From a virus: a stretch of 64,000 nt of DNA. The position numbers and the translations under genes are program-made. Of the stretch, positions 1 through 64,000 are shown piece by piece; position 1 is the stretch's first letter; the number at the start of each line of letters is the position of its first letter. The stretch is taken from IMG/VR virus record IMGVR_UViG_3300044832_000053, positions 1-64,000 of that record; one strand, given 5' to 3'. The notes under the pieces are model-generated. The model searched no databases, had not been told where the DNA came from, and was given only the letters and a program-made list of their open reading frames with translations.

Positions 1-878
1 TCAAGGCCAGCAAGGTCGATGACGTGGTCAACGACCGGCTGGCCAAGTTCCTGGCCATGCGCGCCGCCGATGACCGGCTGCACGCGACGATCAACACCTG
101 CCGGGCCCGGACCAGCCGGATGAGCGTCACCGATCCGTCGCTCCAGAACCTGGACCGGGACGAGACCGTGGTGCGCGGGGCGTTCATCCCTTCCCCGGGC
201 AATGTGTTCGTCACCGTGGACGCCGACCAGATCGAGGCCCGGCTCGGCGCGCACTTCTCCGGCGACCAGCGGATGATCGCCATGTTCGCGGAGGCTGACC
301 GGACCGGGATCGACTTCTTCCGCCAGATGGCCGCGCAAATCCACGGGACCACCATCGGAGACATGCCCAAGTCCGATCAGCGCCGTCAGGTGACCAAGAA
401 CGCTGCCTACTCCTGGCAGTTCGGGGCCGGGCTGGAGAAGATGGCGGTCACCGCAGGGGTGACCGTCGATCAGATGCGCCCGGTGCACTCCGGTCTCAAC
501 GTGCTCTACCCGGGCATCGGCGCGCTGATGAAGAAGCTGATCCGCCAGGGCCGGGCCAGCGGCGGGATGCCCTCCGTGGTCACCCCCACCGGGCGTCGGC
601 TGTTCTCCAGCCCCGGCAAGGAGTACACCCTGCTCAACACCCTGATCCAGGGACACGCCGGGGAAATCCTCAAGCAGGACGCGGTCAACCTGGACGCGGC
701 TGGCTATGGACCCTACATGCGCCTGTTCGTGCACGACGAGATCCTCTTCGAGTTCCCCCGCGAGCACGCTGAGCAGGCGCTGTCGGACATCACCCGTATC
801 CTGACCGACCGGGAGAACTACGCCGTCCCGATCACCTGGGGCGGGACGATCATGGAAGAGAGATGGGCAAAAGTCTGA
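1..878 (+). CDS. DNA polymerase I family A, C-terminal part (5' truncated by window edge)
   Basis: Template-directed phage replicative polymerase, palm and fingers portion. The reading frame is open to the left edge, so the gene begins outside the window; a GTG at 24 is not needed as a start. Motif A appears as VDADQIEARLGAHFSGD, the fingers O-helix motif B as RRQVTKNAAYSWQFGAG and the palm motif C as VHDEILFE. These are the three catalytic motifs of family A polymerases, and their Asp and Lys residues are intact. No proofreading domain can be judged because the N-terminus is missing. The stop overlaps the start region of the RuvC-like gene, so the two are probably co-translated. Confidence 0.93.
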   Translation, partial: KASKVDDVVNDRLAKFLAMRAADDRLHATINTCRARTSRMSVTDPSLQNLDRDETVVRGAFIPSPGNVFVTVDADQIEARLGAHFSGDQRMIAMFAEADRTGIDFFRQMAAQIHGTTIGDMPKSDQRRQVTKNAAYSWQFGAGLEKMAVTAGVTVDQMRPVHSGLNVLYPGIGALMKKLIRQGRASGGMPSVVTPTGRRLFSSPGKEYTLLNTLIQGHAGEILKQDAVNLDAAGYGPYMRLFVHDEILFEFPREHAEQALSDITRILTDRENYAVPITWGGTIMEERWAKV

Positions 879-1333
879 TGCTGCCGCCAGCCGTGCTGTG
901 GCTCGATCCCGGGGGCATGACCGGGTTCGCCCTGCTGGAGCGGGGCAAGTTCAGCACCTACGAGCTGCCATTCCAGGAAACCGGCAACCGGATCTACGCC
1001 GAGTGCTCGATCTGGAAGACCGCACTGGCCATCGGCTGGGAGCGCTGGCGGATCAGCGAGGACACCCACAAGACCACGCCCGAGCCCGAGGCCATGCACG
1101 TCATCGGGGTGGCCAGGTGGCTGTCTGCGACCTGGCACTGCCAGGTGCTCCAGCCTGCCGCGCCCGGGGACCGCGACGTCGCCACCCCGGCGATGCTTCA
1201 CCTGATCGGCTGGTGGCGGCCGGGCCTGGACGACGCCCAGAGCGCCAGCCAGCACATGCTGGCATGGCTGCTTCGCACCGGGAACCTTCCGCCCGAGCAA
1301 GCGCGTATCCTGGCCGCAGCACGTCAACACTGA
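863..1333 (+). CDS. RuvC-like Holliday junction resolvase
   Basis: Predicted RNase H-fold endonuclease that would resolve branched DNA during replication, recombination or packaging. The 156-residue protein opens with a beta strand ending in LDPGGMTG (Asp15), the usual first acidic residue. It has an acidic position near ISEDTHK (Glu66) and a C-terminal helix LDDAQSASQHMLAWLL (Asp123/Asp124, His131), matching the RuvC D...E...D(x)xH pattern. ATG at 863 follows GGAAGAG and overlaps the polymerase stop. A second in-frame ATG at 878 is possible. The family call rests on motif spacing only; overall identity to known RuvC proteins was not tested. Confidence 0.72.
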   Translation: MGKSLMLPPAVLWLDPGGMTGFALLERGKFSTYELPFQETGNRIYAECSIWKTALAIGWERWRISEDTHKTTPEPEAMHVIGVARWLSATWHCQVLQPAAPGDRDVATPAMLHLIGWWRPGLDDAQSASQHMLAWLLRTGNLPPEQARILAAARQH

Positions 1334-1345
1334 TCAAGATCGAGA

Positions 1346-1358
1346 AGGATGTCAACAA
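1346..1358 (+). promoter_or_regulatory. 13-bp AAGGATGTCAACA element at a start codon (operator or translation-initiation element)
   Basis: The sequence GAAGGATGTCAACA lies directly before the ATG at 1360. AAGGA sits in Shine-Dalgarno position. The GGATGTCAA core is identical to the core of the mycobacteriophage L5 stoperator consensus (GGTGGMTGTCAAG). Five more copies or near-copies lie at 8441, 9889, 56300, 56768 and 59605. It may serve as ribosome-binding site, repressor site or both. Confidence 0.55.
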
Positions 1359-1359
1359 T

Positions 1360-1650
1360 ATGCGCACCGTGCACCGCTTTGTGATCACCGCCGATGACAC
1401 AGCCCAGCCAGCCATGCTGATGCCAGCCCGCGAGGGCGAGTTCCCGCTGGCGATCGGCAACGCCGAGATAGACCGGGTTGAGTTCTGGGCCGAGGTGGAC
1501 ACCACCCGGACCGTTCCGCGCTACTTCCAGATCTTCGGCACCGGCCACCCCGTTCCCGAGGGGTCCGCGAGGTATGCGGGCACCGCGCCGCGCAACCAGC
1601 AGGGCCTGGTGTGGCACCTGTTCGAGGTCCCGGAGCCCCGGCATGCCTGA
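1360..1650 (+). CDS. DUF7352-like small phage protein
   Basis: A 96-residue protein of unknown function. It begins MRTVHRFVIT, has a central EFWAEVD strand and ends in IFGTGHPVP...YAGTA...LVWHLFEV. This pattern of a beta-rich protein with a GTGHP turn and a terminal H-L/V-F-E strand is what I recall for the DUF7352 family of short phage proteins; I could not search to confirm. The ATG at 1360 is chosen because AAGGATGTCAACA precedes it. A longer upstream frame runs through the RuvC gene and is a shadow. Its end overlaps the next gene by 8 nt. Confidence 0.7.
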   Translation: MRTVHRFVITADDTAQPAMLMPAREGEFPLAIGNAEIDRVEFWAEVDTTRTVPRYFQIFGTGHPVPEGSARYAGTAPRNQQGLVWHLFEVPEPRHA

Positions 1651-1960
1651 GCGCTACCAGCGCAAGCCCGAGCCGCCGACGACGGACAAGCTCTACGTTG
1701 CCCAGTACCATGCGGGCACCGATCTTGCGGGAGTCCGCGAGGTCGCGGCCATGGCCTACGGGGGGGAAGCAGGCGAATGCGAGCTGCCGGAGACCGGGAA
1801 AGTCCTGCTGGCCCGCTACATCTACGTAGGTGATCACGGGTCGCACCCTGATTATGCGGTGGTCCGGGACGGGAAGTTCCTGTGCTACAGCGAGAAGCAC
1901 GGGAACCTGACCGAGGACAGCCAGCCGGACCTTGATCACTTCTATGAGCGGGCTGACTGA
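1643..1960 (+). CDS. hypothetical protein (105 aa)
   Basis: No recognised family. The protein begins MPERYQRKPEPPTTDKLYV and is predicted to be soluble, with beta-strand stretches KVLLARYIYVGDH and YAVVRDGKFLCYSEK and an acidic C-terminus. The start is the ATG at 1643, 8 nt inside the preceding gene. Longer in-frame extensions run through the DUF7352-like gene and are not supported. Its last base is the first base of the helicase start codon (TGATG), so it is translationally coupled to the helicase. This gene order suggests a role in replication, which is inference only. Confidence 0.7.
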   Translation: MPERYQRKPEPPTTDKLYVAQYHAGTDLAGVREVAAMAYGGEAGECELPETGKVLLARYIYVGDHGSHPDYAVVRDGKFLCYSEKHGNLTEDSQPDLDHFYERAD

Positions 1961-3825
1961 TGACCTGGGCCGAGATCCTGGCTGAGGACACCGAGCACAT
2001 CATCATCGGCGCGGAGATGGCCGAGCACCACCTGGCCCAGCAGCTCCCGGGCTGTAATTACAGCAAGGAGCGCAACACCTGGAAGGCCCCGCTGTCCTGG
2101 GCTACCTACGTGTCCATGCAGACCCTGTGGGCTGCCCAGGGCATCGAGCTGGGCCCGAACCTGACTGGATGGGCCTGGGACGCCTGGAAGCGCGTGGAGC
2201 GCGCCTACGAGCAGCGGGCTGCACTGGATGAGTCGGCCGCGCCCGAGCCGCTGCGCAGCCAGCTCATGGCCCTGGAGGAGGGCAGCGTCAAGAAGCTGTA
2301 CCCGCCGCAGCGCGGGGGCGCGGTCTGGCTGGCGATGAACCGGGCGGTGATCCTCAACGACCCCCAGGGCGGGGGCAAGACCCCGCAGGTGATCCGGGCC
2401 ATCCAGCTCCTGCATGCCTATGGCTCGGCCTGCCCGGCACTGATCATCGGCACCGTCTCGGCGCTGCGCGGCTGGGAGAAGGAGCTATCCGACTGGGCTC
2501 CTGAGCTGTCGGTGCGGATCATCGAGGGCAGCGCGGCGCGGAGGCGCAAGCTCCTGGTGGACGAGCCGCCCGCCGACGTGACCCTGATCTCCTGGGCCAG
2601 CGCCAGGGCCCACTCGCGCCTGGCCTCCTTCCCGGGCGTCCGGTTCAAGCGGTGCACCGCGTGCGGCGGCACCGATGAGCAGGTCAAGCCGGGCTCGTGC
2701 CAGGTGCACCGCAAGGAGCTGAACGAGATCCCCTGGGTGACGGTGGTCGCGGACGAGGCCCACCGGCTGGGCAACGCCAAGAGCCAGCAGACCCGCGCGG
2801 TGTGGTGGCTGATGCACGAGGCACGTAACCGCTGGCCGGTCACCGGCACCCTGATCGCGGACAACATCGGCAACTTCTGGCCGATCGGCCGGGCCCTGGA
2901 CCCGGCGAGTTTCCCGGCCAAGAGCCGTTACCTGGACCTGTTCGCGATCAAGAACTACTCCTTCAACGGCGGCACCGAGATCCTGGACATCCGCCCGGAC
3001 ACCGCCCCGGCGTTCCATGCTTTCGTGCAGCCGCTGATCCGGCGCATTCCCCGGGAGATCGCACTGCCGTGGCTGCCGAAGAGGATGCCGCCGGTCTTCC
3101 GCTACCCGGAGATGACCCCGAAGCAGAAGACCGCCTACAGCCAGCTCGCGAAAGAAGCGCTGGCTGACCTGGAGATGGCTGACACCGCCGGGAACACCAT
3201 GATCCCGGCCAACACCGTGGTCAGGTTCGGGCGGCTGTGCCAGCTCGCGGGCTCCATGATCGAGCTGGCCGAGGGCGAGGATGCAGAAGGGTTCACCCGC
3301 CAGGACGTCCGGCTGGTGCTCCCTTCATCGAAGGTCGATGACCTGGTCGAATTCCTGGAGGACAACCCAGGCCCCCTGGTCGTGGCAGCCAACTCACCCA
3401 GGCTGGTCGAGCTGGCCGAGCACAAGTTCGCCCTGGAGAAGATCACCAGCGCGAAAATCACCGGGGACATGCCCGGGATGGCCCGTGAGCAGGCCATCGA
3501 GAACTTCCAGGCGGGCCGGGTGCGGGTCATCTTCATCACCAGCGCGGGCGGGGAATCGATCACGCTGACCGCCGCCAACACGATCTACTTCCTCCAGCCT
3601 GACCCCAGCTTCCTGGGCCGCGAGCAGAAAATCAGCCGGGTGGACCGGATCGGGTCGGAAATCCACGACTCCATCCGGGTCGTGCACGCGATCACCCCGG
3701 GCACCGTGGAGGAGCGGCTCTACCAGCTCGGCACCGAGAAGGAGGAGCGGGCGAACAGCCTGACCAACGACCGGCAGTTGATGTTCTGGCTGATCGCGGG
3801 CGGCGAGCGGGCGGCGACCACGTGA
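1960..3825 (+). CDS. SNF2-family DNA helicase/ATPase
   Basis: Superfamily 2 ATP-dependent DNA translocase, probably acting in phage replication or recombination. Of 621 residues, Walker A is NDPQGGGKT (133-141), the Walker B DEAH box is VADEAHRLG (265-268), and motif III is VTGTLI (about 294-299). The second RecA lobe carries ITSAGGESITL and a motif VI-like ISRVDRIGS, followed by a VEERLY signature common to SNF2 proteins. An insertion between motifs I and II holds CTACGG and CQVH (Cys232, Cys235, Cys247, His250), a plausible zinc ribbon. The gene follows the previous stop by TGATG overlap and ends in a GTGA overlap with the NADAR gene. Confidence 0.92.
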   Translation: MTWAEILAEDTEHIIIGAEMAEHHLAQQLPGCNYSKERNTWKAPLSWATYVSMQTLWAAQGIELGPNLTGWAWDAWKRVERAYEQRAALDESAAPEPLRSQLMALEEGSVKKLYPPQRGGAVWLAMNRAVILNDPQGGGKTPQVIRAIQLLHAYGSACPALIIGTVSALRGWEKELSDWAPELSVRIIEGSAARRRKLLVDEPPADVTLISWASARAHSRLASFPGVRFKRCTACGGTDEQVKPGSCQVHRKELNEIPWVTVVADEAHRLGNAKSQQTRAVWWLMHEARNRWPVTGTLIADNIGNFWPIGRALDPASFPAKSRYLDLFAIKNYSFNGGTEILDIRPDTAPAFHAFVQPLIRRIPREIALPWLPKRMPPVFRYPEMTPKQKTAYSQLAKEALADLEMADTAGNTMIPANTVVRFGRLCQLAGSMIELAEGEDAEGFTRQDVRLVLPSSKVDDLVEFLEDNPGPLVVAANSPRLVELAEHKFALEKITSAKITGDMPGMAREQAIENFQAGRVRVIFITSAGGESITLTAANTIYFLQPDPSFLGREQKISRVDRIGSEIHDSIRVVHAITPGTVEERLYQLGTEKEERANSLTNDRQLMFWLIAGGERAATT

Positions 3826-4307
3826 GCGGGCCGGTGATCGACAGATTCACGGGTGAGTACCACTTCCTGTCCAACTTCGCTGCCACCCCGTTCGAGATGC
3901 CCGGGATGGCGGGCGGCCTGGTCTGGCCGACCGCCGAGCACTGCTACCAGGCGGCAAAGTCCCCGACGCTGACCGGGATGGAGATGATCCGCAACGCCCC
4001 CACGCCAGCCGCAGCCAAGGGGATGGGCCGGGCCGCTGAGCTGCCCGCTGGCTGGGACCGGGTGAAGAAGACGGTCATGATGCAGATAATTCTGGCCAAG
4101 TTCAGCCGCAACCCGGAGCTGACCGCGATGCTCTGCGCGACCCGGGGCCGGGAGCTGATTGAGGGCAACACCTGGGGCGACGACTACTGGGGCGCGGTCC
4201 AGGGCGGGGCACCGCCGATGTGGCACTGGGGCCATGGCTGGTACGGGAACAACTGGCTCGGCCGGATTCTGATGATGGCCCGCGACGTCATGGACCCGCT
4301 GGCATGA
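3822..4307 (+). CDS. NADAR-family protein (YbiA-like)
   Basis: NADAR domain of 161 residues. Recognisable stretches are HFLSNF near the N-terminus, VWPTAEHCYQAAK, an AAKGMGR segment, MMQIILAKFSRNPEL, and the C-terminal EGNTWGDDYWG and NWLGRILMMAR. NADAR proteins act on ADP-ribose-containing substrates. Some members remove ADP-ribose from guanine in DNA and so counter DNA-targeting ADP-ribosyltransferases; others handle NAD-derived intermediates. The start is a GTG overlapping the helicase stop (GTGA), and the stop overlaps the next ATG (ATGA). The virion-type protein at 38725-43980 of the same phage contains an ADP-ribosyltransferase-like domain, so a protective partner role is worth considering. 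Confidence 0.9.
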   Translation: MSGPVIDRFTGEYHFLSNFAATPFEMPGMAGGLVWPTAEHCYQAAKSPTLTGMEMIRNAPTPAAAKGMGRAAELPAGWDRVKKTVMMQIILAKFSRNPELTAMLCATRGRELIEGNTWGDDYWGAVQGGAPPMWHWGHGWYGNNWLGRILMMARDVMDPLA

Positions 4308-4519
4308 GCAGCGGATACCTGCTGGTAATCAGGCTGTCCCGGCCGTTCTCCGGCACCGAGATCGTGGAGGAGGCCGGGCTGATCACCATCCCGTTCGCGG
4401 ACGAGGAGTCGGCTGCGGCGGCGATGCACACGACCAGGCTGTCGGTGGAGGCTGCTAGACCTCTGACTATCCCCGGCGAAGTGGTGAGGGAAGAAGATCA
4501 TGATCCAGGAAGGCAGTGA
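4304..4519 (+). CDS. hypothetical protein (71 aa)
   Basis: Small soluble protein beginning MSSGYLLVIRLSRPFSGTE, with a central FADEESAAAAM stretch. It resembles short alpha/beta phage proteins, but I do not recognise the family. The ATG at 4304 overlaps the NADAR stop (ATGA). The last 20 nt overlap the start of the downstream nuclease gene, whose Shine-Dalgarno GGGAAGAAG lies inside this coding region. An upstream in-frame extension runs through the NADAR gene and is rejected. Confidence 0.65.
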   Translation: MSSGYLLVIRLSRPFSGTEIVEEAGLITIPFADEESAAAAMHTTRLSVEAARPLTIPGEVVREEDHDPGRQ

Positions 4520-5525
4520 CCTGATCCAGGTCAGCAACAGCGAGATCAGCACCTGGCAGCGGTGCCGCCGCAAGTGGTTCGTCCTGTACTACCTGTGCTT
4601 CGCGCCAGCCGGGGAGAGCCCGGTCTCGAACATGGCCCTGGGCAGCCGGGTGCACCTGGGCCTGGAGGGCTTCTACGGCTACGGCCTTGACCCGGTGACC
4701 GTGCTGCGGGTGGTCTACGCGGCCGAGCGCCAGGCGCACCCCGACTACGACGCTGAGCTGGCCGCTGAGGAAGACCTGGCCCTGGCCATGGTGAGCGGCT
4801 ACCCGGACTGGCTGTCCGAGACCGGGTCAGACGCCGGGCTGGAGGTGATCGGCACCGAGACCGAGGTGACCGTGGGCCTGCCCACGCTGCCCGGCGTGGT
4901 GCTGCGCTGCCGCCTCGATCAGCTAGCCAGGCGTGCTGCTGACGGGTCGGTGCTGTTCATGGATTACAAGACGGCGGCCAACTTCGAGCGGCACGAGATG
5001 CTGCGGATGGACCCGCAGATGAAGACCTACCAGGTGGCCCAGCACCTGGACGCGGCGCGGCGCACCGCCGCCGGGGAGGCCGATGTCCCGGTGGTCTCCG
5101 GCGGGCTGATCACTACGCTACGCCGGGTGAAGCGCTCGGCCAAGGCCGTGCCGCCGTTCTACGACCGGACCCCGGTCTTCATGTTCAACCCGGACGAGGC
5201 CCGATCGACGTACCTGAGAATTGTGGGGGTAGCCCGTGAGATAGTGGCGGCCCGGCGTGCGCTCGATGCGATCTACGAGGAGCAGGGAGGTGCCCTGGCC
5301 GCGATCAATGACCAGCAGCGGGAGTTCCTGTACCCGACCCAGATCATCGACCGATGCAAGTGGGACTGCCCCCTGGCGGGGGGCACCTGCCCGGCCATGG
5401 ACGATGGCAGCGACTGGCCGGGTATCCTCACCAGCAGCGGGCGGTTCATGCAGGTCGATCCCTACAGCCATTACCGGGACCAGACCGTCCAGACGATCAA
5501 AGATCAACTGGAGAAGATCAGGTGA
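4500..5525 (+). CDS. Cas4-like PD-(D/E)XK exonuclease with probable Fe-S cluster
   Basis: RecB/Cas4-type nuclease of 341 residues. The N-terminal SNSEISTWQRCRRKW segment supplies Cys22. GSRVHLGLEGFY (His52), CRLDQL (Asp140) and LFMDYKTAA (Asp155, Lys157) form the nuclease active site, and MKTYQVA is the following Q-Y helix. Three C-terminal cysteines (286, 290, 297 in CKWDCPLAGGTC) complete a Cas4/AddB-like four-cysteine arrangement that would hold a 4Fe-4S cluster. It stands just before a Sak4-like ATPase and an ssDNA-binding-like gene, so the likely role is end resection in phage recombination. There is no CRISPR context. Confidence 0.88.
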   Translation: MIQEGSDLIQVSNSEISTWQRCRRKWFVLYYLCFAPAGESPVSNMALGSRVHLGLEGFYGYGLDPVTVLRVVYAAERQAHPDYDAELAAEEDLALAMVSGYPDWLSETGSDAGLEVIGTETEVTVGLPTLPGVVLRCRLDQLARRAADGSVLFMDYKTAANFERHEMLRMDPQMKTYQVAQHLDAARRTAAGEADVPVVSGGLITTLRRVKRSAKAVPPFYDRTPVFMFNPDEARSTYLRIVGVAREIVAARRALDAIYEEQGGALAAINDQQREFLYPTQIIDRCKWDCPLAGGTCPAMDDGSDWPGILTSSGRFMQVDPYSHYRDQTVQTIKDQLEKIR

Positions 5526-6355
5526 TGATCCAGCCTTACGCACCCCAGCAGGTCGTTCCTGGCCTGTATCTCCCGCCTGCGCCGGTTTACGTTCCCGCGC
5601 TCCCTCAGGGTCTTTCCTTCCTGATCCATGGCGGGGCTAAGGCGGGTAAGTCCAGCCTGGGCGACACCGTGCCCGCTCCCCGGCTGATCCTGGACGTCGA
5701 GGGAGGCTCCCGGTTCACCCACTCCCGCAAGCGCTACTGGGACCCATCCCGCGAGGGCGTCCCACAGCAGGGCCAGCACCTGACCGCCGGGTATGGCCAG
5801 CCGTCGGTCACCCCGGACTGGGAGAGCGCCATTGTGATGGTGCGCGAGGCCAGGCAGGTGGACGCGGTCTACCGCATCATGAACTCCGGCCAGCACCCAT
5901 TCAACGGGCTCACCATGGACAGCCACACCGAAGTGCAGCAGCGGATGATGGACGACCTGGCCGGTGGCCAGCAGCTCAGCCGGGACAACTGGGGCGCGCT
6001 GCTGCGCAAGATGAACAACATGACCCGGCAGTTCCGGGACCTGATCACCCACCCGGTGAAGCCGATCTGGGGGATGTGCTTCATCACCGGCTCCCACCTG
6101 GACAGCCGCACCAGCCGCTGGCGGCCGATGCTCCAGGGGCAGACGGCGGACTACCTGCCTTATTACGTGGACGTGCTCGGGTACATCTCCCCGGCCCCCG
6201 ACGGCACGCGCCATCTGCTGATCGGACCGCACCAGCAGTACGAGACCGGCGAGCGGATCGGCGGACGGCTGCCGATGTCCATGCAGCTCGCCTACCCGCA
6301 GTACGGAATCCCCGGATACGACATCAGCAACATGATCACCCAGGTGATCGGTTAG
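5525..6355 (+). CDS. Sak4/RecA-like AAA ATPase (single-strand annealing/recombination)
   Basis: P-loop ATPase of 276 residues. Walker A is GGAKAGKSS (36-44), followed by RLILDVEGGSRF, a Walker B-like GLTMDSHTEV and a sensor-like WGMCFITGSH. This layout matches phage AAA_24/Sak4 proteins, short RecA relatives that assist annealing. The ATG at 5525 overlaps the nuclease stop by one base, and the SD-like GGAGAAGATCAGG lies upstream. Grouping with an exonuclease and an ssDNA-binding-like gene is the standard Sak4 recombination module. Confidence 0.85.
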   Translation: MIQPYAPQQVVPGLYLPPAPVYVPALPQGLSFLIHGGAKAGKSSLGDTVPAPRLILDVEGGSRFTHSRKRYWDPSREGVPQQGQHLTAGYGQPSVTPDWESAIVMVREARQVDAVYRIMNSGQHPFNGLTMDSHTEVQQRMMDDLAGGQQLSRDNWGALLRKMNNMTRQFRDLITHPVKPIWGMCFITGSHLDSRTSRWRPMLQGQTADYLPYYVDVLGYISPAPDGTRHLLIGPHQQYETGERIGGRLPMSMQLAYPQYGIPGYDISNMITQVIG

Positions 6356-6366
6356 GAGCACGGATC

Positions 6367-7455
6367 GTGACCCAGTACGACTTCAACACCCTGTACGGGG
6401 CTGCTGACCACTCGATGCAGCTCTATGACAAGGGCACCTACGACGCCGTGGTCACCGAGGCCACCTGGGGCCGGACCCAGGACGGCGCGAAGGGCCAGTG
6501 GAGCCAGAAGTTCACCTTCACCACCGGCCCGTACGCGGGCAAGACCCAGAAGAACACCATCACCGTGAGCCCGGACAGTGACAAGGCGCTGGGGATCATG
6601 TTCCGCGAGATGGACGCCATGCAGGTCCCCTGGCAGCAGTGCTCCAGCGAGGAGCAGATGGCCCAGTACATGATCGGCAAGCCGGTCCAGCTCCAGATCA
6701 TCCACGACACCTACAACGACATCACCCGGTCCAAGGTCGGCGCGATCCGGCCGCCGCGCCCGGGAGCCCCGACGCAGGCCCCGCCGCCCCAGCAGCAGAA
6801 CGGGATGGCCCAGGGCTACCCGGGCCAGGCGCAGCCTCAGTACGGCCAGCCGCAGGGTTCGGCGTATGGCCCGCAGCAGGGGCAGTGGGGCCAGGCTCAG
6901 GGCGGCTACCCGCAGTACCCGCCACAGCCACAGCAGCCCATGGCCCCGACGCCCTACCAGCAGGCGACCGGCCAGGCCCAGCCGCCCCAGCAGCAGTGGC
7001 AGAGCCCGGCTGGCCAGGCCCAGCCGCCGCAGCAGGCCCCGCCGCCTGCCAACCCGGCCGCACCGCCGTGGGCCCAGCCGCCGACGCCCGGCCAGGGCGG
7101 CCAGGGCGAGTTCACCCAGCAGGGCCAGTCCTACCAGCCCAACATCATGGGCTCGCAGGGCGGACCGCAGCAGCCAGCCGGTACGCAGCCCCAGCCGCCC
7201 GCCAGCGCGCCACAGCCGCCGTGGGGTACCCAGCAGCCCGGCCAGGCCCCGCAGTGGCAGCAGGGGGCTCCTCCGGCCGCTCCGCCGGGTGCCCCGGGCC
7301 AGCCGCCCGCTGGCCCGTGGACTCCGCAGCAGGCCGCGCCGAACGGGTACCCGCAGCAGCCCCAGGGTCAGCAGCCCCAGCAGGGTCAGCCTCAGCAGGC
7401 CCCGCCGCAGCAGGGTCAGGTGCCCCCGCCGCCGCAGCCGCCCTGGGCCCAGTGA
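6367..7455 (+). CDS. DUF669/SSB-like protein with long Pro/Gln-rich tail
   Basis: A 362-residue protein. The N-terminal 120 or so residues (GTYDAVVTEATWG, KFTFTTGPYAGK, ALGIMFREMDAM, IGKPVQLQI) fit the DUF669-type OB-like proteins that accompany Sak4 ATPases and probably bind ssDNA. From about residue 125 to the end the protein is almost entirely Pro, Gln, Gly and Ala, with dozens of PPQQ/GQPQ repeats and no acidic SSB tip; it ends PPPPQPPWAQ. The start is GTG at 6367 with SD GGAGCACGG. A strong hairpin follows the stop. The tail is predicted to be disordered and could support condensate formation or protein contacts. Confidence 0.75.
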   Translation: MTQYDFNTLYGAADHSMQLYDKGTYDAVVTEATWGRTQDGAKGQWSQKFTFTTGPYAGKTQKNTITVSPDSDKALGIMFREMDAMQVPWQQCSSEEQMAQYMIGKPVQLQIIHDTYNDITRSKVGAIRPPRPGAPTQAPPPQQQNGMAQGYPGQAQPQYGQPQGSAYGPQQGQWGQAQGGYPQYPPQPQQPMAPTPYQQATGQAQPPQQQWQSPAGQAQPPQQAPPPANPAAPPWAQPPTPGQGGQGEFTQQGQSYQPNIMGSQGGPQQPAGTQPQPPASAPQPPWGTQQPGQAPQWQQGAPPAAPPGAPGQPPAGPWTPQQAAPNGYPQQPQGQQPQQGQPQQAPPQQGQVPPPPQPPWAQ

Positions 7456-7461
7456 GAACGT

Positions 7462-7495
7462 GCCCCCCGGCTTGATATGCGCTCGGCCGGGGGGC
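7462..7495 (+). terminator. GC-rich hairpin after the SSB-like gene
   Basis: GCCCCCCGGC (7462-7471) pairs perfectly with GCCGGGGGGC (7486-7495) around a 14-nt loop. It starts 7 nt after the stop codon. There is no U-tract, as is common for actinobacterial and actinophage terminators. Confidence 0.65.
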
Positions 7496-7503
7496 GCTCA
7501 GAA

Positions 7504-7617
7504 GTACCCGGGGCTGGGCAGTCGGGTGAGGGACCTGACCTTTGCACCGGCATCCAGCTCCACGGGGATGCGCGCAGCAGATACACAGGTGAAGCTCCGT
7601 AACCCGGCCCCGGGTAC
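7504..7617 (+). other. Intergenic segment bounded by an 11-bp inverted repeat
   Basis: GTACCCGGGGC at 7504-7514 is the exact inverse of GCCCCGGGTAC at 7607-7617. The 92 nt between carry no convincing ORF on either strand. Together with the hairpin at 7462-7495 this makes the 205-nt gap before the vWA gene highly structured. It could be a structured 5' leader, a small RNA or a fortuitous GC palindrome; no clear -35/-10 pair was found. Confidence 0.35.
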
Positions 7618-7660
7618 CCGCAGGTAAAGATCCAACCCAGTGAAGGGAATGACCCGAATC

Positions 7661-8359
7661 ATGCCAACCGCTATTCAGGAGACCCCGGTCACCGGCCTGC
7701 CCGGCCGCACCCCCCGGGAGAGCATCGAGGCCCCCCTGACCGGGGGCCGTGAGATCGAGCCCGCGCTGCTGCTGGACGTCTCCAGCTCCAACGAGGAGGC
7801 CGCTGGCCCGGACAGCGACATGACCAAGCACCAGCTCGTTGAGGTGGCGCTGCCGCTGCTGGTCGGCTCGATGGAGGGCGACGACAGCCAGGCGAAGAAC
7901 GAGGAATCTGGCGGCGGCGTGCGTGGTTTCGCGTTCTCCGACCGGAACGCTGCCCAGGATCTGGATGACCTGAACACCGCCCGGATCAAGGAGCAGCTCA
8001 AGGCCATCCGCTGGGGTGGCATGACCTACGCCATGGATGCGGTCAGGATGGCCGAGGCCGCCTACCAGGAGGAGTTCGGGGACCGCCCGCTGCGCAACCG
8101 GCCCGCCCTGGAGCTGGCGATCCTGACCGACGGCATGCTCAACGATGCCGACGAGTTCGAGGCATGGGTCGCCCAGGCTGACGAGACCTGCGTGATCTGC
8201 GCGGCGATCATCGGTTACGGCACCGGCCACGACCGGGCGGTGGAGCACTACCAGAAGATCGCCAAGGGCAACAAGTTCGTGACGGTGGACGCGCTGACCG
8301 GCGTGTCCGACCCGACCGAGATCGCGTTCGACCTGCGCCTGCTGATGGGCCTGGCCTGA
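7661..8359 (+). CDS. von Willebrand factor A (vWA) domain protein
   Basis: A 232-residue soluble protein with a complete metal-ion-dependent adhesion site. DVSSS (Asp39, Ser41, Ser43) follows the hydrophobic strand EPALLL; the Thr loop is GGMTYAMDAV and the third-site Asp is in AILTDGMLND. vWA domains bind protein partners through a Mg ion; the partner here is unknown. Among three in-frame starts (GTG 7640, ATG 7649, ATG 7661) the last has AGGGA about 12 nt upstream and removes an unlikely N-terminal extension. It is bounded by hairpins on both sides, so it may be a single-gene unit. Confidence 0.8.
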   Translation: MPTAIQETPVTGLPGRTPRESIEAPLTGGREIEPALLLDVSSSNEEAAGPDSDMTKHQLVEVALPLLVGSMEGDDSQAKNEESGGGVRGFAFSDRNAAQDLDDLNTARIKEQLKAIRWGGMTYAMDAVRMAEAAYQEEFGDRPLRNRPALELAILTDGMLNDADEFEAWVAQADETCVICAAIIGYGTGHDRAVEHYQKIAKGNKFVTVDALTGVSDPTEIAFDLRLLMGLA

Positions 8360-8365
8360 TAGCTC

Positions 8366-8415
8366 CCCCTGGCGCGGGGCGCATCCAGAAGTGCGAGTCA
8401 CACCCGCGCCAGGGG
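8366..8415 (+). terminator. GC-rich hairpin after the vWA gene
   Basis: CCCCTGGCGCGGG (8366-8378) pairs over 13 bp with CCCGCGCCAGGGG (8403-8415) around a 24-nt loop, starting 7 nt after the stop. Probable factor-independent terminator without U-tract. Confidence 0.7.
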
Positions 8416-8440
8416 TCCCGGCCCCGGGGGGGAACATTTC

Positions 8441-8470
8441 TGTTGACATCCTTGTTGGAAGGAGTAGCCT
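8441..8470 (+). promoter_or_regulatory. Sigma-A-like promoter for DUF932 gene with -35 inside the 13-bp operator-like motif
   Basis: A consensus -35 TTGACA (8443-8448) is followed after 16 nt by TAGCCT (8465-8470), which fits the actinobacterial TANNNT -10. TGTTGACATCCTT (8441-8453) is the inverse of the AAGGATGTCAACA element found at 1346. An overlap of repressor site and -35 is the arrangement at the L5 early promoter, known from that phage. A GATCAAGATCAAGG leader and ATG follow. Confidence 0.68.
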
Positions 8471-8506
8471 GGTAAACAGGCACCAAGATCAAGATCAAGG
8501 AGAATC

Positions 8507-9526
8507 ATGTCCCAGGAAACCAGCGTCTGGCTGAACACCATGACGCTCATCGGCTTCACCGACAAGCGCGGGACCGCCTGGCACTACCGGGAGTCCGAGC
8601 AGGGTGAGCGGCCGAACCACTACCCGGGTGCGATCCCCGAGGCCGACGTCATCGAGCGCCTGTTCGACTGGGAGCCTGAGGTCGGATTCGGTGAGACCAC
8701 GGTCCGGCGAGGCGGCCAGGATGTCCGCATCGTGGACACCAGCCGCAAGACCATCGTGCACCCCAAGACCGATGCCATCCTCGGCCAGTTCATGGACAGC
8801 TACCAGCCGCACGGCTACAAGCAGTGGCTGCTGACCAACCTGCGGCTGCTGCTCCAGGGCGGCGGGCTGGGCCTGTCATCGGCTGGCCTGCTCAAGGCCG
8901 GTGCCCAGGGATGGGTGCAGGCCGAGCTGGAGGAGACCCAGGAAGTCGCCGGTATCCAGTTCCGGCCCTTCGTGACCGCGTTCACCTCGCTGGATGGGTC
9001 GCTGGCCACCAACTACATCACCGGGGCCCAGCTCGTGGTGTGCGACAACACCCTGGGCCGGGCGCGCTCCAGCGCCGCAGCCAAGTACCGGGTGAAGCAC
9101 TCCAGCCGCTCGCTGGGGCGCATCCCGGAGATCCAGGACGCCCTCGGCCTGGCCAGCGACACCGCTGACGAGATCACTTCCGAGCTGGAGAACCTGATCG
9201 CCACCGACGTGGACGAGAAGGCATGGCAGCGGTTCCTGGACCTGGAGGCCCCGGTGCCCGCAGACCTGCCGAAGGGCCGGAAGCGGACCAACGCCGAGAA
9301 CCACCGGGACGCGCTGATCAACCTCTACCACAATGACCTGCGCGTCCAGCCCTGGGCGGGCACTGCGTTCGGCGTGGTGCAGGCGGTCAACACCTACGAC
9401 ACCCACGTCAGGACGGTCAAGGGCTCCGAGCGGGCCGAGCGGAACGCCGACAAGATGGTGACCGGCGCATTCGGCAAGCTGACTGCTGACACGATCGAGA
9501 AGGTCAACCTGGCCCTCGTGGCCTGA
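8507..9526 (+). CDS. DUF932 (phage/plasmid-like, TIGR03299) protein
   Basis: A 339-residue cytoplasmic protein. Matching features of the DUF932 family are the N-terminal GTAWHY, the QFMDSYQPHGYKQWL segment near residues 80-100, FRPFVTAFTSLDGSLA and QLVVCDNTLGRA, with a helical C-terminal half. The family is common on phages and plasmids of actinobacteria; its biochemical role is not established. The gene has its own consensus promoter, the GATCAAG leader with SD AAGGAG before ATG 8507, and a perfect hairpin after the stop. It is therefore likely an independently regulated, strongly expressed unit. Confidence 0.9.
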   Translation: MSQETSVWLNTMTLIGFTDKRGTAWHYRESEQGERPNHYPGAIPEADVIERLFDWEPEVGFGETTVRRGGQDVRIVDTSRKTIVHPKTDAILGQFMDSYQPHGYKQWLLTNLRLLLQGGGLGLSSAGLLKAGAQGWVQAELEETQEVAGIQFRPFVTAFTSLDGSLATNYITGAQLVVCDNTLGRARSSAAAKYRVKHSSRSLGRIPEIQDALGLASDTADEITSELENLIATDVDEKAWQRFLDLEAPVPADLPKGRKRTNAENHRDALINLYHNDLRVQPWAGTAFGVVQAVNTYDTHVRTVKGSERAERNADKMVTGAFGKLTADTIEKVNLALVA

Positions 9527-9532
9527 CCAGAC

Positions 9533-9572
9533 CGGCCCGGCGCACCTGTCCCGCTCCCCGTGCGCCGGGCCG
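9533..9572 (+). terminator. GC-rich hairpin after the DUF932 gene
   Basis: CGGCCCGGCGCAC (9533-9545) pairs perfectly over 13 bp with GTGCGCCGGGCCG (9560-9572), loop 14 nt, 6 nt after the stop codon. The strongest hairpin in this part of the left arm. Confidence 0.75.
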
Positions 9573-9595
9573 CTTATGCGTTGAGAGGAGGACCC

Positions 9596-9886
9596 ATGGC
9601 CGGATTCCCGAAGGGCACCGTGCTCTACGGGGAGCACCATGGCCTGGGCTCCTTCGCGGCCACGGCCGCGTTCCTGAACGACCGCTACAGCCCCGACCCG
9701 CCGCTCAAGCGCCAGCACATTCACAACTGGTGGAAGCGCGGCACGGTGAACAAGGCGGGCCAGCCGTTCCCCCAGCCGGTCCGCGAGAGCAGGCGGGGGC
9801 CCAAAACCGTGCGCGAGTTCGCGCTCGGGGACGTCTCGATCTGGTACTCCGCCGGGGTCAACCTCGGCCGCCGGACCCGGGAATAG
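9596..9886 (+). CDS. probable helix-turn-helix DNA-binding protein (96 aa)
   Basis: Small basic protein. The segment FAATAAFLNDRYSP followed by LKRQHIHNWWKRGTVN and PFPQPV resembles a MerR/excisionase-type winged HTH in which a recognition helix carries W-W-K-R-G before a Pro-Phe-Pro wing. SD GAGAGGAGGA sits ideally before ATG 9596. Its place immediately upstream of a second copy of the TGTTGACATCCTT motif makes it a candidate regulator, but binding to that motif is not shown. No catalytic residues are present. Confidence 0.68.
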   Translation: MAGFPKGTVLYGEHHGLGSFAATAAFLNDRYSPDPPLKRQHIHNWWKRGTVNKAGQPFPQPVRESRRGPKTVREFALGDVSIWYSAGVNLGRRTRE

Positions 9887-9888
9887 TC

Positions 9889-9901
9889 TGTTGACATCCT
9901 T
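9889..9901 (+). promoter_or_regulatory. 13-bp TGTTGACATCCTT element (second inverse copy)
   Basis: Identical to the element at 8441-8453 and also starting three bases after the previous stop codon region. TTGACA is at 9891-9896, but no convincing -10 lies 16-18 nt downstream; TATACC at 9904 is too close. It may be an operator or stoperator-like site rather than a full promoter. Confidence 0.5.
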
Positions 9902-9953
9902 GTTATACCAGGTGGAAGGCCCCGGAAACACCGGGACCGGGAAGATCAAGATC

Positions 9954-10250
9954 ATGATTCCGAACTATCCGTACCCTGAGGACACCGGCCAGGACATCAC
10001 CGTCCCGGCGGGCATGACTGAGGTCCGGTCGATCTCTGCCATCGCGATAGAGATCATGAACGACTGGTCAAAGGTCTACTTCGGGGCCGAGCCCTACCTG
10101 GGCGCGATGCTCCGGCTGGACAAGGTGACCGACCGCTACGGTCATGAGACAGGTGCGGAAATAATCCTCCGCTTCCTGGTCAACGCCAAAACCTGGCGAG
10201 GCGAGACCGCCCGGCGCATCAAGGCCGAGCTGAAAGAGATGATCAAGTGA
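9954..10250 (+). CDS. hypothetical protein (98 aa)
   Basis: Unknown soluble protein beginning MIPNYPYPEDTGQDITV, with a helical middle part (AIAIEIMNDWSKVYFG) and a basic C-terminus. ATG 9954 is chosen because the conserved leader AGATCAAGATC abuts it; an earlier in-frame start at 9891 would begin inside the TTGACA motif. The stop overlaps the next GTG start (GTGA), so it is coupled to the following gene. Confidence 0.65.
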   Translation: MIPNYPYPEDTGQDITVPAGMTEVRSISAIAIEIMNDWSKVYFGAEPYLGAMLRLDKVTDRYGHETGAEIILRFLVNAKTWRGETARRIKAELKEMIK

Positions 10251-10666
10251 CCCTGGAGGACCGGCGGGCGCAACTGGCCAGCCAGATCGCTGAGCCAGGC
10301 CCCGCCGACCGTGCCGACCTGGACCGCTGGCTGGACGACTGCCGGGCGCAGAGCGAGCGGCTGGACGAGGAACACCGGCTGCTCGGGATCGGCCGCACTG
10401 CGGCGGTCTGCATGACGCATGAGATCACCGGCTCCTGGGCCTCTGCCACAGCCAGCCGGTGGTATCTGGCCCTGCCTGAGCGATACATGACCCTGGACAG
10501 CATGTCCCGGCCGGACTGGAATCACAGCCACTATCCGCACGACGAGCACGGGCACATCGGCCGGGTGACCACCCGCCAGCGCCCAGAGACCGAGGCAGAC
10601 ACCAGGACGGAGCAACTGGTAGCCGTCATCCTGGCGGACCTGGCCGAGAAGGGGGGGTCAGCCTGA
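10247..10666 (+). CDS. hypothetical protein (139 aa)
   Basis: Unknown. The N-terminus is a charged helix (LEDRRAQLASQIAEPG, then RWLDDCRAQSERLDEEH), likely a coiled coil, and the middle contains WYLALPERYMTLDS. The GTG start overlaps the preceding stop (GTGA), and the stop shares one base with the next ATG. No cysteine motif or membrane segment is seen. Confidence 0.62.
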   Translation: MTLEDRRAQLASQIAEPGPADRADLDRWLDDCRAQSERLDEEHRLLGIGRTAAVCMTHEITGSWASATASRWYLALPERYMTLDSMSRPDWNHSHYPHDEHGHIGRVTTRQRPETEADTRTEQLVAVILADLAEKGGSA

Positions 10667-10926
10667 TGAGGATCTGGGCGGGCACCCGGCACCTGGGGTT
10701 CAGCTTCAAGGCCCCGCACTGGGGCTTCTGGCGGTTCTTCTGGACCTACGCAGCCGTCATCCTGGTCGCGGGCTGGCCGTGGGGAGTCTTCCACGGCTGG
10801 CTCGCGTGGGTAATCGGCCTGGCGTGGATCGCGGTCATAGCAATCATCGCCACCCTGGTACTGACCGCCCGCTGGACCGGGGCGCACCCGAAGGACGAGG
10901 ACACCGAGAACGTCGCCGGGCACTGA
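10666..10926 (+). CDS. small two-helix membrane protein (86 aa)
   Basis: Predicted integral membrane protein. A Trp/Phe-rich segment (WGFWRFFWTYAAVILVAGW) and a second hydrophobic segment (GWLAWVIGLAWIAVIAII) are joined by a short turn, followed by a charged C-terminus rich in Asp and Glu. The ATG overlaps the upstream stop by one base. The function is unknown; possibilities include superinfection exclusion or a membrane anchor. Confidence 0.68.
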   Translation: MRIWAGTRHLGFSFKAPHWGFWRFFWTYAAVILVAGWPWGVFHGWLAWVIGLAWIAVIAIIATLVLTARWTGAHPKDEDTENVAGH

Positions 10927-10981
10927 CCCGGCGGTGAAGTTGCACAACCACGATCAAGATCAAGAGACAAGGATCACAAGC

Positions 10982-11404
10982 ATGCGTATCGAGCAGGCAG
11001 TTGCGTTCGTGAACGACCTGGTCTTCCGCCCCGGCTGGAAGATCTCAGCCCGGCCCAGCTACCCGATGCGGGGCGGCGACTGGCAGGCCGGGGCCTGGGA
11101 CAGGATCATGGTGACCCTCCGGGTTGAGACGGTGGACACCAACCAGGAGCACGCTCCCGAGTACCGCAAGGCCAAGATCATCGAGCACGACTTCGAGGTG
11201 ATCATCCCCCAGCTCGATGAGGATGACCTGCTGTACGAGGTGCTGCGGGGAATCGCGGATCTCAACGACCACGAGGACCGCGAGTTCCTCCGCCAGCGCA
11301 GCAAGGACTACTACGCCCCGCTGCACCCGCACAAGATGGATGGCCAGCTCAGGCTGATGTCCGCCAAGGTCCGGCACGCCGACCGCGCGTTCGCCAGCCG
11401 GTGA
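10982..11404 (+). CDS. hypothetical protein (140 aa)
   Basis: Unknown. It begins MRIEQAVAFVNDLVFRPGW, which resembles short actinophage proteins with a FRPGW turn, and has a beta-rich middle (IMVTLRVETVDT) and an acidic segment PQLDEDDLLYEVLRG. The ATG at 10982 is preferred over an upstream in-frame ATG at 10934 because the GATCAAGATCAAG leader and SD AAGGAT lie between them. Its stop overlaps the next gene start (GTGA). Confidence 0.66.
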   Translation: MRIEQAVAFVNDLVFRPGWKISARPSYPMRGGDWQAGAWDRIMVTLRVETVDTNQEHAPEYRKAKIIEHDFEVIIPQLDEDDLLYEVLRGIADLNDHEDREFLRQRSKDYYAPLHPHKMDGQLRLMSAKVRHADRAFASR

Positions 11405-11943
11405 GCGAGCTGGCCAGCGGGACGGGCACCGATCCGGCAACGGACCGCTGCCCGTCCTGCGGGCACCTGTGGGAAGAACCCTGCTGGTGCCTGTGCTGCG
11501 GCCTTGGCCGCGACGATGATCAAGATCAAGGAGGAGACACGGTGGAGACCACCACCAGGCAGTTCAGTGCGGACGAGATCCGCAGCTACATCGGGGCCAA
11601 GTACGGCCCCGGGACCGGCCGCGTCATCGAGCGGCTCAACACCTGGCTGGCCCGGGGCGACGGGGTAGCCGTCTACGAGAATGCCGACCTGGGTCACCGC
11701 GAGTTCGGCTGGCCCCAGCTCGCCTCGTTCGGGTCGATCAACTCCCAGCTCGAACCCCGGTGCGGCACCTGCGGGATGTCCGCCGAGGAGGACGAGTCCG
11801 GCAACTGGGTTCACTGCGTGGTGCGTGTTCCAGACGACCACGCCGTGGACTACCCAGGCCCGCCGCAGAAGATGCCCGACGTGGGCGGGCGGATCAATTT
11901 CCGCTACCAGCTCCAGGGCATCTACCGGGGTGATCAGCTCTGA
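11401..11943 (+). CDS. zinc-ribbon hypothetical protein with an alternative internal start
   Basis: A 180-residue protein if read from GTG 11401, which overlaps the previous stop (GTGA). The first 40 residues hold CPSCGH and CWCLCCG, a probable zinc ribbon. At 11518-11541 the conserved GATCAAGATCAAG leader plus AGGAGG lies inside the frame (translated DDDQDQGGD) and is followed by GTG 11542. A 133-residue product (from VETTTRQFSADEIR) is therefore equally plausible, and both may be made. The remainder has a second CGTCGMSAEEDESGNWVHC pair. Function unknown. Confidence 0.65.
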   Translation: MSELASGTGTDPATDRCPSCGHLWEEPCWCLCCGLGRDDDQDQGGDTVETTTRQFSADEIRSYIGAKYGPGTGRVIERLNTWLARGDGVAVYENADLGHREFGWPQLASFGSINSQLEPRCGTCGMSAEEDESGNWVHCVVRVPDDHAVDYPGPPQKMPDVGGRINFRYQLQGIYRGDQL

Positions 11944-12167
11944 TGGAGAAGATCAAGATCGTCTGGATGGACGACCAGGTCAAGACCTTCTTCGTCCAGA
12001 CCGGCACCATGTTCGTGAAGGATGGCGTGCTCTACATGAACGTGATGGATGAGACCCAGGCTGACCGCGAGCACGGCCGTGCCCCGAAGTCAGGGCCACG
12101 CCGCGTCCGCTATCCGCTGTCCAACATCCGCTGGTATGGCGACCCCGGGAAGGAGATCACGTGGTGA
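11943..12167 (+). CDS. hypothetical protein (74 aa)
   Basis: Small beta-rich protein: MEKIKIVWMDDQVKTFFV then GTMFVKDGVLYM, ending in a basic RRVRYPLSNIRWYG strand. It looks like a small barrel or SH3-like fold, family unknown. The ATG overlaps the preceding TGA, and the stop lies within the start of the next gene. Confidence 0.62.
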   Translation: MEKIKIVWMDDQVKTFFVQTGTMFVKDGVLYMNVMDETQADREHGRAPKSGPRRVRYPLSNIRWYGDPGKEITW

Positions 12168-12529
12168 ACGGGTACTCGAACCGGGAGCACCAGAATGCCG
12201 ACCAGGCGGCCCGCAGGCGGGCCCTGACGGCCATTGACCACATGAAGCAGGAACTGTCTTCCCTGGAGCGCCGGATCACTTACAGCGGCACTCACGTGGA
12301 CGCCAGCGAGACTCAGCGCCTGGCCAGCCTGGTCCGGGACCTGACCGAGTACCTGGCCGTCCAGGAGACCCTGCGCGAGGTGCGCGAGTGGGATGCGGCC
12401 GATCAGGCTGAGGCTGCTGCGAACCTGGCTGGTGAGCCCAGGGGCGTTCAGGACGTGGTCCAGGGCAGGGCGGGTCGCAGCTCCGACCCAGCCCTGGCGG
12501 CCAGGCGGAAAGCCAGAGGATCATCCTGA
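12161..12529 (+). CDS. hypothetical coiled-coil protein (122 aa)
   Basis: Last gene of the left-arm operon. It is predominantly helical, with a heptad-like DHMKQELSSLERRITYSG and a second helix LASLVRDLTEYLAVQETLREV; the C-terminus is basic and probably disordered. The start is GTG at 12161 or the adjacent GTG 12164, the latter overlapping the previous stop. A strong terminator follows within 10 nt. Confidence 0.6.
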   Translation: MVNGYSNREHQNADQAARRRALTAIDHMKQELSSLERRITYSGTHVDASETQRLASLVRDLTEYLAVQETLREVREWDAADQAEAAANLAGEPRGVQDVVQGRAGRSSDPALAARRKARGSS

Positions 12530-12538
12530 CCCGCGCAC

Positions 12539-12567
12539 AGAGGGCCCGGCCAGTGGCCGGGCCCTCT
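12539..12567. terminator. Bidirectional-looking hairpin between convergent operons
   Basis: AGAGGGCCCGGCC (12539-12551) pairs perfectly with GGCCGGGCCCTCT (12555-12567) around a 3-nt loop. It lies between the last plus-strand gene (stop 12529) and the last minus-strand late gene (stop 12597). No U-tract on either side. Confidence 0.8.
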
Positions 12568-12596
12568 GCCTGCAACCCCCAGCGCAGGATTGTGGG

Positions 12597-13355
12597 TCAG
12601 GTATGCGCGAGCCCGTTCACGCCGACGGAGAACGAGGTGCCCGCACCCGAGATAGAGGGGACCAGGACCGGCGTGGTGCCGATGACACCCTCAACTGGCT
12701 GCGTGGTGAACCAGCTATTGAACCCGTTCACCTTCCCGTTCGCGGTGGTCAGTCCCACATTCGTGAAGGCCGCGAGCTTGCCGCCAGGCTGCGGGGAGGC
12801 CGCATTGCGGTCCTCGGCACCAGCACCTGCCAGCCGGAACACCAGGCCGGATGCGACACCGTGCTCGGTCCGGTTGGTCTGGATGGCCTGGGTAACGTCG
12901 CGCAGGGTGAAGACGATCGTCCCGGCCGCCGAGTTGTAGCTCACCGCGTAGGTCACGGTGTCGCCCCGGTGAATCGTGAAGGCGGAGTGCGACATCAGCG
13001 ACGGGGAGCCGCCGAGCTGGGTCCAGAAGACGTCATAGTCGGTCAGGCCCGGGTTGGCGGTGATGCCGATGGCAGCCTCGGGGCCGCCGTGGTAGCGCTG
13101 GAGGTGAACGCCCAGGGACACGTTGTTGTCGTCGGTCGCCCGGCGCAGGTACGTGCTGGCGGTGACCGCCTTGAAGTTCGCACCGGAGTTGACCACCTCG
13201 TAGCCAGCCTGGCAGCCGCCAGCCGGTGCCGGGCAGGCCGTGGTGCGGTCCCCGACGATGGAAGCTCCCGCGCCCGTGGCGAATATCCCGAGCAATGACA
13301 GCGCGAACGTTGCGGCTACCGCACCGGCCGCAGCCAGTCTCATCCTGAGATGCAT
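12597..13355 (-). CDS. secreted protein with signal peptide, possible lectin-like fold
   Basis: A 252-residue exported protein. A classical Sec signal lies at the N-terminus (MHLRMRLAAAG, hydrophobic core VAATFALSLLGIF, cleavage region TGAGAS). The mature part has two cysteines near its start (TACPAPAGGC) and a beta-rich pattern (VFWTQLGG, VTYAVSYNSAAGTIVFTLRD) that suggests a jelly-roll or lectin-like fold. ATG 13355 is chosen over a longer frame because it starts the signal peptide and follows SD GGAAGGATC. It is the promoter-distal gene after the lysis cassette. The function is unknown; it may act on the host surface or outside the cell. Confidence 0.72.
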   Translation of the reverse strand: MHLRMRLAAAGAVAATFALSLLGIFATGAGASIVGDRTTACPAPAGGCQAGYEVVNSGANFKAVTASTYLRRATDDNNVSLGVHLQRYHGGPEAAIGITANPGLTDYDVFWTQLGGSPSLMSHSAFTIHRGDTVTYAVSYNSAAGTIVFTLRDVTQAIQTNRTEHGVASGLVFRLAGAGAEDRNAASPQPGGKLAAFTNVGLTTANGKVNGFNSWFTTQPVEGVIGTTPVLVPSISGAGTSFSVGVNGLAHT

Positions 13356-13391
13356 GGTTGGTGATCCTTCCGATCTTGGGTCCTGATCAAA

Positions 13392-13414
13392 GGGGGGCAG
13401 CAGCTCTGCCGCCC
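13392..13414 (-). terminator. Possible hairpin upstream of the secreted protein gene
   Basis: A GGGGGGCAG / CTGCCGCCCC stem with one bulge in the gap between the small acidic gene (stop 13471) and the secreted-protein gene (start 13355). It could separate the secreted gene from the lysis operon. A weaker CACCCT/AGGGTG pairing lies beside it at about 13427-13453. Confidence 0.35.
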
Positions 13415-13470
13415 CGTGCGTGGACCACCCTAGACCCCGACAGCCCAGGGTGCACAGGGTCTCCGGTCCG

Positions 13471-13785
13471 TCAGTTGGACATGCCCCGGACCGACGGGTC
13501 ATCCATCAGGTCGCGGTGAGCCTGCTCGCGGGCCTCATCAGCCCGCTTGACTACCAGGCCCTGGACGGCCATCACGCCCGCCTGCTCGGAGTTCAGCCGG
13601 ACCTTGTCCCCGATCTTGTGCCTCTTGCCGTCCGGGCCGTTGTGGTCCATGACCACCTCGTACTCTTCGAGGTCAGCCACGCCGTCCGCGAACGTGCCGG
13701 GCTCGGGCTGCCTACCCCGCTCAGCCTCCTCCGCCGCGTCCTTCTCCGCTGCCTTCTGCTCTGTCTTCGCCCTGGAATCAGTCAT
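13471..13785 (-). CDS. hypothetical charged protein (104 aa)
   Basis: Soluble, highly charged protein: a Lys/Glu/Ala-rich N-terminal helix (MTDSRAKTEQKAAEKDAAEE) and a small domain GKRHKIGDKVRLNSEQAG that looks like an SH3-type strand pair. Unknown function. SD CAGGAGGCG lies before ATG 13785. Located immediately downstream of the holin. Confidence 0.62.
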   Translation of the reverse strand: MTDSRAKTEQKAAEKDAAEEAERGRQPEPGTFADGVADLEEYEVVMDHNGPDGKRHKIGDKVRLNSEQAGVMAVQGLVVKRADEAREQAHRDLMDDPSVRGMSN

Positions 13786-13807
13786 GGGAATCGCCTCCTG
13801 GGGACGA

Positions 13808-14287
13808 TCATGCCCCAGGCGGGGGCGTGACGGGAGGATCTGGCGGCCGGGCCGTGACCGGGTAAGTGCCCAGGATCGGGTCAGGCTCGCCAGCCGGGTG
13901 GGGTTCCTCTGGTGGCGGTCCGACCGCCGCGAAGGAGTGTGACCACATCCCGTGCGGGTCCAGCAGGTCAGCTATCTGCTGGACGTTGACCCGGGCGTAT
14001 CTGTCGTGCTTCTGGTACTCATGGACGGTTGCCAGCGTCCTGGTCACGGCCGCGATGGCGTCCGCGCCAGCCGGGCTGTGGGTATGCGGCGCGAGGTAGG
14101 CCGTGATGAAGTAGGCGATCAGGGCGACCGCTGCGGGCACCGCCGCCTTGACCGGGTCAGGAACCGAGGCGGGAAGCAGGCTCACGATGAGGGCCGCGAT
14201 GGCTCCCGTGGACAGCCCGGCGATCCCGCCGCGCTTGACCTTGGCCTCCAGGGGGGCACGCGGCGCGGCTGGCGAGGGAGCGCTCAT
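13808..14287 (-). CDS. putative holin
   Basis: A 159-residue membrane protein beside the endolysin. The segments GIAGLSTGAIAALIVSLLP and VKAAVPAAVALIAYFITAYL are two predicted transmembrane helices linked by a short Pro-containing turn. After them come a soluble part and a Pro-rich C-terminus (PPDPPVTPPPGA). The class II-like topology and ATGA overlap with the endolysin gene (14284) support a holin role, which is to form the membrane lesion that times lysis. The extended cytoplasmic tail is longer than in many small holins. Confidence 0.75.
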   Translation of the reverse strand: MSAPSPAAPRAPLEAKVKRGGIAGLSTGAIAALIVSLLPASVPDPVKAAVPAAVALIAYFITAYLAPHTHSPAGADAIAAVTRTLATVHEYQKHDRYARVNVQQIADLLDPHGMWSHSFAAVGPPPEEPHPAGEPDPILGTYPVTARPPDPPVTPPPGA

Positions 14288-15366
14288 GACCAGCCGTACC
14301 CGGCCTGGCCGCCCGGGGTGGTGATCTCCAGCGAGACCACGTCGTGCCCGTCACAGGGCACCTGGACCAGCGGGCTGTCGATGGTGATCTTCGGTGTGGA
14401 GATGTCCCACTGGTGCCCGCCGGGCTTGTGCAGGGCAACCCGGACGTCCACCTCCTGGAGGCTCTGCGCACCCGGGTCACTGACCAGCACCAGGTGCTTG
14501 GCGGACGAGGGCACGACGTCGCAGTGCGGGCTTCGGATGATGGCGGACACGTTGTCTCCCTTGAGTTGAGGCTGGCCGGGCGGAACTGGGACAGGACCCG
14601 GACCGGGCCCTGGGTTCAGCATCCCGGTCATGGCCACTGACTTGAACTGGGCCAGGCAGGAGGCGACGTCTGCCGCGCTCTGCCTGCCCGCGTAGCTGCC
14701 CCGGAAGGCATTGAAGTCGATCTTCGAGCCATTGAAGTCCATCGTGTCGGTGTACTGGCCGACGGTCGCGTGGGTGTACCCGCCGTAGCCCTGCCACAGC
14801 GTGAAGGAGTCGTTGTCGGAGTACCCGGCGTACCCCGATGTCCACAGCAGAACGCCCCGGCTGATCAGGGGCTCCAGGCTGGGCGAGCCCAGCGCCAGCC
14901 AGTACCAGTGCGGGAGATAGGCGAGATGGAGCACCCCGCCAAGGTGCCGGTAGGCGTCGATGAACTGGGTGGCGGTGCCGATGCCGGGGGCAGAGAAGTA
15001 GGCCGAGACAGGGGCGGCCCGCAGCGCCGTGGCCACGGCGCTGACCGAGTGCCCGAGATCATGTCCCTCGCCGTCTCCCTCGGACAGCTTGAGGGCCGAC
15101 CCGACGGGCTCGATGTCAAGCATCAGCGGGGTGCCGGACCCGACGATCGTGTGGGCCAGCTTCGCCTGGCTGGCCGGGTCCGAGCGGGACTCCAGGAAGT
15201 GGTAGCCGAGCTGGAAAGCGTTGTGCTGGCGGGCCTGGAGGACATGGCCTCCGTAGGCAATGTCAGTCAGCCAGTTCCCCTCGCTGGAGCGGGCACATAC
15301 CGCCACCGCGCCGGAGAGGCTGATCCCCCGCTGGAACTGGGACACGTCAGGGAAGAAGATCGTCAT
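14284..15366 (-). CDS. endolysin, GH25 muramidase
   Basis: Cell-wall hydrolase of 360 residues. The GH25 fold starts with FPDVSQFQ (Asp7), and the catalytic pair is in LMLDIEP (Asp84, Glu86). YHFLESRSDP and AYLPHWYWLALG fit neighbouring strands, and GQYTDTMDFNGSKIDFN near the end of the domain is the usual QYTD...D motif. A Pro/Gly linker (PGPGPGPVPVPPG) separates a C-terminal beta-domain that may bind the wall. The ATG has a strong SD (AGGAGAACTG). No signal peptide, so export depends on the holin. Confidence 0.92.
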   Translation of the reverse strand: MTIFFPDVSQFQRGISLSGAVAVCARSSEGNWLTDIAYGGHVLQARQHNAFQLGYHFLESRSDPASQAKLAHTIVGSGTPLMLDIEPVGSALKLSEGDGEGHDLGHSVSAVATALRAAPVSAYFSAPGIGTATQFIDAYRHLGGVLHLAYLPHWYWLALGSPSLEPLISRGVLLWTSGYAGYSDNDSFTLWQGYGGYTHATVGQYTDTMDFNGSKIDFNAFRGSYAGRQSAADVASCLAQFKSVAMTGMLNPGPGPGPVPVPPGQPQLKGDNVSAIIRSPHCDVVPSSAKHLVLVSDPGAQSLQEVDVRVALHKPGGHQWDISTPKITIDSPLVQVPCDGHDVVSLEITTPGGQAGYGWS

Positions 15367-15405
15367 CAGTTCTCCTGGTCTTGGATCGTGCTCTGGCCCC
15401 GCAGC

Positions 15406-15825
15406 CTACGCTCCTGAGCAATTGGGCGGGTCCGGGACCGGATGGGCGGAGCGCTGCTGGGTGACGACTTTCAGGACGTGCTGGTAATCGTGGTAAGCGG
15501 ACAGGTCAGCAGCATCCCGCTGCGCCTGGGTCTGCCCTGGCACGATGGTGAACACCGTCGTGATCAGCTTGCTGGTCGCGTTGTTGATGTCATTGGCCAG
15601 CGTCGTCCTGATCTTCTGGACATGTGAATAGGCGGTGTTGTACCTGACCTGGCACCGGGTCACCGCCGCGAGATGGCCGGTTGAGTCCGCGAGGTTCTGC
15701 TGCCGCCAGGTCAGCCAGCCGGTGGCCACGGCGATCAGCAGCACGAGGGCCGACTCGATGAGGACGATCCGCATGATCCTGGAGGCTTCCTCATGGACCT
15801 CCGCGATGCCCGGGGGCACGGTCAT
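15406..15825 (-). CDS. single-span membrane protein of the lysis region
   Basis: A 139-residue protein. One transmembrane helix near the N-terminus (IVLIESALVLLIAVATGWL) is followed by a predicted extracytoplasmic helical domain containing two cysteines (TRCQVRY and a terminal PPNCSGA). Placed between the XhlA-like gene and the endolysin, it could be a holin partner or spanin-like accessory, but no family is recognised. A Rz-type assignment is not justified by sequence. Confidence 0.62.
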   Translation of the reverse strand: MTVPPGIAEVHEEASRIMRIVLIESALVLLIAVATGWLTWRQQNLADSTGHLAAVTRCQVRYNTAYSHVQKIRTTLANDINNATSKLITTVFTIVPGQTQAQRDAADLSAYHDYQHVLKVVTQQRSAHPVPDPPNCSGA

Positions 15826-15844
15826 CTCAAGGTTCCCCTTTTGT

Positions 15845-16186
15845 TCAGTGGAATAGGGTCAGGAAAATGCTTATGACGGTAATGACCGACGCAAGACCGG
15901 CGGCAGCGGCGAATACCTTCTGGAAATTCGCCCATTTCCTCGCCGCAATATCCCGCTGGGCGTCATCAGCGTCTTTCAGGGCCTCAGCGGTGGCCAGTGT
16001 CGTGCTGTCCCGGGACCGTGCCTCGTCCCGGATCGCCTGCATAGTCAGGTTCATCTGGTGCATCTCGTTACCGAGACGCTCGATGCTGCCATTGATGGCA
16101 GTGAAATGCCGGTCATGCTGCGCGAGTTTCTCCGCAACAGTTCCTGCGTCTCTCCCGCGCTGGAACTCGGAGCCATCTGCCGTCAA
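15845..16186 (-). CDS. XhlA-like coiled-coil membrane protein
   Basis: A 113-residue protein with the layout of haemolysin XhlA-type phage proteins. A soluble N-terminal coiled coil (HFTAINGSIERLGNEMHQMN, then a charged helix) is followed by a single C-terminal transmembrane helix (FAAAAGLASVITVISIFLTL). XhlA works with a holin and endolysin in some phages. The start is TTG at 16186 with SD AGGAGGG; no ATG gives the whole coiled coil. Confidence 0.65.
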   Translation of the reverse strand: MTADGSEFQRGRDAGTVAEKLAQHDRHFTAINGSIERLGNEMHQMNLTMQAIRDEARSRDSTTLATAEALKDADDAQRDIAARKWANFQKVFAAAAGLASVITVISIFLTLFH

Positions 16187-16205
16187 CCCCCCGTCCCTCC
16201 TGCTT

Positions 16206-18692
16206 CTAGTAGACCGGGAGAACCCCGGCGAACTTCCTGGGCTGCTCGGGGCTTCCGAGGATCTCGGACCAGACGTCGTACGACTGCCCCGGAGTCAGGG
16301 TCACAACCCCGCCGGGGCCGACCAGGCACTGCGCGATATAGCCCTTCCCGGTGCCCCCGGCCAGCCAGGTGGCGGCGTACCAGGTGACCGGCTGGGCCGG
16401 GCGGTTCACGTTGCCGCTGGAGACGGGGAAGGCCGTCATCACCACGAGCCCCCCGGCGACCGGGTCGATCTTCGTGCCGTCCAGGTCAGAGGTCCAGGCA
16501 ACGTTGACTTCTTCCAGGCTGACGGAGGCTATGGGGTCGAAGTTAGTCATGATCACCTTCCACCTGAATTCTGCGGTAACGGCTGCCCATCGTCCACTTG
16601 CCGCGCTGGCCTGCCAGGCCGCCCGGGTCGCCTGGGCCGCCCACCTGGCAAATGCCGGTTGCACTTTCCAGCGTGGCGGGCCTGGACCGGCGGCCCAGGT
16701 GACCGTTCCGGTGACCCCGATGGCAACGAAGAACCCGGAGGCCCCCGAGGCTGAGAAGGCCGTAGCGGTCATGGAGACCGTCAGGGTCATAGTGCCCTGG
16801 GCGGCGCTGGGCGTGGCCGCTGTGCCCGCCAGGGCCTGCGCCAGGGCCAGAATCCCGGAGCCGCCCGAGGTACTGGATGCTGTCCCCGCCAGCGCCCAGG
16901 TGGTGCTGCCCGTGACGATCGTGAGCGCCCCGGTTCCCTCGCTGGCCGTGGCCGATGTTCCGGCCAGCGTCATGGGGGCGAAGGCACCTGAGGCCAGGCT
17001 GGCTGATGCTGCGGTCCCGGCCATGGCCATCAGCAGCGTGAGCGCCCCGGACGCCGCGCTGGCGCTGGCTGCCGTTCCCGCTGCCGGGATGAGCTGGGTG
17101 AGCGTGCCCGAGGCCCCGCTCGCGGCAGCCGCTGTCCCGGCCATGGCCTGGGTGAGCGTGAGCAGGCCCGAGGCCGAGCTGGCCGAGGCCGCTGTGCCCG
17201 CGATGACCGCCGGGCGCAGCGTGGTATCACCGGAGGCCGTGCTGGTGCTCGCGGCCGTGCCCGCCAGTGTCCAGGTCTGCGGGCCGGAGGTGAGCGTGAT
17301 CGCCCCGGTGGCGGAGCTGGTGGTGCTGGCCGTGCCCGCCAGTGTCATGGGGGTGAACGCGCCGGTAGCCGAGCTGGACGAGACAGATGTCCCGGCGAGG
17401 GCCATCAGCAGGGTCAGCGTGCCCGAGGCTGCACTGGCGTTCGATGCCGTGCCAGCCGCCGGGATGCGCTGGGTGATCGTGCCGGAGGCGGTGCTTGTGC
17501 TCGACGCCGTCCCGGAGATCAGCATCGGCGCGAGATTCAGCGTGCCCGAGGCTGAGCTGGGCGTGCTGGCCGTCCCGGCGATCACCGCCGGGGTGAGGGT
17601 CAGGTTGCCGCTGGCCGTGCTGGGCGTGCTGGCCGTGGCCGCCGCAGCCTCGATGAGATTCAGGGACCCGCTGGCAGAACTGGGCGTGCTCGCGGTCCCG
17701 GCCATGGTCTGCGGGGTGAAGGACCCGGACGCAGAGCTGGCTGAGCTGGCCGTCCCGGCCAGGGCCATGCCCAGGGTCAGGGTCCCGGATGCGGAGCTGG
17801 CATTGGCCGCCGTGCCAGCCGCAGGCACGGCCAGGTTCAGGGTCCCGCTGGCCGCAGACGTGTTCGAGGCGGTTCCGGCCAGGTCCCAGGTAACCGCCGA
17901 CGGGCCTGGATCTGCTGGCGGGGGCGTATAGAACGGGGTGACCCCGGGCAGGCCGGGCAGGCCCGGACGCCATCCGGGAGCCACGATGAGCCGGGGAGAC
18001 ACCATGGGCGCAGCCGTGCCAGCCGGGCCAAGGTAGCCCGTGGTGGACACACCGAAGTCGTCTATCCAGTACGGGCCGACCGCCGAGACTGGCGAGTTGG
18101 AGATCCCCCATCCGATGCTGCCAACCGACGCGCCCGTGTTCTGGGTTGCGGCGGATGTCTGGGTGTCCGAGGCGGTGGGATCGTCCAGCGTCGGGAACAG
18201 CTTGAACTCAAGCTGCCCCACGGTGGCCGAGGGGATGATGAAGCCCTCGATGCGGAACATCTGGTTGAGCGGGAACGTCGCGGCAGATGTCAGGATCGTG
18301 GAAGACCCCGAGTTCTGCATGATGATCTTGCCAGCGGTGTTGATCAGCAGCGCGCCGCACTGTGTCCCGGCCGAGGTGGTGGTCCAGAACGTCACCACCC
18401 GGGCGTTCGCCGCCGGGGACCCTGTGGCGTACAGGTAGACGCGGAACCATGTCTGGGCCTGCCCTGCGCCGAGTGAGGGCCCCCAGTAGGCGAAGCTGAA
18501 TGTGCCCGCCGCCGCCGAGCACTGGAGAGCCATTCCGCCGTGCGCGGTGTGCGCGCTGTCGGACGCCAGGACCGAGCCCGCGCCGATCGACGCCGTATCG
18601 ATGGCGTTCCCCGACGCGCCGCCCGAGTTTCCGGGGCTGATCGTGGTGCCGCTGGGGGTGATGCCCTCAAGGCTGTTGAGCAGGACAGGCAC
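16206..18692 (-). CDS. repetitive tail fibre/appendage protein with hierarchical Ala/Ser/Thr repeats
   Basis: An 828-residue protein. Residues 1-215 form a beta-rich domain (FRVYLYATGS, MFRIEGFIIPS, WIDDFGVST) resembling a LamG/concanavalin jelly roll. A Pro-rich linker leads into about 19 copies of a 21-residue unit (consensus AGTASxxSxASGxLTL) over residues 264-664. The units recur with a period of six, giving about three superblocks. A Trp/Arg-rich stretch (PRWKVQPAFARWAAQ) precedes a C-terminal domain (EEVNVAW...GPGGVVTLTPGQSYDVW). GTG start with SD GGGAGG. An in-frame ATG at 16550 with SD GGAAGG could make the C-terminal 114 residues separately. The likely role is a virion fibre for host contact. 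Confidence 0.72.
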   Translation of the reverse strand: MPVLLNSLEGITPSGTTISPGNSGGASGNAIDTASIGAGSVLASDSAHTAHGGMALQCSAAAGTFSFAYWGPSLGAGQAQTWFRVYLYATGSPAANARVVTFWTTTSAGTQCGALLINTAGKIIMQNSGSSTILTSAATFPLNQMFRIEGFIIPSATVGQLEFKLFPTLDDPTASDTQTSAATQNTGASVGSIGWGISNSPVSAVGPYWIDDFGVSTTGYLGPAGTAAPMVSPRLIVAPGWRPGLPGLPGVTPFYTPPPADPGPSAVTWDLAGTASNTSAASGTLNLAVPAAGTAANASSASGTLTLGMALAGTASSASSASGSFTPQTMAGTASTPSSASGSLNLIEAAAATASTPSTASGNLTLTPAVIAGTASTPSSASGTLNLAPMLISGTASSTSTASGTITQRIPAAGTASNASAASGTLTLLMALAGTSVSSSSATGAFTPMTLAGTASTTSSATGAITLTSGPQTWTLAGTAASTSTASGDTTLRPAVIAGTAASASSASGLLTLTQAMAGTAAAASGASGTLTQLIPAAGTAASASAASGALTLLMAMAGTAASASLASGAFAPMTLAGTSATASEGTGALTIVTGSTTWALAGTASSTSGGSGILALAQALAGTAATPSAAQGTMTLTVSMTATAFSASGASGFFVAIGVTGTVTWAAGPGPPRWKVQPAFARWAAQATRAAWQASAASGRWAAVTAEFRWKVIMTNFDPIASVSLEEVNVAWTSDLDGTKIDPVAGGLVVMTAFPVSSGNVNRPAQPVTWYAATWLAGGTGKGYIAQCLVGPGGVVTLTPGQSYDVWSEILGSPEQPRKFAGVLPVY

Positions 18693-18725
18693 GGGGTCAC
18701 CGCCTCCCGTTCAGGCCGGGAGGGG

Positions 18726-19322
18726 CTAGCCGACTAGCTGGCAGGTGAATTCGTCTGCGGTGACACTGGTCAGCCCGGTGTTGGTGGCTACGGTCATGCC
18801 GAGCTGGGCGACCAGGTTGCCCTGCGTGTTCAGGCCGGTGATGGTGGCTGTCTGGGTCACGGTGCGTCCCGCGACAGTCGCTGGCAGGGGCTGGATAGCG
18901 AACGCCGTGAGTGAGGTTCCGGTCATGCACCAGCCCTGGCCGGTGATCTTGCCGGTGGTGGCGTTCTGCCCAACGGCGATCTCGTTGACCACGCCCCAGT
19001 AATCCATGATCCACGGGATGCCGGACACCGCGACGGCGGCCAGCGGGTTCGTCTCGGCCAGGATCGCGGCGGTCGCGGCCCCGATCAGCCCGCCCGGCGG
19101 AGACAGGTAGAAGCCCCACTTGAGAGTCGATGCCGTGGTGGTGGCGATGTAGCTACCCGAGGCATGCAGGTGGATTCGGGTGGACGAGATCAGCGCCCCG
19201 CCGGGAATCAGGTTCTGGATTGGCGAGATGTCGGTCAGGGTGGCCGTGGTGAACGAGGATGTGACCAGGCTGGAGTCGTTCTGCTCGGGCGAGGCCGGGG
19301 CGGTCCAGGAGGCAACAGGCAT
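18726..19322 (-). CDS. virion-associated hypothetical protein (198 aa)
   Basis: Beta-rich, Ser/Thr/Ala-rich protein starting MPVASWTAPASPEQND, with LKWGFYLSPPGG and PWIMDYWGVVNEIAVG strands and no membrane segment. ATG 19322 with an excellent SD (AGGAGGTTCCTG) decides the start; the longer upstream frame is a shadow of the preceding gene. It shares its start base with the stop of the Cys-rich gene. By position among fibre genes it is probably a minor structural protein; similar phage proteins line this region but I cannot name a family. Confidence 0.66.
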   Translation of the reverse strand: MPVASWTAPASPEQNDSSLVTSSFTTATLTDISPIQNLIPGGALISSTRIHLHASGSYIATTTASTLKWGFYLSPPGGLIGAATAAILAETNPLAAVAVSGIPWIMDYWGVVNEIAVGQNATTGKITGQGWCMTGTSLTAFAIQPLPATVAGRTVTQTATITGLNTQGNLVAQLGMTVATNTGLTSVTADEFTCQLVG

Positions 19323-19618
19323 CAGGAACCTCCTGCGTGGCCGAGCAGGATCAGGTCTGCCGGGCTGATCATCGCCTGGGCGCTGGTGCCCTTGTCCAGG
19401 CATTCGGTGCAGGCCACCAGGCCCCGGGTGGTCATGGCCGCATGGGTGCCGCACAGCCGCACCCGGCGGCGGTGGTTGTTCAGGCAGTACCGCAGCCACA
19501 GGCTGGCCGGGGTCGCACCGCACTCCTGCGCACCGGGCCCGGTTCCGCCAGCGCGGCATGGCTCCATGCGCGGCTCGTCCAGGCTGGGGACCCTGAAATC
19601 GAGATGCTGGATGCTCAT
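19322..19618 (-). CDS. Cys/His-rich small protein, probable zinc finger (98 aa)
   Basis: Contains seven cysteines in the pattern EPCRAGG, QECGATP, LRYCLNNHRRR, RLCGTHAAMTT and VACTECL, well suited to bind one or two zinc ions. Unknown function. It lies between two structural genes and overlaps the following gene by one base, so it is co-expressed with tail proteins. It could be a structural zinc-stabilised tail component. Confidence 0.6.
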   Translation of the reverse strand: MSIQHLDFRVPSLDEPRMEPCRAGGTGPGAQECGATPASLWLRYCLNNHRRRVRLCGTHAAMTTRGLVACTECLDKGTSAQAMISPADLILLGHAGGS

Positions 19619-19621
19619 TGG

Positions 19622-20071
19622 TCAGACCTGGGCGGTGAAGGCGTTGGCAGCGGCCTGGACGGAGTCGCCCAGCAGCGGGGTACGCGGGGTGGTGACCAGG
19701 AACGCGCAGATCAGCTTGGCGGTGGTGCCCGACCCGGCCCCGGTGTTGTCGGTCAGCATGCCCCAGTTGATCGTCGTGCCGGGGGCGCTGGTGGTCGGGC
19801 CGAACGTGATCGTGCCCGTGTTCTTGATCACCGACGGGGATGCGGCGGTCGGGGTAACCGGGCCGAATGCGATCCGGGCATAGCCGGTCGCACCGTACTC
19901 GGTGGCTGCCGCCATGGTGGTGAAGGTGTTGTCCAGCGACCCGGAGGTGGCGTTGGTCAGCAGCGCCAGCCAGGCGGTGGACGCGGCCGGTCCCTGGGTG
20001 AGCCGGAATGTCTGGGCCAGGGCCTCCTGCTCCGCGAACGTCATGAGCTGCCCGGCAGAGATGGTGCTCAC
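19622..20071 (-). CDS. minor tail/fibre protein (149 aa)
   Basis: The layout AWLALLTNATSG, then EYGATGYARIAFG, TITFGPTTS and INWGMLTDN is that of a common phage family in which a short beta-sandwich subunit decorates the tail or baseplate (LLT...GYAR...ITF...W.LTD). The GTG start overlaps the preceding stop (GTGA). Role inferred from pattern and context. Confidence 0.68.
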   Translation of the reverse strand: MSTISAGQLMTFAEQEALAQTFRLTQGPAASTAWLALLTNATSGSLDNTFTTMAAATEYGATGYARIAFGPVTPTAASPSVIKNTGTITFGPTTSAPGTTINWGMLTDNTGAGSGTTAKLICAFLVTTPRTPLLGDSVQAAANAFTAQV

Positions 20072-20412
20072 GGGGTCACCTCACGGAAGTTCGCGGCGAA
20101 GAAATCAGGCTCGATGCTGGTGCGGCGCGGGTCCCCGTGCTTGTCGGACCACTCCACGATCTCCAGGTTGCGGCCCTCGTCCCGGCCGGTGTGCTCCACC
20201 TCGGTGCCGTGGGTCATGTCCAGGTCTTCCATCGTGCGGGAAAGGAACGCATCGAGTTCGGCCCGCTGCTCGTCGGTGGGGTTCATCACGTCCGCCACGG
20301 CCCGCAGTGCGTCCCCCCCGATCGGCTCCGCCAGCCGGTTGCCCAGGTGCTCGTCCGCATGGTGCTGGCCGAGGCCCAGCTCCATCGGGTGCTCGTACAC
20401 GTACCGGGTCAT
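20068..20412 (-). CDS. hypothetical protein (114 aa)
   Basis: Acidic, His-containing soluble protein (ELGLGQHHADEHLGNRL) with helical DEQRAELDAFLSRTMEDLDM and a charged beta-end. No family recognised. It sits between the baseplate hub-like protein and a minor tail protein, coupled to the latter by GTGA. Confidence 0.58.
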   Translation of the reverse strand: MTRYVYEHPMELGLGQHHADEHLGNRLAEPIGGDALRAVADVMNPTDEQRAELDAFLSRTMEDLDMTHGTEVEHTGRDEGRNLEIVEWSDKHGDPRRTSIEPDFFAANFREVTP

Positions 20413-20437
20413 GGCCTCACCCTAAGTCCTCTCATGA

Positions 20438-21586
20438 TCATCGGCCCTTCTTCTTCTTGTGCGTTGGCTGAGCCCGGACCGGCAGCCGGTCGATCGCTGC
20501 GGACAGCAGCGAGGCGAAGTCGTGCCGCATGCTCTCGAACGGGGTGACGGTGGCCACCCGCGCGGCGTCGTCCCACTCGTAATGCCCGACCAGGAACGTG
20601 ACCGGGCCCTTGGCCACCTCACCGGAGAAGGCGAAGTCGGACAGCAGTGCCCGGCACAGCATGACCGAGGCACCGTCCTGGTAGAAACACCCCGGGTCCA
20701 CCGGGACCCCGCCCATGTTGGTGAGCTGGCCGTACCTGAGGGTGAATGGGGCGGTGAAGCCAGCCCGGGTGAACCTCTTGAGCACCTGGTTGCCGACGCC
20801 CTGCGCAGACCCGGCGGTTTGCACCCCGGCGCTGGACAGGTCCGTGTAGTCCTCGATCCGGCCCTGGGCATCAATCCGGGCCTGGTTCACCACGCTGGTC
20901 AGGCCGTAAACGGCCTTGGCCGCGCCGTCGGCGGAGGACTGGTAGCGGAGGTAGATCGCGTCCGCACCCGAGGCGATCGTCTGGGCCTCGGGTGCGGTGG
21001 CGATCAGGATGCGGTTAGCCGTCGTGGGCAGCGCGAAGACGCTCAGCACGTTGCCCCGGCCGGTGGTGGTGACCTGCCAGGTCAGCCCGCCCTTGGAGCA
21101 GACCAGGTTGAGCAGGTCGGTGACCGTCTGTGAGCCGGAGTCAATCTGCTGGCCCATCCACATGCCAGAGGGGGAGCCGATACCTGGATTTACCCAGTTC
21201 AGGCCCCTTGCTATCGCCGCGTTGACCACGTTGTCCGGGGTGCCTGTGCCCCAGGTCCCGGTCCAGATAGCCCGGTAGTCAGCCCCGGTCGTGCCGTCGC
21301 CATGCGCGGTGATCGTCCAGCCGGTGTCGGAGGGTGATGGCTCATCCAGAATGCCGCTCCACACGATCGACCCGCCCCGGTAGGCCAGCACCGTGCGCCC
21401 TGTGTTGAGAGCTTCCGCGCGTACCCGGGGCGGCTTGTCCAGGGTGAGGCTCAGGGAATCGCATCCGCCGGGCGTGGTGAAACTGTAGACGGGCGGGGAG
21501 ACGTGCCCGAGGTGGGACAGCGACCGGCCGCTGATCGCCCCGCCACCGGGCGGGAAGGTCACGACATGGGTCAGCCCCGGCTGCAT
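20438..21586 (-). CDS. minor tail protein / baseplate hub-like
   Basis: A 382-residue beta-rich protein. SLTLDKPPRVRAEALNTGRTV and YRGGSIVWSGILDEPSPS with WTITAHG are the typical opening of Siphovirus tail-tip or hub proteins (gp37-like), in which a T4 gp27-like barrel builds the central hub. ITD-like LLNLVCSKGGLTWQV follows. The C-terminus is strongly basic (THKKKKGR). It lies after the distal tail-like protein and before fibre genes, as expected for a hub. Confidence 0.72.
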   Translation of the reverse strand: MQPGLTHVVTFPPGGGAISGRSLSHLGHVSPPVYSFTTPGGCDSLSLTLDKPPRVRAEALNTGRTVLAYRGGSIVWSGILDEPSPSDTGWTITAHGDGTTGADYRAIWTGTWGTGTPDNVVNAAIARGLNWVNPGIGSPSGMWMGQQIDSGSQTVTDLLNLVCSKGGLTWQVTTTGRGNVLSVFALPTTANRILIATAPEAQTIASGADAIYLRYQSSADGAAKAVYGLTSVVNQARIDAQGRIEDYTDLSSAGVQTAGSAQGVGNQVLKRFTRAGFTAPFTLRYGQLTNMGGVPVDPGCFYQDGASVMLCRALLSDFAFSGEVAKGPVTFLVGHYEWDDAARVATVTPFESMRHDFASLLSAAIDRLPVRAQPTHKKKKGR

Positions 21587-21589
21587 GTC

Positions 21590-21880
21590 TCAGATGCCGA
21601 TGAAGTGGTTGAGGTACAGCCGGTAGTCCTTGGGAGGCAGGGTCTGGGAATTCTGGACGGCCTGGTAGACCGCATGGATGTCATCGAGCATGCCCAGGAT
21701 GTTGGACTTCCCGGGCACGTCGCCCTGGTAGAACGCGGGCAGGTCCAGCGTCCCGGAGGCCAGCTCGGCGGCGCACCTGTCCCGGAGCTTCTCGGCCCGG
21801 TCACGCAGCAGCAGGAAGTCGGTGGCGATCTGGACGGCCGTGGATTCCAGGTTCGCCTTGGTGAAATTGTCCGTGGTCAT
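21590..21880 (-). CDS. hypothetical protein (96 aa)
   Basis: Helical protein starting MTTDNFTKANLESTAVQIA, with LLLRDRAEKLRDRCAAEL and ILGMLDDIHAVYQAVQNS helices. It resembles small helical proteins found between tail genes in actinophages. The ATG at 21880 follows GGAG with good spacing; the 15-residue upstream extension contains no SD. Confidence 0.6.
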   Translation of the reverse strand: MTTDNFTKANLESTAVQIATDFLLLRDRAEKLRDRCAAELASGTLDLPAFYQGDVPGKSNILGMLDDIHAVYQAVQNSQTLPPKDYRLYLNHFIGI

Positions 21881-21890
21881 GCAGGGCTCC

Positions 21891-22361
21891 TTACAGATCG
21901 AGCGGGATGAGGACGTTGCAGTCAACCCGGGACGAGTTCACGAAGACCCCGAAGGTGTGGATCGTGCCATCCGCCTGCAACTCGAACCCGGCCATCTCCG
22001 CCGGGCCAGCCGTCGGGGTCCCGGGACCGCCCTTGACGTCGTAGGTCCATACCGGGAACCGCACGGCGGTGGCGGGCTGGTAGAAGGAGGCCAGCGCCGT
22101 GGTGACGATCTGGGTGCCATCCGCCACGGTGCCCGGGGTCAGCAGCTTCGCGGACAGGTACAGCCAGTTGGTCCCGTTGATGGTCCAGTGCTGGTACTTA
22201 AACCAGCCAGAGCCCTTGCCCCAGCCGTTGGACATGGCCGAGGTGTCATTCCAGTTCCCGATGGTCACGGTCGGCCCGGCCGGGGCGGCCTCCAGCGCGG
22301 CCACCCGGGCCACCAGCGCGTCGATCCGGGCGGCGTTGTCGTAACTCTTCTCGCTGGTCAT
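21891..22361 (-). CDS. short tail fibre/receptor-binding-like protein (156 aa)
   Basis: The N-terminal helix ARIDALVARVAALEAA is a heptad coiled coil typical of trimeric fibres. It is followed by a beta-rich domain (WFKYQHWTINGTNWLYLS, TYDVKGG, HTFGVFVNSSRVDCNV) that looks like a C-terminal jelly roll. ATG 22361 overlaps the stop of the upstream baseplate gene (ATGA), so it is chosen over GTG 22382. A host-recognition role is inferred. Confidence 0.65.
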   Translation of the reverse strand: MTSEKSYDNAARIDALVARVAALEAAPAGPTVTIGNWNDTSAMSNGWGKGSGWFKYQHWTINGTNWLYLSAKLLTPGTVADGTQIVTTALASFYQPATAVRFPVWTYDVKGGPGTPTAGPAEMAGFELQADGTIHTFGVFVNSSRVDCNVLIPLDL

Positions 22362-25300
22362 GCCAGCCGCTCCGTCCACCACTGCGGCGGGTAGAACGCG
22401 GTGAGCCCGGGTGCACCCTGGGCGGAGTAGGCGAACAGCCGGTTGCTGGAGTCCGGGTAGACCGCCAGCGGCCCGCCGGAGAACCGCTCGGCGTACTGGA
22501 GGATCGAGGCGGCCTGGTCCCGGTCGGCGTTGGACCCGAGGATGCGGCCCAGGTCCCGGGTGGCGTCCGGCTGGTCGATCCAGATGTTGTTGTAGATCGT
22601 CGCCCCGCCGATGTTGACCAGCACCAGGGACCCCTTGGTGTCGATCAGGATCAGGTCCAGGAAGCGGTCCGCAGTCAGGGTGGATGTCACGGTCGCCGCG
22701 AAGTAGGCCGACACTGAGCCGGGGGGCAGATCAGCCAGCGGGAGGGTGACCGGGCCCATGTCCACGAAGGTCTGGGTGCCGGTCAGGTCGGTGGTCGGGG
22801 TCAGGCCCTTGCGGGACACGTTGAGGGTGGCCGCCGTGCCCCCGGTGTAGGGGTACTGGCGGATCTGCACGGTCAGGTCCCGGGAGCTGGACGGGGCGGA
22901 GAACGTGCTGGCCACCAGGTACATCGTGTAGGTGCCGTCGTAGCGGGCGTTCAGGTTCCCGATGTCCGGGATCGGGTATTCCGTGGCCCCGTTGGGGGTG
23001 TCAGCGCCGTTACCCACCGGGCACAGCGGGTTGAACAGGTCGGGGGCATCCCGGGGCGGGGAGTGGATCAGCAGGCTCTGGAGTGGCAGCAGGCCGGTCG
23101 CGCCATAGGACAGCCGGACCCGGCCATCACGCCCGGCCGCCCCGGCGTTGGACCCGGAGATCTTTGCCCCGCCGCCGCCGCCGCCGCCGGGGCCCTTGCT
23201 GGGCTGGCTGCCCGCGTGCGGGGAACCTGAGACCGTGAACCCGCCCTCGCCGCCGGGCCCGCCATCGAACACGGCCGTGGCAGCGGAGCGGTCCGTCGCG
23301 TCCCGGCCGCCTGAGGCCGACCCGCCGGAGGACCCGCCGCCGCCGCCCCGGTTCCCGTTCCCGTTGACGTTGTTCTGCGCGCCATCCCCGCCGTCGTAGT
23401 GGGAATAGTTGGACGAGCCGGTTCCCCCCTTGCCGCCGCCCCAGGTCGCGGACTGCCAGCCACCCCGGCCGCCATGGCCGCGCACGGTCGGCCCGGAGTC
23501 CCCGGCGAACGTGGAGTCCCCGGCGTTGTTTCCCCCGTTGCCCACAGAGCCACCGGACCCGGCCGCACCGACCACCGGGTGATAGGTGGCCAGCGCGGTG
23601 ACCGGGATGTTGAGGTCCATGGCATACTCGCCCGCGCCGCCGCCTCCGCCTCCGCCCGTGCCGGAGCCCTCGCCAGCCCCGCCAGCGCCGCCTCCCCACG
23701 TCTCGGCCTTGTCCACCTTGGTGAGCCCGGCAGGCGCGGTCCAGTTCTGGGTGCCGCCCGTGATGAAGTCGGCCACGGTGCTGAACGAGCTGGGCCCCGG
23801 GGCGGCCTGGATGGCCAGGGGGGCCCTCGCAGTGCCGACCACGCCGGGCAGGAAGTACCAGCCGCCCCGGGGGCCTGGTGTCCCGGTGGTCGTCGGCACG
23901 GCCTGCACCAGGTTGAAGTAGGCCCCGGACTGGAGAACCTGCTGGCCAGAGAGACCCGTGTCGGGATTGACCTTGGGGTTCCACAGGTTCCACGCCTTGA
24001 TCACGTACCGGGACACGGTGGTGTAGTCGAACCCGCTGGCCATCTGGGGTACATGCACGGAGACGTACTGCCAGTGCGGGCTGTTCTCCAGCGCGCTGGC
24101 GTGGCAGACCCGCTTAACCCCGAACGACAGTGAGGCCCCGGCGGCGTCGTACAGGGTGATCGCGAAATGCACGGTGCCCCGGTGCCAGACCGGCCACTGG
24201 TTGGAGCTGGTTCCGAGCCCGAACCAGAAGCCCCACTTGGTCCGGCCGGTGATGTCTACGGCGGCGGCCAGCACGTGGTCATAGACCGGGTAGTCCTTCC
24301 AGCGCCGGGTCCACTTGGCGCTGAACGAGCCGAACGCGGCGGTGCCAGCGCGGGACCAGGACCAGGAGTCGTTGGAGCTGTAGACCGCGCCCCGGTCCAT
24401 GGTCACGTCGTCTGTGAAGTGCTGCTCACCGCCTGCGGCGGTGGACACTACCTGCGGGTTGGCCCGCGCGTAGGCTGTCCCGCCCGGGGCGGTGACCGCA
24501 GCGGTTGCCTGGGTCTGCCCCACGGTGGTGTCGGTGATGTTCGAGCCGCGCAGGGTGGACCCGATCTGGGTGCCGTTGATGTCGTAGAAGTCGGCCCCGA
24601 TGTTGCATGAGCGGCCCACGGTGGCGGCCCGGAACCACGCCTTGAGGTTGACCGTGTCGCCCGCGTTGCACTTCATGCCCAGCCCGGGAACGCCAGTCAG
24701 GGTGTCGAACACCTGCGCAGCCCCGCAGGATGCGGCCTGCATGTTCCCGGCCGCCACCGACGTCAGGCTCAGGCTGGCCACGCCGGAGTGGAACTGGGCC
24801 GTGGACCGTGCAATGGTCGCGTTGCCTGCGCCGGTCCAGTTGGCGATCCCGGCCTCGAAGGTGGAGGCATCCCCGGTCAGGAAGCTGGAGGCCACGGAGT
24901 GGTCGTCAATGAGCACCGTGCTCGGCGGGGCGGTCCACACCTGGGATGGCGAGTTGAACTGGACAACTTCCTGGGTGTCGCTGCGGCCGTAGGGGAACGC
25001 CTGGAAAGTGACGTCCACCAGGGAGAACAGGGCTTCCTCGGTGAGGATCGAGTAGTGGACCACCACGGTGGACAGCCCCATGCAGTCCATGATCAGCGGC
25101 TCCGCGCCATCCCGGGTCCAGGTCAGCTCCCAGTTGTCCTGGGACACGGTCTGGAGCAGCAGCTCGCGGGCCCCGGCCAGGGTGGCGCGGTCGGCCTGGG
25201 CGTTGCCGGTGGACGGGACGTACATCACCACGGGGATGGTGGGCGTGCGGTTGGAGGCCCGGACCCCCGTGACCACCTCGCCGTCGAGCAGCAGCCCGGC

Positions 25301-25444
25301 CACCTGCTCGTTGGTGAGCTGCGGCGCGGACAGGTCGAACGAGGTGCCGAGCCGGAAGTACGCGCCGGGGCACTGCGGGTGGACCGAGGCCACGCCGCCG
25401 CCGAGCAGCTCGATGACGCCGCCGAGGACCAGGGAGTCAGTCAC
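22358..25444 (-). CDS. large distal tail/baseplate protein with Gly-rich domain
   Basis: A 1028-residue tail protein directly after the tape measure. The first 160 residues (TSFDLSAPQLTNEQVAG, RTPTIPVVMYVP, WELTWTRDG, VDVTFQAFPYGRS) match the distal tail protein layout. Carbohydrate-binding-like beta domains follow (DASTFEAGIANWTGAGNAT, WRDYPVYDHVLAAAVDI-like strands). At about residues 585-785 a glycine-rich module with poly-Gly runs (GGGAGGAG, GGGGGGG) resembles Gly-rich fibre domains built from polyglycine-II helices, which often carry host specificity. GTG start. The C-terminal part has further beta strands. Confidence 0.78.
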   Translation of the reverse strand: MTDSLVLGGVIELLGGGVASVHPQCPGAYFRLGTSFDLSAPQLTNEQVAGLLLDGEVVTGVRASNRTPTIPVVMYVPSTGNAQADRATLAGARELLLQTVSQDNWELTWTRDGAEPLIMDCMGLSTVVVHYSILTEEALFSLVDVTFQAFPYGRSDTQEVVQFNSPSQVWTAPPSTVLIDDHSVASSFLTGDASTFEAGIANWTGAGNATIARSTAQFHSGVASLSLTSVAAGNMQAASCGAAQVFDTLTGVPGLGMKCNAGDTVNLKAWFRAATVGRSCNIGADFYDINGTQIGSTLRGSNITDTTVGQTQATAAVTAPGGTAYARANPQVVSTAAGGEQHFTDDVTMDRGAVYSSNDSWSWSRAGTAAFGSFSAKWTRRWKDYPVYDHVLAAAVDITGRTKWGFWFGLGTSSNQWPVWHRGTVHFAITLYDAAGASLSFGVKRVCHASALENSPHWQYVSVHVPQMASGFDYTTVSRYVIKAWNLWNPKVNPDTGLSGQQVLQSGAYFNLVQAVPTTTGTPGPRGGWYFLPGVVGTARAPLAIQAAPGPSSFSTVADFITGGTQNWTAPAGLTKVDKAETWGGGAGGAGEGSGTGGGGGGGAGEYAMDLNIPVTALATYHPVVGAAGSGGSVGNGGNNAGDSTFAGDSGPTVRGHGGRGGWQSATWGGGKGGTGSSNYSHYDGGDGAQNNVNGNGNRGGGGGSSGGSASGGRDATDRSAATAVFDGGPGGEGGFTVSGSPHAGSQPSKGPGGGGGGGAKISGSNAGAAGRDGRVRLSYGATGLLPLQSLLIHSPPRDAPDLFNPLCPVGNGADTPNGATEYPIPDIGNLNARYDGTYTMYLVASTFSAPSSSRDLTVQIRQYPYTGGTAATLNVSRKGLTPTTDLTGTQTFVDMGPVTLPLADLPPGSVSAYFAATVTSTLTADRFLDLILIDTKGSLVLVNIGGATIYNNIWIDQPDATRDLGRILGSNADRDQAASILQYAERFSGGPLAVYPDSSNRLFAYSAQGAPGLTAFYPPQWWTERLA

Positions 25445-25448
25445 GGGT

Positions 25449-28400
25449 TCACCTGGCCGTGTACGCGGATCGGTAGGCTGCGCCCCGCGCGGCGCTGTTG
25501 AGTGCGTCGGCCATGGCCCCGCCCGTGCGGGCCGAGCTGGCTTCCACGGTCCTGATCAGCCGGTCCAGCTTCCGCTCGATGGCATCGGTGGACAGCAGCC
25601 CGCCGGGCCCCGGCTTGCTGACCGCGTCCGCGAGCGCGAGGAACGCATCGGACTGGCCAGGGTTTAGCACGGCCTCCCGGCGGCCGGTGCCGTTCATCAT
25701 CCCGGGCTCCAGCCAGCCGCCCGTGTCGTACCAGTTGTGGGCCTGGTGGAACGCCCACGCCGAATTGGGGTCGTGGAAATTGTGGTTGAACCGGATGTAC
25801 TCCATCATCCAGCGGAGCTGCGTGTACGGGCTGGTCCGCCAGTCGGCCCCGGCACTGGCCATCTTGTTGCCGGGCAGGGCCTGGGGGATGCCATAGGCCC
25901 CGGACGACGGGTTGGAGATCAGCGGGTTCCAGCCGGATTCGGACATGACCAGGGAGTTGAACGCCGACCACTCGCCACCCCACCCGAACGAGGAGAGCAG
26001 CCTGCGGGCGAACTGCTGCACCGGGCCCTTGGCGGCTACTCCGCTGCCCGCCCCGAATCCTCCGGGCGGGGTGCCGGTCCACAGCAGGGGCAGTCCGTGC
26101 ATGGCCATGACCTGGGGTCCCATGCCTCCGCCCTGGCTGATCACCGACGCGGCATTCCTGATGATCGCCACGTGCCCGGGGTCCGGGCCGCCGGGCGGGG
26201 AGTGGTAGAAGGCCAGCCCGCCAGCCTGCGGTGATCCCCGCTTCACCCACGCTCCCTGCTCCTCCGAGGTGCGCGGGGCGTCGATCCCGAAGTGCTTGTA
26301 GATGGCCTGGACAAAGCCTGAGCAGTCTGCCCCGCCCGGGACCGTCGTGCCGCCCCAGACGTACGGGACCCTGCCGATGAAGCGCTGGGCGTAGCTCACG
26401 ATGTCAGCGCCGCTGCCGGAGACCCCGCCGAGCCCGATCAGGGTGCTTACCGCGTCCTTGATCAGCGTCTTGGGGATGTCAACCAGCAGGCTGGCCATGT
26501 CGGCCACCGCGCCGCCGGTCCCGCCGGGGATCAGGTCGGTGATCGCATTGGTCAGCGCCCTGGTGTTGCCGCTGAACACCGCAGCCATGATCCGGGCCGT
26601 GTCCGTGGCCGTGTGGACGATCCCGCCGATGATCGAGCCGATCCCGCCTCCCGGGCTGGCCTGGCCATGGGGCAGGTGAGGGTTGCCTGTCTGGCCGACA
26701 TGCCCGCCCGCCTGCATGCCCGGGATGCCCACGGCCTTGGCCCAGGCCCGGAACCCGGGGTCGCGGCTGCCCTCCTTGTGCACCACTGTCTCGCCGGACT
26801 CCAGCATGGCCAGGTGCTGGTCGCCGCCGCCGTACCCGGGCAGGTGCCCGCCCTTGGCCAGCCCGAATGGGTGAATTGGCTTGATGTTCGGGCCGCCGAC
26901 TTTGCCGGAGATCCAGTCGAAAGCGCTGATCAGCCCGTTGACCACGTGGTCGATGACCCAGGCAACCGGGACACGGACAGCATCCTTGATGGCGCTCCAT
27001 GCCCGGCCGATGCCCCGCACGGCTGAGTCGAAGATCCCGGGAATGGTGACCGTGAACAGGTCTTTTACATCATTGCCCCAGGTCTTGAGGTCCCCCCACA
27101 GGGTGTTGAACCCGCTCTTGATGGGGTTCCACAGCCTGCGGTTGGTGAACCCGATGAAGCTGTCCCACAGGCCGGGAAGGGTGTGCGTGAAGAAGTTGAG
27201 GATCTTGGCCCCGAAGTCGGTCCACAGCCAGGTCCAGAAGTCCCTCCCGATCTGGGTCATGGTATTCCAGGCGGCCCGCCAGTGGTCCCGCACGAATGCC
27301 ACGGCCATGCGGATCAGGGTCAGCCCCGGGACCAGGTACTGGCCCCAGCCGTGGGTAAGGAACTCCCAGGCGTCCTTGGCCCAGTTCCTGACGTCGTTCC
27401 AGACCTGCTTCCAGTGCGTGGACAGGTAGATGATCGCGGCCACCAGCAGGGCGATCCCGGCGATGATGCCCAGGGTGGCCGCGTTCTCCGCGATGAACGC
27501 GGCCGTGGCCGCAGCCGCGTTGGCGATCCAGGCGGTGGTCTGCGCCCAGATCGAGGCGATGGTGGTCCCGATGGCCACCATCACCTTGCGGATGTTGCCC
27601 CCGATGGTGCCCATGACCCCGCTGGCGGCGTCCTCGGCCTTGGCGCTGTCCAGGAACCCGCCCGCCAGCATGCCCAGCCCGCCGACCGTCGAGGCGATGG
27701 CCCCGCCGAACGTGCCCATGATCCCGGTGGCCTTGGAGGCAGCCGCATCGCTGTCACGGATGCCCTTGGACAGGTTGGAGATCCCGGTCGCCGCGTCCTT
27801 CCCGGTGCTGATCAGCGGGGACATCTTGGAAACCAGGCCGCCAAGTGCCAGCCCGTACAGCAGCAGCCTGGTGACGTCGGAGTTCTTGGAGATGGACAGC
27901 AGCACCGGGGAGATCTGGAGCAGGAGCTGGAGCAGCGCCTTGGAGTTTCCGACCCCCGACAGCCCGGTCAGTGACTTGCCCAGGTTGATGACCACCTCAC
28001 CGAGCTGGGTGATCAGCTTGACCGCCAGTGGGGTCTCGGTCTTGAACATGGTCATCAGCGACTGGAATCCGGTATGGCTCTGGAGGGTCTGACCCCAGGT
28101 GGCGAACTTGGCCGTGGCCCCGTCCAGCCAGGCCAGCATCTTGAGGCCCTCGGGCAGGAAGGCATGGAGCACCCCGACAAACCCCTCGAACAGGTGCCCG
28201 ACGATGCCCATGATCGATGCCAGGGCCGGTCCGCTGGCCCTGGCGAAATCGCCCATCTCCTTGGAGAAGACGGTGCCCGGGGCGATGCCGTCCTTGAGAT
28301 GCCCGATCACCATGCCCAGGGCCTTCTCTACCGGGCCGAGGAACGGCTGCATCAGCTTGAGGATTTCCGGCAGCAGCCCCAGGCCCTTGGATAGCACGGT

Positions 28401-29207
28401 GGCCACCCCGGGGGTGTTCAGCGAGATGAAATGCTTCCATTCCGCGTCGGCCGCCTTGAGCGCGGTCAGCATCCCCATCTGCGCGGTGGTCAGGTGAGCC
28501 GTGGACGCGGCCAGCGCGGCCTGGGCGGATGCGGCCTGGGCAGGCGTGGAGGCATTGGACAGCGCGGTCTGGGCAGCCGTCTGCTTGGCCATGGCGGCGG
28601 TCACGGGGCTGATCGCGCCCTTGGCCACCGCTCCGAAGACACCCAGGCCCATCAGCCCGGCGGAACCTGCTGCGGCCAGGCCGCCGCCCGCCACAAGCCC
28701 TCCCGCCAGCAGCGGTTCCCCGAGCCCGGTGGCCAGGTTCAGTGCCGCGAGCGCGCCAGCCGGGGTCTTGCTGATGGCCCCGATGCCGAGCGCGGACCCG
28801 GCCCCGCCGACCAGCCCCCTGGCCGCGTTGCCGAAGAACGATCCTGAGGGGCTATTCCCGCCCGCTGAGGCGGACTGCCTGGCGATGGAGCTGGACGTGG
28901 AGTTGCCGACCAGCGCGCCCAGGACCCCGCCGCTGGAGTTCCCGCCGCCCACGAGCTGCGCAGCCGCAGAATCGCCCAGGAGCGATCCGATGATGCCGTA
29001 CCTGCTGGACCGTGCCGACGCGGCTGCTGAGCCGCCTCCGGCCGCCCCGGGACCGCCGCCGGTCACATTGGCGCGGATGGTCATCGTGCGGTCGCGGGTG
29101 ATCTTCGCTATCTGCGCCTCGATCTGCGAGGCGTTGCCCAGCTTCGCCGTGAAGGTGACCGAGCGGGGCTTCTCGAAATCGTGGACGCGGCGCTCGGCCG
29201 TGGTCAT
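25449..29207 (-). CDS. tape measure protein with NlpC/P60 and transglycosylase domains
   Basis: Sets tail length and is ejected with the DNA. It is 1252 residues from ATG 29207. Central hydrophobic helices (about 570-640, ATLGIIAGIALLVAAIIYL) and Trp-rich repeats are typical. Near residue 960, GGADCSGFVQAIYKHFG with a later DPGHVAII forms the Cys/His pair of an NlpC/P60 peptidase. Near 1090, MSESGWNPLISNP and GAYGIPQALPG form a lytic transglycosylase-like domain. The reading frame continues upstream of 29207 for 23 codons to the stop of the chaperone frame (AIFDAGAIEAQLRVSLQQF) without ATG/GTG/TTG; GGGAGGTG precedes an ATC at 29270, so the true start may be non-standard. Confidence 0.92.
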   Translation of the reverse strand: MTTAERRVHDFEKPRSVTFTAKLGNASQIEAQIAKITRDRTMTIRANVTGGGPGAAGGGSAAASARSSRYGIIGSLLGDSAAAQLVGGGNSSGGVLGALVGNSTSSSIARQSASAGGNSPSGSFFGNAARGLVGGAGSALGIGAISKTPAGALAALNLATGLGEPLLAGGLVAGGGLAAAGSAGLMGLGVFGAVAKGAISPVTAAMAKQTAAQTALSNASTPAQAASAQAALAASTAHLTTAQMGMLTALKAADAEWKHFISLNTPGVATVLSKGLGLLPEILKLMQPFLGPVEKALGMVIGHLKDGIAPGTVFSKEMGDFARASGPALASIMGIVGHLFEGFVGVLHAFLPEGLKMLAWLDGATAKFATWGQTLQSHTGFQSLMTMFKTETPLAVKLITQLGEVVINLGKSLTGLSGVGNSKALLQLLLQISPVLLSISKNSDVTRLLLYGLALGGLVSKMSPLISTGKDAATGISNLSKGIRDSDAAASKATGIMGTFGGAIASTVGGLGMLAGGFLDSAKAEDAASGVMGTIGGNIRKVMVAIGTTIASIWAQTTAWIANAAAATAAFIAENAATLGIIAGIALLVAAIIYLSTHWKQVWNDVRNWAKDAWEFLTHGWGQYLVPGLTLIRMAVAFVRDHWRAAWNTMTQIGRDFWTWLWTDFGAKILNFFTHTLPGLWDSFIGFTNRRLWNPIKSGFNTLWGDLKTWGNDVKDLFTVTIPGIFDSAVRGIGRAWSAIKDAVRVPVAWVIDHVVNGLISAFDWISGKVGGPNIKPIHPFGLAKGGHLPGYGGGDQHLAMLESGETVVHKEGSRDPGFRAWAKAVGIPGMQAGGHVGQTGNPHLPHGQASPGGGIGSIIGGIVHTATDTARIMAAVFSGNTRALTNAITDLIPGGTGGAVADMASLLVDIPKTLIKDAVSTLIGLGGVSGSGADIVSYAQRFIGRVPYVWGGTTVPGGADCSGFVQAIYKHFGIDAPRTSEEQGAWVKRGSPQAGGLAFYHSPPGGPDPGHVAIIRNAASVISQGGGMGPQVMAMHGLPLLWTGTPPGGFGAGSGVAAKGPVQQFARRLLSSFGWGGEWSAFNSLVMSESGWNPLISNPSSGAYGIPQALPGNKMASAGADWRTSPYTQLRWMMEYIRFNHNFHDPNSAWAFHQAHNWYDTGGWLEPGMMNGTGRREAVLNPGQSDAFLALADAVSKPGPGGLLSTDAIERKLDRLIRTVEASSARTGGAMADALNSAARGAAYRSAYTAR

Positions 29208-29276
29208 GTCCCGGTCGAACTGCTGGAGGCTGACACGGAGCTGGGCCTCTATCGCACCGGCATCAAAGATGGCCCA

Positions 29277-29630
29277 TCACCTCCCGCTGTCCCGCTTCCG
29301 GCGCTGGGCTTCCAGCTCCTCCCGCATGGCCGTCAGGTCGATCACGCCCACCCCGGCATCGACGCCCTCGCGAACCGCCGGGCCTTCCAGGCCCATTTCG
29401 CCGGGCTCGGGCCCGGCTTCCCGGAACTCGAAGATCCCCTCGGCCTCCAGGCCCTCCAGGTATGCCTTCTGCACGTACCAGGGCTCGGCGTCCCACTGTC
29501 CCGGCGACATCCCGAAGTAGCGCCGGGCGATGTAGATGATTACCCGGCGGCTGCGCCTGGCAGGCGAATTACCTGCGCGGTCCCAGCGCCGGGCCCGGCT
29601 TCCGGGTTGAGTACCTCCTTGGAGATCCAC
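29277..29630 (-). CDS. tail assembly chaperone, second-frame (GT-like) extension
   Basis: A frame lying -1 to the upstream chaperone and overlapping its 3' end. It encodes IYIARRYFGMSPGQWDAEPW, KAYLEGLEAEGIF and ends RRKRDSGR. Phage tails commonly make a G protein and a frameshifted GT fusion from such a pair just before the tape measure. The only in-frame start is a GTG at 29630 without its own SD, so expression by ribosomal frameshifting between about 29543 and 29630 is the best explanation. The stop is immediately followed by tape-measure coding sequence. Confidence 0.72.
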   Translation of the reverse strand: MDLQGGTQPGSRARRWDRAGNSPARRSRRVIIYIARRYFGMSPGQWDAEPWYVQKAYLEGLEAEGIFEFREAGPEPGEMGLEGPAVREGVDAGVGVIDLTAMREELEAQRRKRDSGR

Positions 29631-29977
29631 TGGAAGAAACGGTTGCGGATGCGCTGCGGGAGCAGGCGGATCTCATCAGCCGTCGGTTTCCCCGAGCACA
29701 GCAGGGCATAGACGTCAGCCATCTGGTCCATCTGGGCCCGGATCTTGGCCGGGTCCAGCGAGTCGAGCGCCTCCAGGAACTTCTCCGGCCCTTCATCCCC
29801 CGTCATGCCCGGCATGTCGGTGGACGCCTGGACCTCCTTCATCAGGGACTGCATCGCCCCGGTGAATGCCTCGATCTGGTCGTCGGTGGGCTCGGGAATG
29901 GTGCCGTGCGAGGCAACGTGCGGCTCGAACGTGTAGTCGAGCGGGTCTACGACAGTTGCGGCATCGAAGCCAGCCAT
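29540..29977 (-). CDS. tail assembly chaperone (G-like)
   Basis: A 145-residue acidic helical protein between the major tail protein and the tape measure. It contains PTDDQIEAFTGAMQSLM, KFLEALDSLDPAKIRAQMD and LPQRIRNRFFQWISKEVLNP, a layout typical of the first tail chaperone. Its final 30 codons overlap the -1 frame that encodes the GT extension. No classical X-XXY-YYZ heptamer is obvious; the GGGCCCG run at about 29591 and the CTGGGACC run are candidate slip sites. Confidence 0.8.
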   Translation of the reverse strand: MAGFDAATVVDPLDYTFEPHVASHGTIPEPTDDQIEAFTGAMQSLMKEVQASTDMPGMTGDEGPEKFLEALDSLDPAKIRAQMDQMADVYALLCSGKPTADEIRLLPQRIRNRFFQWISKEVLNPEAGPGAGTAQVIRLPGAAAG

Positions 29978-29989
29978 GTGACCTCCTGG

Positions 29990-30598
29990 TCAGCTCGTGG
30001 CGATAGCGGTCAGGTCCGTCCAGGTGATCTGGTTGTACGGGCAGACCGCGTTGAGGGTCAGGGGATAGATCCGCTGGCTGGCCGCGCGGCGGTAATCCGT
30101 CTGCACCTGGCCAGCCGAGACGAGCTGCGGGATGAACAGCACCCGGGCGAAGCCGAGCTGGTTCTTCCCGATGACCACCGCCGCCACCTGGGCGAAGTTG
30201 GTGGACAGGGTCAGCACGGACTTGCCGGGCTGGCCAGCGCCGGGCGCGGTGACCGCGACGGTGCCCGCGTTGCCCCAGGCCAGGTTGACGTTGGTCAGCG
30301 TCTCCTCGGACAGGTTCGAGGTGACGGTGAGATCGGCCGTCTGCACGGCCACGCCGACAGGGGTGGGCTGCTCCTCGATCATGATGTTGGTGGTGTGCGG
30401 GTTGAACGTCACCCGCACGCCGTCGGTGGTCGCCCCGATGTAGCCCCAGCCCAGGCCGGTCCAGGCCGAGGCCACGCCCAGGTTCTGGTCCGAGGGCATG
30501 GCGGTGCCCACGATGGCGGTGAACAGGATGCCCGTGCCGTACAGGACGTTGTTGACGTTGTAAGCGGGCGGTGTGTAGACGAGCGGGGGTCCTGCCAT
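29990..30598 (-). CDS. major tail protein
   Basis: Tube subunit of 202 residues placed before the chaperones and tape measure. The beta-rich sequence NVLYGTGILFTAIVGTAMP, GVRVTFNPHTTNIMIEEQPTPV and QTADLTVTSNLSEETL fits the major tail tube fold, in which the protein binds its neighbours through long loops (T-N-I-M-I-E-E-Q-P). ATG with SD GGAGGG upstream. Confidence rests on position plus beta-pattern. Confidence 0.85.
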   Translation of the reverse strand: MAGPPLVYTPPAYNVNNVLYGTGILFTAIVGTAMPSDQNLGVASAWTGLGWGYIGATTDGVRVTFNPHTTNIMIEEQPTPVGVAVQTADLTVTSNLSEETLTNVNLAWGNAGTVAVTAPGAGQPGKSVLTLSTNFAQVAAVVIGKNQLGFARVLFIPQLVSAGQVQTDYRRAASQRIYPLTLNAVCPYNQITWTDLTAIATS

Positions 30599-30602
30599 GG
30601 GT

Positions 30603-30926
30603 TCAGCCCTCCTGGATCAGTTCGACGCCCGCGTCCGCAGCCGCCTGGCTGAGAGCGGCCTGGTGATGCACGGGCACGTCGGAGAACTCGCTGGTGATGG
30701 TCACCCCGCCGTAGCTCATGGATGAGTGCGGCCCGCCTACCCTGAGCCGGACAGTCTTGCCACCCCCGGCTGCCGCCTTGAGCTGCGCGGCAGCCAGCTC
30801 CCGGTTGAGCCGCTCTACCTCGGCCAGCGGGTCCCCGGCGGCCTTGGCCGCTGCTGCCTCGTCCTTGATTGCCGCCTCGTCCCTGACCACCGGGTCAGGA
30901 GCTGGGGCCTTGTCTGCTGCTGCCAT
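30603..30926 (-). CDS. hypothetical protein with coiled coil (107 aa)
   Basis: The N-terminal half is an Ala/Glu/Lys-rich helix (KDEAAAAKAAGDPLAEVERL). The C-terminal half has VRLRVGGPHSSMSYGGVTI and VPVHHQAALSQAAADAGVEL, a small domain I have seen in other phage head-tail proteins but cannot name. It lies between the tail terminator region and the major tail protein. Confidence 0.6.
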   Translation of the reverse strand: MAAADKAPAPDPVVRDEAAIKDEAAAAKAAGDPLAEVERLNRELAAAQLKAAAGGGKTVRLRVGGPHSSMSYGGVTITSEFSDVPVHHQAALSQAAADAGVELIQEG

Positions 30927-30936
30927 GCCTGGCTCC

Positions 30937-31398
30937 TTATGGGGTCACGGGGACGAGTTGCATGAGGCGCACCGCGAGGGTGCCTGTTGCGGAGAAGTCG
31001 ATGCAGGTCAGGCCCACACCGGCGGCCCCGATCACACCGCCGGGGGAAGCAGTGTGGATAGCCGCGTCCTGCTGGTTGTACGCCGCCGGGGACCAGGGAC
31101 CCAGCCAGCCGTACCCGGTGGTGTTCAGCACTACCTGGACGGTGCTCCACAGCACGGGCTGCCCGGCAGCCTTGTCACCTACCAGGTAGCTGGCTGTGCA
31201 GGCGGTCGCGCCGTTGTAGTACCAGAGCCACAGCAGGCCGTTGTTGGAGAACTGGACACCTGTGGCCGCGCCCGCCCAGGCCGTGGCGAAGGTGGTGCCC
31301 ACGGCTGCGGCGTCGATGCCGGTGGCAGGCGCGGTAGGGAATGTCCCGCCGACCACTGAGTTGAGGGTGACCGGCTGGATGATGGTCCGAGCAGCCAT
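30937..31398 (-). CDS. virion-associated hypothetical protein (153 aa)
   Basis: Ala/Thr/Gly-rich beta protein: MAARTIIQPVTLNSVVGG, LLWLWYYNGATACTASYLVG, WLGPWSPAAYNQQDAAIH and a terminal LAVRLMQLVPV strand. The pattern of an N-terminal MA-R-T and a C-terminal LAVR-QLVP strand recurs in proteins found near the major tail gene. Probably a structural or tail-associated subunit; family not named. Confidence 0.6.
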   Translation of the reverse strand: MAARTIIQPVTLNSVVGGTFPTAPATGIDAAAVGTTFATAWAGAATGVQFSNNGLLWLWYYNGATACTASYLVGDKAAGQPVLWSTVQVVLNTTGYGWLGPWSPAAYNQQDAAIHTASPGGVIGAAGVGLTCIDFSATGTLAVRLMQLVPVTP

Positions 31399-31402
31399 GG
31401 GT

Positions 31403-31825
31403 TCAGACTCCCGTCGTCATGGTGTAGTCGCACGTGTACTCCCAGCGCAGGGCATCATCGGGCCCCGAGCCGAGAGGGGACGGGCCGCTGCCGAACCGGC
31501 TGATCAGGACGATCTTCACGCCGTCAACCAGGGCCGGGTACAGCGCGCTGTAGATGAGGAAATCGAGCTTCTCGGCGGCCAGCTCGGCGGAGAACTGGTC
31601 GTTCTGGCCGCCCCGGACGCGGGCCTGGAAGTTGCTGGCGTCTGCGGCTCCGTCCAGCACGTATCCAGGCCCGCCGGCCCCGGTGATGAACACGGCCTTG
31701 TCGGGGCTGCGCTCGATGAACGGGCCTGGGAACAGCGGGAAACCCAGTTCCTGCCGGTCATCCCAGCCCTGCCCGGCGATGAAGTCCATGATCACCTGGG
31801 TCTGCGCTACCAGTGGCATGCTCAT
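31403..31825 (-). CDS. tail terminator-like protein
   Basis: A 140-residue protein placed between the neck and tail-tube genes. The sequence MSMPLVAQTQVIMDFIAGQG, FPLFPGPFIERSPDKAVFITG, ARVRGGQNDQFSAELAAEKL and KIVLISRFG fits tail terminator proteins, with their P-x-P, R-x-R-G and A-x-x-L pattern. ATG 31825 follows a GTG at 31828; TGATG overlap with the upstream stop. Confidence 0.68.
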   Translation of the reverse strand: MSMPLVAQTQVIMDFIAGQGWDDRQELGFPLFPGPFIERSPDKAVFITGAGGPGYVLDGAADASNFQARVRGGQNDQFSAELAAEKLDFLIYSALYPALVDGVKIVLISRFGSGPSPLGSGPDDALRWEYTCDYTMTTGV

Positions 31826-32331
31826 CACGGCCTCCGGGGAGGCGGCTTGGTGTTATGCATGACGTGCCACCAGATCCAGCCCAGGAGCTGCGGGGGCATG
31901 GGCCGCAGCCGGGACTTGGCCGCCAGCTCGGCCTCGGTCAGGCGGCGCACGTGAGGCTCGCGGTCAAAGATGACCCGCTCGCCCAGCCGCACGCTCGGGT
32001 GCCCGCTTTTGCGCAGGTCCCCGAACTCCACCGGGGCGTGGGTGGCGACCCCCCCGTTCCCGGCCAGGTCTTCCACGGCGTGGATCATCTCGCCCTGCCC
32101 GCCGTCGTCTAGGGCGGTGCGGGCGATGTGGGCCAGGTAGCTGCGGAAATTGTGCAGCAGCGGGGCGGTGAGGTACTTGGCCTGGCCGCCCCGGGGGTGA
32201 TGCAGGTCCAGGCCCTCGTGCTGGTAGTGCGCGTAGACCTGGTCCACGATCACGCTGCCCACCAGCCAGCCGCTGGCGCTGCCGGTCTTACGGCGCAGCT
32301 CCTCCATCCGCCGCTCGAAGATCCCGCTCAT
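31825..32331 (-). CDS. neck/HK97 gp10-like protein
   Basis: A 168-residue basic protein in the usual position of the HK97-gp10 (neck) gene. Seen are a helical N-terminus (MSGIFERRMEELRRKTG), SYLAHIARTALDDGGQGE, and a C-terminal conserved-looking ERVIFDREPHVRRLTEAELA and RLRPMPPQLLGW. The strong D-R-E-P and R-L-T-E stretch is shared with many actinophage neck proteins, though I could not search. ATG overlaps the previous stop (ATGA). Confidence 0.62.
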   Translation of the reverse strand: MSGIFERRMEELRRKTGSASGWLVGSVIVDQVYAHYQHEGLDLHHPRGGQAKYLTAPLLHNFRSYLAHIARTALDDGGQGEMIHAVEDLAGNGGVATHAPVEFGDLRKSGHPSVRLGERVIFDREPHVRRLTEAELAAKSRLRPMPPQLLGWIWWHVMHNTKPPPRRP

Positions 32332-32840
32332 GCGAAGTCCGGCCCGAGCCCGGAGATCAGGCTCTGGTTCTCGCCAGCCACCTCGCGCCGCCCGGTGAAC
32401 GGGTCGTAGAAGGTGTTCGAGTCGTCGTCGGAGAACACGCCCGGGATGCGGTTGATGACCCGCCCGGATTCCAGCACCGCTCCGCCAGTTTGCGGGTCCA
32501 GGCGCACCTTGCCGTCGCGGACGTCGTTGAGCACCTTCATGGCGTCCATGTACGCCAGCCGCACCGGGTCATCAGCGCCCAGCGGCTTGCCCTTGAGGTA
32601 GGTCAGCGTGGCGTAGTAGCAGGCCAGGGACAGGGCCAGGTCCGACACCAGCGGAGGGACCGGGATGGTGAGATCAGCCGAGTCGTAGACCGTGCCCGCA
32701 TAGGCGGACACCATGTCGCTGCCCCGCACCGTGGCCTGGACGAGCTGGGCATCGCTGAGCTGGGCGGCCGTGCCCGTGCCCGCATCCGTCCCGCCCAGGG
32801 CGTTGCGGATGTCTGCTGGCAGGCAGTAGGGCGCGACCAT
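32328..32840 (-). CDS. head-to-tail adaptor (DUF1320/gp6-like)
   Basis: A 170-residue helical protein. APYCLPADIRNALGG, LVQATVRGSDMVSAYAG and LSLACYYATLTYLKGKPLG with AYMDAMKVLNDVRDGKVRLD are the helices of the gp6/DUF1320 connector family, in which a small helical bundle caps the portal. The stop overlaps the next gene start and the ATG the preceding one. Confidence 0.75.
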   Translation of the reverse strand: MVAPYCLPADIRNALGGTDAGTGTAAQLSDAQLVQATVRGSDMVSAYAGTVYDSADLTIPVPPLVSDLALSLACYYATLTYLKGKPLGADDPVRLAYMDAMKVLNDVRDGKVRLDPQTGGAVLESGRVINRIPGVFSDDDSNTFYDPFTGRREVAGENQSLISGLGPDFA

Positions 32841-33121
32841 CAGTTGCTGAGCCCGTCCCTTCCGACCACATCAGCCGCCGTGGCGGCCCGCAGGTTAGCC
32901 GTGCCGATCGCGTTCTCCAGCGCCGAGCCGACCGCGACGTCCAGCAGCGAGCCCTTCTTCCAGAGCGCGCCGGGGACCGTGTAGTTGGTGCCGGTCACGC
33001 CAGCCGCGCCGACCACGGTGGTGGTGGTCTTCCCCCCGTTGCCGACACCGGACGTGGTGTCCTGGACGACCGTCCCCGACGGGGGAATCGTGACGTCGCT
33101 GGTGACCACCCGCAGGGTCAT
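32840..33121 (-). CDS. hypothetical virion protein (93 aa)
   Basis: Thr/Gly-rich protein: MTLRVVTSDVTIPPSGTVV, SGVGNGGKTTTTVV, TNYTVPGALWKKGSLLDV. The repeated beta-strand pattern and the position between connector and capsid genes suggest a small decoration or head protein. The ATG at 33121 has SD GGAGAG; a longer upstream frame is unsupported. Confidence 0.6.
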   Translation of the reverse strand: MTLRVVTSDVTIPPSGTVVQDTTSGVGNGGKTTTTVVGAAGVTGTNYTVPGALWKKGSLLDVAVGSALENAIGTANLRAATAADVVGRDGLSN

Positions 33122-33131
33122 GGCGCTCTCC

Positions 33132-33305
33132 TCAGTTGCTGACCGACGCGCCGGACAGGCCGGGCATGCCCCCGACAGAATGGACGGTCTCGGTGACCGG
33201 GGTGGTTTCCTCATCGCCCATGCGGATGCTGTCCGTGCCCTCATCCGGGACTGCTGCCCCGTCCCCGGCCGGGGCCGCGTCCTTGCTGGCTGGCTTGGTG
33301 GCCAT
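33132..33305 (-). CDS. small hypothetical protein (57 aa)
   Basis: A short gene with a full frame: MATKPASKDAAPAGDGAAV, then PDEGTDSIRMGDEETTPV and HSVGGMPGLSGASVSN. It is acidic and predicted disordered at the N-terminus. ATG 33305, stop 33132, filling exactly the gap between its neighbours in the late operon. The MATKPASK-type opening is seen in several small head proteins. Function unknown. Confidence 0.6.
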   Translation of the reverse strand: MATKPASKDAAPAGDGAAVPDEGTDSIRMGDEETTPVTETVHSVGGMPGLSGASVSN

Positions 33306-33308
33306 GGG

Positions 33309-33752
33309 TCATCCCCCTGTCAGGTTGGGCGAGAGCGGGTACTGGGCCTGGACCTGCTCAGTCCCGTACCCGGCGGCCACCGTGGCCCCGTAGGTCAGGG
33401 CGAAGGCGAGCTGGCCGAACGTGGCCCCGGTGAGGTGGGCCTTGAGCGCGGCGGAGACCGGGATGTTGGTGCCGGTCGCGCCCGCGCCGACGGTCAGGAT
33501 CTCCGCCAGGGCCCCGGTGTCGTACAGCACCTGCATGCCAGCCGTGAAGCTTGCGCCGCCCGCTGCCACCGTGATCGCGGTGCCGCCGAGTGCCAGCAGC
33601 GCGGTCGCCGCGCCAGTGGGTGCCTGGGTGGCGAGTGTCGAGCTGAACGAGCAGCCCGAGCACTGCCCCAGGGTGCCGGTGAGGTTGACGAACATCCTGG
33701 TCACCCGGCAGCGCGGGCATACCAGGTTCAGGCTGACCGGGATGAACACCAT
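33309..33752 (-). CDS. virion protein with zinc ribbon (147 aa)
   Basis: The N-terminus carries a zinc-ribbon (VCPRCRVTRMF...QCSGCSF) and is followed by an Ala/Thr/Gly-rich beta region (ALLALGGTAITVAAGGASF, ALKAHLTGATFGQLAFAL). Located between the capsid gene cluster and the adaptor genes. Function unknown; it may be a minor head protein. Confidence 0.6.
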   Translation of the reverse strand: MVFIPVSLNLVCPRCRVTRMFVNLTGTLGQCSGCSFSSTLATQAPTGAATALLALGGTAITVAAGGASFTAGMQVLYDTGALAEILTVGAGATGTNIPVSAALKAHLTGATFGQLAFALTYGATVAAGYGTEQVQAQYPLSPNLTGG

Positions 33753-33755
33753 GGC

Positions 33756-34193
33756 CTACCTCCGGCGGGTCGCGGGACCGCGCGTGGGCGGGATGTCGAT
33801 CGCGTCTGACAGCTCACTGCGCGGATGCGGGTCATTGGCCTCCGGCGCGCGGTTGGCGCGGGCACCCTGGAGTGCGCCCACCCGCTCCAGGATCTCCGGC
33901 TGGGACACGATCAGCTCCGAACTGCCATCCGGGTCCGGCCGTGCCGGGACCCCGCCCACAGCGAAGGTCTCGGCCCGGGGCCGGTCGTTGTAGAGCATCC
34001 GGCCGGTCAGCCTGGGCATGGGCTCGCCCGCCTGGGCAGCCTTCCGCAGCACAGGGACACGGTGGCGGCGGTTGATCGCCTCGGCGTCCGCGTCGGGATA
34101 CTCGAACGTCTCGCCCGCGAAGACCAGGTCGGTCTGCTTGTCCGGCCCCTTCTGCGGGATCGAGATGTTGTTCATCGCCTGCCACTTGCTCAC
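33756..34193 (-). CDS. hypothetical protein (145 aa)
   Basis: Hydrophilic protein (MSKWQAMNNISIPQKGPDK, FEYPDADAEAINRRHRVPVL, ILERVGALQGARANRAPEAND) with a predicted disordered, Arg/Pro-rich C-terminus. Immediately downstream of the major capsid gene in transcription order. GTG start. No family recognised. Confidence 0.58.
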   Translation of the reverse strand: MSKWQAMNNISIPQKGPDKQTDLVFAGETFEYPDADAEAINRRHRVPVLRKAAQAGEPMPRLTGRMLYNDRPRAETFAVGGVPARPDPDGSSELIVSQPEILERVGALQGARANRAPEANDPHPRSELSDAIDIPPTRGPATRRR

Positions 34194-34196
34194 GGC

Positions 34197-35108
34197 TCAC
34201 ACCCCCGAGAGCAGGCAGATGGACAGCGGCTGGTCCAGGCCGATGGCGCTGGCCCGCTGCGTGTCGGAGCGGAAGGTCTTCTTGGGCTCGTCGCGGTACA
34301 GCGGGCCCGCCATGAACGGCAGCTCGTCGGCGTAAAAGCCGCAGCGCTTGCGCTGCATGATGATCGCGTTGCCCGCCGGGAGCTGGCGGGAGACCATCAC
34401 GTCCAGGTTGAAGATCTTGTTCGGCAGGACCCCGGTGTACTGGAGGTTCTCCGACGCGATGTCACCGATGTACGGCGCGGCGAACGTGCTGCTCTGGAGC
34501 AGGGTGTTCTTCGTGCCGTGGTTGATGATCAGCGTGTCGGCCTCGAAGCCCAGCCACTGCGTGATACCCAGCGGGCTCACGATATTGGCGTTCTCCACGA
34601 GGAAAACGCCTTGTGCCAGGTCGGCCCGGATGGTAGCGGCGGCGCTGGCCCAGGCGTTGGCCACCGAGAGGGTCTGGATCGAGGCGTTCGCGATCACCGC
34701 CGAGAAGAAGGCGGTGTTCCACGAGTAGACCATCGTGTTCTTGACCTGGAGCAACTGCCGGGTCACGGGGTCGATGGACTGCCTGCGGCGCATCTCGTCG
34801 GAGACCATGATCGCCATGGCCCGCTCATGGGTGAACACCACCCGGGGGATGCCGAGGCTGGTCGGCACGACGGGGACCTCACCGAACTCGGGACGGATCT
34901 CGGGGAAGTCGTCCGCGTACAGAGGCGTGCTCTCGCTGTAGCGCACGGCACCGCTGGTCGCGGCCCCGCCATCGCGCAGCACCGAGTCCACGATGAACTC
35001 GTTCTCCGTCATGTCGAGGATCAGCGCCGGGATGACCAGCGGGTCCTTGAGCAGCTCGCTGACAGTGATCCGTGGGGAATCACTGACGCTGGTTGCCGTG
35101 GTGGGCAT
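34197..35108 (-). CDS. major capsid protein
   Basis: The main head subunit, 303 residues, in the classical place after decoration and before connector genes. HK97-like features are an N-terminal LLKDPLVIPALILDM and NEFIVDSVLRDGG, the E-loop region (PVVPTSLGIPRVVFTHERAMA), helices VYSWNTAFFSAVIANASIQT, and the P-domain (LGITQWLGFEADTLIINHGT, ASENLQYTGVLPNKIFNLDVM). Residue stretch ISVSDE-like MVSDEMRRRQSID resembles encapsulin and HK97 families. The scaffold-protease is encoded upstream. Confidence 0.88.
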   Translation of the reverse strand: MPTTATSVSDSPRITVSELLKDPLVIPALILDMTENEFIVDSVLRDGGAATSGAVRYSESTPLYADDFPEIRPEFGEVPVVPTSLGIPRVVFTHERAMAIMVSDEMRRRQSIDPVTRQLLQVKNTMVYSWNTAFFSAVIANASIQTLSVANAWASAAATIRADLAQGVFLVENANIVSPLGITQWLGFEADTLIINHGTKNTLLQSSTFAAPYIGDIASENLQYTGVLPNKIFNLDVMVSRQLPAGNAIIMQRKRCGFYADELPFMAGPLYRDEPKKTFRSDTQRASAIGLDQPLSICLLSGV

Positions 35109-35121
35109 CGGTCACGTCCTC

Positions 35122-35613
35122 TCAGAAGATCCGCACTCGTGCGAGGCGGAAGGTAGCGCCACCGATCCCGCCGATCGCCTGGTTGAGCATGGCGGCGGAC
35201 ACGCCGCCGGGGTGCACGCAGCGTCCGACGACCTGGTCGAACGTGCCTGCGCCTACCACAACCAGGGTTCCGTTGGCCCCGGCTACCACGAGCGATCCCT
35301 GCGGGACGGCCCCGGAGTACCAGGCCCAGATGTCCACCCCGCCGAAGTAGACCGGCACGTAGTCCTGGAGGACCGAGATGTCGATCAGCGGCTGGCCGTA
35401 GGTGTTGGGTGCGCCGGTCTGCGCGGCGAGCACGTTGCCGTCGGCCCCGGCGATGCCGAGCGCGAACTTGGTGCCCGCTGCGGCTGGCTTGACCGTGAGG
35501 TCAGTGGTCGGGTTGGTGACGGTGGTGTACTCGACAAGCTGGCCGCCGAAGATCAGCGTGCTGACCTGCGCGTTCTGTGGTCCGGTCTTGTAGTGCGGAA
35601 GCGTTCCGGGCAT
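35122..35613 (-). CDS. capsid decoration protein (DUF2190-like)
   Basis: A 163-residue beta-rich protein beside the capsid gene. QVSTLIFGGQLVEYTT, LGIAGADGNVLAAQTG, SVLQDYVPVYFGGVD and VVAGANGTLVVVGAGTFDQV fit the small beta-barrel of DUF2190-type decoration proteins, which trimerise on the HK97 shell. ATG 35613. Confidence 0.75.
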   Translation of the reverse strand: MPGTLPHYKTGPQNAQVSTLIFGGQLVEYTTVTNPTTDLTVKPAAAGTKFALGIAGADGNVLAAQTGAPNTYGQPLIDISVLQDYVPVYFGGVDIWAWYSGAVPQGSLVVAGANGTLVVVGAGTFDQVVGRCVHPGGVSAAMLNQAIGGIGGATFRLARVRIF

Positions 35614-35631
35614 GTCTGGCGTTCCTTCCTG

Positions 35632-35859
35632 TCAGCTTGAGTTCGAGACGGCGAACGCCAGGCCCTGCTGCTCGCGCAGCCCGCCCCCGTAGCCGGTGAT
35701 AGACGGGTCACGCATGTTGCCCGAGCCGATCGCGGCGATGATCGCGGTGGCCGTCGCCCCGGAGCCGACGTCGATGATCGCCCCGGCCTTGAGCACCTCG
35801 GTCTTGCCACCCCAGGTGAACGAGGTGGTAGCGAGGATGACCCGCTTCTGGCTGGCCAT
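35632..35859 (-). CDS. small hypothetical head protein (75 aa)
   Basis: Short beta-rich protein: MASQKRVILATTSFTWGGK, KAGAIIDVGSGATATAIIAA, NMRDPSITGYGGGLREQQGL. The start (ATG 35859) overlaps the stop region of the protease gene, and the coding segment fills the gap before the decoration gene. A head-fibre or decoration role is possible; family unknown. Confidence 0.62.
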   Translation of the reverse strand: MASQKRVILATTSFTWGGKTEVLKAGAIIDVGSGATATAIIAAIGSGNMRDPSITGYGGGLREQQGLAFAVSNSS

Positions 35860-35860
35860 C

Positions 35861-37078
35861 TCAGACGCCCGTCTGCTGGCGGTAGCGGGCCACCAGGGAG
35901 GCCCGGCCCTGGTGGGCGGCGGCGGCGTCCTCGCCAGGCTCGGCCCCGAGGGCGGACCCCAGCTCGTTGCCGAGGTCCAGCATCTTGGCCATCTTCCCGA
36001 ACTCGGAGAAGATCTGGCGGACGATCGCGCCCGCGTCCACCTCGGTGCCGTTGGACAGCTCCACGGTGCGCCCGGTGCCCTCCAGCAGCGGCCGGGCCAG
36101 GTCGCAGATGTAGGGCGCGATGCCGTAGGTGGCCATGAACCCGTGGCGCTCGGTCTCGTACCGCTGGGCGTCGAGCTGGTCGGTGACCGCACGGAGCTGG
36201 CGCTCGTTCTCCTCGCTCCGGGCGTTGGCCAGCTCGATGGCGAGCTGGGCGGACCCCGAGAGCTGGGCCCCGGCCCCGGCCTCCTGACCGGCGAGCAGCT
36301 CCGCGAGCTGCTCGTCAGACAGGGGACCGCTGTCGGCCGGGCCGTCGAGGGCCTCGGCTGCGGCGATCAGCTCGGCCAGCTCCTCGTCGGTCAGCTCGGC
36401 GTCCGCCGCCGGGCCAGCCGTGGGACCGGCCGGTGGCGTGGTGTCGAGGCTGGCGATGAGCTTATCCATCTTGTCGTCGGGAACGTCCAGGAGCCTGGCC
36501 AGCCGGGCCTGCTGCTCCGCGTTCAGCTCGGGCATCATGTCTCCTTCTGAATCGGGAGCGTCAAACGTGGCGTCGGAAAGGTCGATGACCGGGAGGTCAT
36601 CGTTGGCAAGGTCCACCTGCTGCCACGGCCCGAGGCCAGGCAGGCGGGGGTCGAGGGTGCCGAGGACGTGCTGGATGGCGGCCGGGAAGAACTGGCCGTC
36701 GGCGCGCTGGTAGTCCTCCACGATCCGGGCACTCACGCCCAGCCGTGGGTTGTCCTTGAGGATCTTGGAGCCCTCGTCCGTGGTGGACAGGGTGAGCCAG
36801 AGCCCGTCGGGCTCGGCGGTCATGGCGGCTACTTCCCCGCCGAAATTGCGGACATCGTTATTGTGCTTGTTGTCCGCCGACGCGAGCTGGAAGGGCACCT
36901 GGCCATAGGCCCGCTGGTGGAATGTCTCAGCCAGCCCGGCCAGGTAGTCCGCCGTGAAGTCGATCTTGCGGCCCTTGTAGTCGATGGAGCCCACCGGCAG
37001 CACCCGCTTGCGCCAGAAGCGCGGCCCGGCGACCCTGGCCGGGGAGCGGGTGTACGGCGTGAGGACGGCGGCTGTCAC
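35861..37078 (-). CDS. capsid maturation protease-scaffold fusion
   Basis: A 405-residue protein with a protease N-terminus (KRVLPVGSIDYKGRKIDF, PFQLASADNKHNNDVRNFGG, LWLTLSTTDEGSKILKDNPRLGVSARI) and a highly acidic, coiled-coil scaffold half. The fold resembles the Mu I-like/S78-related maturation proteases, with D-N-K-H-N the likely catalytic His-Ser region. The scaffold part (LTDEELAELIAAAEALD, ARSEENERQLRAVTDQLDAQ) would be degraded at maturation. The GTG start overlaps the previous stop (GTGA). Confidence 0.82.
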   Translation of the reverse strand: MTAAVLTPYTRSPARVAGPRFWRKRVLPVGSIDYKGRKIDFTADYLAGLAETFHQRAYGQVPFQLASADNKHNNDVRNFGGEVAAMTAEPDGLWLTLSTTDEGSKILKDNPRLGVSARIVEDYQRADGQFFPAAIQHVLGTLDPRLPGLGPWQQVDLANDDLPVIDLSDATFDAPDSEGDMMPELNAEQQARLARLLDVPDDKMDKLIASLDTTPPAGPTAGPAADAELTDEELAELIAAAEALDGPADSGPLSDEQLAELLAGQEAGAGAQLSGSAQLAIELANARSEENERQLRAVTDQLDAQRYETERHGFMATYGIAPYICDLARPLLEGTGRTVELSNGTEVDAGAIVRQIFSEFGKMAKMLDLGNELGSALGAEPGEDAAAAHQGRASLVARYRQQTGV

Positions 37079-37710
37079 GAGCTGCCCCCGAAGCTCTGGG
37101 CCCGGCGGGCGAACGCCAGCGCGCGGGCGGCGGGCATCTTCTTGATCAGCTTCTTGTAGATGGCCACGCCCTTGGGATTCAGCCCGGCCACGGACCCGCC
37201 GGAGTCCGAGCTGCCCGAGTCGTCGCTGCCGGAGTCGGTGGTGCGCGGCCCGTCCGAGGATGAGTTCGCCGCCGTGGCCAGGGCGATGGCCCGGTGCTGG
37301 CCATTGGAGAAGGTCTGCACGGCCGGGATGCCGAACTGCCCCATCAGGGGGGTCTGGACCGCCCGGGGCTGCACCTCGCTCGGCGGGCGGCTCACCTCCT
37401 GGTTGTGCGTCCCGATCAGCTCATACAGCGCGGCCCGCTGCTGGGTATGCGGGCTCAGCACCCGCTCCCCGAGCTTGCCCGCGTACCTGCCGTCCGCGAG
37501 CTTGATCATCTCCCCGATCTTCTGGCCAGCCCGGCGGTGCACCACGATGGCCCGGCCATCAGCACCCCGGGTCACGTGCAGGTCGAACGGGGAGGTCACC
37601 TTGGTCCGTCCCGGCTGGGACCTGGCCCGCTGCCCGGCAGTCATCGAGCGGACAATCGCCGCCCTGCTGGCACTATCCACGACAGAGCCTCCGTTATCCG
37701 GCTGGTTCAT
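37075..37710 (-). CDS. hypothetical internal/head protein (211 aa)
   Basis: Basic N-terminal domain (RSMTAGQRARSQPGRTKVT, RRAGQKIGEMIKLADGRYAG), a central segment SNGQHRAIALATAANSSS, and a Ser/Asp/Gly linker (DSGSDDSGSSDSGG) leading to a C-terminal basic helix KGVAIYKKLIKKMPAARALAF. Translation-coupled to a 53-residue gene (ATGA). It stands between the capsid protease and the large polyvalent-type genes, so it could be an internal or ejected protein. Family not recognised. Confidence 0.6.
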   Translation of the reverse strand: MNQPDNGGSVVDSASRAAIVRSMTAGQRARSQPGRTKVTSPFDLHVTRGADGRAIVVHRRAGQKIGEMIKLADGRYAGKLGERVLSPHTQQRAALYELIGTHNQEVSRPPSEVQPRAVQTPLMGQFGIPAVQTFSNGQHRAIALATAANSSSDGPRTTDSGSDDSGSSDSGGSVAGLNPKGVAIYKKLIKKMPAARALAFARRAQSFGGSS

Positions 37711-37868
37711 TCGCCCTCCCCGGCCACGGCCCGCCTGACCAGGTCATCGGCCATCTTGGCGGCCAGGTCAGTGGCCATTCCCTTGCTGATGAGCAGTTTC
37801 CCCAGGATCTCGGTCGCCCTGGCCTGCTGGTCGTCCGTGGCGTCTGCGGCCCGGGGCAGGGGAGCCAT
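37707..37868 (-). CDS. small hypothetical protein (53 aa)
   Basis: A short frame coupled on both sides: its ATG (37868) shares a base with the preceding TGA, and its own TGA overlaps the next ATG (ATGA). The sequence MAPLPRAADATDDQQARAT, then LGKLLISKGMATDLAAKMAD forms a compact helical pair. The tight coupling on both ends strongly suggests a genuine gene. Function unknown. Confidence 0.6.
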   Translation of the reverse strand: MAPLPRAADATDDQQARATEILGKLLISKGMATDLAAKMADDLVRRAVAGEGE

Positions 37869-38425
37869 CACAGCTTCTTCGCGGCGTCGGTGAGTTCCAT
37901 GATCACTAGCGGGCCGAACGAGGCACCCAGGCCCAGCAGGAGCGGAGCGCCGAACGTGGTGGCCAGGGCAACCAGGATCGCGGCGGCCACGATGGTCCCG
38001 ATGTGGACAGCGAGCTTGATCCGGGCCTTCCTGGCTTCCTTCTCGGCAGCCAGCCTCTCCAGCTTCTGCTTGTCCATCTCGATCGCAGCGAGCTTTTTCG
38101 CCACGTCTGAGGCATGTGCCTCGCGGGCGGCTTCCTCGGCCCTGACTTCCTTGAGGACGGGGGCCTGCATGGCCGTGATGGCTATCAGGGACTGGAGCTG
38201 TGCCGCTCCCTGGGCCCTGGCAGCCTGGCTGGCCATGGCAGCGCGCGGGGTTGAGCCGCCCTTGATCCAGCGGCCGTGTGAATCCCGCAGCTCCAGTTCC
38301 ATCTGGGCCAGCTCAATGGCTTCCCGCTCTGTCTCAAGAACGTCAACAGCCATGAGAAACGGGAGGCCAGCGGCGGTGAGGGTGCGGAAATCACGGAGCT
38401 GTCGCTGCGTGATCTGCGTGGGCAT
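37868..38425 (-). CDS. membrane-anchored helical protein with an RDxHGRW tag (185 aa)
   Basis: Begins MPTQITQRQLRDFRTLT. Near residue 45 it carries LAQMELELRDSHGRWIKGG, the same tag as in the two large genes upstream. A long helix follows (ASDVAKKLAAIEMDKQKLERL, EKEARKARIKLAVHIG), then two hydrophobic helices (GTIVAAAILVALATTFG, APLLLGLGASFGPLVIM). ATG 38425 with GAGAGGG upstream is preferred over an earlier in-frame start. An ejected membrane-associated protein is one possibility. Confidence 0.66.
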   Translation of the reverse strand: MPTQITQRQLRDFRTLTAAGLPFLMAVDVLETEREAIELAQMELELRDSHGRWIKGGSTPRAAMASQAARAQGAAQLQSLIAITAMQAPVLKEVRAEEAAREAHASDVAKKLAAIEMDKQKLERLAAEKEARKARIKLAVHIGTIVAAAILVALATTFGAPLLLGLGASFGPLVIMELTDAAKKL

Positions 38426-38464
38426 CAGTGGTGACCCTCTCACTTGATCACTGATGCTACGCGC

Positions 38465-38737
38465 CTAGCCTGCTGTATGCATGCCCACAGAAGCGGCAGT
38501 AGCCAGGACACGGTACTGATCTGCCGTGATCCGGCCCGCGTTGAATGCCAGCTCGACCTCGTACCATGATCCTTCACCGGGCCACGGGCGTCCAGTCAGA
38601 TCGCTGGCAATTGTCTCGTGATACCCGGCCGCCGGGGTGGTCTTTTCCCAGCTCAGGTGCGCGAATTTCACCGCTGCCTCAGCCAGGTCCATGTTCCCCG
38701 AGGTCAGGGCATCAAGGATGTCCCTCACATTGCCCAT
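38465..38737 (-). CDS. hypothetical protein (90 aa)
   Basis: Small helical protein: MGNVRDILDALTSGNMDLAE, VKFAHLSWEKTTP, then WYEVELAFNAGRITADQYRV. The last stretch resembles short helical proteins in which V-E-L-A-F and G-R-I are conserved; it is also reminiscent of the tag in the neighbouring genes. Overlaps the end of the polyvalent gene by 13 nt. Confidence 0.58.
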   Translation of the reverse strand: MGNVRDILDALTSGNMDLAEAAVKFAHLSWEKTTPAAGYHETIASDLTGRPWPGEGSWYEVELAFNAGRITADQYRVLATAASVGMHTAG

Positions 38738-41700
38738 GAGAACTCCAGGCCCTGGCCGGAGCTGGACACGAGCTGCGGCTCGCGGCCGGTCACGGAGTTG
38801 TCGAACTTGTCCCAGGAGTCGAACAATGGCAGGGCCATGGCGAATGTCATCTCGTTCACCGAGATCTCCGGGTCTGAGGTTCCCCAGATCTTCACGATGT
38901 CCGCCGGGGGGACATGCCGCCCGCCGAGCCCCTTGCCCGCCAGCCAGCTCTCCAGCCCCGCGCGGTAGCGGGCCAGCGCCCGGTCGATCGAGACCTGGAG
39001 CGGGACGTCAACATAGACGCCGTGCACATGCCCGTAGCCAGCCGACCGCAGCCGGGCGATGTGCCCGGCCATGTCATCGGCCGGGAGCATGGTCAGGTCC
39101 ACGATGATGTTCTTGCGCATCGCCATCGAGCGGTCCAGCGCCATCTGGGCCAGGTGATGTGCCTCGTCGCTCACCAGCGGGCTGGCTTCCATGGGTGACA
39201 GGTTCCCGACGTGGGGCACCAGCCCGCGCTTGGCCAGCTCGGCCTTGAAATCATCCGGGGCGATGGGCAGGTAGTCGTCCATGTTCATGCCGGGCAGCTT
39301 GCCCAGTGCGGTGGTCTTGCCCGCGCCTGGCAGGCCGCCGCCGAAGATCGCCCGGCCCCCGTTGGGCACTGCGGCCGAGCGCGCCATGACCGCGTCGATG
39401 ATCTCCTTGTGGATCGCGGCGCGCTCGGGGGTGTAGATCTGCCCGTCCCCGCTCACGGACTGGGTAACCGCCGTGTTCTGCCCGGCCGCGAAGGCGTCAG
39501 TCAGGGTCTGCTCCACTACGTGCTGCCGTCCCGTGAACTCGGCGTCCGTCAGCGGCCGGGCTGCCTGGCCGCTGATCCCGTGCGCGACCGTGGGTGATTC
39601 CTCGTAGTCGAGGTTGTCGTCTTCCTCGTCCCAGCGGTGGGTGTAGGCGGACGGCGTGATGTACGGGCCAGCGGAGATCAGGCCCTTGTCCCCGGCCGGG
39701 GGCGGCCCGGCCTTGACCGGCTTCCAGCCGTGCGTGTAGACGAAGGGCGTGCCCGGGATGTGACGGCCATGGCCGTCGCCGGTCAGGTCTAGCTGGGCGC
39801 TGACCGTGGCAGTGCCGCGACCGAGTCCGCCAGGGCCCGTGCGATCTCCAGCCGCCTGGCCTCCGGCAGCTCGCGATAGCTGGACGGGACCGGCCCCGCC
39901 ACCACCTTGGGCGTGGGCTCCGCTGGCTGCTCCACCGCTACCTCCTGCCTGGATCTCCCGGCCGCCGGTCACGTCCCAGATAGCCGCCTGGCCGCGCTTC
40001 CTGCCCTCCGCGAGCGCCTGCTCCCGGCTGGCAATGTTGTCGCTCGGCTCCAGCCAGAGCTTACCGTCGTGCACCCATCCGCCCAGGTAGGTGTCTTTCC
40101 CGGCGAACGCCTGGTGCTCGCTCATGATCATGCCGTCAATGGCACGGGCCAGCTTCTCCCGGTCATCGAGGATCTCAGCCGGGAAGGTGTGCGTGTGCCC
40201 GGCCTGGGCAACCATGAACCCGCTGGCTGGCTTGCCGCCGGTCCGCATGCTGACCGAGAATCCTCCCCGGTTCTGCGCGGCCGAGGCTGCCTTGCTGCGG
40301 ATGGTGAACGGGCCGGGCCGGGGCGGCCCGGGTGAGGGGCGGAACATGCCCGCGATGGCCTGCTGCATCCGGGGGGGTTCCCCGCTGGGCAGGTTCACCC
40401 AGCGGCCCCGGAAGTCACGGGGCTCGTGAGCACTGAACGCCAGGTCGATGCCCGCTGCCTGGCCGCTCAGTGTGGTAGTCCCCGGGACCACCGGAACGTG
40501 ATGGGCAGCGGCGAACTTCTTCCAGATCCCCCAGTCCCGGGCGGTGTTGGCGGTGCGCCCGCGCTCCCGGGCCGTGACCGCTGCCGCGTCGGCCGCCTGG
40601 TTGGCGGCCTGCTGGTGCAGCCAGGTGATCGCCTGGAGCTGGGATGGGGTGACCAGGTGACCCTGCCGGGACAGCTCCGCAGCCGCCAGCCGGTAGGTGT
40701 CCGCGACGTGCTCGTAGTAGCGCTTGTCCCCGATGGGCGAGGCGTCGATCTCCTCCGTGGTCACCCGGTGCCCGGCCGCGACGGACAGGGCGTGCCGGTC
40801 AATGACCACCTGGCCGAGCCGGTCGGAGGATGCGTCCCCGCCGTGAGCGATCAGCTTCGCGAACGCCCGGGTCTTGGGGGACTTGAGGGCGTCGATACTG
40901 CCGGTGTCCATGGCCCGCTGCGCGGCCCGCTGCTCGGGGCGGCTGATGAAGCCCTCACCGGGGCCCAGGGCGCGGCCCAGCTCCAGCGAGCGGGCCGCGT
41001 TGAACAGGTTCTCCGGCCAGTTCACCTGCGGGGAGAACGCGGCCAGCACCGCCGCGCCCTTCTCCGCATCCCCGCCCGCGATGGACCGGGCCACCATCTG
41101 TGCGTCGGCGTACCAGCGCATCCCCTGGGCCTTCTCAGCCGGGGCAGCCGCGCTGTAGGCGGCAACGATGTTCGCCGGGCTGACCGGCACCGACTTGAAG
41201 AACGGGTGATCCGCCGGGCTCACGATGGAGCTGCGCGGGTTGGCCAGCCGGGAGGGGTCCGGGGCCGCGTACTCATGGCCGCTCACGCTCCACCGGCCAT
41301 GAGGGTCCCGCAGCTCGGCGGGGTTGTAGTGCCAGCCGCCCGCCAGGTCAACGCTGAACTCCCGGAACTGGCCCAGCGCCACCCGGTCCGCGTGCGTGTA
41401 TCCCTTCACCGGCTTGTAGGAGTGGATGAACTCCGGGGGCAGCGGCTTGCGGATCGCCCGGTATCCCATGTGGCTGGTGCTGGGATACAGGAACTCAGCT
41501 TCCCTGGCCTTGGGCACCCGGATGTCGATCAGCATGCCCGGCTTAGACGGCCATTCAAGATCATCGTGCCGCTCGTACGCGACGATCTGCGACTCGTTGC
41601 TGTCTGGGGACAGCACTGGGTCGTACCCGTCATACCCGGCTGCGTGCAGGCCCTGGTCCCGGATCGACCGGGCGGCCTCCGGCGTGGTGCCGTGGAAGAA

Positions 41701-43980
41701 CTGGGTGTAGCTGGACGGGTCAGCCTCCGGCCCGCCCCGGGTCCACTCGCCATGCTCGTTGCGCAGCTCGTGCACCCAGTTGCCTGCGCTGGGCCTGGGG
41801 CTGGGGCTGCCGGAATCCTTCTTATTCCACCAGCTCAGCTCAACACTGAACTCCCCGCCGCCGGGTCCCAGCTCACCGGCCCGCTCCATCATGTCCGAGT
41901 ACCACATCTGGTGACCCAGCCGCTCGAACTGGGGCTCCAGCTTGGCCAGCTCCGCCCGGATCTTGTTGGCGTAGTCCTGCGGGATGTTCGAGGGCTCCTC
42001 ATTCCAGAACGTGGTAGAAGCCGCGCCATCTCCGGCATATATGAAGCCCGAGCTGTTGTCGATGGCCACCGGGCTGCCGGACGGGGTGACCATCCAGTTA
42101 TTGGAGTGGCGGTCCGGGTTCTGGATCAGGAAGTCCAGCAGCCCGATCTTCTGGCCGTCCTCTGACTGGGTCAACTCGCTCTGGGCTCCGTAAGGTGCAT
42201 CAGCCAGGTACCGCGAGGCGGTCGTGCCCGGGACAAAGCCCATGACCTCCTCAGCAGGATCACCCCCGCTGACGCGGGCGATGGGCGGTGAGGGTGCCCC
42301 GATGGCCTGGGCGACGTAGTAGGCCAGCTCGTCGGTGTCCGCCATCTCCTCATAACCGGAGTGGTAGATCTTGTGCACCACCTTCTCGCCATTGGGCAGG
42401 GTCACGATGTCCACATTGCCCTGGACCCCCTGCTGAGGGTGCATGGACTCGCCCTCTGCGAGCTGATCCGGGGTAGCGATCTGCTCCAGGTGCTGTACGG
42501 CCGGGCTGGACGGTCCCAGCCCTCCCGGCTGCGGCATGCCCGGCAGCAGGTATTGCTTGACGCCCGTCGTGACCATCACCCCGGGGGCGGTCTGCCGGGG
42601 AGGCTCAGGCAGTCCCGCCAGGATCTTGGACGCCGGGACCGGGGTGCCCAGCAGGCCGTTGACCCGCCTGACCAGTTCAGGTCCGGCCTGGTACTCCCCG
42701 CCCGCGACAAACTGCCGGGCAAGCTGCTGGGCCCGGCCCTCGTTGATCGCCTGGTGCCGCTCCGCTCCTGCGGCGCGGGCGGATACCCGGTGCTCCATGA
42801 CCGCAGCCCAGGTCTGCCCCTGGATACTGGGCGGGATCTGGGATAGCTGCTGGGCCTGGAGGACGTTACCCCCGTTCCGCCAGTCCACCAGGTAGCGGTT
42901 CCCGTCATCGGATTCGACCACCACGTTGCTGCTGGTCATGGCGGTGACCCGGCCTACCCCGCCATGGCCGTCGCGGGCCATGTCCCCGAGCTTCGGCTCC
43001 CGGTTGCCGGGCAGGAAGGCGGCCCCGGCCCCGCTGCCGTGCGGGCCGATGAATTCCCACTGCTTCCCGCCCGGGGATGGGCTGGGCGTCTCCGCCTGCG
43101 GGTTGAATGCGGGCCGGGGCGTGCCCATCTTCATCCCGCCCAGTCGCGGGCCAGCCTGGCTGAGCGGGACGGTGTGCACGGGGGCACCACCGTTGCGCCA
43201 GTCCACCAGGTGACGCTTCTGGTCGTTGGCGTCGATCACCGCATGGCCGCCGCCTTTGTTGACGACCCTCCCCCAAACGCCCTGGCTGTTGCGTGCCTGG
43301 TCATTGACCTGCGGCTCCGCCACTACCTGGGAGCCACCCCGGATGAACTGCCAGCGGCCGAGGATCGCGGGCCCGGCGACCTCATCCGCCAGCAGCGCCC
43401 GGTGCAGCCTGGATTCCTGGTTCAGGGCACTTACCTGGGCAGCGGTGCCTGAAACCTGCCGGAAATCAGCACCGTGCACGGGCTGGAGCTGGGCCGCGAC
43501 CGAGTCCGGTGCCTGGCCGTGTATTCCCGGGTGTGCGCCCCGGATGATCTGGCCCTGCTCATCCACTGTCCAGGTGTCGAGATTCTCCCGGCGGTTGTTG
43601 TGCTGGACCCGCCGCAGTCTCTGGGCGTTGACCAGCCGGTCCTCGCCTATCTGATCCCGGATCGACTCCGGCCCCATCCCACGGGCCCGCAGGACCCGGG
43701 CCCGGTTAATCTCCGCCCCGTCGCGGAGGCCCTTGGGGGTCGGGGCCTGCTTCATCCGGTCTGCCCGCTCCTGGGCCGCCGCCGCGTCATGCTTGGCCTG
43801 CCACATGATCCCGTTGATGGCGGTCGGGCCGTAACCCCGTGCCGCGAGTGCAACGCGCTTGCGCTGGTCCTCCAGGGCCGTGGCGGAGAATCCGGGCCTC
43901 TTCGCCCAGCGCCCGTGGGTGTCACGGAGCTGATTGGGCTGGAAGTGCCAGGCCAGGTCCACCTGCTCGCTGATGCTCAC
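38725..43980 (-). CDS. polyvalent multi-effector protein: kinase-like, ART-like, helical, LPD-like and zeta-toxin-like domains
   Basis: A 1751-residue protein in the head region, probably packaged and ejected. Domains in order: tag 1 (VDLAWHFQPNQLRDTHGRW, 7-25); two tandem LVDWRNGG modules (235-274, 337-381); a HipA/PI3K-type kinase-like domain (520-710: VVHKIYH, LLDFLIQNPDRHSNNWMV, AIDNSSGF); tag 2 (ELRNEHGEW, 738-746); an ART-like domain (755-862, FFHGTTPEAARSIRDQGL); tag 3 (VDLAGGWHYNPAELRDPHGR, 877-896); a helical domain (918-1160: AFSPQVNWPEN, IDRHAL, QAITW); tag 4 (IDLAFSAHEPRDFRGRW, 1178-1194); a polyvalent-associated-like domain (1222-1345); and a zeta-toxin-like P-loop domain (1535-1700: FGGGLPGAGKTT, IIVDLTM). 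Start GTG overlaps the upstream stop. Each domain call rests on motifs only. Confidence 0.82.
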   Translation of the reverse strand: MSISEQVDLAWHFQPNQLRDTHGRWAKRPGFSATALEDQRKRVALAARGYGPTAINGIMWQAKHDAAAAQERADRMKQAPTPKGLRDGAEINRARVLRARGMGPESIRDQIGEDRLVNAQRLRRVQHNNRRENLDTWTVDEQGQIIRGAHPGIHGQAPDSVAAQLQPVHGADFRQVSGTAAQVSALNQESRLHRALLADEVAGPAILGRWQFIRGGSQVVAEPQVNDQARNSQGVWGRVVNKGGGHAVIDANDQKRHLVDWRNGGAPVHTVPLSQAGPRLGGMKMGTPRPAFNPQAETPSPSPGGKQWEFIGPHGSGAGAAFLPGNREPKLGDMARDGHGGVGRVTAMTSSNVVVESDDGNRYLVDWRNGGNVLQAQQLSQIPPSIQGQTWAAVMEHRVSARAAGAERHQAINEGRAQQLARQFVAGGEYQAGPELVRRVNGLLGTPVPASKILAGLPEPPRQTAPGVMVTTGVKQYLLPGMPQPGGLGPSSPAVQHLEQIATPDQLAEGESMHPQQGVQGNVDIVTLPNGEKVVHKIYHSGYEEMADTDELAYYVAQAIGAPSPPIARVSGGDPAEEVMGFVPGTTASRYLADAPYGAQSELTQSEDGQKIGLLDFLIQNPDRHSNNWMVTPSGSPVAIDNSSGFIYAGDGAASTTFWNEEPSNIPQDYANKIRAELAKLEPQFERLGHQMWYSDMMERAGELGPGGGEFSVELSWWNKKDSGSPSPRPSAGNWVHELRNEHGEWTRGGPEADPSSYTQFFHGTTPEAARSIRDQGLHAAGYDGYDPVLSPDSNESQIVAYERHDDLEWPSKPGMLIDIRVPKAREAEFLYPSTSHMGYRAIRKPLPPEFIHSYKPVKGYTHADRVALGQFREFSVDLAGGWHYNPAELRDPHGRWSVSGHEYAAPDPSRLANPRSSIVSPADHPFFKSVPVSPANIVAAYSAAAPAEKAQGMRWYADAQMVARSIAGGDAEKGAAVLAAFSPQVNWPENLFNAARSLELGRALGPGEGFISRPEQRAAQRAMDTGSIDALKSPKTRAFAKLIAHGGDASSDRLGQVVIDRHALSVAAGHRVTTEEIDASPIGDKRYYEHVADTYRLAAAELSRQGHLVTPSQLQAITWLHQQAANQAADAAAVTARERGRTANTARDWGIWKKFAAAHHVPVVPGTTTLSGQAAGIDLAFSAHEPRDFRGRWVNLPSGEPPRMQQAIAGMFRPSPGPPRPGPFTIRSKAASAAQNRGGFSVSMRTGGKPASGFMVAQAGHTHTFPAEILDDREKLARAIDGMIMSEHQAFAGKDTYLGGWVHDGKLWLEPSDNIASREQALAEGRKRGQAAIWDVTGGREIQAGGSGGAASGAHAQGGGGAGPVQLSRAAGGQAAGDRTGPGGLGRGTATVSAQLDLTGDGHGRHIPGTPFVYTHGWKPVKAGPPPAGDKGLISAGPYITPSAYTHRWDEEDDNLDYEESPTVAHGISGQAARPLTDAEFTGRQHVVEQTLTDAFAAGQNTAVTQSVSGDGQIYTPERAAIHKEIIDAVMARSAAVPNGGRAIFGGGLPGAGKTTALGKLPGMNMDDYLPIAPDDFKAELAKRGLVPHVGNLSPMEASPLVSDEAHHLAQMALDRSMAMRKNIIVDLTMLPADDMAGHIARLRSAGYGHVHGVYVDVPLQVSIDRALARYRAGLESWLAGKGLGGRHVPPADIVKIWGTSDPEISVNEMTFAMALPLFDSWDKFDNSVTGREPQLVSSSGQGLEFSWAM

Positions 43981-44198
43981 GGGTGCACCCAGACGTACCC
44001 GTTGCTCCAGCCGTCCAGGGACTCGAACGCGATCTCCGCATCACCGCCAGCCCGGCGCAGCGCTGAGTCCGCGATGGCCTGGCTGGACTCGCTGCTGCCG
44101 GTCAGGCGGTCCGTGTCCAGCCTGATGGTGCCGAGCTGGCCCTGCTCATCGAAGACCCCCAGCGTCAGCGGCTCACCGGCCTGGCTGGAGATGCTCAC
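43977..44198 (-). CDS. hypothetical protein (73 aa)
   Basis: Small protein starting MSISSQAGEPLTLGVFDEQG and ending FESLDGWSNGYVWVHP, with TIRLDTDRLTGSSESSQA between. Coupled to neighbours by GTGA overlaps on both sides, which supports it as real. Family unknown. Confidence 0.58.
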   Translation of the reverse strand: MSISSQAGEPLTLGVFDEQGQLGTIRLDTDRLTGSSESSQAIADSALRRAGGDAEIAFESLDGWSNGYVWVHP

Positions 44199-45883
44199 AG
44201 CTTGCTGGCCGCGAAAGTGAGCTGGGCGGCCTGGGTACGGAGCTGGGAGATCTGCTTGCGGACCGCCAGGATACGGCTGGTCAGGTTAGCCGTGGCACTG
44301 GCCTTCGTGGTCTTGGACGCGGCCCTGGTCACGGCCTTCTTCGCGCTCGCGGCCGTGGTCTTCTTCGAGGTGGCAGCCTTCCTCGCCGCTGCCGCCGTGG
44401 TCTTCTTCGACCCGGTGGTGTGCTGCTTGGTGTGCGCCGCGTGCTGGGCCCTGAGCTGTGCTTCCAGCCCCTTGAGAACGATGGACAGTGCGTTGGCCTT
44501 CTGCCGGTCCGCCTTGGCCCGGGATAGCAGCTTGCGCTTCTTCACCTGCTTCGAGCCCCCGGCCGGGGCCGCGCCACCCGCGCCCCAGGTCCCGCCAGCG
44601 GTCCGGGGCTCAGCCGGGTTGAATCCGGCCAGCTCGACGGACTCATACCACTCATTGGAATGGCTGGAATCCTGGGCATGAGCCCGTGCGGACATCGAGG
44701 CCAGCCCGGCCAGGGCCTTCACCGCAGCCGCCCTGACCTCGGGGTGCACGCTGCCGCCTCCGGCCGCCCACTTGCGGATCGAGCCCCAGGTGATCGCCGT
44801 GGCCGACCCCTCGCTGTGCCCGGCCCGGATCAGTGCGTTGCGGACGTTCTGGAAGTAGGGCGGGAACTCCATGCCCTTGACGTGGTAGGCCCCCGGCCCG
44901 CCTGGCTTCCCGATCGGGGCGGGCGTGACCGCCAGCCGGGCGGTGTCGGCGGACATCTCCAGGGCCTGGGAACTGATGGTTGAGTACCCCTGCGGAGGGG
45001 GTGCCTGGGTGTGGGCAGCCATGGAGTACGGGGCGGTCATCCCCGGCCCGGTGACCCGGTAGTCATGAGTTATCGCGCCCACCCCGGCGGGCACGCCTGC
45101 CAGGCTGGCGCGGACCGCCCGGACATCCTGGACCGCCAGCGGGCTGGTGTGCCGGGCGGCCCACTCGGCCGAGTCCAGCGCCTTGCGTGCGTGCCCCATC
45201 TTGCGCATCGCGGTGAACCGGGCGGCGGCGCGCATCGAGGTGCGCAGCATCTCAGCCGCCGGTCCGGGACTTGCGTTGTTGCGCAGCTCGCCCTGGGGCT
45301 GGTACTTGTCACCGACGCCCTCGATGGCCCGGATATGCGAGAACCCGCCGGGTGCACCGGAGTAGCTGAATGAGCTGTGCCCGCCCGGCCCGAGGACCCA
45401 CCGCCCGTCCGGGCCCCGGAGCTGGTCAGGGTGGAAGGCCAGCTCGATGCTGTAGTCCTGCTGGCCGGTGCCGGTTCCGTTCAGGTTCGCGATGTCAAAA
45501 CCCCCGGGCTGGTCCCCGGCCGCCCCGGGCCGTATCCCGCTGCCTTTCACGTCGGCCCTGGCCGCCGCCTGCTGGTCGCGGTACGCCTGGTTGGATGCCT
45601 CAGCGTCCTCGATGTCCTTGATCAGCAGGCAGTGCCGGTTGATCATGTCCATGTGCCGCTTGGCGTGGGCGTGCCCGTCATCGTCGGTGATGCCGTGCCG
45701 GTACAGCGACAGCGGGGCCAGGGTGTGCATCGCGGCGGCCAGGTGCCTCCCGGCCGACTCGGTCTTGCCCCGGTGCATCGAGTTCGCCGCGTCCCGCAGG
45801 TGATCCCCGACGCCCAGCTCGGGCAGCACCTGGTCGGTGCGATGGGCCACGCCCCGGATGGATGTGGCCACGGCCTGCTTCAT
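44195..45883 (-). CDS. internal/MuF-associated head protein with two tags and a histone H1-like tail (562 aa)
   Basis: Helical N-terminal domain (GVGDHLRDAANSMHRGKTES, LAAAMHTLAPLSLYRHG). A tag follows (YSIELAFHPDQLRGPDGRWV, residues 144-163), then a middle domain with FPPYFQNVRNALIRAGHSEG and SIRKWAAGGGSVHPEVRAAA. A second tag is degenerate (VELAGFNPAEPRTAGGTW, 416-433). The last 125 residues are Lys/Ala/Thr-rich (KKTTAAAARKAATSKKTTAA), like histone H1 C-termini, ending in a coiled coil. The frame is open to ATG 46114, but that would overlap the MuF gene by 205 nt; ATG 45883 avoids this. Likely packaged with DNA. Confidence 0.7.
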   Translation of the reverse strand: MKQAVATSIRGVAHRTDQVLPELGVGDHLRDAANSMHRGKTESAGRHLAAAMHTLAPLSLYRHGITDDDGHAHAKRHMDMINRHCLLIKDIEDAEASNQAYRDQQAAARADVKGSGIRPGAAGDQPGGFDIANLNGTGTGQQDYSIELAFHPDQLRGPDGRWVLGPGGHSSFSYSGAPGGFSHIRAIEGVGDKYQPQGELRNNASPGPAAEMLRTSMRAAARFTAMRKMGHARKALDSAEWAARHTSPLAVQDVRAVRASLAGVPAGVGAITHDYRVTGPGMTAPYSMAAHTQAPPPQGYSTISSQALEMSADTARLAVTPAPIGKPGGPGAYHVKGMEFPPYFQNVRNALIRAGHSEGSATAITWGSIRKWAAGGGSVHPEVRAAAVKALAGLASMSARAHAQDSSHSNEWYESVELAGFNPAEPRTAGGTWGAGGAAPAGGSKQVKKRKLLSRAKADRQKANALSIVLKGLEAQLRAQHAAHTKQHTTGSKKTTAAAARKAATSKKTTAASAKKAVTRAASKTTKASATANLTSRILAVRKQISQLRTQAAQLTFAASKL

Positions 45884-45909
45884 GCCGCCGGTCGCGATCA
45901 GCCTGCTGC

Positions 45910-46533
45910 CTACGCGGCCAGGCGCACCAGGGTTGGCAGGAGCGGCGCTCCCCTGAACGGGGCCACCGGGTGGCACCGGCAGTGCGGGTGCACCGTTCCC
46001 GGGTACCCGATTGCCGGGGGGATTGCGGCCAGGAAGTTGCGGCCGTCCGCTGCCTTGCACTCGGGCGACGTCCGGGCGTCGTGTACTGACTGCCATCCGA
46101 GAACCTTTCCCCATCTGTAAGCCGCGCCGTCGATGGCCGACCCGGCCATGATGCGCCCCTGGTTGGCCTCGAAGTGCTGGCCGAAGTAGCGGGATTCGGT
46201 CTCGGCCAGCCGGTCAAGCGCCTCGGCACGTGGCTCGCCCCGGCTGGCGGCCCCGGCCAGGCCGTCCTGGATGCGGTGGGCGGCGGCCACGAAGAACGCT
46301 GAGCGCCGGGCGATGTTGGCGTGCGCAGCCCATCGGGTGGCCGGGCCGACGCCCTCGATCCGGTCAGGCGGGTAGCGGGTCTCGATGGCGATCACCGCGC
46401 GCAGCGCCGGGCCGCTGATGCCCGCGCCATGGAACGTCCCGGCGATCTGCGTGAAGATGCCAGCCGCCGACGGGTAGGCCGCGAACGCCCGCGCTGCGGT
46501 AAGCGCGAGCATGGCATCGCTGCGGGCGCTCAT
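45910..46533 (-). CDS. MuF-like minor head protein
   Basis: Phage head morphogenesis protein of 207 residues after the portal. Helical N-terminal domain (MSARSDAMLALTAARAFAAY, IAGTFHGAGISGPALRAV), ALDRLAETESRYFGQHFEAN, and a C-terminal ARTSPECKAADGRNF ... GTVHPHCRCHPVAPF, which is the C...G...HPxCRC signature of SPP1 gp7/MuF proteins. MuF proteins sit near the portal and are often ejected or fused to effector domains. ATG 46533 overlaps the preceding stop (ATGA). Confidence 0.86.
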   Translation of the reverse strand: MSARSDAMLALTAARAFAAYPSAAGIFTQIAGTFHGAGISGPALRAVIAIETRYPPDRIEGVGPATRWAAHANIARRSAFFVAAAHRIQDGLAGAASRGEPRAEALDRLAETESRYFGQHFEANQGRIMAGSAIDGAAYRWGKVLGWQSVHDARTSPECKAADGRNFLAAIPPAIGYPGTVHPHCRCHPVAPFRGAPLLPTLVRLAA

Positions 46534-46727
46534 ACCGGGTGGACCGTCCCGTCCCGGGCGAAGTGCTCGTCCACGGTGTGCCCGTACTCCATCGCGTGCA
46601 TCGCGGCGTCGTTGAGCACCCCGGGGATGGTCATGGGGTAGCTGGTGGTGCTGGCGGTCTCGGTGAAATCGCCGTCCTGGCAGGTCACGGTCATGGTCTC
46701 GGTTGAGTCGATCCTGATGGGGGTCAT
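46530..46727 (-). CDS. small hypothetical protein (65 aa)
   Basis: MTPIRIDSTETMTVTCQDGD, then a beta-rich FTETASTTSYPMTIPGVLND and HAMEYGHTVDEHFARDG. It overlaps the portal stop (ATGA) and the MuF start (ATGA), which supports it as a coupled gene between them. Family unknown. Confidence 0.62.
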   Translation of the reverse strand: MTPIRIDSTETMTVTCQDGDFTETASTTSYPMTIPGVLNDAAMHAMEYGHTVDEHFARDGTVHPV

Positions 46728-48295
46728 GCCATCTTCCCGGGTGGCGGCACCATGGGCGGCTTGCCCGGCGGCCGTGGCGGCCCGGCAGCACTCTGGCGCG
46801 GTGGCATCTGCCCGGGGGCGGGGACCTGGCCACCCGTGGCCTGGTGGGCGATGCCCAGCGCGGTGCTGGCCATGCCGTTGAGCGCGCCCACCCCGGCCAG
46901 GGCCGAGGGGGGCATGCCGGGAGGGGCCCCGGCGGCCCCGGCGAGCTGGGCGGCCCGCTGGGACGCTGAGTTGACCAGCGCGGTGTGCACCTGGTCGATG
47001 TCGAGCTGGAGGACCGAGGCCATCCGCTCGGCCAGCAGGTCCACGAACTCGATGGGGATGTGCAGCGCGGGGGCGGCGACGATCTGCCCGAACAGGGTCA
47101 GCAGCGCCTGGATCTGCTCGTCCTGGAGCGGCCCGAACTTGAACTTGGGGAAGGCGGCGTCGGGCCCGAAGTTCAGGATGATCATGGGAGCGATGACGTC
47201 GTGGCTGATCCACCCGGCCATCTCCTTGGCCACAGCCTGCCGGGACTTGAGGTAGAAGCTGGACTGGTCCTGGGACAGCGCGTAGCTTCCCTTGCCGCCC
47301 GTGGATGCCCCGGTCAGGCCCATGAACCCGGCCAGTACCGAGCCGATCTGCCACTGCTCCAGGAAGCCCAGGGCCTCCTTGAAGATCGCGCCGCCCTCGC
47401 CAGCCGCCGGGATGGTCTCGAACGACTTCTGGCCCGCCTCGGGATGGACCAGGCCCACCACGCCGGAGGACCGCAGCGAGGCAATGTCATCCGCGCGGGT
47501 GTTGGCCTCGGGCTGGTCATTGCCGTAGACGATCGTGCGCGGCAGGGCCAGGTTTTCGAGGTAGTTGTACCAGAGGAACAGCAGCTTCATCTTGGTCTGG
47601 TAGCACCAGTAGGCGATCTCCATCTCGCTGACCCCGACCAGGGGCTCGCGGTGGGTGCCGTGGGTGTAGATGGCGCTGCGGATCTTGGGGATGTCCACGT
47701 ACCCGGGGACCTTGGACTTGGCCTGGAGGGTGTTGGCCTGGCCGAACATCCACACGAGCTGGCGGAACCCGTTCGGGTTCCCGCTCCGCTCGTTGAACGC
47801 GCTCTGGCAGGTGGACGGCGGCCGGTAAGCGAGCTTGTCAAGCACCACCCGCTCGTCGCTGGCCCGGATCTTCCAGACCTTCTCGAAGAACGCCTTCTTG
47901 TAGATCTGCCCGGACGTGACCTGGCCGATGAACTGCTCGATGGGCGTCTGCATGCCGCCCTCGGTGTCCGGGGTCATCAGCACCGAGTTGGCCAGGTCGG
48001 CCTCGCCCTTGTCGCCCTTGGCGGGCTCGATGGACTGGTCAGCCTCGCGGACGGGCAGGGTCAGCACCATCTCGATGGCCGAGCACTGGCCATCGCGGCG
48101 GAACATGGTTTTCATGTCCCGCGCGCCCCACTCGCCATAGTCGAAGACGTCGCCGGAGCCGAAGTAGGCGAACAGCTTCTGGCCGTAGTCGAACGCGGTC
48201 CCGATCTCCGGGCCCATCAGGTCCCGGCGGTCACCGGGCTTGAGGTCGGGGAACTTGAGGATGCGGGCGGTGGACGGGTCGCGGGCTGCCATCAC
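46724..48295 (-). CDS. portal protein (Mu gp29/DUF935-like)
   Basis: A 523-residue portal subunit. FDYGQKLFAYFGSGDVFDYG, MKTMFRRDGQCSAIEMVLTL, PVREADQSIEPAKG and FEKVWKI fit the DUF935-type portal (wing and clip), and KLLFLWYNYLENLALPRTIVY, ALGFLEQWQIGSVLAGFMGL and LSQDQSSFYLKSRQAVAKEM the stem and crown helices. The last 60 residues are Pro/Ala/Gly-rich. A GTG at 48295 is adjacent to the terminase stop; ATG 48292 is the alternative start. Confidence 0.9.
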   Translation of the reverse strand: MMAARDPSTARILKFPDLKPGDRRDLMGPEIGTAFDYGQKLFAYFGSGDVFDYGEWGARDMKTMFRRDGQCSAIEMVLTLPVREADQSIEPAKGDKGEADLANSVLMTPDTEGGMQTPIEQFIGQVTSGQIYKKAFFEKVWKIRASDERVVLDKLAYRPPSTCQSAFNERSGNPNGFRQLVWMFGQANTLQAKSKVPGYVDIPKIRSAIYTHGTHREPLVGVSEMEIAYWCYQTKMKLLFLWYNYLENLALPRTIVYGNDQPEANTRADDIASLRSSGVVGLVHPEAGQKSFETIPAAGEGGAIFKEALGFLEQWQIGSVLAGFMGLTGASTGGKGSYALSQDQSSFYLKSRQAVAKEMAGWISHDVIAPMIILNFGPDAAFPKFKFGPLQDEQIQALLTLFGQIVAAPALHIPIEFVDLLAERMASVLQLDIDQVHTALVNSASQRAAQLAGAAGAPPGMPPSALAGVGALNGMASTALGIAHQATGGQVPAPGQMPPRQSAAGPPRPPGKPPMVPPPGKMA

Positions 48296-49885
48296 TCACC
48301 GCCAGGAGCGGACGTTCGGCCGTTCGGGACGATCTTGATCATCCCCCTCACCGTCTTTGGGCGCGAAGGATTCGAGATCCCAGCGCTGGTCCTGATCGTA
48401 GGCCCCTCCGTGCGCGTAGGCGAGCCGCCGGGACGGTAGCTGCCCAAGCGGCTTGCTGAATTCCTCCAGATCCTGGCTCGCTGCCCACCGCCGCACGGAC
48501 GCCGGGACCCCCCGGGTGTCGAAGCTGCTCTTGAGAAACGGGTGCACTGCCCAGCACAGCGAATCGAGCCGGTCAGGGCTGCGCTCGTTGGCCGCCCCGG
48601 TGAAGGAGCACATCTGGTCCTCCAGCTCCACGAACGGCCCGTAAGCGTGCCGGACCAGGCCCCGCTCGTACAGCGCGGCGGCGGGCTCGGCCCGGGTCCG
48701 CTTGCCGAGGCTGGCGTGCACGGTCTTCACGTGCGGGACATGGTCCGCCAGCCGCCCGGCCTTGGTCAGCTTCTTCTTGACCTGGGAGAACACCTCGGCC
48801 AGCCAGGCCCCGCCGTGGTTCTTCTCCACCACCAGGCTGGCTCTCCACTCGTGGGCCGCCAGCAGGGCCTTCTCCGCGAACTGGGCCGGGCCGATCCGGC
48901 CGCCCCAGCTATCAAGGATGTAAACAAATCCGTCGTTGCCCATCCCGGCCACCGTGTACGCCTGCTCATCGGAGTCCTCGGTGCCGTCCGAGGGGTCAAC
49001 ACCGACGTAGATAGTGAGCATGGAGACCGGGCGGCCGTCGTCCAGCATGGGCTTGCCTACCTGGATGGACTCCAGCAGGTCCCGGGTCCACAGCGCATTC
49101 TCGACGTCATCGAGCAGCTCGCCTTCCAGCTCCTGGCGTTCCAGCCGGGTGCCCTTGGCCAGCGCGATGACGCCCTGGAAGAACGCCTCGGACAGGTTGG
49201 CGATGTTGTCGATGGTCCGCAGGCGGCGGATGACCATGCCGGGCTCGTCGCCCCGCAGGAACCGGCGGATCAGCGCGGCGGCGGGCCGGGAAACCTTGGG
49301 TGTCCCGGTGGTGATGATCTTGGACGCGCCGAGCCGGACCGCGAACTTGATTGACTCGTCCCAGGCGATGGCCCACTTCTGCCAAAGCCCGATCTCATCC
49401 CCCCACAGGCCCTTGAGGTTCTTGCCCTGGACCCGCAGCGCACCGTCGTCGGCGGAGTCCACGAAGATGATGTGACCGTTGCGGAGCCCGATCTCGCCGT
49501 AGCTGCGGTGTGCATAGGCAACCTGCTTGGAGCTGTGGTCCTTGACCTCCCCGGCCGAGGTTCCCAGTGCGGCCAGAATGCCAGCCCGGCCCTCCACGCA
49601 GACGGTCCAGGCGTCCCGGTAGGTGGGCGCGACGATGCCCCACTCCCCATCGGCCTCGCCGTCGTCCAGGATGAGCTGAGCGAGGCCCTGAGCCCCCGCA
49701 CGGGTCTTCCCGCTGCCACGGCCGCCCTGGTAGTACACCTTGGACCATGGCTCCTCAGGGAGCCGCTGGGACGGCCGGGCGGTGTCCAGCCAGGCCATCC
49801 GGGGATCGACGGCAACCGAGTCGAGCGCGTCCGCGACCGCGCTGAGCAGATCCTGGTCAGCCGGTGGGACGTAGATGGCGGACAA
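48296..49885 (-). CDS. terminase large subunit
   Basis: DNA-packaging motor ATPase and headful/cos nuclease, 529 residues. Walker A is YYQGGRGSGKTRAGAQ; Walker B is GLWGDEIGLW with its Glu; the coupling motif is ASKIITTGTPK. The nuclease domain starts with YVGVDPSDGTEDSDEQAYTV (first Asp), followed by VVEKNHGGAW and an R-S-P-D-R-L-D stretch with later acidic residues. TTG start at 49885, as a TGA lies just upstream in frame and no better start exists. Overlaps the small subunit by 29 nt. Confidence 0.94.
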   Translation of the reverse strand: MSAIYVPPADQDLLSAVADALDSVAVDPRMAWLDTARPSQRLPEEPWSKVYYQGGRGSGKTRAGAQGLAQLILDDGEADGEWGIVAPTYRDAWTVCVEGRAGILAALGTSAGEVKDHSSKQVAYAHRSYGEIGLRNGHIIFVDSADDGALRVQGKNLKGLWGDEIGLWQKWAIAWDESIKFAVRLGASKIITTGTPKVSRPAAALIRRFLRGDEPGMVIRRLRTIDNIANLSEAFFQGVIALAKGTRLERQELEGELLDDVENALWTRDLLESIQVGKPMLDDGRPVSMLTIYVGVDPSDGTEDSDEQAYTVAGMGNDGFVYILDSWGGRIGPAQFAEKALLAAHEWRASLVVEKNHGGAWLAEVFSQVKKKLTKAGRLADHVPHVKTVHASLGKRTRAEPAAALYERGLVRHAYGPFVELEDQMCSFTGAANERSPDRLDSLCWAVHPFLKSSFDTRGVPASVRRWAASQDLEEFSKPLGQLPSRRLAYAHGGAYDQDQRWDLESFAPKDGEGDDQDRPERPNVRSWR

Positions 49886-50591
49886 GCGCCTTGCGTGCCT
49901 TCACCTGCCCTTCAAGCGGCACGCCCGCCTCGTTCAGCGCCAGGTCCAGGGCGCGCTCGAACAGCCGCACCTGCTCGGCCCTGATCTTCGCCAGCCGGGC
50001 CTCGATGTTCAGCTTGATCAGCGAGATCAGGATGCCCGCCAGCCGCTCCTGGGACCGCTCGTACAGCAGCACCTCGGCTCGGACCTGCTCCCCGATCCGT
50101 GAGCGGGTGTACCGCCAGCTCGCGATGTCGATCTTGCTGACCATCTCGCGCAGCAGGTCTTTCAGCGCCTTGATCTCGGCCGCGACGGCCAGCAGCTCGG
50201 TCAGCGGGTCGTCCATGGGCGGCGGGGACATCAGCTTCGCCCCGTGCTCGGTCATGATCTCGGCCAGCCGCCCGCTAGCGTTGGACTGGACCACGTTCGC
50301 CGCCGCCCGCTTGGACCGCACGCTCCCGGCGTTCGCCCCGTGGTCCTTGCAGACCGGGGGCTCGGTGCCGGTGGTGGCGGTCTTCCGGCAGCGGTCGATC
50401 GTCCCGCTTACCCGGGTGGCATTCGTGCAGCGCCGCATTCCGGTAATCTGCTCAGCCTCGTCCAGCATCTCCTCGGGGACGTGGGTGAAGCAGAACTCCA
50501 TGCCCTCGATCTCGGGATAGCCGCATGCCGTGCCGTCCCGGTTGGTGCCGGTGCACGGCTCGGTGCCTTCCCAGGAGTGCAGCTCGCGCAT
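49857..50591 (-). CDS. putative terminase small subunit with zinc knuckles
   Basis: A 244-residue protein directly before the large terminase. Two tandem Cys/His units lie at the N-terminus (PCTGTNRDGTACGYPEIEG...FCFTH and CTNATRV...RCRKTATT...VCKDHGA). A long helical part follows (ALLDLL-like AAEIKALKDLLREMVSKI, ILISLIKLNIEARLAKIRAE). The helical C-terminal half fits small terminase oligomerisation; the zinc fingers could recognise pac/cos DNA. No SD is obvious before ATG 50591. Divergent from the plus-strand gene at 50615. Confidence 0.65.
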   Translation of the reverse strand: MRELHSWEGTEPCTGTNRDGTACGYPEIEGMEFCFTHVPEEMLDEAEQITGMRRCTNATRVSGTIDRCRKTATTGTEPPVCKDHGANAGSVRSKRAAANVVQSNASGRLAEIMTEHGAKLMSPPPMDDPLTELLAVAAEIKALKDLLREMVSKIDIASWRYTRSRIGEQVRAEVLLYERSQERLAGILISLIKLNIEARLAKIRAEQVRLFERALDLALNEAGVPLEGQVKARKALVRHLRPTG

Positions 50592-50614
50592 ACCAGGAAG
50601 GATAGACGCACGTC

Positions 50615-51244
50615 GTGATCAAGGACCTGATCTCACCGGCCAAGGTTCTCGCTGCGGCCCTGGCCGCAATGACCGTGGCGACGGTCTCCAGCTTCGCCGG
50701 GGACCTCGGCACGATCCTGGGCGCGGGCCTGACCGCCGTGGTCGGGGGGACGGCGGCGGCGCTGTACGAGCACGCTGCGCGCAGGGCCCCGGTGATGCTG
50801 CGCCGCCGGGGACTGTGGTTCACCCTGCGTCACATGCGCAGGCCCGGCCGCCAGGTGGTCCTGGCCGCGCTGGCCAGCTCAGCCGTGGTCGCCGGGGGCT
50901 CCTACGCGGTGATCACCGTGGTCACGGCGTCCGCCGGTCAGTCCCTGCACACGATCGTCACGGGTGATCATGCTGGCAGGGCGGCCCCTGGTCCTGGCGG
51001 TGACGCCCCAGCACCCACAGTCCCGCCAGCGCCGCGAAAGTCGCGGTCACCCAGCCCCAGCGCCTCACCTTCGGCCACGCCATCCTCAGTTGCTCCCTCA
51101 GATACCAGCGCACCACCGTCTGTCCCGCCCTCACCGTCGCCCTCAGCCAGCACGACTGCGCCGCAGGTTACGCCGTCAGCTTCCCCGGATGCCAGCCCTG
51201 GCGTCCCGCTGGCCAGCCCGGTGCCGTCTCAGGCTCCGTCGTAG
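50615..51244 (+). CDS. membrane protein with Pro/Ser-rich exterior tail
   Basis: The only plus-strand gene in the right half. It opens with GTG and SD GGAAGGAT. Hydrophobic segments VLAAALAAMTVATVSSFAG, TILGAGLTAVVGGTAAAL and a third VVLAALASSAVVAGGSYAV alternate with basic residues. The C-terminal 90 residues are Ser, Pro, Ala and Thr repeats (SPSPSASPSATPSS), a probable exposed or wall-spanning stalk. Role unknown; superinfection exclusion or host interaction are possibilities. Its 3' end overlaps the convergent small gene ending at 51229. Confidence 0.7.
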   Translation: MIKDLISPAKVLAAALAAMTVATVSSFAGDLGTILGAGLTAVVGGTAAALYEHAARRAPVMLRRRGLWFTLRHMRRPGRQVVLAALASSAVVAGGSYAVITVVTASAGQSLHTIVTGDHAGRAAPGPGGDAPAPTVPPAPRKSRSPSPSASPSATPSSVAPSDTSAPPSVPPSPSPSASTTAPQVTPSASPDASPGVPLASPVPSQAPS

Positions 51245-51459
51245 CGGGTCTTGATACTGATCTCCAGGTACGGGACCTGGGCCTCGCCGCTGTGCCCGTG
51301 GGCGGATACCTCAAAGCGGATTCGCTCGTCGGCGGATGCATCGCTGATGATGCCGCGCACGAGCTGGCGGGCCTTCTCCCCGTCCGGCTGGGTGAGCGGG
51401 GCAGACAGTGACTTGAGGGTCTCGGCCCTGGTGCCGCCTGCGTTGAACGAGAAGCTCAC
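51229..51459 (-). CDS. hypothetical protein (76 aa)
   Basis: MSFSFNAGGTRAETLKSLSA, then LVRGIISDASADERIRFEVS and QVPYLEISIKTRYDGA: a small alpha/beta protein in which an F-E-V-S-A-H-G-H strand is followed by a beta hairpin. GTG 51459 overlaps the stop of the preceding short frame (GTGA) and has SD AAGGGA. Upstream codons in the same frame also look protein-like (HPEALLALLVVEYAEAAV), so a frameshifted longer gene is possible. Convergent with the gene at 50615. Confidence 0.58.
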   Translation of the reverse strand: MSFSFNAGGTRAETLKSLSAPLTQPDGEKARQLVRGIISDASADERIRFEVSAHGHSGEAQVPYLEISIKTRYDGA

Positions 51460-51596
51460 GGGGTTCCCTTCATCGAGCTGATCCGGCGGCGGGACCGCCG
51501 CTTCCGCATATTCCACCACCAGCAGCGCCAGCAGAGCCTCCGGGTGCAGAGGAGCTGGACAGCCCGGTCATCCATCGGGACACGCCGGTACCTCAT
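51456..51596 (-). CDS. short frame (46 aa), possibly the 5' part of a frameshifted gene
   Basis: A frame from ATG 51596 (overlapping the preceding TGA as ATGA) to TGA 51456 (overlapping the next GTG). It encodes MRYRRVPMDDRAVQLLCTRR then a Cys/Trp/Arg-rich end (RLCWRCWWWNMRKRRSRRR). The first 16 codons look natural (VPMDDRAVQLL) but the rest do not; the neighbouring frame (HPEALLALLVVEYAEA) is the likely continuation. A one-base indel or a programmed shift near 51545 would join them. Confidence 0.42.
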   Translation of the reverse strand: MRYRRVPMDDRAVQLLCTRRLCWRCWWWNMRKRRSRRRISSMKGTP

Positions 51597-52192
51597 CCCA
51601 GGCCCAGTACCTTCTCAGCGGTCAGCCAGTCACGGGCGATGGCTAGCTGCGCGGTGAGCAGGGGCACCTCGCCGGAGCACACTGCCGCCCGCAGTGCGGA
51701 CTCGACACCATCCTTGGGGTTGGGGATGGTGCCGGTCTCGGGCCACAGGTTGGCCGCGTCATTGGCCCCGCCCAGCTCCAGTGGCACCAGGTGGTCCAGC
51801 TCACTCTTCGCGCGGGCCGGGATGCCGTAGGCCGGGTAGGCCACGTTGAACTTGAACGCCGACGTCTGCGTCTCCGGCGGGCGGACCGTGGCCGTCCAGC
51901 CGTGCACGCAGATTGTCGCGAAGATCGTTTTCGGGTTCACGGCCGGGTCGATCGCGCCGGGCGTGCAGGCCGGGTCGGGCAGGACGGAGGTTCCCGAGCC
52001 CCGGACCTGGCAGTGCAACGGCTCGGAGCCGGTCACCTGGCCCGGGTCGTGGACCTCCTTGAGCGCACCCGACGACGGGGCCGGGCTGGACGGGGACAAC
52101 GTGGGCCGGGTCACGGCCGGGGGTACCGACGTGCAGGCGGCCAGTGCGAGTGCCGCCAGCACTGCTGCGGCTGCCTGCCTGATCATGATCAT
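51593..52192 (-). CDS. exported HNH-like lipoprotein
   Basis: A 199-residue protein with a lipoprotein signal: basic start MIMIRQ, hydrophobic AAAAVLAALALAAC with lipobox Cys20. After a Ser/Pro linker comes a domain with CQVRG, ATICVHGWT and the HNH-like core ELDHLVPLELGGANDAANLW (Asp133, His134, Asn148), ending KDGVESALRAAVCSGEV. The fold resembles secreted HNH nucleases found in actinobacteria. If active it would cut DNA at the cell surface. Two ATGs at 52192 and 52186 are possible. Followed by hairpins upstream. Confidence 0.78.
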   Translation of the reverse strand: MIMIRQAAAAVLAALALAACTSVPPAVTRPTLSPSSPAPSSGALKEVHDPGQVTGSEPLHCQVRGSGTSVLPDPACTPGAIDPAVNPKTIFATICVHGWTATVRPPETQTSAFKFNVAYPAYGIPARAKSELDHLVPLELGGANDAANLWPETGTIPNPKDGVESALRAAVCSGEVPLLTAQLAIARDWLTAEKVLGLG

Positions 52193-52212
52193 TTCCTTCC
52201 GGGGGTGCTCGG

Positions 52213-52248
52213 GCGGCTCCCCCCGGCGCGGGAGCGCACCAGGGGGAA
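52213..52248 (-). terminator. Hairpin between the HNH-like and peptidase-like genes
   Basis: GGC(T)CCCCC pairs with GGGGGAAGCC across an 18-nt loop, with one bulge. On the minus strand it follows the papain-like gene (stop 52315) and precedes the HNH-like lipoprotein start (52192). Confidence 0.5.
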
Positions 52249-52261
52249 GCCGTCCAGGGCG

Positions 52262-52305
52262 GGCCAGGCATCAGGAGAGACGGGGGTGACTCCCTCCGCC
52301 TGGCC
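52262..52305 (-). terminator. Second hairpin after the papain-like gene
   Basis: GGCCAGGC (52262-52269) pairs with GCCTGGCC (52298-52305) around a 28-nt loop, 9 nt downstream of the papain-like gene stop. Weaker than neighbouring hairpins. Confidence 0.4.
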
Positions 52306-52314
52306 AGCCCCTGC

Positions 52315-53343
52315 TCATCTGATGTAGCCGGTTTCGAGCAGGAGCTTCTTGCTGGCCTGGGCCATGGCCTTATTGAGCCCGTAGTGCCGTTCACGGGTCC
52401 AGGGCAGGGCCGTCCGAGACCAGTCAGCTACCGCGAGCGCCGGGTCCGCCCCCGGTGGTAGCGGCGGGGTGACCGGCGCTGGGACAGGGGCCGGGATCGG
52501 TGCCGGTGGCGGCGCGGGGACCGGAACCGGAAACACCTTCCCCGTGATCGAGGTGTAGGCCGAGGCCAGCGTCGGCACGTCAACTCCCGTCAGGAAGGCC
52601 GGGTGCTCCAGGTGGGCCTGGTAGATGACCGCGTAGCACTCGCTGTCCTGGTGGGCGATGAACGGGTCGGTCATCCCGACCGGCTGCTGCCAGGTGATAT
52701 TGGTGACGTCAGCCGCGTGGTCGCCCGGGGGCATCACGTACTTGCCGCCCATGGTGGCGTGCCCGCCCCAGTCGGGGGACGGCGTGTAGTCCCACAGGCC
52801 CGCGCTGGTCTGGGACTGCTGGGAAATCTCCAGGTCCAGCCCGAACAGCACCCCGCCCATGAGCGCGGTGACGTCCTTGATGTAGGCCAGCCCGTTCGGC
52901 TGGAGCGGGACGGAGGCGAACGCCAGCGGCTTCACCACCTGGGTGACCCCGCCCGGCAGGGTGATCTCCAGTCCTCCGGCCAGGGCCGCGCTCAGCATCA
53001 CGGTCATGTCCACGCCGCCGTCGCCGCGCCCGGTGGCCGGGTCAAAGGTGGGGTTGCCACTGCGCTGGTAGAGGTCGAAGATCGCCGCGTCGGAGACGGT
53101 GATGTCGATGCCGAGCAGGTACTTCCACACCATGATCGTGTAGTTGGCCAGGGCGCACGGGCCGCAGGTGCCGAACTTGATGTTGGTCCGGCCGTTCCAC
53201 TCCGCCACGTCGGCCAGGTGATCGTCCACGGGCGGGATGGCCGGGAGGGTCCCGGTCAGGAAGTCGGTCATCAGCAGGACGGGCCTGCTGCGGTCGGGCT
53301 TCCGGCGGCCCAGCCGCTGGCCGGGCAGGCGGTGCTCACTCAT
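52315..53343 (-). CDS. papain-like cysteine peptidase-like protein
   Basis: A 342-residue protein with a probable C1-like catalytic arrangement: KFGTCGPCALANYTIM (Cys60 or Cys63), GGVDMTVMLSAALAGGL, then WGGHATMGGKYVMPPG (His195) with a following NITWQQPV (Asn). A Pro-rich linker (VPVPAPPPAPIPAPVPAP) leads to a short helical C-terminus. No signal peptide is seen, so it could act inside the cell or be released by lysis. The ATG follows GGAGCGCG. The catalytic triad is a prediction from spacing. Confidence 0.62.
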   Translation of the reverse strand: MSEHRLPGQRLGRRKPDRSRPVLLMTDFLTGTLPAIPPVDDHLADVAEWNGRTNIKFGTCGPCALANYTIMVWKYLLGIDITVSDAAIFDLYQRSGNPTFDPATGRGDGGVDMTVMLSAALAGGLEITLPGGVTQVVKPLAFASVPLQPNGLAYIKDVTALMGGVLFGLDLEISQQSQTSAGLWDYTPSPDWGGHATMGGKYVMPPGDHAADVTNITWQQPVGMTDPFIAHQDSECYAVIYQAHLEHPAFLTGVDVPTLASAYTSITGKVFPVPVPAPPPAPIPAPVPAPVTPPLPPGADPALAVADWSRTALPWTRERHYGLNKAMAQASKKLLLETGYIR

Positions 53344-53378
53344 CGCGCTCCTTGTTCATGATCAGTGATCTTCGGGCG

Positions 53379-53413
53379 GGCTGGCCCCCGGCACGAGGTT
53401 CCGGGGGCCAGCC
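53379..53413 (-). terminator. Strong hairpin between the secretory genes and the peptidase-like gene
   Basis: GGCTGGCCCCCGG (53379-53391) pairs perfectly with CCGGGGGCCAGCC (53401-53413) around a 9-nt loop. On the minus strand it follows the 54-residue membrane gene (stop 53417) and would end the transcript from 55231. Confidence 0.78.
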
Positions 53414-53416
53414 TGA

Positions 53417-53581
53417 TCATAGGCCCCGTCGGAGGTACTGCCCGGGGATGATCCCGGCCAGTGCGATCAGCAGCCCGATGATCCCGATGAAGATCGCCAG
53501 TGCGTGCGCGGTGGAGACATCCCCCAGCCACAGCACCACGGCGACAATCACCAGGGCAATCCCGACGAGGATGGCGACCAT
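53417..53581 (-). CDS. small membrane protein (54 aa)
   Basis: Two hydrophobic helices (MVAILVGIALVIVAVVLWLG and LAIFIGIIGLLIALAGIIPG) joined by a polar turn (DVSTAHA), with a basic tail (QYLRRGL). ATG 53581 has SD AGGAG. Short enough to be missed by length cut-offs. A holin-like or envelope-stress role is conceivable; no family recognised. Confidence 0.65.
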   Translation of the reverse strand: MVAILVGIALVIVAVVLWLGDVSTAHALAIFIGIIGLLIALAGIIPGQYLRRGL

Positions 53582-53590
53582 GATCTTCTC

Positions 53591-54031
53591 CTAACGGATA
53601 CGCCAGTAGGTTGGCGAGCCCCACAGCCGGTGCCAGCCGACCCGGGTACCGGGCTGCTGTGCGCCGAAGCTGCCGTGCATCGTCACGAACTCGACGTGGT
53701 AGTTCCCCCAGAAGACAAGATCACCCCGCCGCCGCTGGCTGGCGGGAATCCGGTAGATCCGGCCACTGGACAGCATCTGGCCAGTGGTCCGGGGCATGCC
53801 GTATCCCGCGTGATTGAGGGCGGACATCACCAGGCCGGAGCAGTCATACCCCTGGGCACAGGACGTGCCGCCGTAGGAGTACCAGCAGCCCGCCTTGCCC
53901 TCGGCCCAGTTGAGGGCCGAGTAGCTGACCGAGCGGGCACTGGCACTGGCCGGGGCGGCCTGGCCGGGCCCTGCGGACATGAAGAGAACACCAGCCAGGA
54001 CCAGAGCCGCAAGCGCAGCCGTGCGCCTCAC
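53591..54031 (-). CDS. secreted NlpC/P60 cell-wall peptidase
   Basis: A 146-residue exported protein: Sec signal MRRTAALAALVLAGVLFMSA with cleavage near GQAAPAS. The catalytic cysteine is in GYDCSGLVMSALNHAG (Cys64); His112 lies in GNYHVEFVTMHG, matching the D-C-S-G ... H pattern of NlpC/P60 endopeptidases, which cut peptide stems of peptidoglycan. A truncated domain relative to most NlpC/P60 proteins, but both catalytic residues are present. GTG start overlaps the preceding stop (GTGA). Confidence 0.88.
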   Translation of the reverse strand: MRRTAALAALVLAGVLFMSAGPGQAAPASASARSVSYSALNWAEGKAGCWYSYGGTSCAQGYDCSGLVMSALNHAGYGMPRTTGQMLSSGRIYRIPASQRRRGDLVFWGNYHVEFVTMHGSFGAQQPGTRVGWHRLWGSPTYWRIR

Positions 54032-54510
54032 CGGGCCAGCTCCGACGCTATCTCGATCTGGGCCGCGAGCTGGCTGACGTTCAGGCCGCCCCAGCAGTTC
54101 ACGGAGGCCCAGGACGGTGACTCCGCCGGGCCCAGGTAGCTAGTGTCATCGACACTGATGTCATCCATCCAGAACCCGGGCCCCGGCTCGGGCTCCGCGT
54201 CGGTGGTGGTGCCTATCTCACTCCACCCGCGAGCAGCCCACGGCTCCGCGACCACGGGCTCGTTGCGGATCACCGGGAAGCTGACCGTCTCAGTCACCGG
54301 CATGAAGCTGTCCGGGACCGGCCGCTCAACCGGGACCGGGTGCGTGTCGTCGTCGGTCATCAGCGGGCCGGAGGGCACGTAGTTCCAGCGCCGCCAGCGG
54401 CGGTAGCGCCTGATAACGAACCAGGCGGCCTCGGCCAGGGTGACTGCCAGCCCGATCCCCAGCACCCACTGGGCGGTCAGCAGGACGTGCGGGGGAAGGT
54501 CAGCAGCCAT
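54028..54510 (-). CDS. single-span membrane protein (160 aa)
   Basis: MAADLPPHVLLTAQWVLGIG opens with a transmembrane helix (VLGIGLAVTLAEAAWFVI), then a basic RRYRRWRRW stop-transfer region and an acidic cytoplasmic or exterior domain with a repeated P-V pattern (ERPVPDSFMPVTETVSFPV). ATG 54510 has SD CTGGAG and overlaps the end of the upstream LysM gene by 11 nt. Function unknown. Confidence 0.65.
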   Translation of the reverse strand: MAADLPPHVLLTAQWVLGIGLAVTLAEAAWFVIRRYRRWRRWNYVPSGPLMTDDDTHPVPVERPVPDSFMPVTETVSFPVIRNEPVVAEPWAARGWSEIGTTTDAEPEPGPGFWMDDISVDDTSYLGPAESPSWASVNCWGGLNVSQLAAQIEIASELAR

Positions 54511-55231
54511 CGTAAGCACTCCAGGCGCTCGTGCCGCCCGCCGCATACTCAGCCGCGAAGGCGGCGTTCTGGGTGGCCACGGAGGCGTTCTCAGGCAGCC
54601 CGGAGAAGCCCAGCCCGGCCCAGGTGGACGGGAGGAAGCCGTACAGGCCCCCGGCCCCGCTGGAGGCGTTGACGGCCGCCGGGTTGCCCCCGGACTCGGC
54701 CTGGATCACGCACGCCTGGAAGCTGCCCATCCCCGAAGTCCCAACAGACACCGTCGTTGAGTTGGAACCAGGGGCCGATGCTCCAACGGAAGTTGAGGGC
54801 TGCGCCGGGGCCGGGGATGTTTCACGTGGAACCGGCGGGGGAGCGGGGTGCGTATGCCGGGGAGGAGGAGGCACCGCGTCGGGCATGGCCGGGATAGTCA
54901 GCACCGTGCCAGCCGGGACGATGTCCGCCCAGTGCACGGGCGGGTGGTTGGCCCAGTAGATCACTGGCCAGGTGGCCGGGTTCCCGTACTGGGAGCCCGC
55001 GATCGAGGACAGCGTGTCGCCCTCGCGGACCTTGTAGGGGTGAGGGTAGATCACGGCTGCGGCAGCCGCCCGGCGGGGTGGTGCGTGATGGAAGATGATC
55101 TCGTTCCGGGCCTGTGCCGTATTCGCGATCTGCGCTACTACCGGAGCCGTGCTGCCCTGGGCCACAATGACCGCAGCGGCGGCTGCGGTGATCACGGGGG
55201 CAGCACTGAGAAAGATCTTGCGGGTCAGCAT
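54500..55231 (-). CDS. secreted LysM plus transglycosylase/Rpf-like protein
   Basis: A 243-residue exported protein. N-terminal signal (LSAAPVITAAAAAVIVAQG), a LysM domain (residues 66-115: YKVREGDTLSSIAG, NPATWPVIYWANHP, VPAGTVLTIP) that binds peptidoglycan, a Pro-rich linker, and a C-terminal domain FQACVIQAESGGNPAAVN, GAGGLYGFLPSTWAGLGF with catalytic-type Glu179. The last part fits the family that contains transglycosylases and resuscitation-promoting factors. Such exported wall lysins may remodel the wall of neighbouring cells. It starts the envelope operon after a strong hairpin at 55272. Confidence 0.86.
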   Translation of the reverse strand: MLTRKIFLSAAPVITAAAAAVIVAQGSTAPVVAQIANTAQARNEIIFHHAPPRRAAAAAVIYPHPYKVREGDTLSSIAGSQYGNPATWPVIYWANHPPVHWADIVPAGTVLTIPAMPDAVPPPPRHTHPAPPPVPRETSPAPAQPSTSVGASAPGSNSTTVSVGTSGMGSFQACVIQAESGGNPAAVNASSGAGGLYGFLPSTWAGLGFSGLPENASVATQNAAFAAEYAAGGTSAWSAYDGC

Positions 55232-55271
55232 CGAGCTGCTTCCTGCCGTAGTTCGCCCTGCTGCGGCGAGA

Positions 55272-55304
55272 CCCGCTGACCGGCGTGCAGGCCGGTTCAG
55301 CGGG
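55272..55304 (-). terminator. Hairpin separating the right arm from the envelope genes
   Basis: CCCGCTGACCGGC pairs with GCCGGTTCAGCGGG with one bulged base and a 6-nt loop. On the minus strand it follows the right-arm operon (last gene stop 55406) and precedes the LysM gene start (55231). Confidence 0.68.
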
Positions 55305-55405
55305 CCTCGTCTGGGGGCCTTAATCCCGGGCTGGCGTCACCCGGTCAATCGAGTTGAGCCATGCGACCATCCGGGCCGCCTCCTCATCACCTGTCCACCA
55401 TTCCG

Positions 55406-55684
55406 CTAGGCGGCCTCGGGCTTCACGGGTGAACTGCCACGGAGCGGCGGCAGCGCGAGCCGCGCGGCGGCATCCACGGCCGCCACAGCGCCGGACAGCA
55501 TGGACCGCCCCATCCCTGACTGGGCCGGGGGGATGATCCCGATCTGCTCCACCACCAGGACTGGCTCCCCGCCCGCTGGCTCCAGCAAGGCGGTGATGCA
55601 GCCGGTGATAAGTGAGCCCGGCGGCAGCAAGCTGGCGTCGGACTCGATGCGGGACCCTTCGGAGTCCACGAACATGATCTTCAT
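55406..55684 (-). CDS. hypothetical protein (92 aa)
   Basis: MKIMFVDSEGSRIESDASLL, PGSLITGCITALLEPAGGEP, VLVVEQIGIIPPAQSGMG and a small C-terminal helix. A small alpha/beta protein of unknown family. The ATG at 55684 is preceded by the leader AAGATCAAGATGGAGAC. Another frame beyond its stop (55320-55451) also looks coding (WQFTREARGRLAEWW) but lacks a usual start codon. Confidence 0.58.
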   Translation of the reverse strand: MKIMFVDSEGSRIESDASLLPPGSLITGCITALLEPAGGEPVLVVEQIGIIPPAQSGMGRSMLSGAVAAVDAAARLALPPLRGSSPVKPEAA

Positions 55685-55724
55685 CTGTCTCCATCTTGAT
55701 CTTTCCCGTGAAAGGGGCTACCCC

Positions 55725-55752
55725 GGCACCAGCGTGGTTCAGCTCTGGTGCC
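55725..55752 (-). terminator. Possible hairpin upstream of the 92-aa gene
   Basis: GGCACCAG (55725-55732) pairs with CTGGTGCC (55745-55752) around a 12-nt loop, in the gap between the Cys-rich frame and the 92-residue gene. Moderate strength. Confidence 0.4.
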
Positions 55753-55800
55753 CTGCCGGACGTGTCCGGGGCCGGGGACATGAACCGGACCCTAGCCCGG

Positions 55801-55989
55801 TCACCGGGTGTACGCCAGGGGGTTGCGGGTTCTCACGCTCCGCATCCGCTCGCAGGAGCAGGCCGTGCACCCGCAGGCGCACCCGGGCTCGCAGCCGCAT
55901 AGTTCCTGCTTGCGGCGGGTCTCCGCCGGGGGGCAGCACCGCACCGGCCACGGCCTGTGGCGCAGCCCCCGCCGGTTACGCCGGGGCAT
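55801..55989 (-). CDS. Cys-rich small protein (62 aa), candidate
   Basis: A short frame with nine cysteines: VRCCPPAETRRKQELCGC, then EPGCACGCTACSCERMR, ending RSVRTRNPLAYTR. Such density suggests a metal-binding protein. ATG 55989 lies 14 nt inside the end of the preceding gene. No family is recognised, and the frame is one of two open on this strand, so the call is tentative. Its neighbours on the same strand are also Cys-containing. Confidence 0.48.
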   Translation of the reverse strand: MPRRNRRGLRHRPWPVRCCPPAETRRKQELCGCEPGCACGCTACSCERMRSVRTRNPLAYTR

Positions 55990-56299
55990 CCGCCATCAGC
56001 ACCCAGCTCCCGCCCTCGTTCCCGGTCAGCGTCCACTCGAACGTCTTGTGCGTGTCGGTGGTCCGCAGCAGGTCACCCGGCGCGGTGCCCTCGGCCTGGC
56101 CCATGTCCCGCTCCATGCAGTGCTGGAGATCCCGTCCCCGCCAGCCTGCCAGCTCGCCGGTCAGCGCCTCAACTTCGGCCTGCTTCTCGCTGATCACCCG
56201 CAGGGCCAGCTCCAGCATGTTCCGCATGCCGTGGCTCAGGCTGGCCTGGCGCATCGCCAGCAGCCGCTCGTAGTCCGTGGGCTCGCCGTTTACCGTCAT
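55976..56299 (-). CDS. hypothetical protein (107 aa)
   Basis: MTVNGEPTDYERLLAMRQAS, a helical NMLELALRVISEKQAEVEAL, LTGELAGWRGRDLQHCMERD, and a C-terminal TFEWTLTGNEGGSWVLM strand. Resembles short actinophage proteins with a coiled coil followed by a beta end. ATG 56299 is preceded by GAGAGGATGTCAACA, the conserved start-codon motif; the longer upstream frame is not used. Confidence 0.64.
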   Translation of the reverse strand: MTVNGEPTDYERLLAMRQASLSHGMRNMLELALRVISEKQAEVEALTGELAGWRGRDLQHCMERDMGQAEGTAPGDLLRTTDTHKTFEWTLTGNEGGSWVLMADAPA

Positions 56300-56312
56300 T
56301 GTTGACATCCTC
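56300..56312 (-). promoter_or_regulatory. 13-bp GAGGATGTCAACA element at a start codon
   Basis: Twelve of 13 positions match AAGGATGTCAACA. It abuts the ATG at 56299 on the minus strand; GAGAGGA acts as Shine-Dalgarno. Confidence 0.55.
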
Positions 56313-56327
56313 TCGTATGACATGCAG

Positions 56328-56371
56328 ACGGGGCAGCCGGTTCGTGTCATGGTGATCCCCGGCCGCCCCGT
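56328..56371 (-). terminator. Hairpin between two right-arm genes
   Basis: ACGGGGCAGCCGG pairs with CCGGCCGCCCCGT with a single mismatch and an 18-nt loop. On the minus strand it follows the gene ending at 56396. Confidence 0.62.
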
Positions 56372-56395
56372 TCCCCTGGAGGGGGCTTCCTCGGG

Positions 56396-56767
56396 CTAGC
56401 TGCCCGCCTTCGCCATCTCGGCCAGCTTGTTCGACGTGTCCTTCTGGATGATGTCGAAGATCTCTGGGTCAAACCCATCGTGCGCCCCGTCGATCATCGC
56501 CTGCACGGCCTCCTGGCCGCCGCGCCTGGCCACCTCGGCCACCAGGTTCTGGGCGAAGAACCACAGCTCGTGGCCGAGCACGTCATGCGGCTGGAAACTG
56601 CCGCCCGCGTCACCCATGCGGATCTTGGGTGCCTGGCCGGGGACCTGCGGGGCCTTGCTGCGGATGAAGTACAGGCAGTCGCCTGCGTAGCTGGAGCAGA
56701 ACGTGATCGCGCCCTCGGGCAGGTTCAGCTTCTCCAGCGGCGACGGGACAGGCTGCTCAATTGCCAT
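56396..56767 (-). CDS. hypothetical protein (123 aa)
   Basis: MAIEQPVPSPLEKLNLPEGA, ITFCSSYAGDCLYFIRSKAP, SFQPHDVLGHELWFFAQNLV, EVARRGGQEAVQAMIDGAHD and DPEIFDIIQKDTSNKLAEMA. Mixed alpha/beta protein of unknown family. The ATG at 56767 follows AAGGATGTCAACA directly. A longer in-frame upstream region lies within the neighbouring gene and is rejected. Confidence 0.65.
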   Translation of the reverse strand: MAIEQPVPSPLEKLNLPEGAITFCSSYAGDCLYFIRSKAPQVPGQAPKIRMGDAGGSFQPHDVLGHELWFFAQNLVAEVARRGGQEAVQAMIDGAHDGFDPEIFDIIQKDTSNKLAEMAKAGS

Positions 56768-57131
56768 TGTTGACATCCTTCTCTTGATGCTCCGGGCCGG
56801 TCTGGCCGGGAGTTCCTTCCGGGCACGTGCGGCCCCGGCCAAGATCGTTGGCCTGGCGCTCGTGCTCGATGATCACGGCTGCCCACTCGGGCAGCCTGCT
56901 GTAGGGGAACTTGCTGGCCACCCGGCCTGCCTGGCCGATCTTGTCCCCGTGCACCAGGATGGCGATCGGGTCTTCCTCGCCCAGGCGGATCGTGAAGGTG
57001 ATCGTGTCCGGGGCCAGCCAGCGGGTCAGGGTGCCCCGGACCCGTTCCTTCTCCGGCCAGCCTTCGTCGCCCACGGCGCACTCGATGCGGACGAACCAGC
57101 TCTCGCTGTGCTGGACGGTGGTGTCGGGCAT
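56757..57131 (-). CDS. hypothetical protein (124 aa)
   Basis: MPDTTVQHSESWFVRIECAV, a beta-rich RGTLTRWLAPDTITFTIRLG, EDPIAILVHGDKIGQAGRVA and PEWAAVIIEHERQANDLG. The C-terminus (EHQEKDVNNGN) is encoded by the 13-bp motif plus the next start codon, so the regulatory motif lies within this gene. Family unknown. Coupled to the upstream 51-residue gene by TGATG. Confidence 0.62.
   Translation of the reverse strand: MPDTTVQHSESWFVRIECAVGDEGWPEKERVRGTLTRWLAPDTITFTIRLGEEDPIAILVHGDKIGQAGRVASKFPYSRLPEWAAVIIEHERQANDLGRGRTCPEGTPGQTGPEHQEKDVNNGN
56768..56780 (-). promoter_or_regulatory. 13-bp AAGGATGTCAACA element at a start codon
   Basis: Perfect copy, directly before ATG 56767 on the minus strand and inside the 3' end of the upstream gene. 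Confidence 0.58.
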
Positions 57132-57286
57132 CAGCGGATCTCCAGCATCGCGATGTCGAAGTCACCCTCCGGGCCGCTGGCCTCGTCCAGCTCAACAGTG
57201 ATGTTCAGCTCGTTTCCGTCGATGTCCGTCACGGGCGGGTCACCGGGGATCTCCTCCAGCCTGCGGATCAGCTCGCTCTTGCGCAT
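57131..57286 (-). CDS. small acidic protein (51 aa)
   Basis: MRKSELIRRLEEIPGDPPVT, DIDGNELNITVELDEASG, EGDFDIAMLEIR. Start ATG 57286 and stop 57131 both overlap neighbours as TGATG, so it is a coupled gene. The pattern of an N-terminal helix plus two beta strands recurs in small phage proteins; family not named. Confidence 0.62.
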   Translation of the reverse strand: MRKSELIRRLEEIPGDPPVTDIDGNELNITVELDEASGPEGDFDIAMLEIR

Positions 57287-57810
57287 CAGGCACCGTCCTG
57301 GTCGGCGTCCACGGCCTCCTGGATGGCCTGGGTGACCGCAGCATCCAGCCGGGTCACCCGGCCCTTGCGGTAGGCGCTCAGGGCGTTCTGGGCCTCTGAG
57401 ACGGCCTCGGTCAGCCGGATGATCTCAGCCGCCTCGTCGTCGGTCAGCGGCGGCACGAAGTAGTCGGAGCTGTACCGCTCGGTGATCTGCTCGCTCTTGC
57501 CGCCCGCGCCGTCCCAGCGGGCCAGGACGTTGCCGTTGGCCTGGTGGATGCCGGTCGCGGTGCCGATGCGGTTGTAAAGGCTCCCGCCGCTGTAGCCGCC
57601 CTTGCGGTCGATCCGGCTGAACCGGACAGAGACCTTCGCGGCGGCCTTCTTGGTCAGCACCAGGAGCTGCTCACGCAGGTGCTCCTTGGTGTCGGATGCC
57701 CTCATCGCGTCCTGGTAGACGGCAAGCCAGCGGCCAGCGTCGTCCACGCGGACCTGGTACCTGGTGCCCCGGACCTCGATCTCGCCAGCCGGGTAGTCGT
57801 TGCTGCTCAT
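57286..57810 (-). CDS. hypothetical protein (174 aa)
   Basis: MSSNDYPAGEIEVRGTRYQV, RVDDAGRWLAVYQDAMRASD, TKEHLREQLLVLTKKAAAKV, SVRFSRIDRKGGYSGGSLYN, then an acidic helical end (DDEAAEIIRLTEAVSEAQNA). A small alpha/beta protein; the G-G-Y-S-G-G region suggests a loop near strands. Preceded by the conserved leader CAAGATCAAGATCAAA and SD GAGGAG. Confidence 0.6.
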   Translation of the reverse strand: MSSNDYPAGEIEVRGTRYQVRVDDAGRWLAVYQDAMRASDTKEHLREQLLVLTKKAAAKVSVRFSRIDRKGGYSGGSLYNRIGTATGIHQANGNVLARWDGAGGKSEQITERYSSDYFVPPLTDDEAAEIIRLTEAVSEAQNALSAYRKGRVTRLDAAVTQAIQEAVDADQDGA

Positions 57811-58100
57811 GATCGTTCTCCTCGTCTTTGATCTTGATCTTGAAGGGGGTTGTCCCGGATCAGCGTCCAGTGGTAGGCCCCGGTGCCTGACATTACCCTG
57901 CGCGACACCCTGCCCTCGGCCAGCAGCGTCTTAAGGACACGGCGCACTCCAGGCAGCATGCCCGCAGTGTCCGGCTTCCCGGGGTGGTGGGGCTCCCGCC
58001 GGGCCAGTGCCTCCGCGATGCCCTTGGCGTCCTGGCCCCTGCTGGCCGGGTTGTAATTGGCCAGCTCAGCCAGGACCCTCTGGTACAAGTCGTCGCTCAT
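57807..58100 (-). CDS. winged-helix-like protein (97 aa)
   Basis: MSDDLYQRVLAELANYNPAS, RGQDAKGIAEALARREPHHP, MLPGVRRVLKTLLAEGRVSR and AYHWTLIRD fit a winged-helix: helix, helix-turn-helix, then a beta wing. DNA binding is plausible. The C-terminus (QDQDQRRGERS) is encoded by the leader sequence of the next gene. ATG 58100 with ATGA coupling to the upstream gene. Confidence 0.6.
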   Translation of the reverse strand: MSDDLYQRVLAELANYNPASRGQDAKGIAEALARREPHHPGKPDTAGMLPGVRRVLKTLLAEGRVSRRVMSGTGAYHWTLIRDNPLQDQDQRRGERS

Positions 58101-58510
58101 GATCCGCTCATCCTGGCCAGCTCGCACTGGCCGGTGTTGTCAGCGTGGCTGGCCCGCCAGTGGGTGATCGTCTTGTCGGTCATCCCGCCTGGCCGCCCCA
58201 GCATCGTGACCGTCTCGAACTGCCACAGCCCCTTCTCCACGGCCATGGCCGCCAGAATCTCGGATACGTCCTGGGACAGGCGGCACTCGCGCTGGATGTC
58301 GCGGGCCAGCACCGTGCTGCCCGCCGAGGACCAGGTCTGGACAGCGACCCGCCGCCGCGCCCTGCGGGCCTCGCCGTCGGCGCGGCTCTGGCACTGCCTG
58401 GTCCCATCGGCGTGGCTCCACCTGCCAGCCGGGTCAGCCGTGTCTGGCTTCACGGGATCGCCGCAGTCACCGCATCGGGTGACGGGCTCGTACTCGTACT
58501 CCCCGGTCAT
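58097..58510 (-). CDS. zinc-ribbon/winged-helix protein (137 aa)
   Basis: N-terminal zinc ribbon (TRCGDCGDPVKPD, with a later ADGTRQCQSRADGEAR) and a helical part GSTVLARDIQRECRLSQDVS, EILAAMAVEKGLWQFETV that resembles a winged helix. The last segment (MTDKTITHWRASHADNTG) continues this. Predicted DNA-binding; target unknown. Coupled to both neighbours by ATGA overlaps. Confidence 0.6.
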   Translation of the reverse strand: MTGEYEYEPVTRCGDCGDPVKPDTADPAGRWSHADGTRQCQSRADGEARRARRRVAVQTWSSAGSTVLARDIQRECRLSQDVSEILAAMAVEKGLWQFETVTMLGRPGGMTDKTITHWRASHADNTGQCELARMSGS

Positions 58511-58959
58511 GCCCAGTCACCTGCCCTCGGGGGCTCCCAGTCCAGGGCCAGGTCGCCGGTCCGCAGCTCGTCCACCAGCTCATACAGGGGCCAGAACGCT
58601 TCCATGCCCCCGGTGGTGGTCACCCAGAGGAAGGCGTCCCGGACGTCGTCCCGCTCGGTCAGGAAGTAGGCGTTCTGGGCGTCCTTGACCAGGGCCCGGA
58701 CGGTGCCGGTGACGATGCCAGCGGCGGTCATCCGGCCGACCTTGGCCTTGCGCTCGGCCGCGCCGAGGATGTCCCCGATCCGGCCCGCCTCGCTGATGCC
58801 GAGGGTCCGGCGGCCAGCCTGGCGCAGGTCCAGCGCGGGCCATGCCTCGCCGCGCACCGCGATGGTGGGCGACAGGCCCATCTCGCGGCCGTGCTCGGCC
58901 AGCTCGCCCTCCATGTTCTCGGCGTCCAGGTCGGCCATCTCGAACTGGTAGCTCCTCAT
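58507..58959 (-). CDS. hypothetical protein (150 aa)
   Basis: MRSYQFEMADLDAENMEGEL, GEAWPALDLRQAGRRTLGIS, ERKAKVGRMTAAGIVTGTVR, ALVKDAQNAYFLTERDD and FWPLYELVDELRTGDLALDW. A mixed helical protein without known motif. ATG 58959 overlaps the preceding stop. Confidence 0.58.
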   Translation of the reverse strand: MRSYQFEMADLDAENMEGELAEHGREMGLSPTIAVRGEAWPALDLRQAGRRTLGISEAGRIGDILGAAERKAKVGRMTAAGIVTGTVRALVKDAQNAYFLTERDDVRDAFLWVTTTGGMEAFWPLYELVDELRTGDLALDWEPPRAGDWA

Positions 58960-59549
58960 CGGGTGCCCCCGTAGTTCATGATCGCCTCGGCCGTCTCGTC
59001 GTAGCTCAGGCCGGGCTTGTAGATGTCCAGCCCCGCCAGTGCCTCGCCCAGGTCGCTCAGCGAGAGAGTGAGACGCCGCAGGGTCCCGGCCTCCTCATAC
59101 ACGGTGCCCCGGGCATCCTGGATGTTCTGGTAGATCCGCTCCTCATCGGCAGCGGTCATGGGCCCGTAATTGCCCTGGGCGTCCGGGATGAACAGGGGCT
59201 CAGGCCCAGGAGCGGGCCGCAGTGCCTTCCTGCCGGGGTTGTCGCGCTCGTACGCGGCCTCGGTCTCAGTCAGCGCCTCACGCGCCCGCTCCGCCACGTT
59301 GTCATCGGCCTCGGTGCGGAACAGCCACCAGCCCTTCTGGCCCTCATGCGTGTGGCGGGCGAAGGTACTGAACCGCCCATCCAGGGCAGGCACGCACTCA
59401 GCGTGCATCTGGCCGGGCCCGCTGGTGCACGCCGGGTCGCTGACCCCGGACGGGTACTGCTGCTCGTAGCCCTGCTCAGCGCGGGCGTCCCTCTCTTCAT
59501 CGGTCTCCGGCCGGATCTCCCGGCACGGGCAACCCAGGTTGTCAGGCAT
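58956..59549 (-). CDS. hypothetical protein (197 aa)
   Basis: Begins MPDNLGCPCREIRPETDEER with a Cys pair, then a Cys/His-containing region (DPACTSGPGQMHAECVPALD), and a helical acidic C-terminal half (IYQNIQDARGTVYEEAGTL, LSLSDLGEALAGLDIYKPG). Predicted zinc-binding. Preceded by a CCAAGATCAAAG leader and SD GAAGGAAG. Confidence 0.6.
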   Translation of the reverse strand: MPDNLGCPCREIRPETDEERDARAEQGYEQQYPSGVSDPACTSGPGQMHAECVPALDGRFSTFARHTHEGQKGWWLFRTEADDNVAERAREALTETEAAYERDNPGRKALRPAPGPEPLFIPDAQGNYGPMTAADEERIYQNIQDARGTVYEEAGTLRRLTLSLSDLGEALAGLDIYKPGLSYDETAEAIMNYGGTR

Positions 59550-59590
59550 GTCTTCCTTCTTTGATCTTGGATCGTGGCTGAACTTGCACC

Positions 59591-59617
59591 TAGCATAACA
59601 CCTCTGTTGACATCCTT
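59591..59617 (-). promoter_or_regulatory. 13-bp AAGGATGTCAACA element with a nearby -10-like TATGCT
   Basis: On the minus strand a perfect AAGGATGTCAACA (59617-59605) is followed 8 nt later by TATGCT (59597-59592), a possible -10, before the gene starting at 59549. No TTGACA-like -35 stands 17 nt upstream. Likely a regulatory site between two genes, since it is not next to a start codon. Confidence 0.5.
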
Positions 59618-59628
59618 ATTCCCGCAGG

Positions 59629-60216
59629 TCAGCGCCGGTTCTGGAGCTTGATCAGGTCCAGGGCCTCGCCGTTCTCCAGCTCATACTGGGCCAGGAAGGC
59701 GTCGATGTCGCGGTCATGCTGGGCGTCATGCAGTGCATGGTGCTCGGCCGCCGGGTCCTGGTCCGGGACCGCCGGGCTGCCCAGCCGGTCGTTTTCCTGC
59801 TTGAGGTCCCGGGTCCACATCGGGATGCCCTCGGGCCGGTCGATCATGGACCCCCAGAGCTGCATCAGGGCCACGTGATCGTAGGCGGCGTACCAGGCAT
59901 TGAGCTGCGGCTCGCCAGCCGCAAGGATGAAGTCCCGGACCTCGTCCGCGATCTGCGGCTGGGGACGCACGGCGGCGAACTCGGGGTGCTCGGTGTCCCA
60001 GGCCCAGCCGCCATACCTGCTCTCATCGAAGACCACCGGCAGGTGCGGCAGCACGTTGGCGGCCAGCCACTTACGCCGGACTACCTGGTCCATGGTCATC
60101 CGGTCATCAGTGACCGCGTAATAGGCCAGGCCGTCCTCTCGGACCAGCCCGATGGAGACCAGCTCGATGGTGACCCCGTTCTCCACGAACTCGGTGTCGT
60201 AATAGATCCTGGTCAT
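59629..60216 (-). CDS. 3'-5' exoribonuclease, Rv2179c-like
   Basis: DEDD-fold exoribonuclease of 195 residues: MTRIYYDTEFVENG gives the first Asp-Glu pair, ELVSIGLVREDGLAYYAV the neighbouring strands, NAWYAAYDHVALMQLWG the middle Asp, and EHHALHDAQHDRDIDAFLAQY the last His/Asp. This is the layout of the Rv2179c/DUF5051 family (3'-5' RNA exonucleases). It could process or degrade RNA during infection. ATG 60216 with SD GGAAGGA is chosen over 60222. Downstream genes lie on the same strand. Confidence 0.82.
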   Translation of the reverse strand: MTRIYYDTEFVENGVTIELVSIGLVREDGLAYYAVTDDRMTMDQVVRRKWLAANVLPHLPVVFDESRYGGWAWDTEHPEFAAVRPQPQIADEVRDFILAAGEPQLNAWYAAYDHVALMQLWGSMIDRPEGIPMWTRDLKQENDRLGSPAVPDQDPAAEHHALHDAQHDRDIDAFLAQYELENGEALDLIKLQNRR

Positions 60217-60218
60217 GA

Positions 60219-60527
60219 TCATTCCTTCCGTGCACCGGGCGGGGTCTCCTCCCCGCGCAGCCAGAACAGCTCAGGGTCGTGCTCGATCCGCCGCAGCAGC
60301 CCCGGGTCGATGCCCATCAGGGCCCCAGGGCGCGCGGCCTCCAGCAGCTCGCGGGCGATGCCGCGCGCCTGGTCCACCCAGCTCGGGATGACCTTGATGG
60401 TGCTGGTGAAGCCCATCTGGTGGCAGACATGCTGGCACGGCACGTCGCAGTATTTACAGCTCCGGCGGCAATCACCGCACTGTGCGTGGAAGCAGGCGGT
60501 GGAGACGTACTCGTGCCCGGCGGCCAT
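60219..60527 (-). CDS. Cys-rich zinc protein (102 aa)
   Basis: MAAGHEYVSTACFHAQCGDC then RRSCKYCDVPCQHVCHQMG: eight cysteines and several histidines in the N-terminal 40 residues, an evident zinc cluster. The C-terminal part is a helical IKVIPSWVDQARGIARELLE, then RIEHDPELFWLRGEETPP. ATG 60527 shares a base with the upstream stop (TGATG). Function unknown; could bind nucleic acid. Confidence 0.65.
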   Translation of the reverse strand: MAAGHEYVSTACFHAQCGDCRRSCKYCDVPCQHVCHQMGFTSTIKVIPSWVDQARGIARELLEAARPGALMGIDPGLLRRIEHDPELFWLRGEETPPGARKE

Positions 60528-60964
60528 CAGGCAGGCTTGTTCTCGCCCTTGCGGCGCTCGGCGTCGTCGGCCAGCACTGCGCTGGCCGCCGCCTCCCAGG
60601 CGTCCCGGATGTCCCCGGGAACCAGGCCCCAGTCCGGCAGCTCCGCACCGCTGACCAGGCTCCTGCCGTCCGACTTGGCCAGGTACGCCTCGTAGGCGAC
60701 CTGGCCGGGTGACTTGTCCATTGCTGGCATCCTTTCGGCCGGGGTGATGTTCTTCCCGCTCAGCCCCGTTCCGCCGGGAGCGTGCCGGTGCCCGTACCAG
60801 TCCTCCCGCAGGCGGCTGGCGATCTCGAACGACTCCAGCGCCCTGACCATGTGCTCGGCCAGGATGAAGTCGGGGGTGTCGGACTCGTTCTCCGCACTCT
60901 GCTCGTTCAGCGCTGACTCGATGGCGCTGATCAGCCTGTCCCGGGCCAGGGGTGACCGGGTCAC
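60527..60964 (-). CDS. hypothetical protein (145 aa) with an internal start
   Basis: N-terminal half: MTRSPLARDRLISAIESALN, FILAEHMVRALESFEIASRL, REDWYGHRHAPG. C-terminal half: MDKSPGQVAYEAYLAKSDGR, LVSGAELPDWGLVPGDIRDA, WEAAASAVLADDAERR, a known-looking small phage domain. At ATG 60721 the sequence AAAGGATGCCAGCA stands directly before the start, a near copy of the AAGGATGTCAACA element, so a separate 64-residue product is likely. The frame is continuous, so both forms may exist. Confidence 0.58.
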   Translation of the reverse strand: MTRSPLARDRLISAIESALNEQSAENESDTPDFILAEHMVRALESFEIASRLREDWYGHRHAPGGTGLSGKNITPAERMPAMDKSPGQVAYEAYLAKSDGRSLVSGAELPDWGLVPGDIRDAWEAAASAVLADDAERRKGENKPA

Positions 60965-61176
60965 GGCTGGTCATCCCAGCGCTTGAGGGCATCCATCATC
61001 CCCAGCTCCGGGACGACGGTGTTCCCGTACTTCCCGGTGGTGGCGTGCGCGGCGACCCGGATGTAGCACCACATGACCAGCTTGCGCGGAAGATGCCAGA
61101 CGATCTTCATCAGGATCTTCTCCCGCTCCCGGGAGAGCAGGTAGCGGCGGTCCCGCCAGGCGTAGACGATGTTCAC
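60961..61176 (-). CDS. hypothetical basic protein (71 aa)
   Basis: MNIVYAWRDRRYLLSREREK, ILMKIVWHLPRKLVMWCYIR, VAAHATTGKYGNTVVPELGM. A basic protein with an amphipathic helix. GTG 61176 overlaps the preceding stop (GTGA) and the stop overlaps the next gene; a longer in-frame region upstream is a shadow. Family: resembles small actinophage proteins of this kind, without a name. Confidence 0.6.
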   Translation of the reverse strand: MNIVYAWRDRRYLLSREREKILMKIVWHLPRKLVMWCYIRVAAHATTGKYGNTVVPELGMMDALKRWDDQP

Positions 61177-61367
61177 GACGTGCCTACCTGGATGGGTCCC
61201 TGGCCAAGCTGGTCCACTTCCCAGCCGGGCATCGACACCGGGCACTGCTGGCCCCCGGCGGCTGACTCCGTGCACTGCCACAGGTCCCGGTCCTCGAAGT
61301 AAGACATCTTGGTCTTGTGCACGCCGCAGACCACCTCGACGTCAACGTGGGCCACGGCGCGGCCCAT
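61173..61367 (-). CDS. small hypothetical protein (64 aa)
   Basis: MGRAVAHVDVEVVCGVHKTK, MSYFEDRDLWQCTESAAGG, QQCPVSMPGWEVDQLGQGP. Contains Cys14 and two later cysteines, possibly zinc-binding. ATG 61367 lies 26 nt inside the preceding gene. Family unknown. Confidence 0.52.
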   Translation of the reverse strand: MGRAVAHVDVEVVCGVHKTKMSYFEDRDLWQCTESAAGGQQCPVSMPGWEVDQLGQGPIQVGTS

Positions 61368-61749
61368 CCAGGAGAACCGCTCCCGAGGGGGCCTGGGGCA
61401 TCTGGGCGGCCGTGGCCGGGAGCAGCCCGGAGGTCAGGGACAGGCCCATCATGTGGCTCCAGCACAGCGGCACCGGCAGCGGCATCATCCCGTTGCCGCC
61501 AAGGCCGGGCGGGCCCAGCGGAGGGTAGACCCCGACGCCCACCGCGATCTCGATAGGGATGGGGCAGGCCCCGGCAGCCTTGTTCAGGTCCACCACCACC
61601 TGGTCACCGTCCCCGGCCAGCGCCAGCCGCTTCTGGGTCTCGTCGTTCAGGGCCTGGGTAGTTGAGCCCTTGAAGACCGCCGCGCACACCGCGCAGAACT
61701 GCGCCCCGGGTGGCGGCTTAGGCCCTTTGAAGATCAGCGCTGCTGGCAC
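61342..61749 (-). CDS. hypothetical protein with Cys motif (135 aa)
   Basis: Begins with the short beta-strand VPAALIFKG then AQFCAVCAAVFKGSTTQALN (C-x-x-C), a helical RLALAGDGDQVVVDLNKA, an ACPIPIEIAVGVGVY strand and CWSHMMGL. Two Cys pairs plus His suggest a zinc site. The GTG at 61749 has SD AAGGAG with ideal spacing in the leader AAGATCAAGGAGAGTG; GTG 61755 is closer. Family unknown. Confidence 0.58.
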   Translation of the reverse strand: MPAALIFKGPKPPPGAQFCAVCAAVFKGSTTQALNDETQKRLALAGDGDQVVVDLNKAAGACPIPIEIAVGVGVYPPLGPPGLGGNGMMPLPVPLCWSHMMGLSLTSGLLPATAAQMPQAPSGAVLLDGPRRGPR

Positions 61750-62011
61750 GGGCACTCTCCTTGATCTTGGCTTTGTACCGGAAGACCGTCCGCTGGCTCA
61801 CGCCGAGCAGCTCCGCCTGCTCGGCGGTGCTGAGAACCGCGACGGCGGGCCGGTTCAGCTCAGCCAGCCTGGATATCCTAGCGGCCTGCGAGCTGTCCAT
61901 GCGGGCCGTGATAGCCCCGCAGCGCATCAGTTTCTGGTAACAGCCGTGGCACCACCGGCTGCGCCGGAGGACCGCGCCCCGGCACCCGCATCTCTCACAG
62001 GTGCCGGTCAT
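61718..62011 (-). CDS. zinc-ribbon plus HTH DNA-binding protein (97 aa)
   Basis: N-terminal CERCGCRGAVLRRSRWCHGC zinc ribbon, then a linker and a helix-turn-helix LSTAEQAELLGVSQRTVFRY followed by a basic end (KAKIKESARASSADLQRA). The HTH has the AELLGVSQRTV pattern of resolvase or sigma-like DNA-binding modules. A likely transcription regulator of the right arm. ATG 62011; an earlier ATG at 62029 is in frame. Confidence 0.7.
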   Translation of the reverse strand: MTGTCERCGCRGAVLRRSRWCHGCYQKLMRCGAITARMDSSQAARISRLAELNRPAVAVLSTAEQAELLGVSQRTVFRYKAKIKESARASSADLQRA

Positions 62012-62069
62012 GGCTGCGGGCCTTTGCATAGCGGTCCAGCACGCCCCGCACGGCCGCCCTGGACGCAGG

Positions 62070-62888
62070 TCATCCTTCCTCCCCGTCGCAGACCACCCAG
62101 GGCAGCCGGTTGCCGGGGGAGGGCCGCTTGTGCGGGTACAGCTCGCCGTCATCGTTGATGCCGACCTCCTGGGCGCAGCTCGGGCAGCGGTTGACAGTGA
62201 ACGAGCTGGTCGTGCCGGACCCCCCGCCGCCGCCCCCGCCAGGAAGCTCGTTGTGCTCGGGCAGCCCGATGTAGCGGGTCGTGTTTGCCTGCTGGCCCCG
62301 GTACCACCAGCCGTCCCGCTGATGCCACCAGAGGCCGTCCTCAAAACCCAGCACCCATTTCATGCCAAGGCCGTTGGTAATGAGCTGGCCAGGCGGCGGG
62401 TTCATGAACGCCCCGGGTGGCCTGCGCCTAATCTCCGTCTCCAGCCTGTCCAGGGTAGCGAGCCGGGCCATCTCCGCCCCCTCGGCTGCCTTGCGCTGGC
62501 AGGTGCCGCAGGGCTGGCGCTGGCTGGGCATCGGCGGCCTGCACCCGATCACCACCGGCTCGAAATCCGCCGGAAGCTGGTCGCCACAGCGCCAGCACAG
62601 CCAGGCCAGCGGCTCATCCCCGGGCAGCTCGTGCAGCCTGGAGACCGGCACCGCGTAGGCGTGGTTGCAGGCCGGGTGGGTGACCACCGGAAGCGGGGCC
62701 TGCGTGATCTGCGTGACCTGCTTAGCAGGCAGCCGGTGATGGCGCGGCCGGGGTCCCGCCAGCAGCAGGGCGGCAGCGAGCAGCGGGATCATCAGGAGGG
62801 GCATCAGGTGCGAGACCACCGGAATACCCACTGACAGGATCAGGACGGCCAGGACCATCCGCAGGTTCCCCGCTGTCGGCCTGGTCAC
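62070..62888 (-). CDS. membrane protein with zinc ribbons (272 aa)
   Basis: N-terminal hydrophobic region (MVLAVLILSVGIPVVSHLM, PLLMIPLLAAALLLAG) forms one or two membrane helices. The rest holds HPACNHAY, LCWRCGDQLP, PCGTCQRKAAEG and a C-terminal VNRCPSCAQEVGINDDGE, three Cys-pair units. Also a WW-containing GLWWHQRDGWWYRGQQ and a poly-Gly stretch. GTG start overlaps the next gene's stop. Function unknown; a membrane-anchored zinc protein. Confidence 0.62.
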   Translation of the reverse strand: MTRPTAGNLRMVLAVLILSVGIPVVSHLMPLLMIPLLAAALLLAGPRPRHHRLPAKQVTQITQAPLPVVTHPACNHAYAVPVSRLHELPGDEPLAWLCWRCGDQLPADFEPVVIGCRPPMPSQRQPCGTCQRKAAEGAEMARLATLDRLETEIRRRPPGAFMNPPPGQLITNGLGMKWVLGFEDGLWWHQRDGWWYRGQQANTTRYIGLPEHNELPGGGGGGGSGTTSSFTVNRCPSCAQEVGINDDGELYPHKRPSPGNRLPWVVCDGEEG

Positions 62889-63226
62889 GGGAGCAGCTCT
62901 ATCCGGTCAGCCTGGATCGCCTTCGGCTTGCCCGCGTCCAGCACGGTCCGCTTCTCGGCGTCCTCGCGCTCCCAGCGCTGGAAGACCCAGCCCAGGCACT
63001 CCCCATAGCTGTGCCCGTCCCTGATCAGCACGTTGATCATCCGGCCAGTCAGGTTCCACCCGGCCTCGTAGTTCTCCACCTCGGCCCGGAACTGGGCCCG
63101 GGACAGGCTCCGGGTCGCGTACAGCCGGTAATCGCCGCCCGCACTGCCCGGGGGCCGCCTGACGAACACCAGGATGGCCTCGGGGCTGAACTTGCCCGCG
63201 TCGGCCAGGCTCACCACCTCAGTCAT
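62885..63226 (-). CDS. hypothetical protein (113 aa)
   Basis: MTEVVSLADAGKFSPEAILV, FVRRPPGSAGGDYRLYATRS, LSRAQFRAEVENYEAGWNLT, RMINVLIRDGHSYGECLGWV. The start ATG 63226 has SD GGAGGAG, which excludes a longer upstream frame. Family unknown. Confidence 0.65.
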   Translation of the reverse strand: MTEVVSLADAGKFSPEAILVFVRRPPGSAGGDYRLYATRSLSRAQFRAEVENYEAGWNLTGRMINVLIRDGHSYGECLGWVFQRWEREDAEKRTVLDAGKPKAIQADRIELLP

Positions 63227-63383
63227 CGATCTCCTCCCAGAGCCTGGTGCGGACCCGCCGCCGGGCCCGGGACGGCAGCGGCTCCTCGTTCTCAAACGGC
63301 GGGGGCCGGAACACCACCTCGAACTCAGGAGGCTTCCGGGGTTCCTCCTGCGGGCCGCTGGGCTCAGAAGGCACCCGGGTCAT
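63219..63383 (-). CDS. small Pro/Arg-rich protein (54 aa)
   Basis: MTRVPSEPSGPQEEPRKPPE, FEVVFRPPPFENEEPL, RARRRVRTRLWEEIDD: mostly Pro, Glu and Arg, with an amphipathic charged C-terminus. ATG 63383 overlaps the preceding stop (ATGA). Probably a small regulatory or disordered protein. Confidence 0.55.
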   Translation of the reverse strand: MTRVPSEPSGPQEEPRKPPEFEVVFRPPPFENEEPLPSRARRRVRTRLWEEIDD

Positions 63384-63514
63384 GACGTCTCCAGCACCGT
63401 GACGATCAGCAGGAACACGCCCCACAAGGCCACGGCGGCAGCCAGCGTGCCGCCGCAGACCAGCGCGATGATCACCGGGACCTTCCACCATGGCTCCTGG
63501 TCCGGCGTGGCCAT
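63380..63514 (-). CDS. small membrane protein (44 aa)
   Basis: MATPDQEPWWKVPVIIALVC, then GGTLAAAVALWGVFLLIVTV: a single long or bent hydrophobic helix. ATG 63514 shares a base with the upstream stop (TGATG) and the stop overlaps the next gene, so it is a coupled small gene. Confidence 0.6.
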   Translation of the reverse strand: MATPDQEPWWKVPVIIALVCGGTLAAAVALWGVFLLIVTVLETS

Positions 63515-63813
63515 CAGAACGGGTCGCCGGAGTGATTGGCGCAGTGCGGCCAGAACGCGGCCCACGCCGCCGGGCTCCGGCCCCCGCCAGCCGCCATGAC
63601 CTCGCGGTACGCGGTATGCGAGCTGGACGGGCCTCCGAACAGCCAGCCCCTGGCAGCGCCGGGGATGAGCCAGTAGGCGTGGATCATCTGGGATGGGCTC
63701 AGCCCGAGCGCGGCCCCGGCCCGCGCGATGCGGGCCGCGCCGTGGGAGTTGCGTGCCTGCCAGCGGTTCTGGGTCCGGCGGCGCGGTTTTGCGATCCTGG
63801 TCGTGGCAGTCAC
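63514..63813 (-). CDS. hypothetical basic protein (99 aa)
   Basis: MTATTRIAKPRRRTQNRWQA, RIARAGAALGLSPSQMIHAY, WLIPGAARGWLFGG, YREVMAAGGG and PAAWAAFWPHCANHSGDP. A basic, helical protein. The GTG start overlaps the preceding stop (GTGA). Family unknown. Confidence 0.58.
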   Translation of the reverse strand: MTATTRIAKPRRRTQNRWQARNSHGAARIARAGAALGLSPSQMIHAYWLIPGAARGWLFGGPSSSHTAYREVMAAGGGRSPAAWAAFWPHCANHSGDPF

Positions 63814-64000
63814 AGGAAATTCCCTTCTTTATCGGCCAGGTAAACCGAGTGGATGGGGCACCCGTCATGCGGGTTGGGGATCTCCTGCCCGCGCGCCCAC
63901 CAGGAGCGGCAGCAGCACAGCACGGCCTCGAACCGGCGGACCTGCTGGCGGTCCTCCATCATCAGCTCGTACCGGCGCTCCTCGAACGCCGCGAACTGGG
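63810..64000 (-). CDS. partial hypothetical protein, N-terminus cut by window edge
   Basis: The frame is open to the right edge: QFAAFEERRYELMMEDRQQV, RRFEAVLCCCRSWWARGQEI, PNPHDGCPIHSVYLADKEGN. Contains a Cys triplet and a C-P-I-H pair (zinc site likely). Stops at 63810 and overlaps the downstream GTG start. Confidence 0.6.
   Translation of the reverse strand, partial: QFAAFEERRYELMMEDRQQVRRFEAVLCCCRSWWARGQEIPNPHDGCPIHSVYLADKEGNFL

Follow-up and report, generated by a model that had tools for sequence, protein, structure and literature searches.

The stretch of viral DNA analysed here (the window, 64,000 nucleotides) is part of a 78,925-base IMG/VR virus record, and its head genes lie on the minus strand in the order terminase, portal, MuF-like protein, a 639-amino-acid (aa) ORF, a 1751-aa protein, a 191-aa protein, a 211-aa protein, a probable protease/scaffold and the probable major capsid protein. 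The portal protein (46724..48295, minus strand) matches Portal_Mu with an E-value of 3e-30, and the MuF-like protein (45910..46833, minus strand) is assigned at 1.3e-5, just under the Pfam cut-off. The 639-aa ORF (44195..46114, minus strand) is without a family match and overlaps the MuF gene, and its true start may be further downstream. Next in the order, the 1751-aa protein (38725..43980, minus strand) has the make-up of a polyvalent protein: encoded between the MuF and protease/scaffold genes, it combines a PI3/4-kinase-like stretch (residues 611-646, below the Pfam cut-off), a DUF7178 module (residues 936-1121; 40618-41175) and a zeta toxin (residues 1544-1695). On a reading of the sequence only, an ART-like stretch may lie between its second and third tags, described below. 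The 191-aa protein (37868..38443, minus strand) has no family match above the cut-off. The protein encoded at 35861..37078 (minus strand) has no direct family match, Mu-like_Pro (PF10123) included; its homologue Magritte gp19 (phmmer E 1e-9) matches PF10123, the Mu gpI family (9e-9), as well as a PHROG of head-maturation proteases (2e-9), through which the protein is probably a Mu gpI-type prohead protease and scaffold. Finally, the product of 34197..35108 (minus strand) is probably the major capsid protein, as judged from gene order and from a comparison by eye with the annotated capsid proteins of LazerLemon and Mwe-JY05, and it carries no tag.

The 639-aa ORF, the 1751-aa protein and the 191-aa protein share a short tag, all copies of which lie on the minus strand. 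In the polyvalent protein, Tag 1 (VDLAWHFQPNQLRDTHGRW, residues 7-25; 43906..43962) directly follows the GTG start, and Tag 2 (NWVHELRNEHGEW) occupies residues 734-746 (41743..41781). Tag 3 (VDLAGGWHYNPAELRDPHGRW, residues 877-897; 41290..41352) and Tag 4 (GIDLAFSAHEPRDFRGRW, residues 1177-1194; 40399..40452), both with a leader, lie ahead of and after DUF7178, respectively. The 639-aa ORF has Tag 5 with its leader (IELAFHPDQLRGPDGRW, residues 223-239; 45398..45448) and the degenerate Tag 6 (VELAGFNPAEPRTAGGTW, residues 493-510; 44585..44638), as well as an orphan leader without a core, ISSQALEMSAD (ISSQALEMS; 44945..44977). Tag 7 with its leader (AIELAQMELELRDSHGRW) is found at residues 42-59 of the 191-aa protein (38267..38320). 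The earlier note had counted about seven copies over these three adjacent genes, four of them in the 1751-residue protein (7-25, 738-746, 880-897 and 1181-1194), two in the gene at 44195 and one in the gene at 37868. All seven are present there, together with a weak, degenerate eighth copy without a leader at residues 224-236 of the polyvalent protein (QVNDQARNSQGVW; 43273..43311), and they lie at N-termini or between modules, in agreement with the placement at the N-terminus and near domain junctions given in that note. The note had described the tag as acidic-LA...LRDxHGRW; its acidic-LA part is a separable leader.

Two further features of this region were observed. The C-terminal 120 aa of the 639-aa ORF (44195-44555), directly after a tag, are histone-like and rich in Lys and Ala, with a pI of 12.0 and a net charge of +26. 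A second short recurring motif, [FY]xYxHGW, replaces the core behind leader-like sequences, as in YTHGWKPV in the C-terminal part of the 1751-aa polyvalent protein and FRYKHGWILI in LazerLemon gp8, and is also seen in the tagged ORFs of L041 and L043 (AIELAFRYRHGWIKL).

A conserved core and a phage-specific leader

The tag consists of two parts, a near-universal core and a leader that is specific to each phage. The core comprises about 13 residues, roughly [FW][ND][PE]xx[PH]R[DG]xxG[RK][WF], and comes in two variants, FNPx[EQ]PRDxxGxW and DExxHPRDxxGxF. The leader takes up some 8-14 residues ahead of the core, is alike among the tags of one phage and differs between phages; in the window clade it reads [IV][ED]L[AG]. 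In an alignment of 67 non-redundant tag stretches of this clade, two or three of which are probably spurious, the invariance of R, G and W is imposed by the search pattern itself. A strong bias is seen at positions that the pattern left free, namely the FNPxQ/AWxHE residues upstream of the R and the leader [hydrophobic][ED][LF][AG], and the leader is present in 55 of the 67 stretches versus 11% of random stretches from the same proteins. In the tags found beyond this clade, conservation ends sharply at the upstream edge of the core, and downstream follows a Gly-rich linker. As the core Arg is written with six different codons and the core Gly with four, conservation acts on the protein and not on the DNA, and a DNA-level repeat or recombination site is not favoured.

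The specificity of the leader was assessed in 34 multi-tag viral contigs, where the 8 residues before the core are more similar within than between contigs (z 7.3, 0 of 500 permutations). This signal is weaker further upstream (z 2.7) and gone at +19..29 (z 0.8), and an independent second set gives z 4.8 for the same leader test, -0.3 further up and 1.1 at +19..29. The similarity within contigs thus argues that each phage has its own leader, although recent duplication of leader-plus-core units could also be its cause.

The occurrence of the tag was counted in 74 sequences (0.87 Mb) made up of the window, the rest of its record and 72 portal relatives fetched from IMG/VR. A relaxed motif is found 91 times on plus frames and 10 times on minus frames, the latter including the window's own tags, whose genes run on the minus strand, and reversed and permuted motifs do not occur in these sequences. 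In the 35 relatives in which the portal could be placed, 115 tags were counted in the 290 kb downstream of the portal gene, whereas the 226 kb upstream of it and the opposite strand contain none; a single phage carries up to seven or eight copies. With no occurrence of the control motifs and placement only downstream of the portal, chance or composition was rejected as the source of the tag.

Tagged proteins and spread of the tag

The tag extends well beyond the window clade. When FNPx[EQ]PRDxxGxW was searched as a degenerate DNA pattern, 110 stretches were recovered in viral contigs, where its reversed-codon control recovered none, and 23 in bacterial and archaeal genomes (257 Gb). The pattern for DExxHPRDxxGxF gave at least 120 viral-contig stretches versus none for its reversed-codon control, and every retrieved match of both patterns is in frame. 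Searches by tblastn with made-up tag chimeras found only a small number of phages, which is to be expected when a 20-residue motif is sought in 2.3 Gb, and some of the matches, those in Orisa03 and PhiXhv-5, proved on inspection to lack the tag. No convincing tag was found in the plasmid records searched. The earlier note had named random matches in unrelated cytoplasmic proteins as evidence against its proposal. Of 150 genomes from a single bacterial phylum, 3 have matches to a 21-position profile, among them one preselected for its tag, which leaves 2 of the 149 otherwise unselected genomes; with so few matches the profile does not hit cytoplasmic proteins at random, and a generic cytoplasmic motif was rejected.

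The domains that Pfam identifies in 86 tagged proteins from beyond the window clade include MuF (8), ART (8), portal (5+3) and S78 prohead protease (5), and further zeta toxin, DUF7178, PI3/4-kinase, RelA/SpoT, NUDIX, RNase A toxin, PBECR3, InPase and 2'-5' RNA ligase. Matches to PHROGs extend this list by portal, minor head, head morphogenesis and maturation protease proteins, and the genes near tagged genes include portals and terminases, in keeping with the co-occurrence with MuF/portal loci for which the earlier note proposed to look. The tags again lie at N-termini or between modules. For example, one protein has a portal domain (75-420), a tag at 517, ART (547-663) and a tag at 688, another has MuF (460-543), a tag at 572, ART (604-710) and tags at 757, 998 and 1382, and a third has a tag at 33, an S78 protease (255-358) and tags at 373, 638 and 804. 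Nearly all DUF7178 relatives of the window clade carry an exact or degenerate tag immediately ahead of the domain, and among those that extend far enough most also carry one behind it. The tag subtypes ahead of one and the same domain differ between phages.

The tag lies outside the folded domains. AlphaFold predicts DUF7178 with high confidence and the tags with low confidence (pLDDT ~40-60 in front and ~40 behind), so that the idea of the tag belonging to the DUF7178 fold is not supported; the flanking tags probably lie in flexible linkers in this model, in which a shallow alignment can also give a low pLDDT. The high-confidence model of DUF7178 is all-helical, with no similar fold found in the PDB, and the predicted fold may be new.

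Most tags are internal, despite an enrichment at N-termini, where 30 first tags lie within 25 residues of the upstream stop versus 12.7 expected if they were uniformly placed. Very basic head-region proteins of cultured phages carry the tag just after the start codon, as in Konstantine gp15 (pI 12.0), three genes of Nocardia P3.1 (pI 11.3-11.6) and Predator gp14. Konstantine gp15 (L211:7934-8707) and a Nocardia P3.1 protein (L213:9007-9717; pI 11.3) are annotated as head or capsid maturation proteases, yet they have no Pfam protease match and match only their own annotated PHROG, which makes this annotation doubtful.

Some tags are found in toxin-like proteins on bacterial chromosomes, outside evident prophages. 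These small proteins, mostly from Rhizobiales, combine the tag with a leader of helical appearance and a C-terminal domain that resembles toxins (L194:1447-2319, L192:939-1649, L205:5092-5709, L206:5846-6604, L208:5372-6241 and L209:3783-4565), and the L194 protein has a match to the CdiA-CT RNase A toxin (E 2e-13). Their gene neighbours include DUF2019, DUF6968 and DUF1353, possibly immunity genes, and the loci look like tag-toxin cassettes.

Relation to known phage systems

The capsid-targeting sequence (CTS) of the T4 proteins IPI-III and Alt is a short N-terminal signal, common to several injected proteins, that interacts with the prohead core and is a substrate of the prohead protease, which cuts it (PMC7411985). 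Like the CTS, the present tag is a short signal common to several proteins encoded among the head genes of one phage. However, the CTS spans 10-20 residues, is N-terminal only and is removed, whereas the present tag is internal and repeated and has a core common to unrelated phages. Since it is not confined to the extreme N-terminus, the tag is set apart from the T4 CTS family, though by analogy it may be likened to a capsid-targeting sequence. Phage P1 packs the polyvalent anti-restriction proteins DarA and DarB into its head, which resemble the tagged polyvalent carriers described here. According to the parts of the reports covered, the N-terminal signal of DarB is enough to direct a reporter to the capsid (PMC9024508) and the N-terminus of DarA is presumed to be removed by Pro (PMC12810830); unlike the repeated tags, DarB has one N-terminal signal, and these parts describe no comparable core motif. 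In SPN3US, several head and ejection proteins share a short recurring motif, the prohead-protease site AXE (PMC7411985). It differs from the present tag in being three residues long, in having its cleavage shown by mass spectrometry and in lacking an extended conserved core.

The polyvalent proteins and MuF polymorphic toxins share with the present carriers the kinds of effector domains, the late-gene neighbourhood and the MuF/portal fusions, yet these families are defined by domains, and the sections covered mention no interdomain tag (PMC5512222, PMC5576092). Nor is such a tag mentioned in the covered portions of the literature on polyvalent proteins, MuF toxins and viral NAD systems, and the motif letters were not found in the open-access papers searched. 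Scans of the tagged proteins against Pfam, PHROGs and NCBIfam returned no tag model, and a PDB sequence search with the tag gave no significant match. Thus, the tag seems previously undescribed. In that PDB search, chain c of 8rk3, a virion structural protein, was seen to contain LRDPAGRW (200-207) and QLRDSFGKF (245-253), 45 residues apart, which at an E-value of 1.7 may be chance.

Possible functions of the tag

On balance, the tag is probably a modular head-loading tag for capsid-packed proteins, perhaps also cut at the leader. Proteins would be packed inside the capsid via the tag and presumably then delivered into the host. The leader would dock on a phage-specific head component such as the scaffold, protease or portal, and the core would be recognised by a factor that many tailed phages share, or be left as the mature N-terminus of a module. 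In stand-alone effectors the tag is N-terminal, and polyvalent proteins have one before each module, either through fusion of tagged genes or with prohead-protease cuts at the leaders. A loading tag that may be cut is preferred because the T4 CTS does both, and because in P1 the N-terminus of DarB targets and that of DarA is thought to be removed. The proposal of the earlier note, a head-packaging-linked tag common to several effectors, is strongly supported by the location, co-occurrence and spread of the tag; for its choice between a targeting sequence and a protease site there are points on both sides.

Tags at start codons and their enrichment at N-termini speak for targeting, as does the finding that the major capsid proteins looked at carry neither core nor leader. 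Conversely, the repeated copies between modules and the leader-like motifs around the protease speak for cleavage, and could mean that the tag is primarily a prohead-protease site, which appears rather unlikely. The leader of each copy would then be cut and the modules freed from a polyprotein during head maturation, with the core as a recognition element or new N-terminus. Consistent with such cutting, leaders are phage-specific, as is protease specificity, tags flank the S78 protease domain in other phages, and the copies behind portal, MuF or protease domains are unneeded for loading, as their carrier reaches the head anyway. Moreover, [AV][IV][ED][LM][ASG] motifs occur before, behind and inside the putative protease/scaffold across the window clade; in the window these are QQVDLAN and VIDLS after the protease domain (residues 153-168; 36575..36622, minus strand) and AIELA in the scaffold part (residues 280-284; 36227..36241, minus strand). 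The same motifs are found in LazerLemon and Mwe-JY05 and partly in Magritte, portal-gene relatives with no canonical core in the regions read, and the resemblance of the clade leader to motifs beside the putative protease makes cutting there plausible. However, only the leader half is found in the protease/scaffold, where the core is absent, and full-leader matches number just 2 in 4160 aa of protease homologues versus 25 in 304,202 aa of other ORFs. In addition, a cut at a tag directly after the start codon would release nothing, a conserved 13-residue core is unusual for such a site, and the major capsid proteins looked at have no tag. Against head loading, in turn, it also counts that a polypeptide should need no more than a single copy for its targeting, and that some tags sit in the bacterial chromosomal toxin-like proteins.

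It could also be speculated that the tag has its role once the proteins are packed, for example in signalling ejection or unfolding through the portal, or in binding a host factor inside the cell. The tag does precede the module to be delivered and is also found on effectors fused to portal or MuF, where no loading signal is needed, yet the phage-specific leader, seen also among contigs of mixed origin, suits a phage partner better than a host partner, and such a role is improbable. Least probable, and by our judgement very much so, is a mere conserved linker or a recombination seam for module exchange with no function of its own. The position always at module boundaries, the Gly-rich linker that follows and the varying tag subtype before one domain would agree with a seam, but the amino acids are kept while codons vary, the same core recurs in unrelated phages, and a neutral linker would neither keep a 13-residue core nor stay in one gene region.

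The head-loading tag may, more tentatively, be part of a wide cargo code, in which the 13-residue core would be read by a conserved head component and mark virion-delivered effectors in the phages of many hosts, the leader would give phage specificity, and the bacterial tag-toxin cassettes would ride in the heads of phages or gene-transfer agents; this is possible but somewhat doubtful. How proteins are selected for packing into the head is largely open beyond T4, P1 and a few models. A recognisable tag would allow candidate injected effectors to be listed in phage genomes from sequence alone, and it could serve for loading chosen proteins into phage heads.
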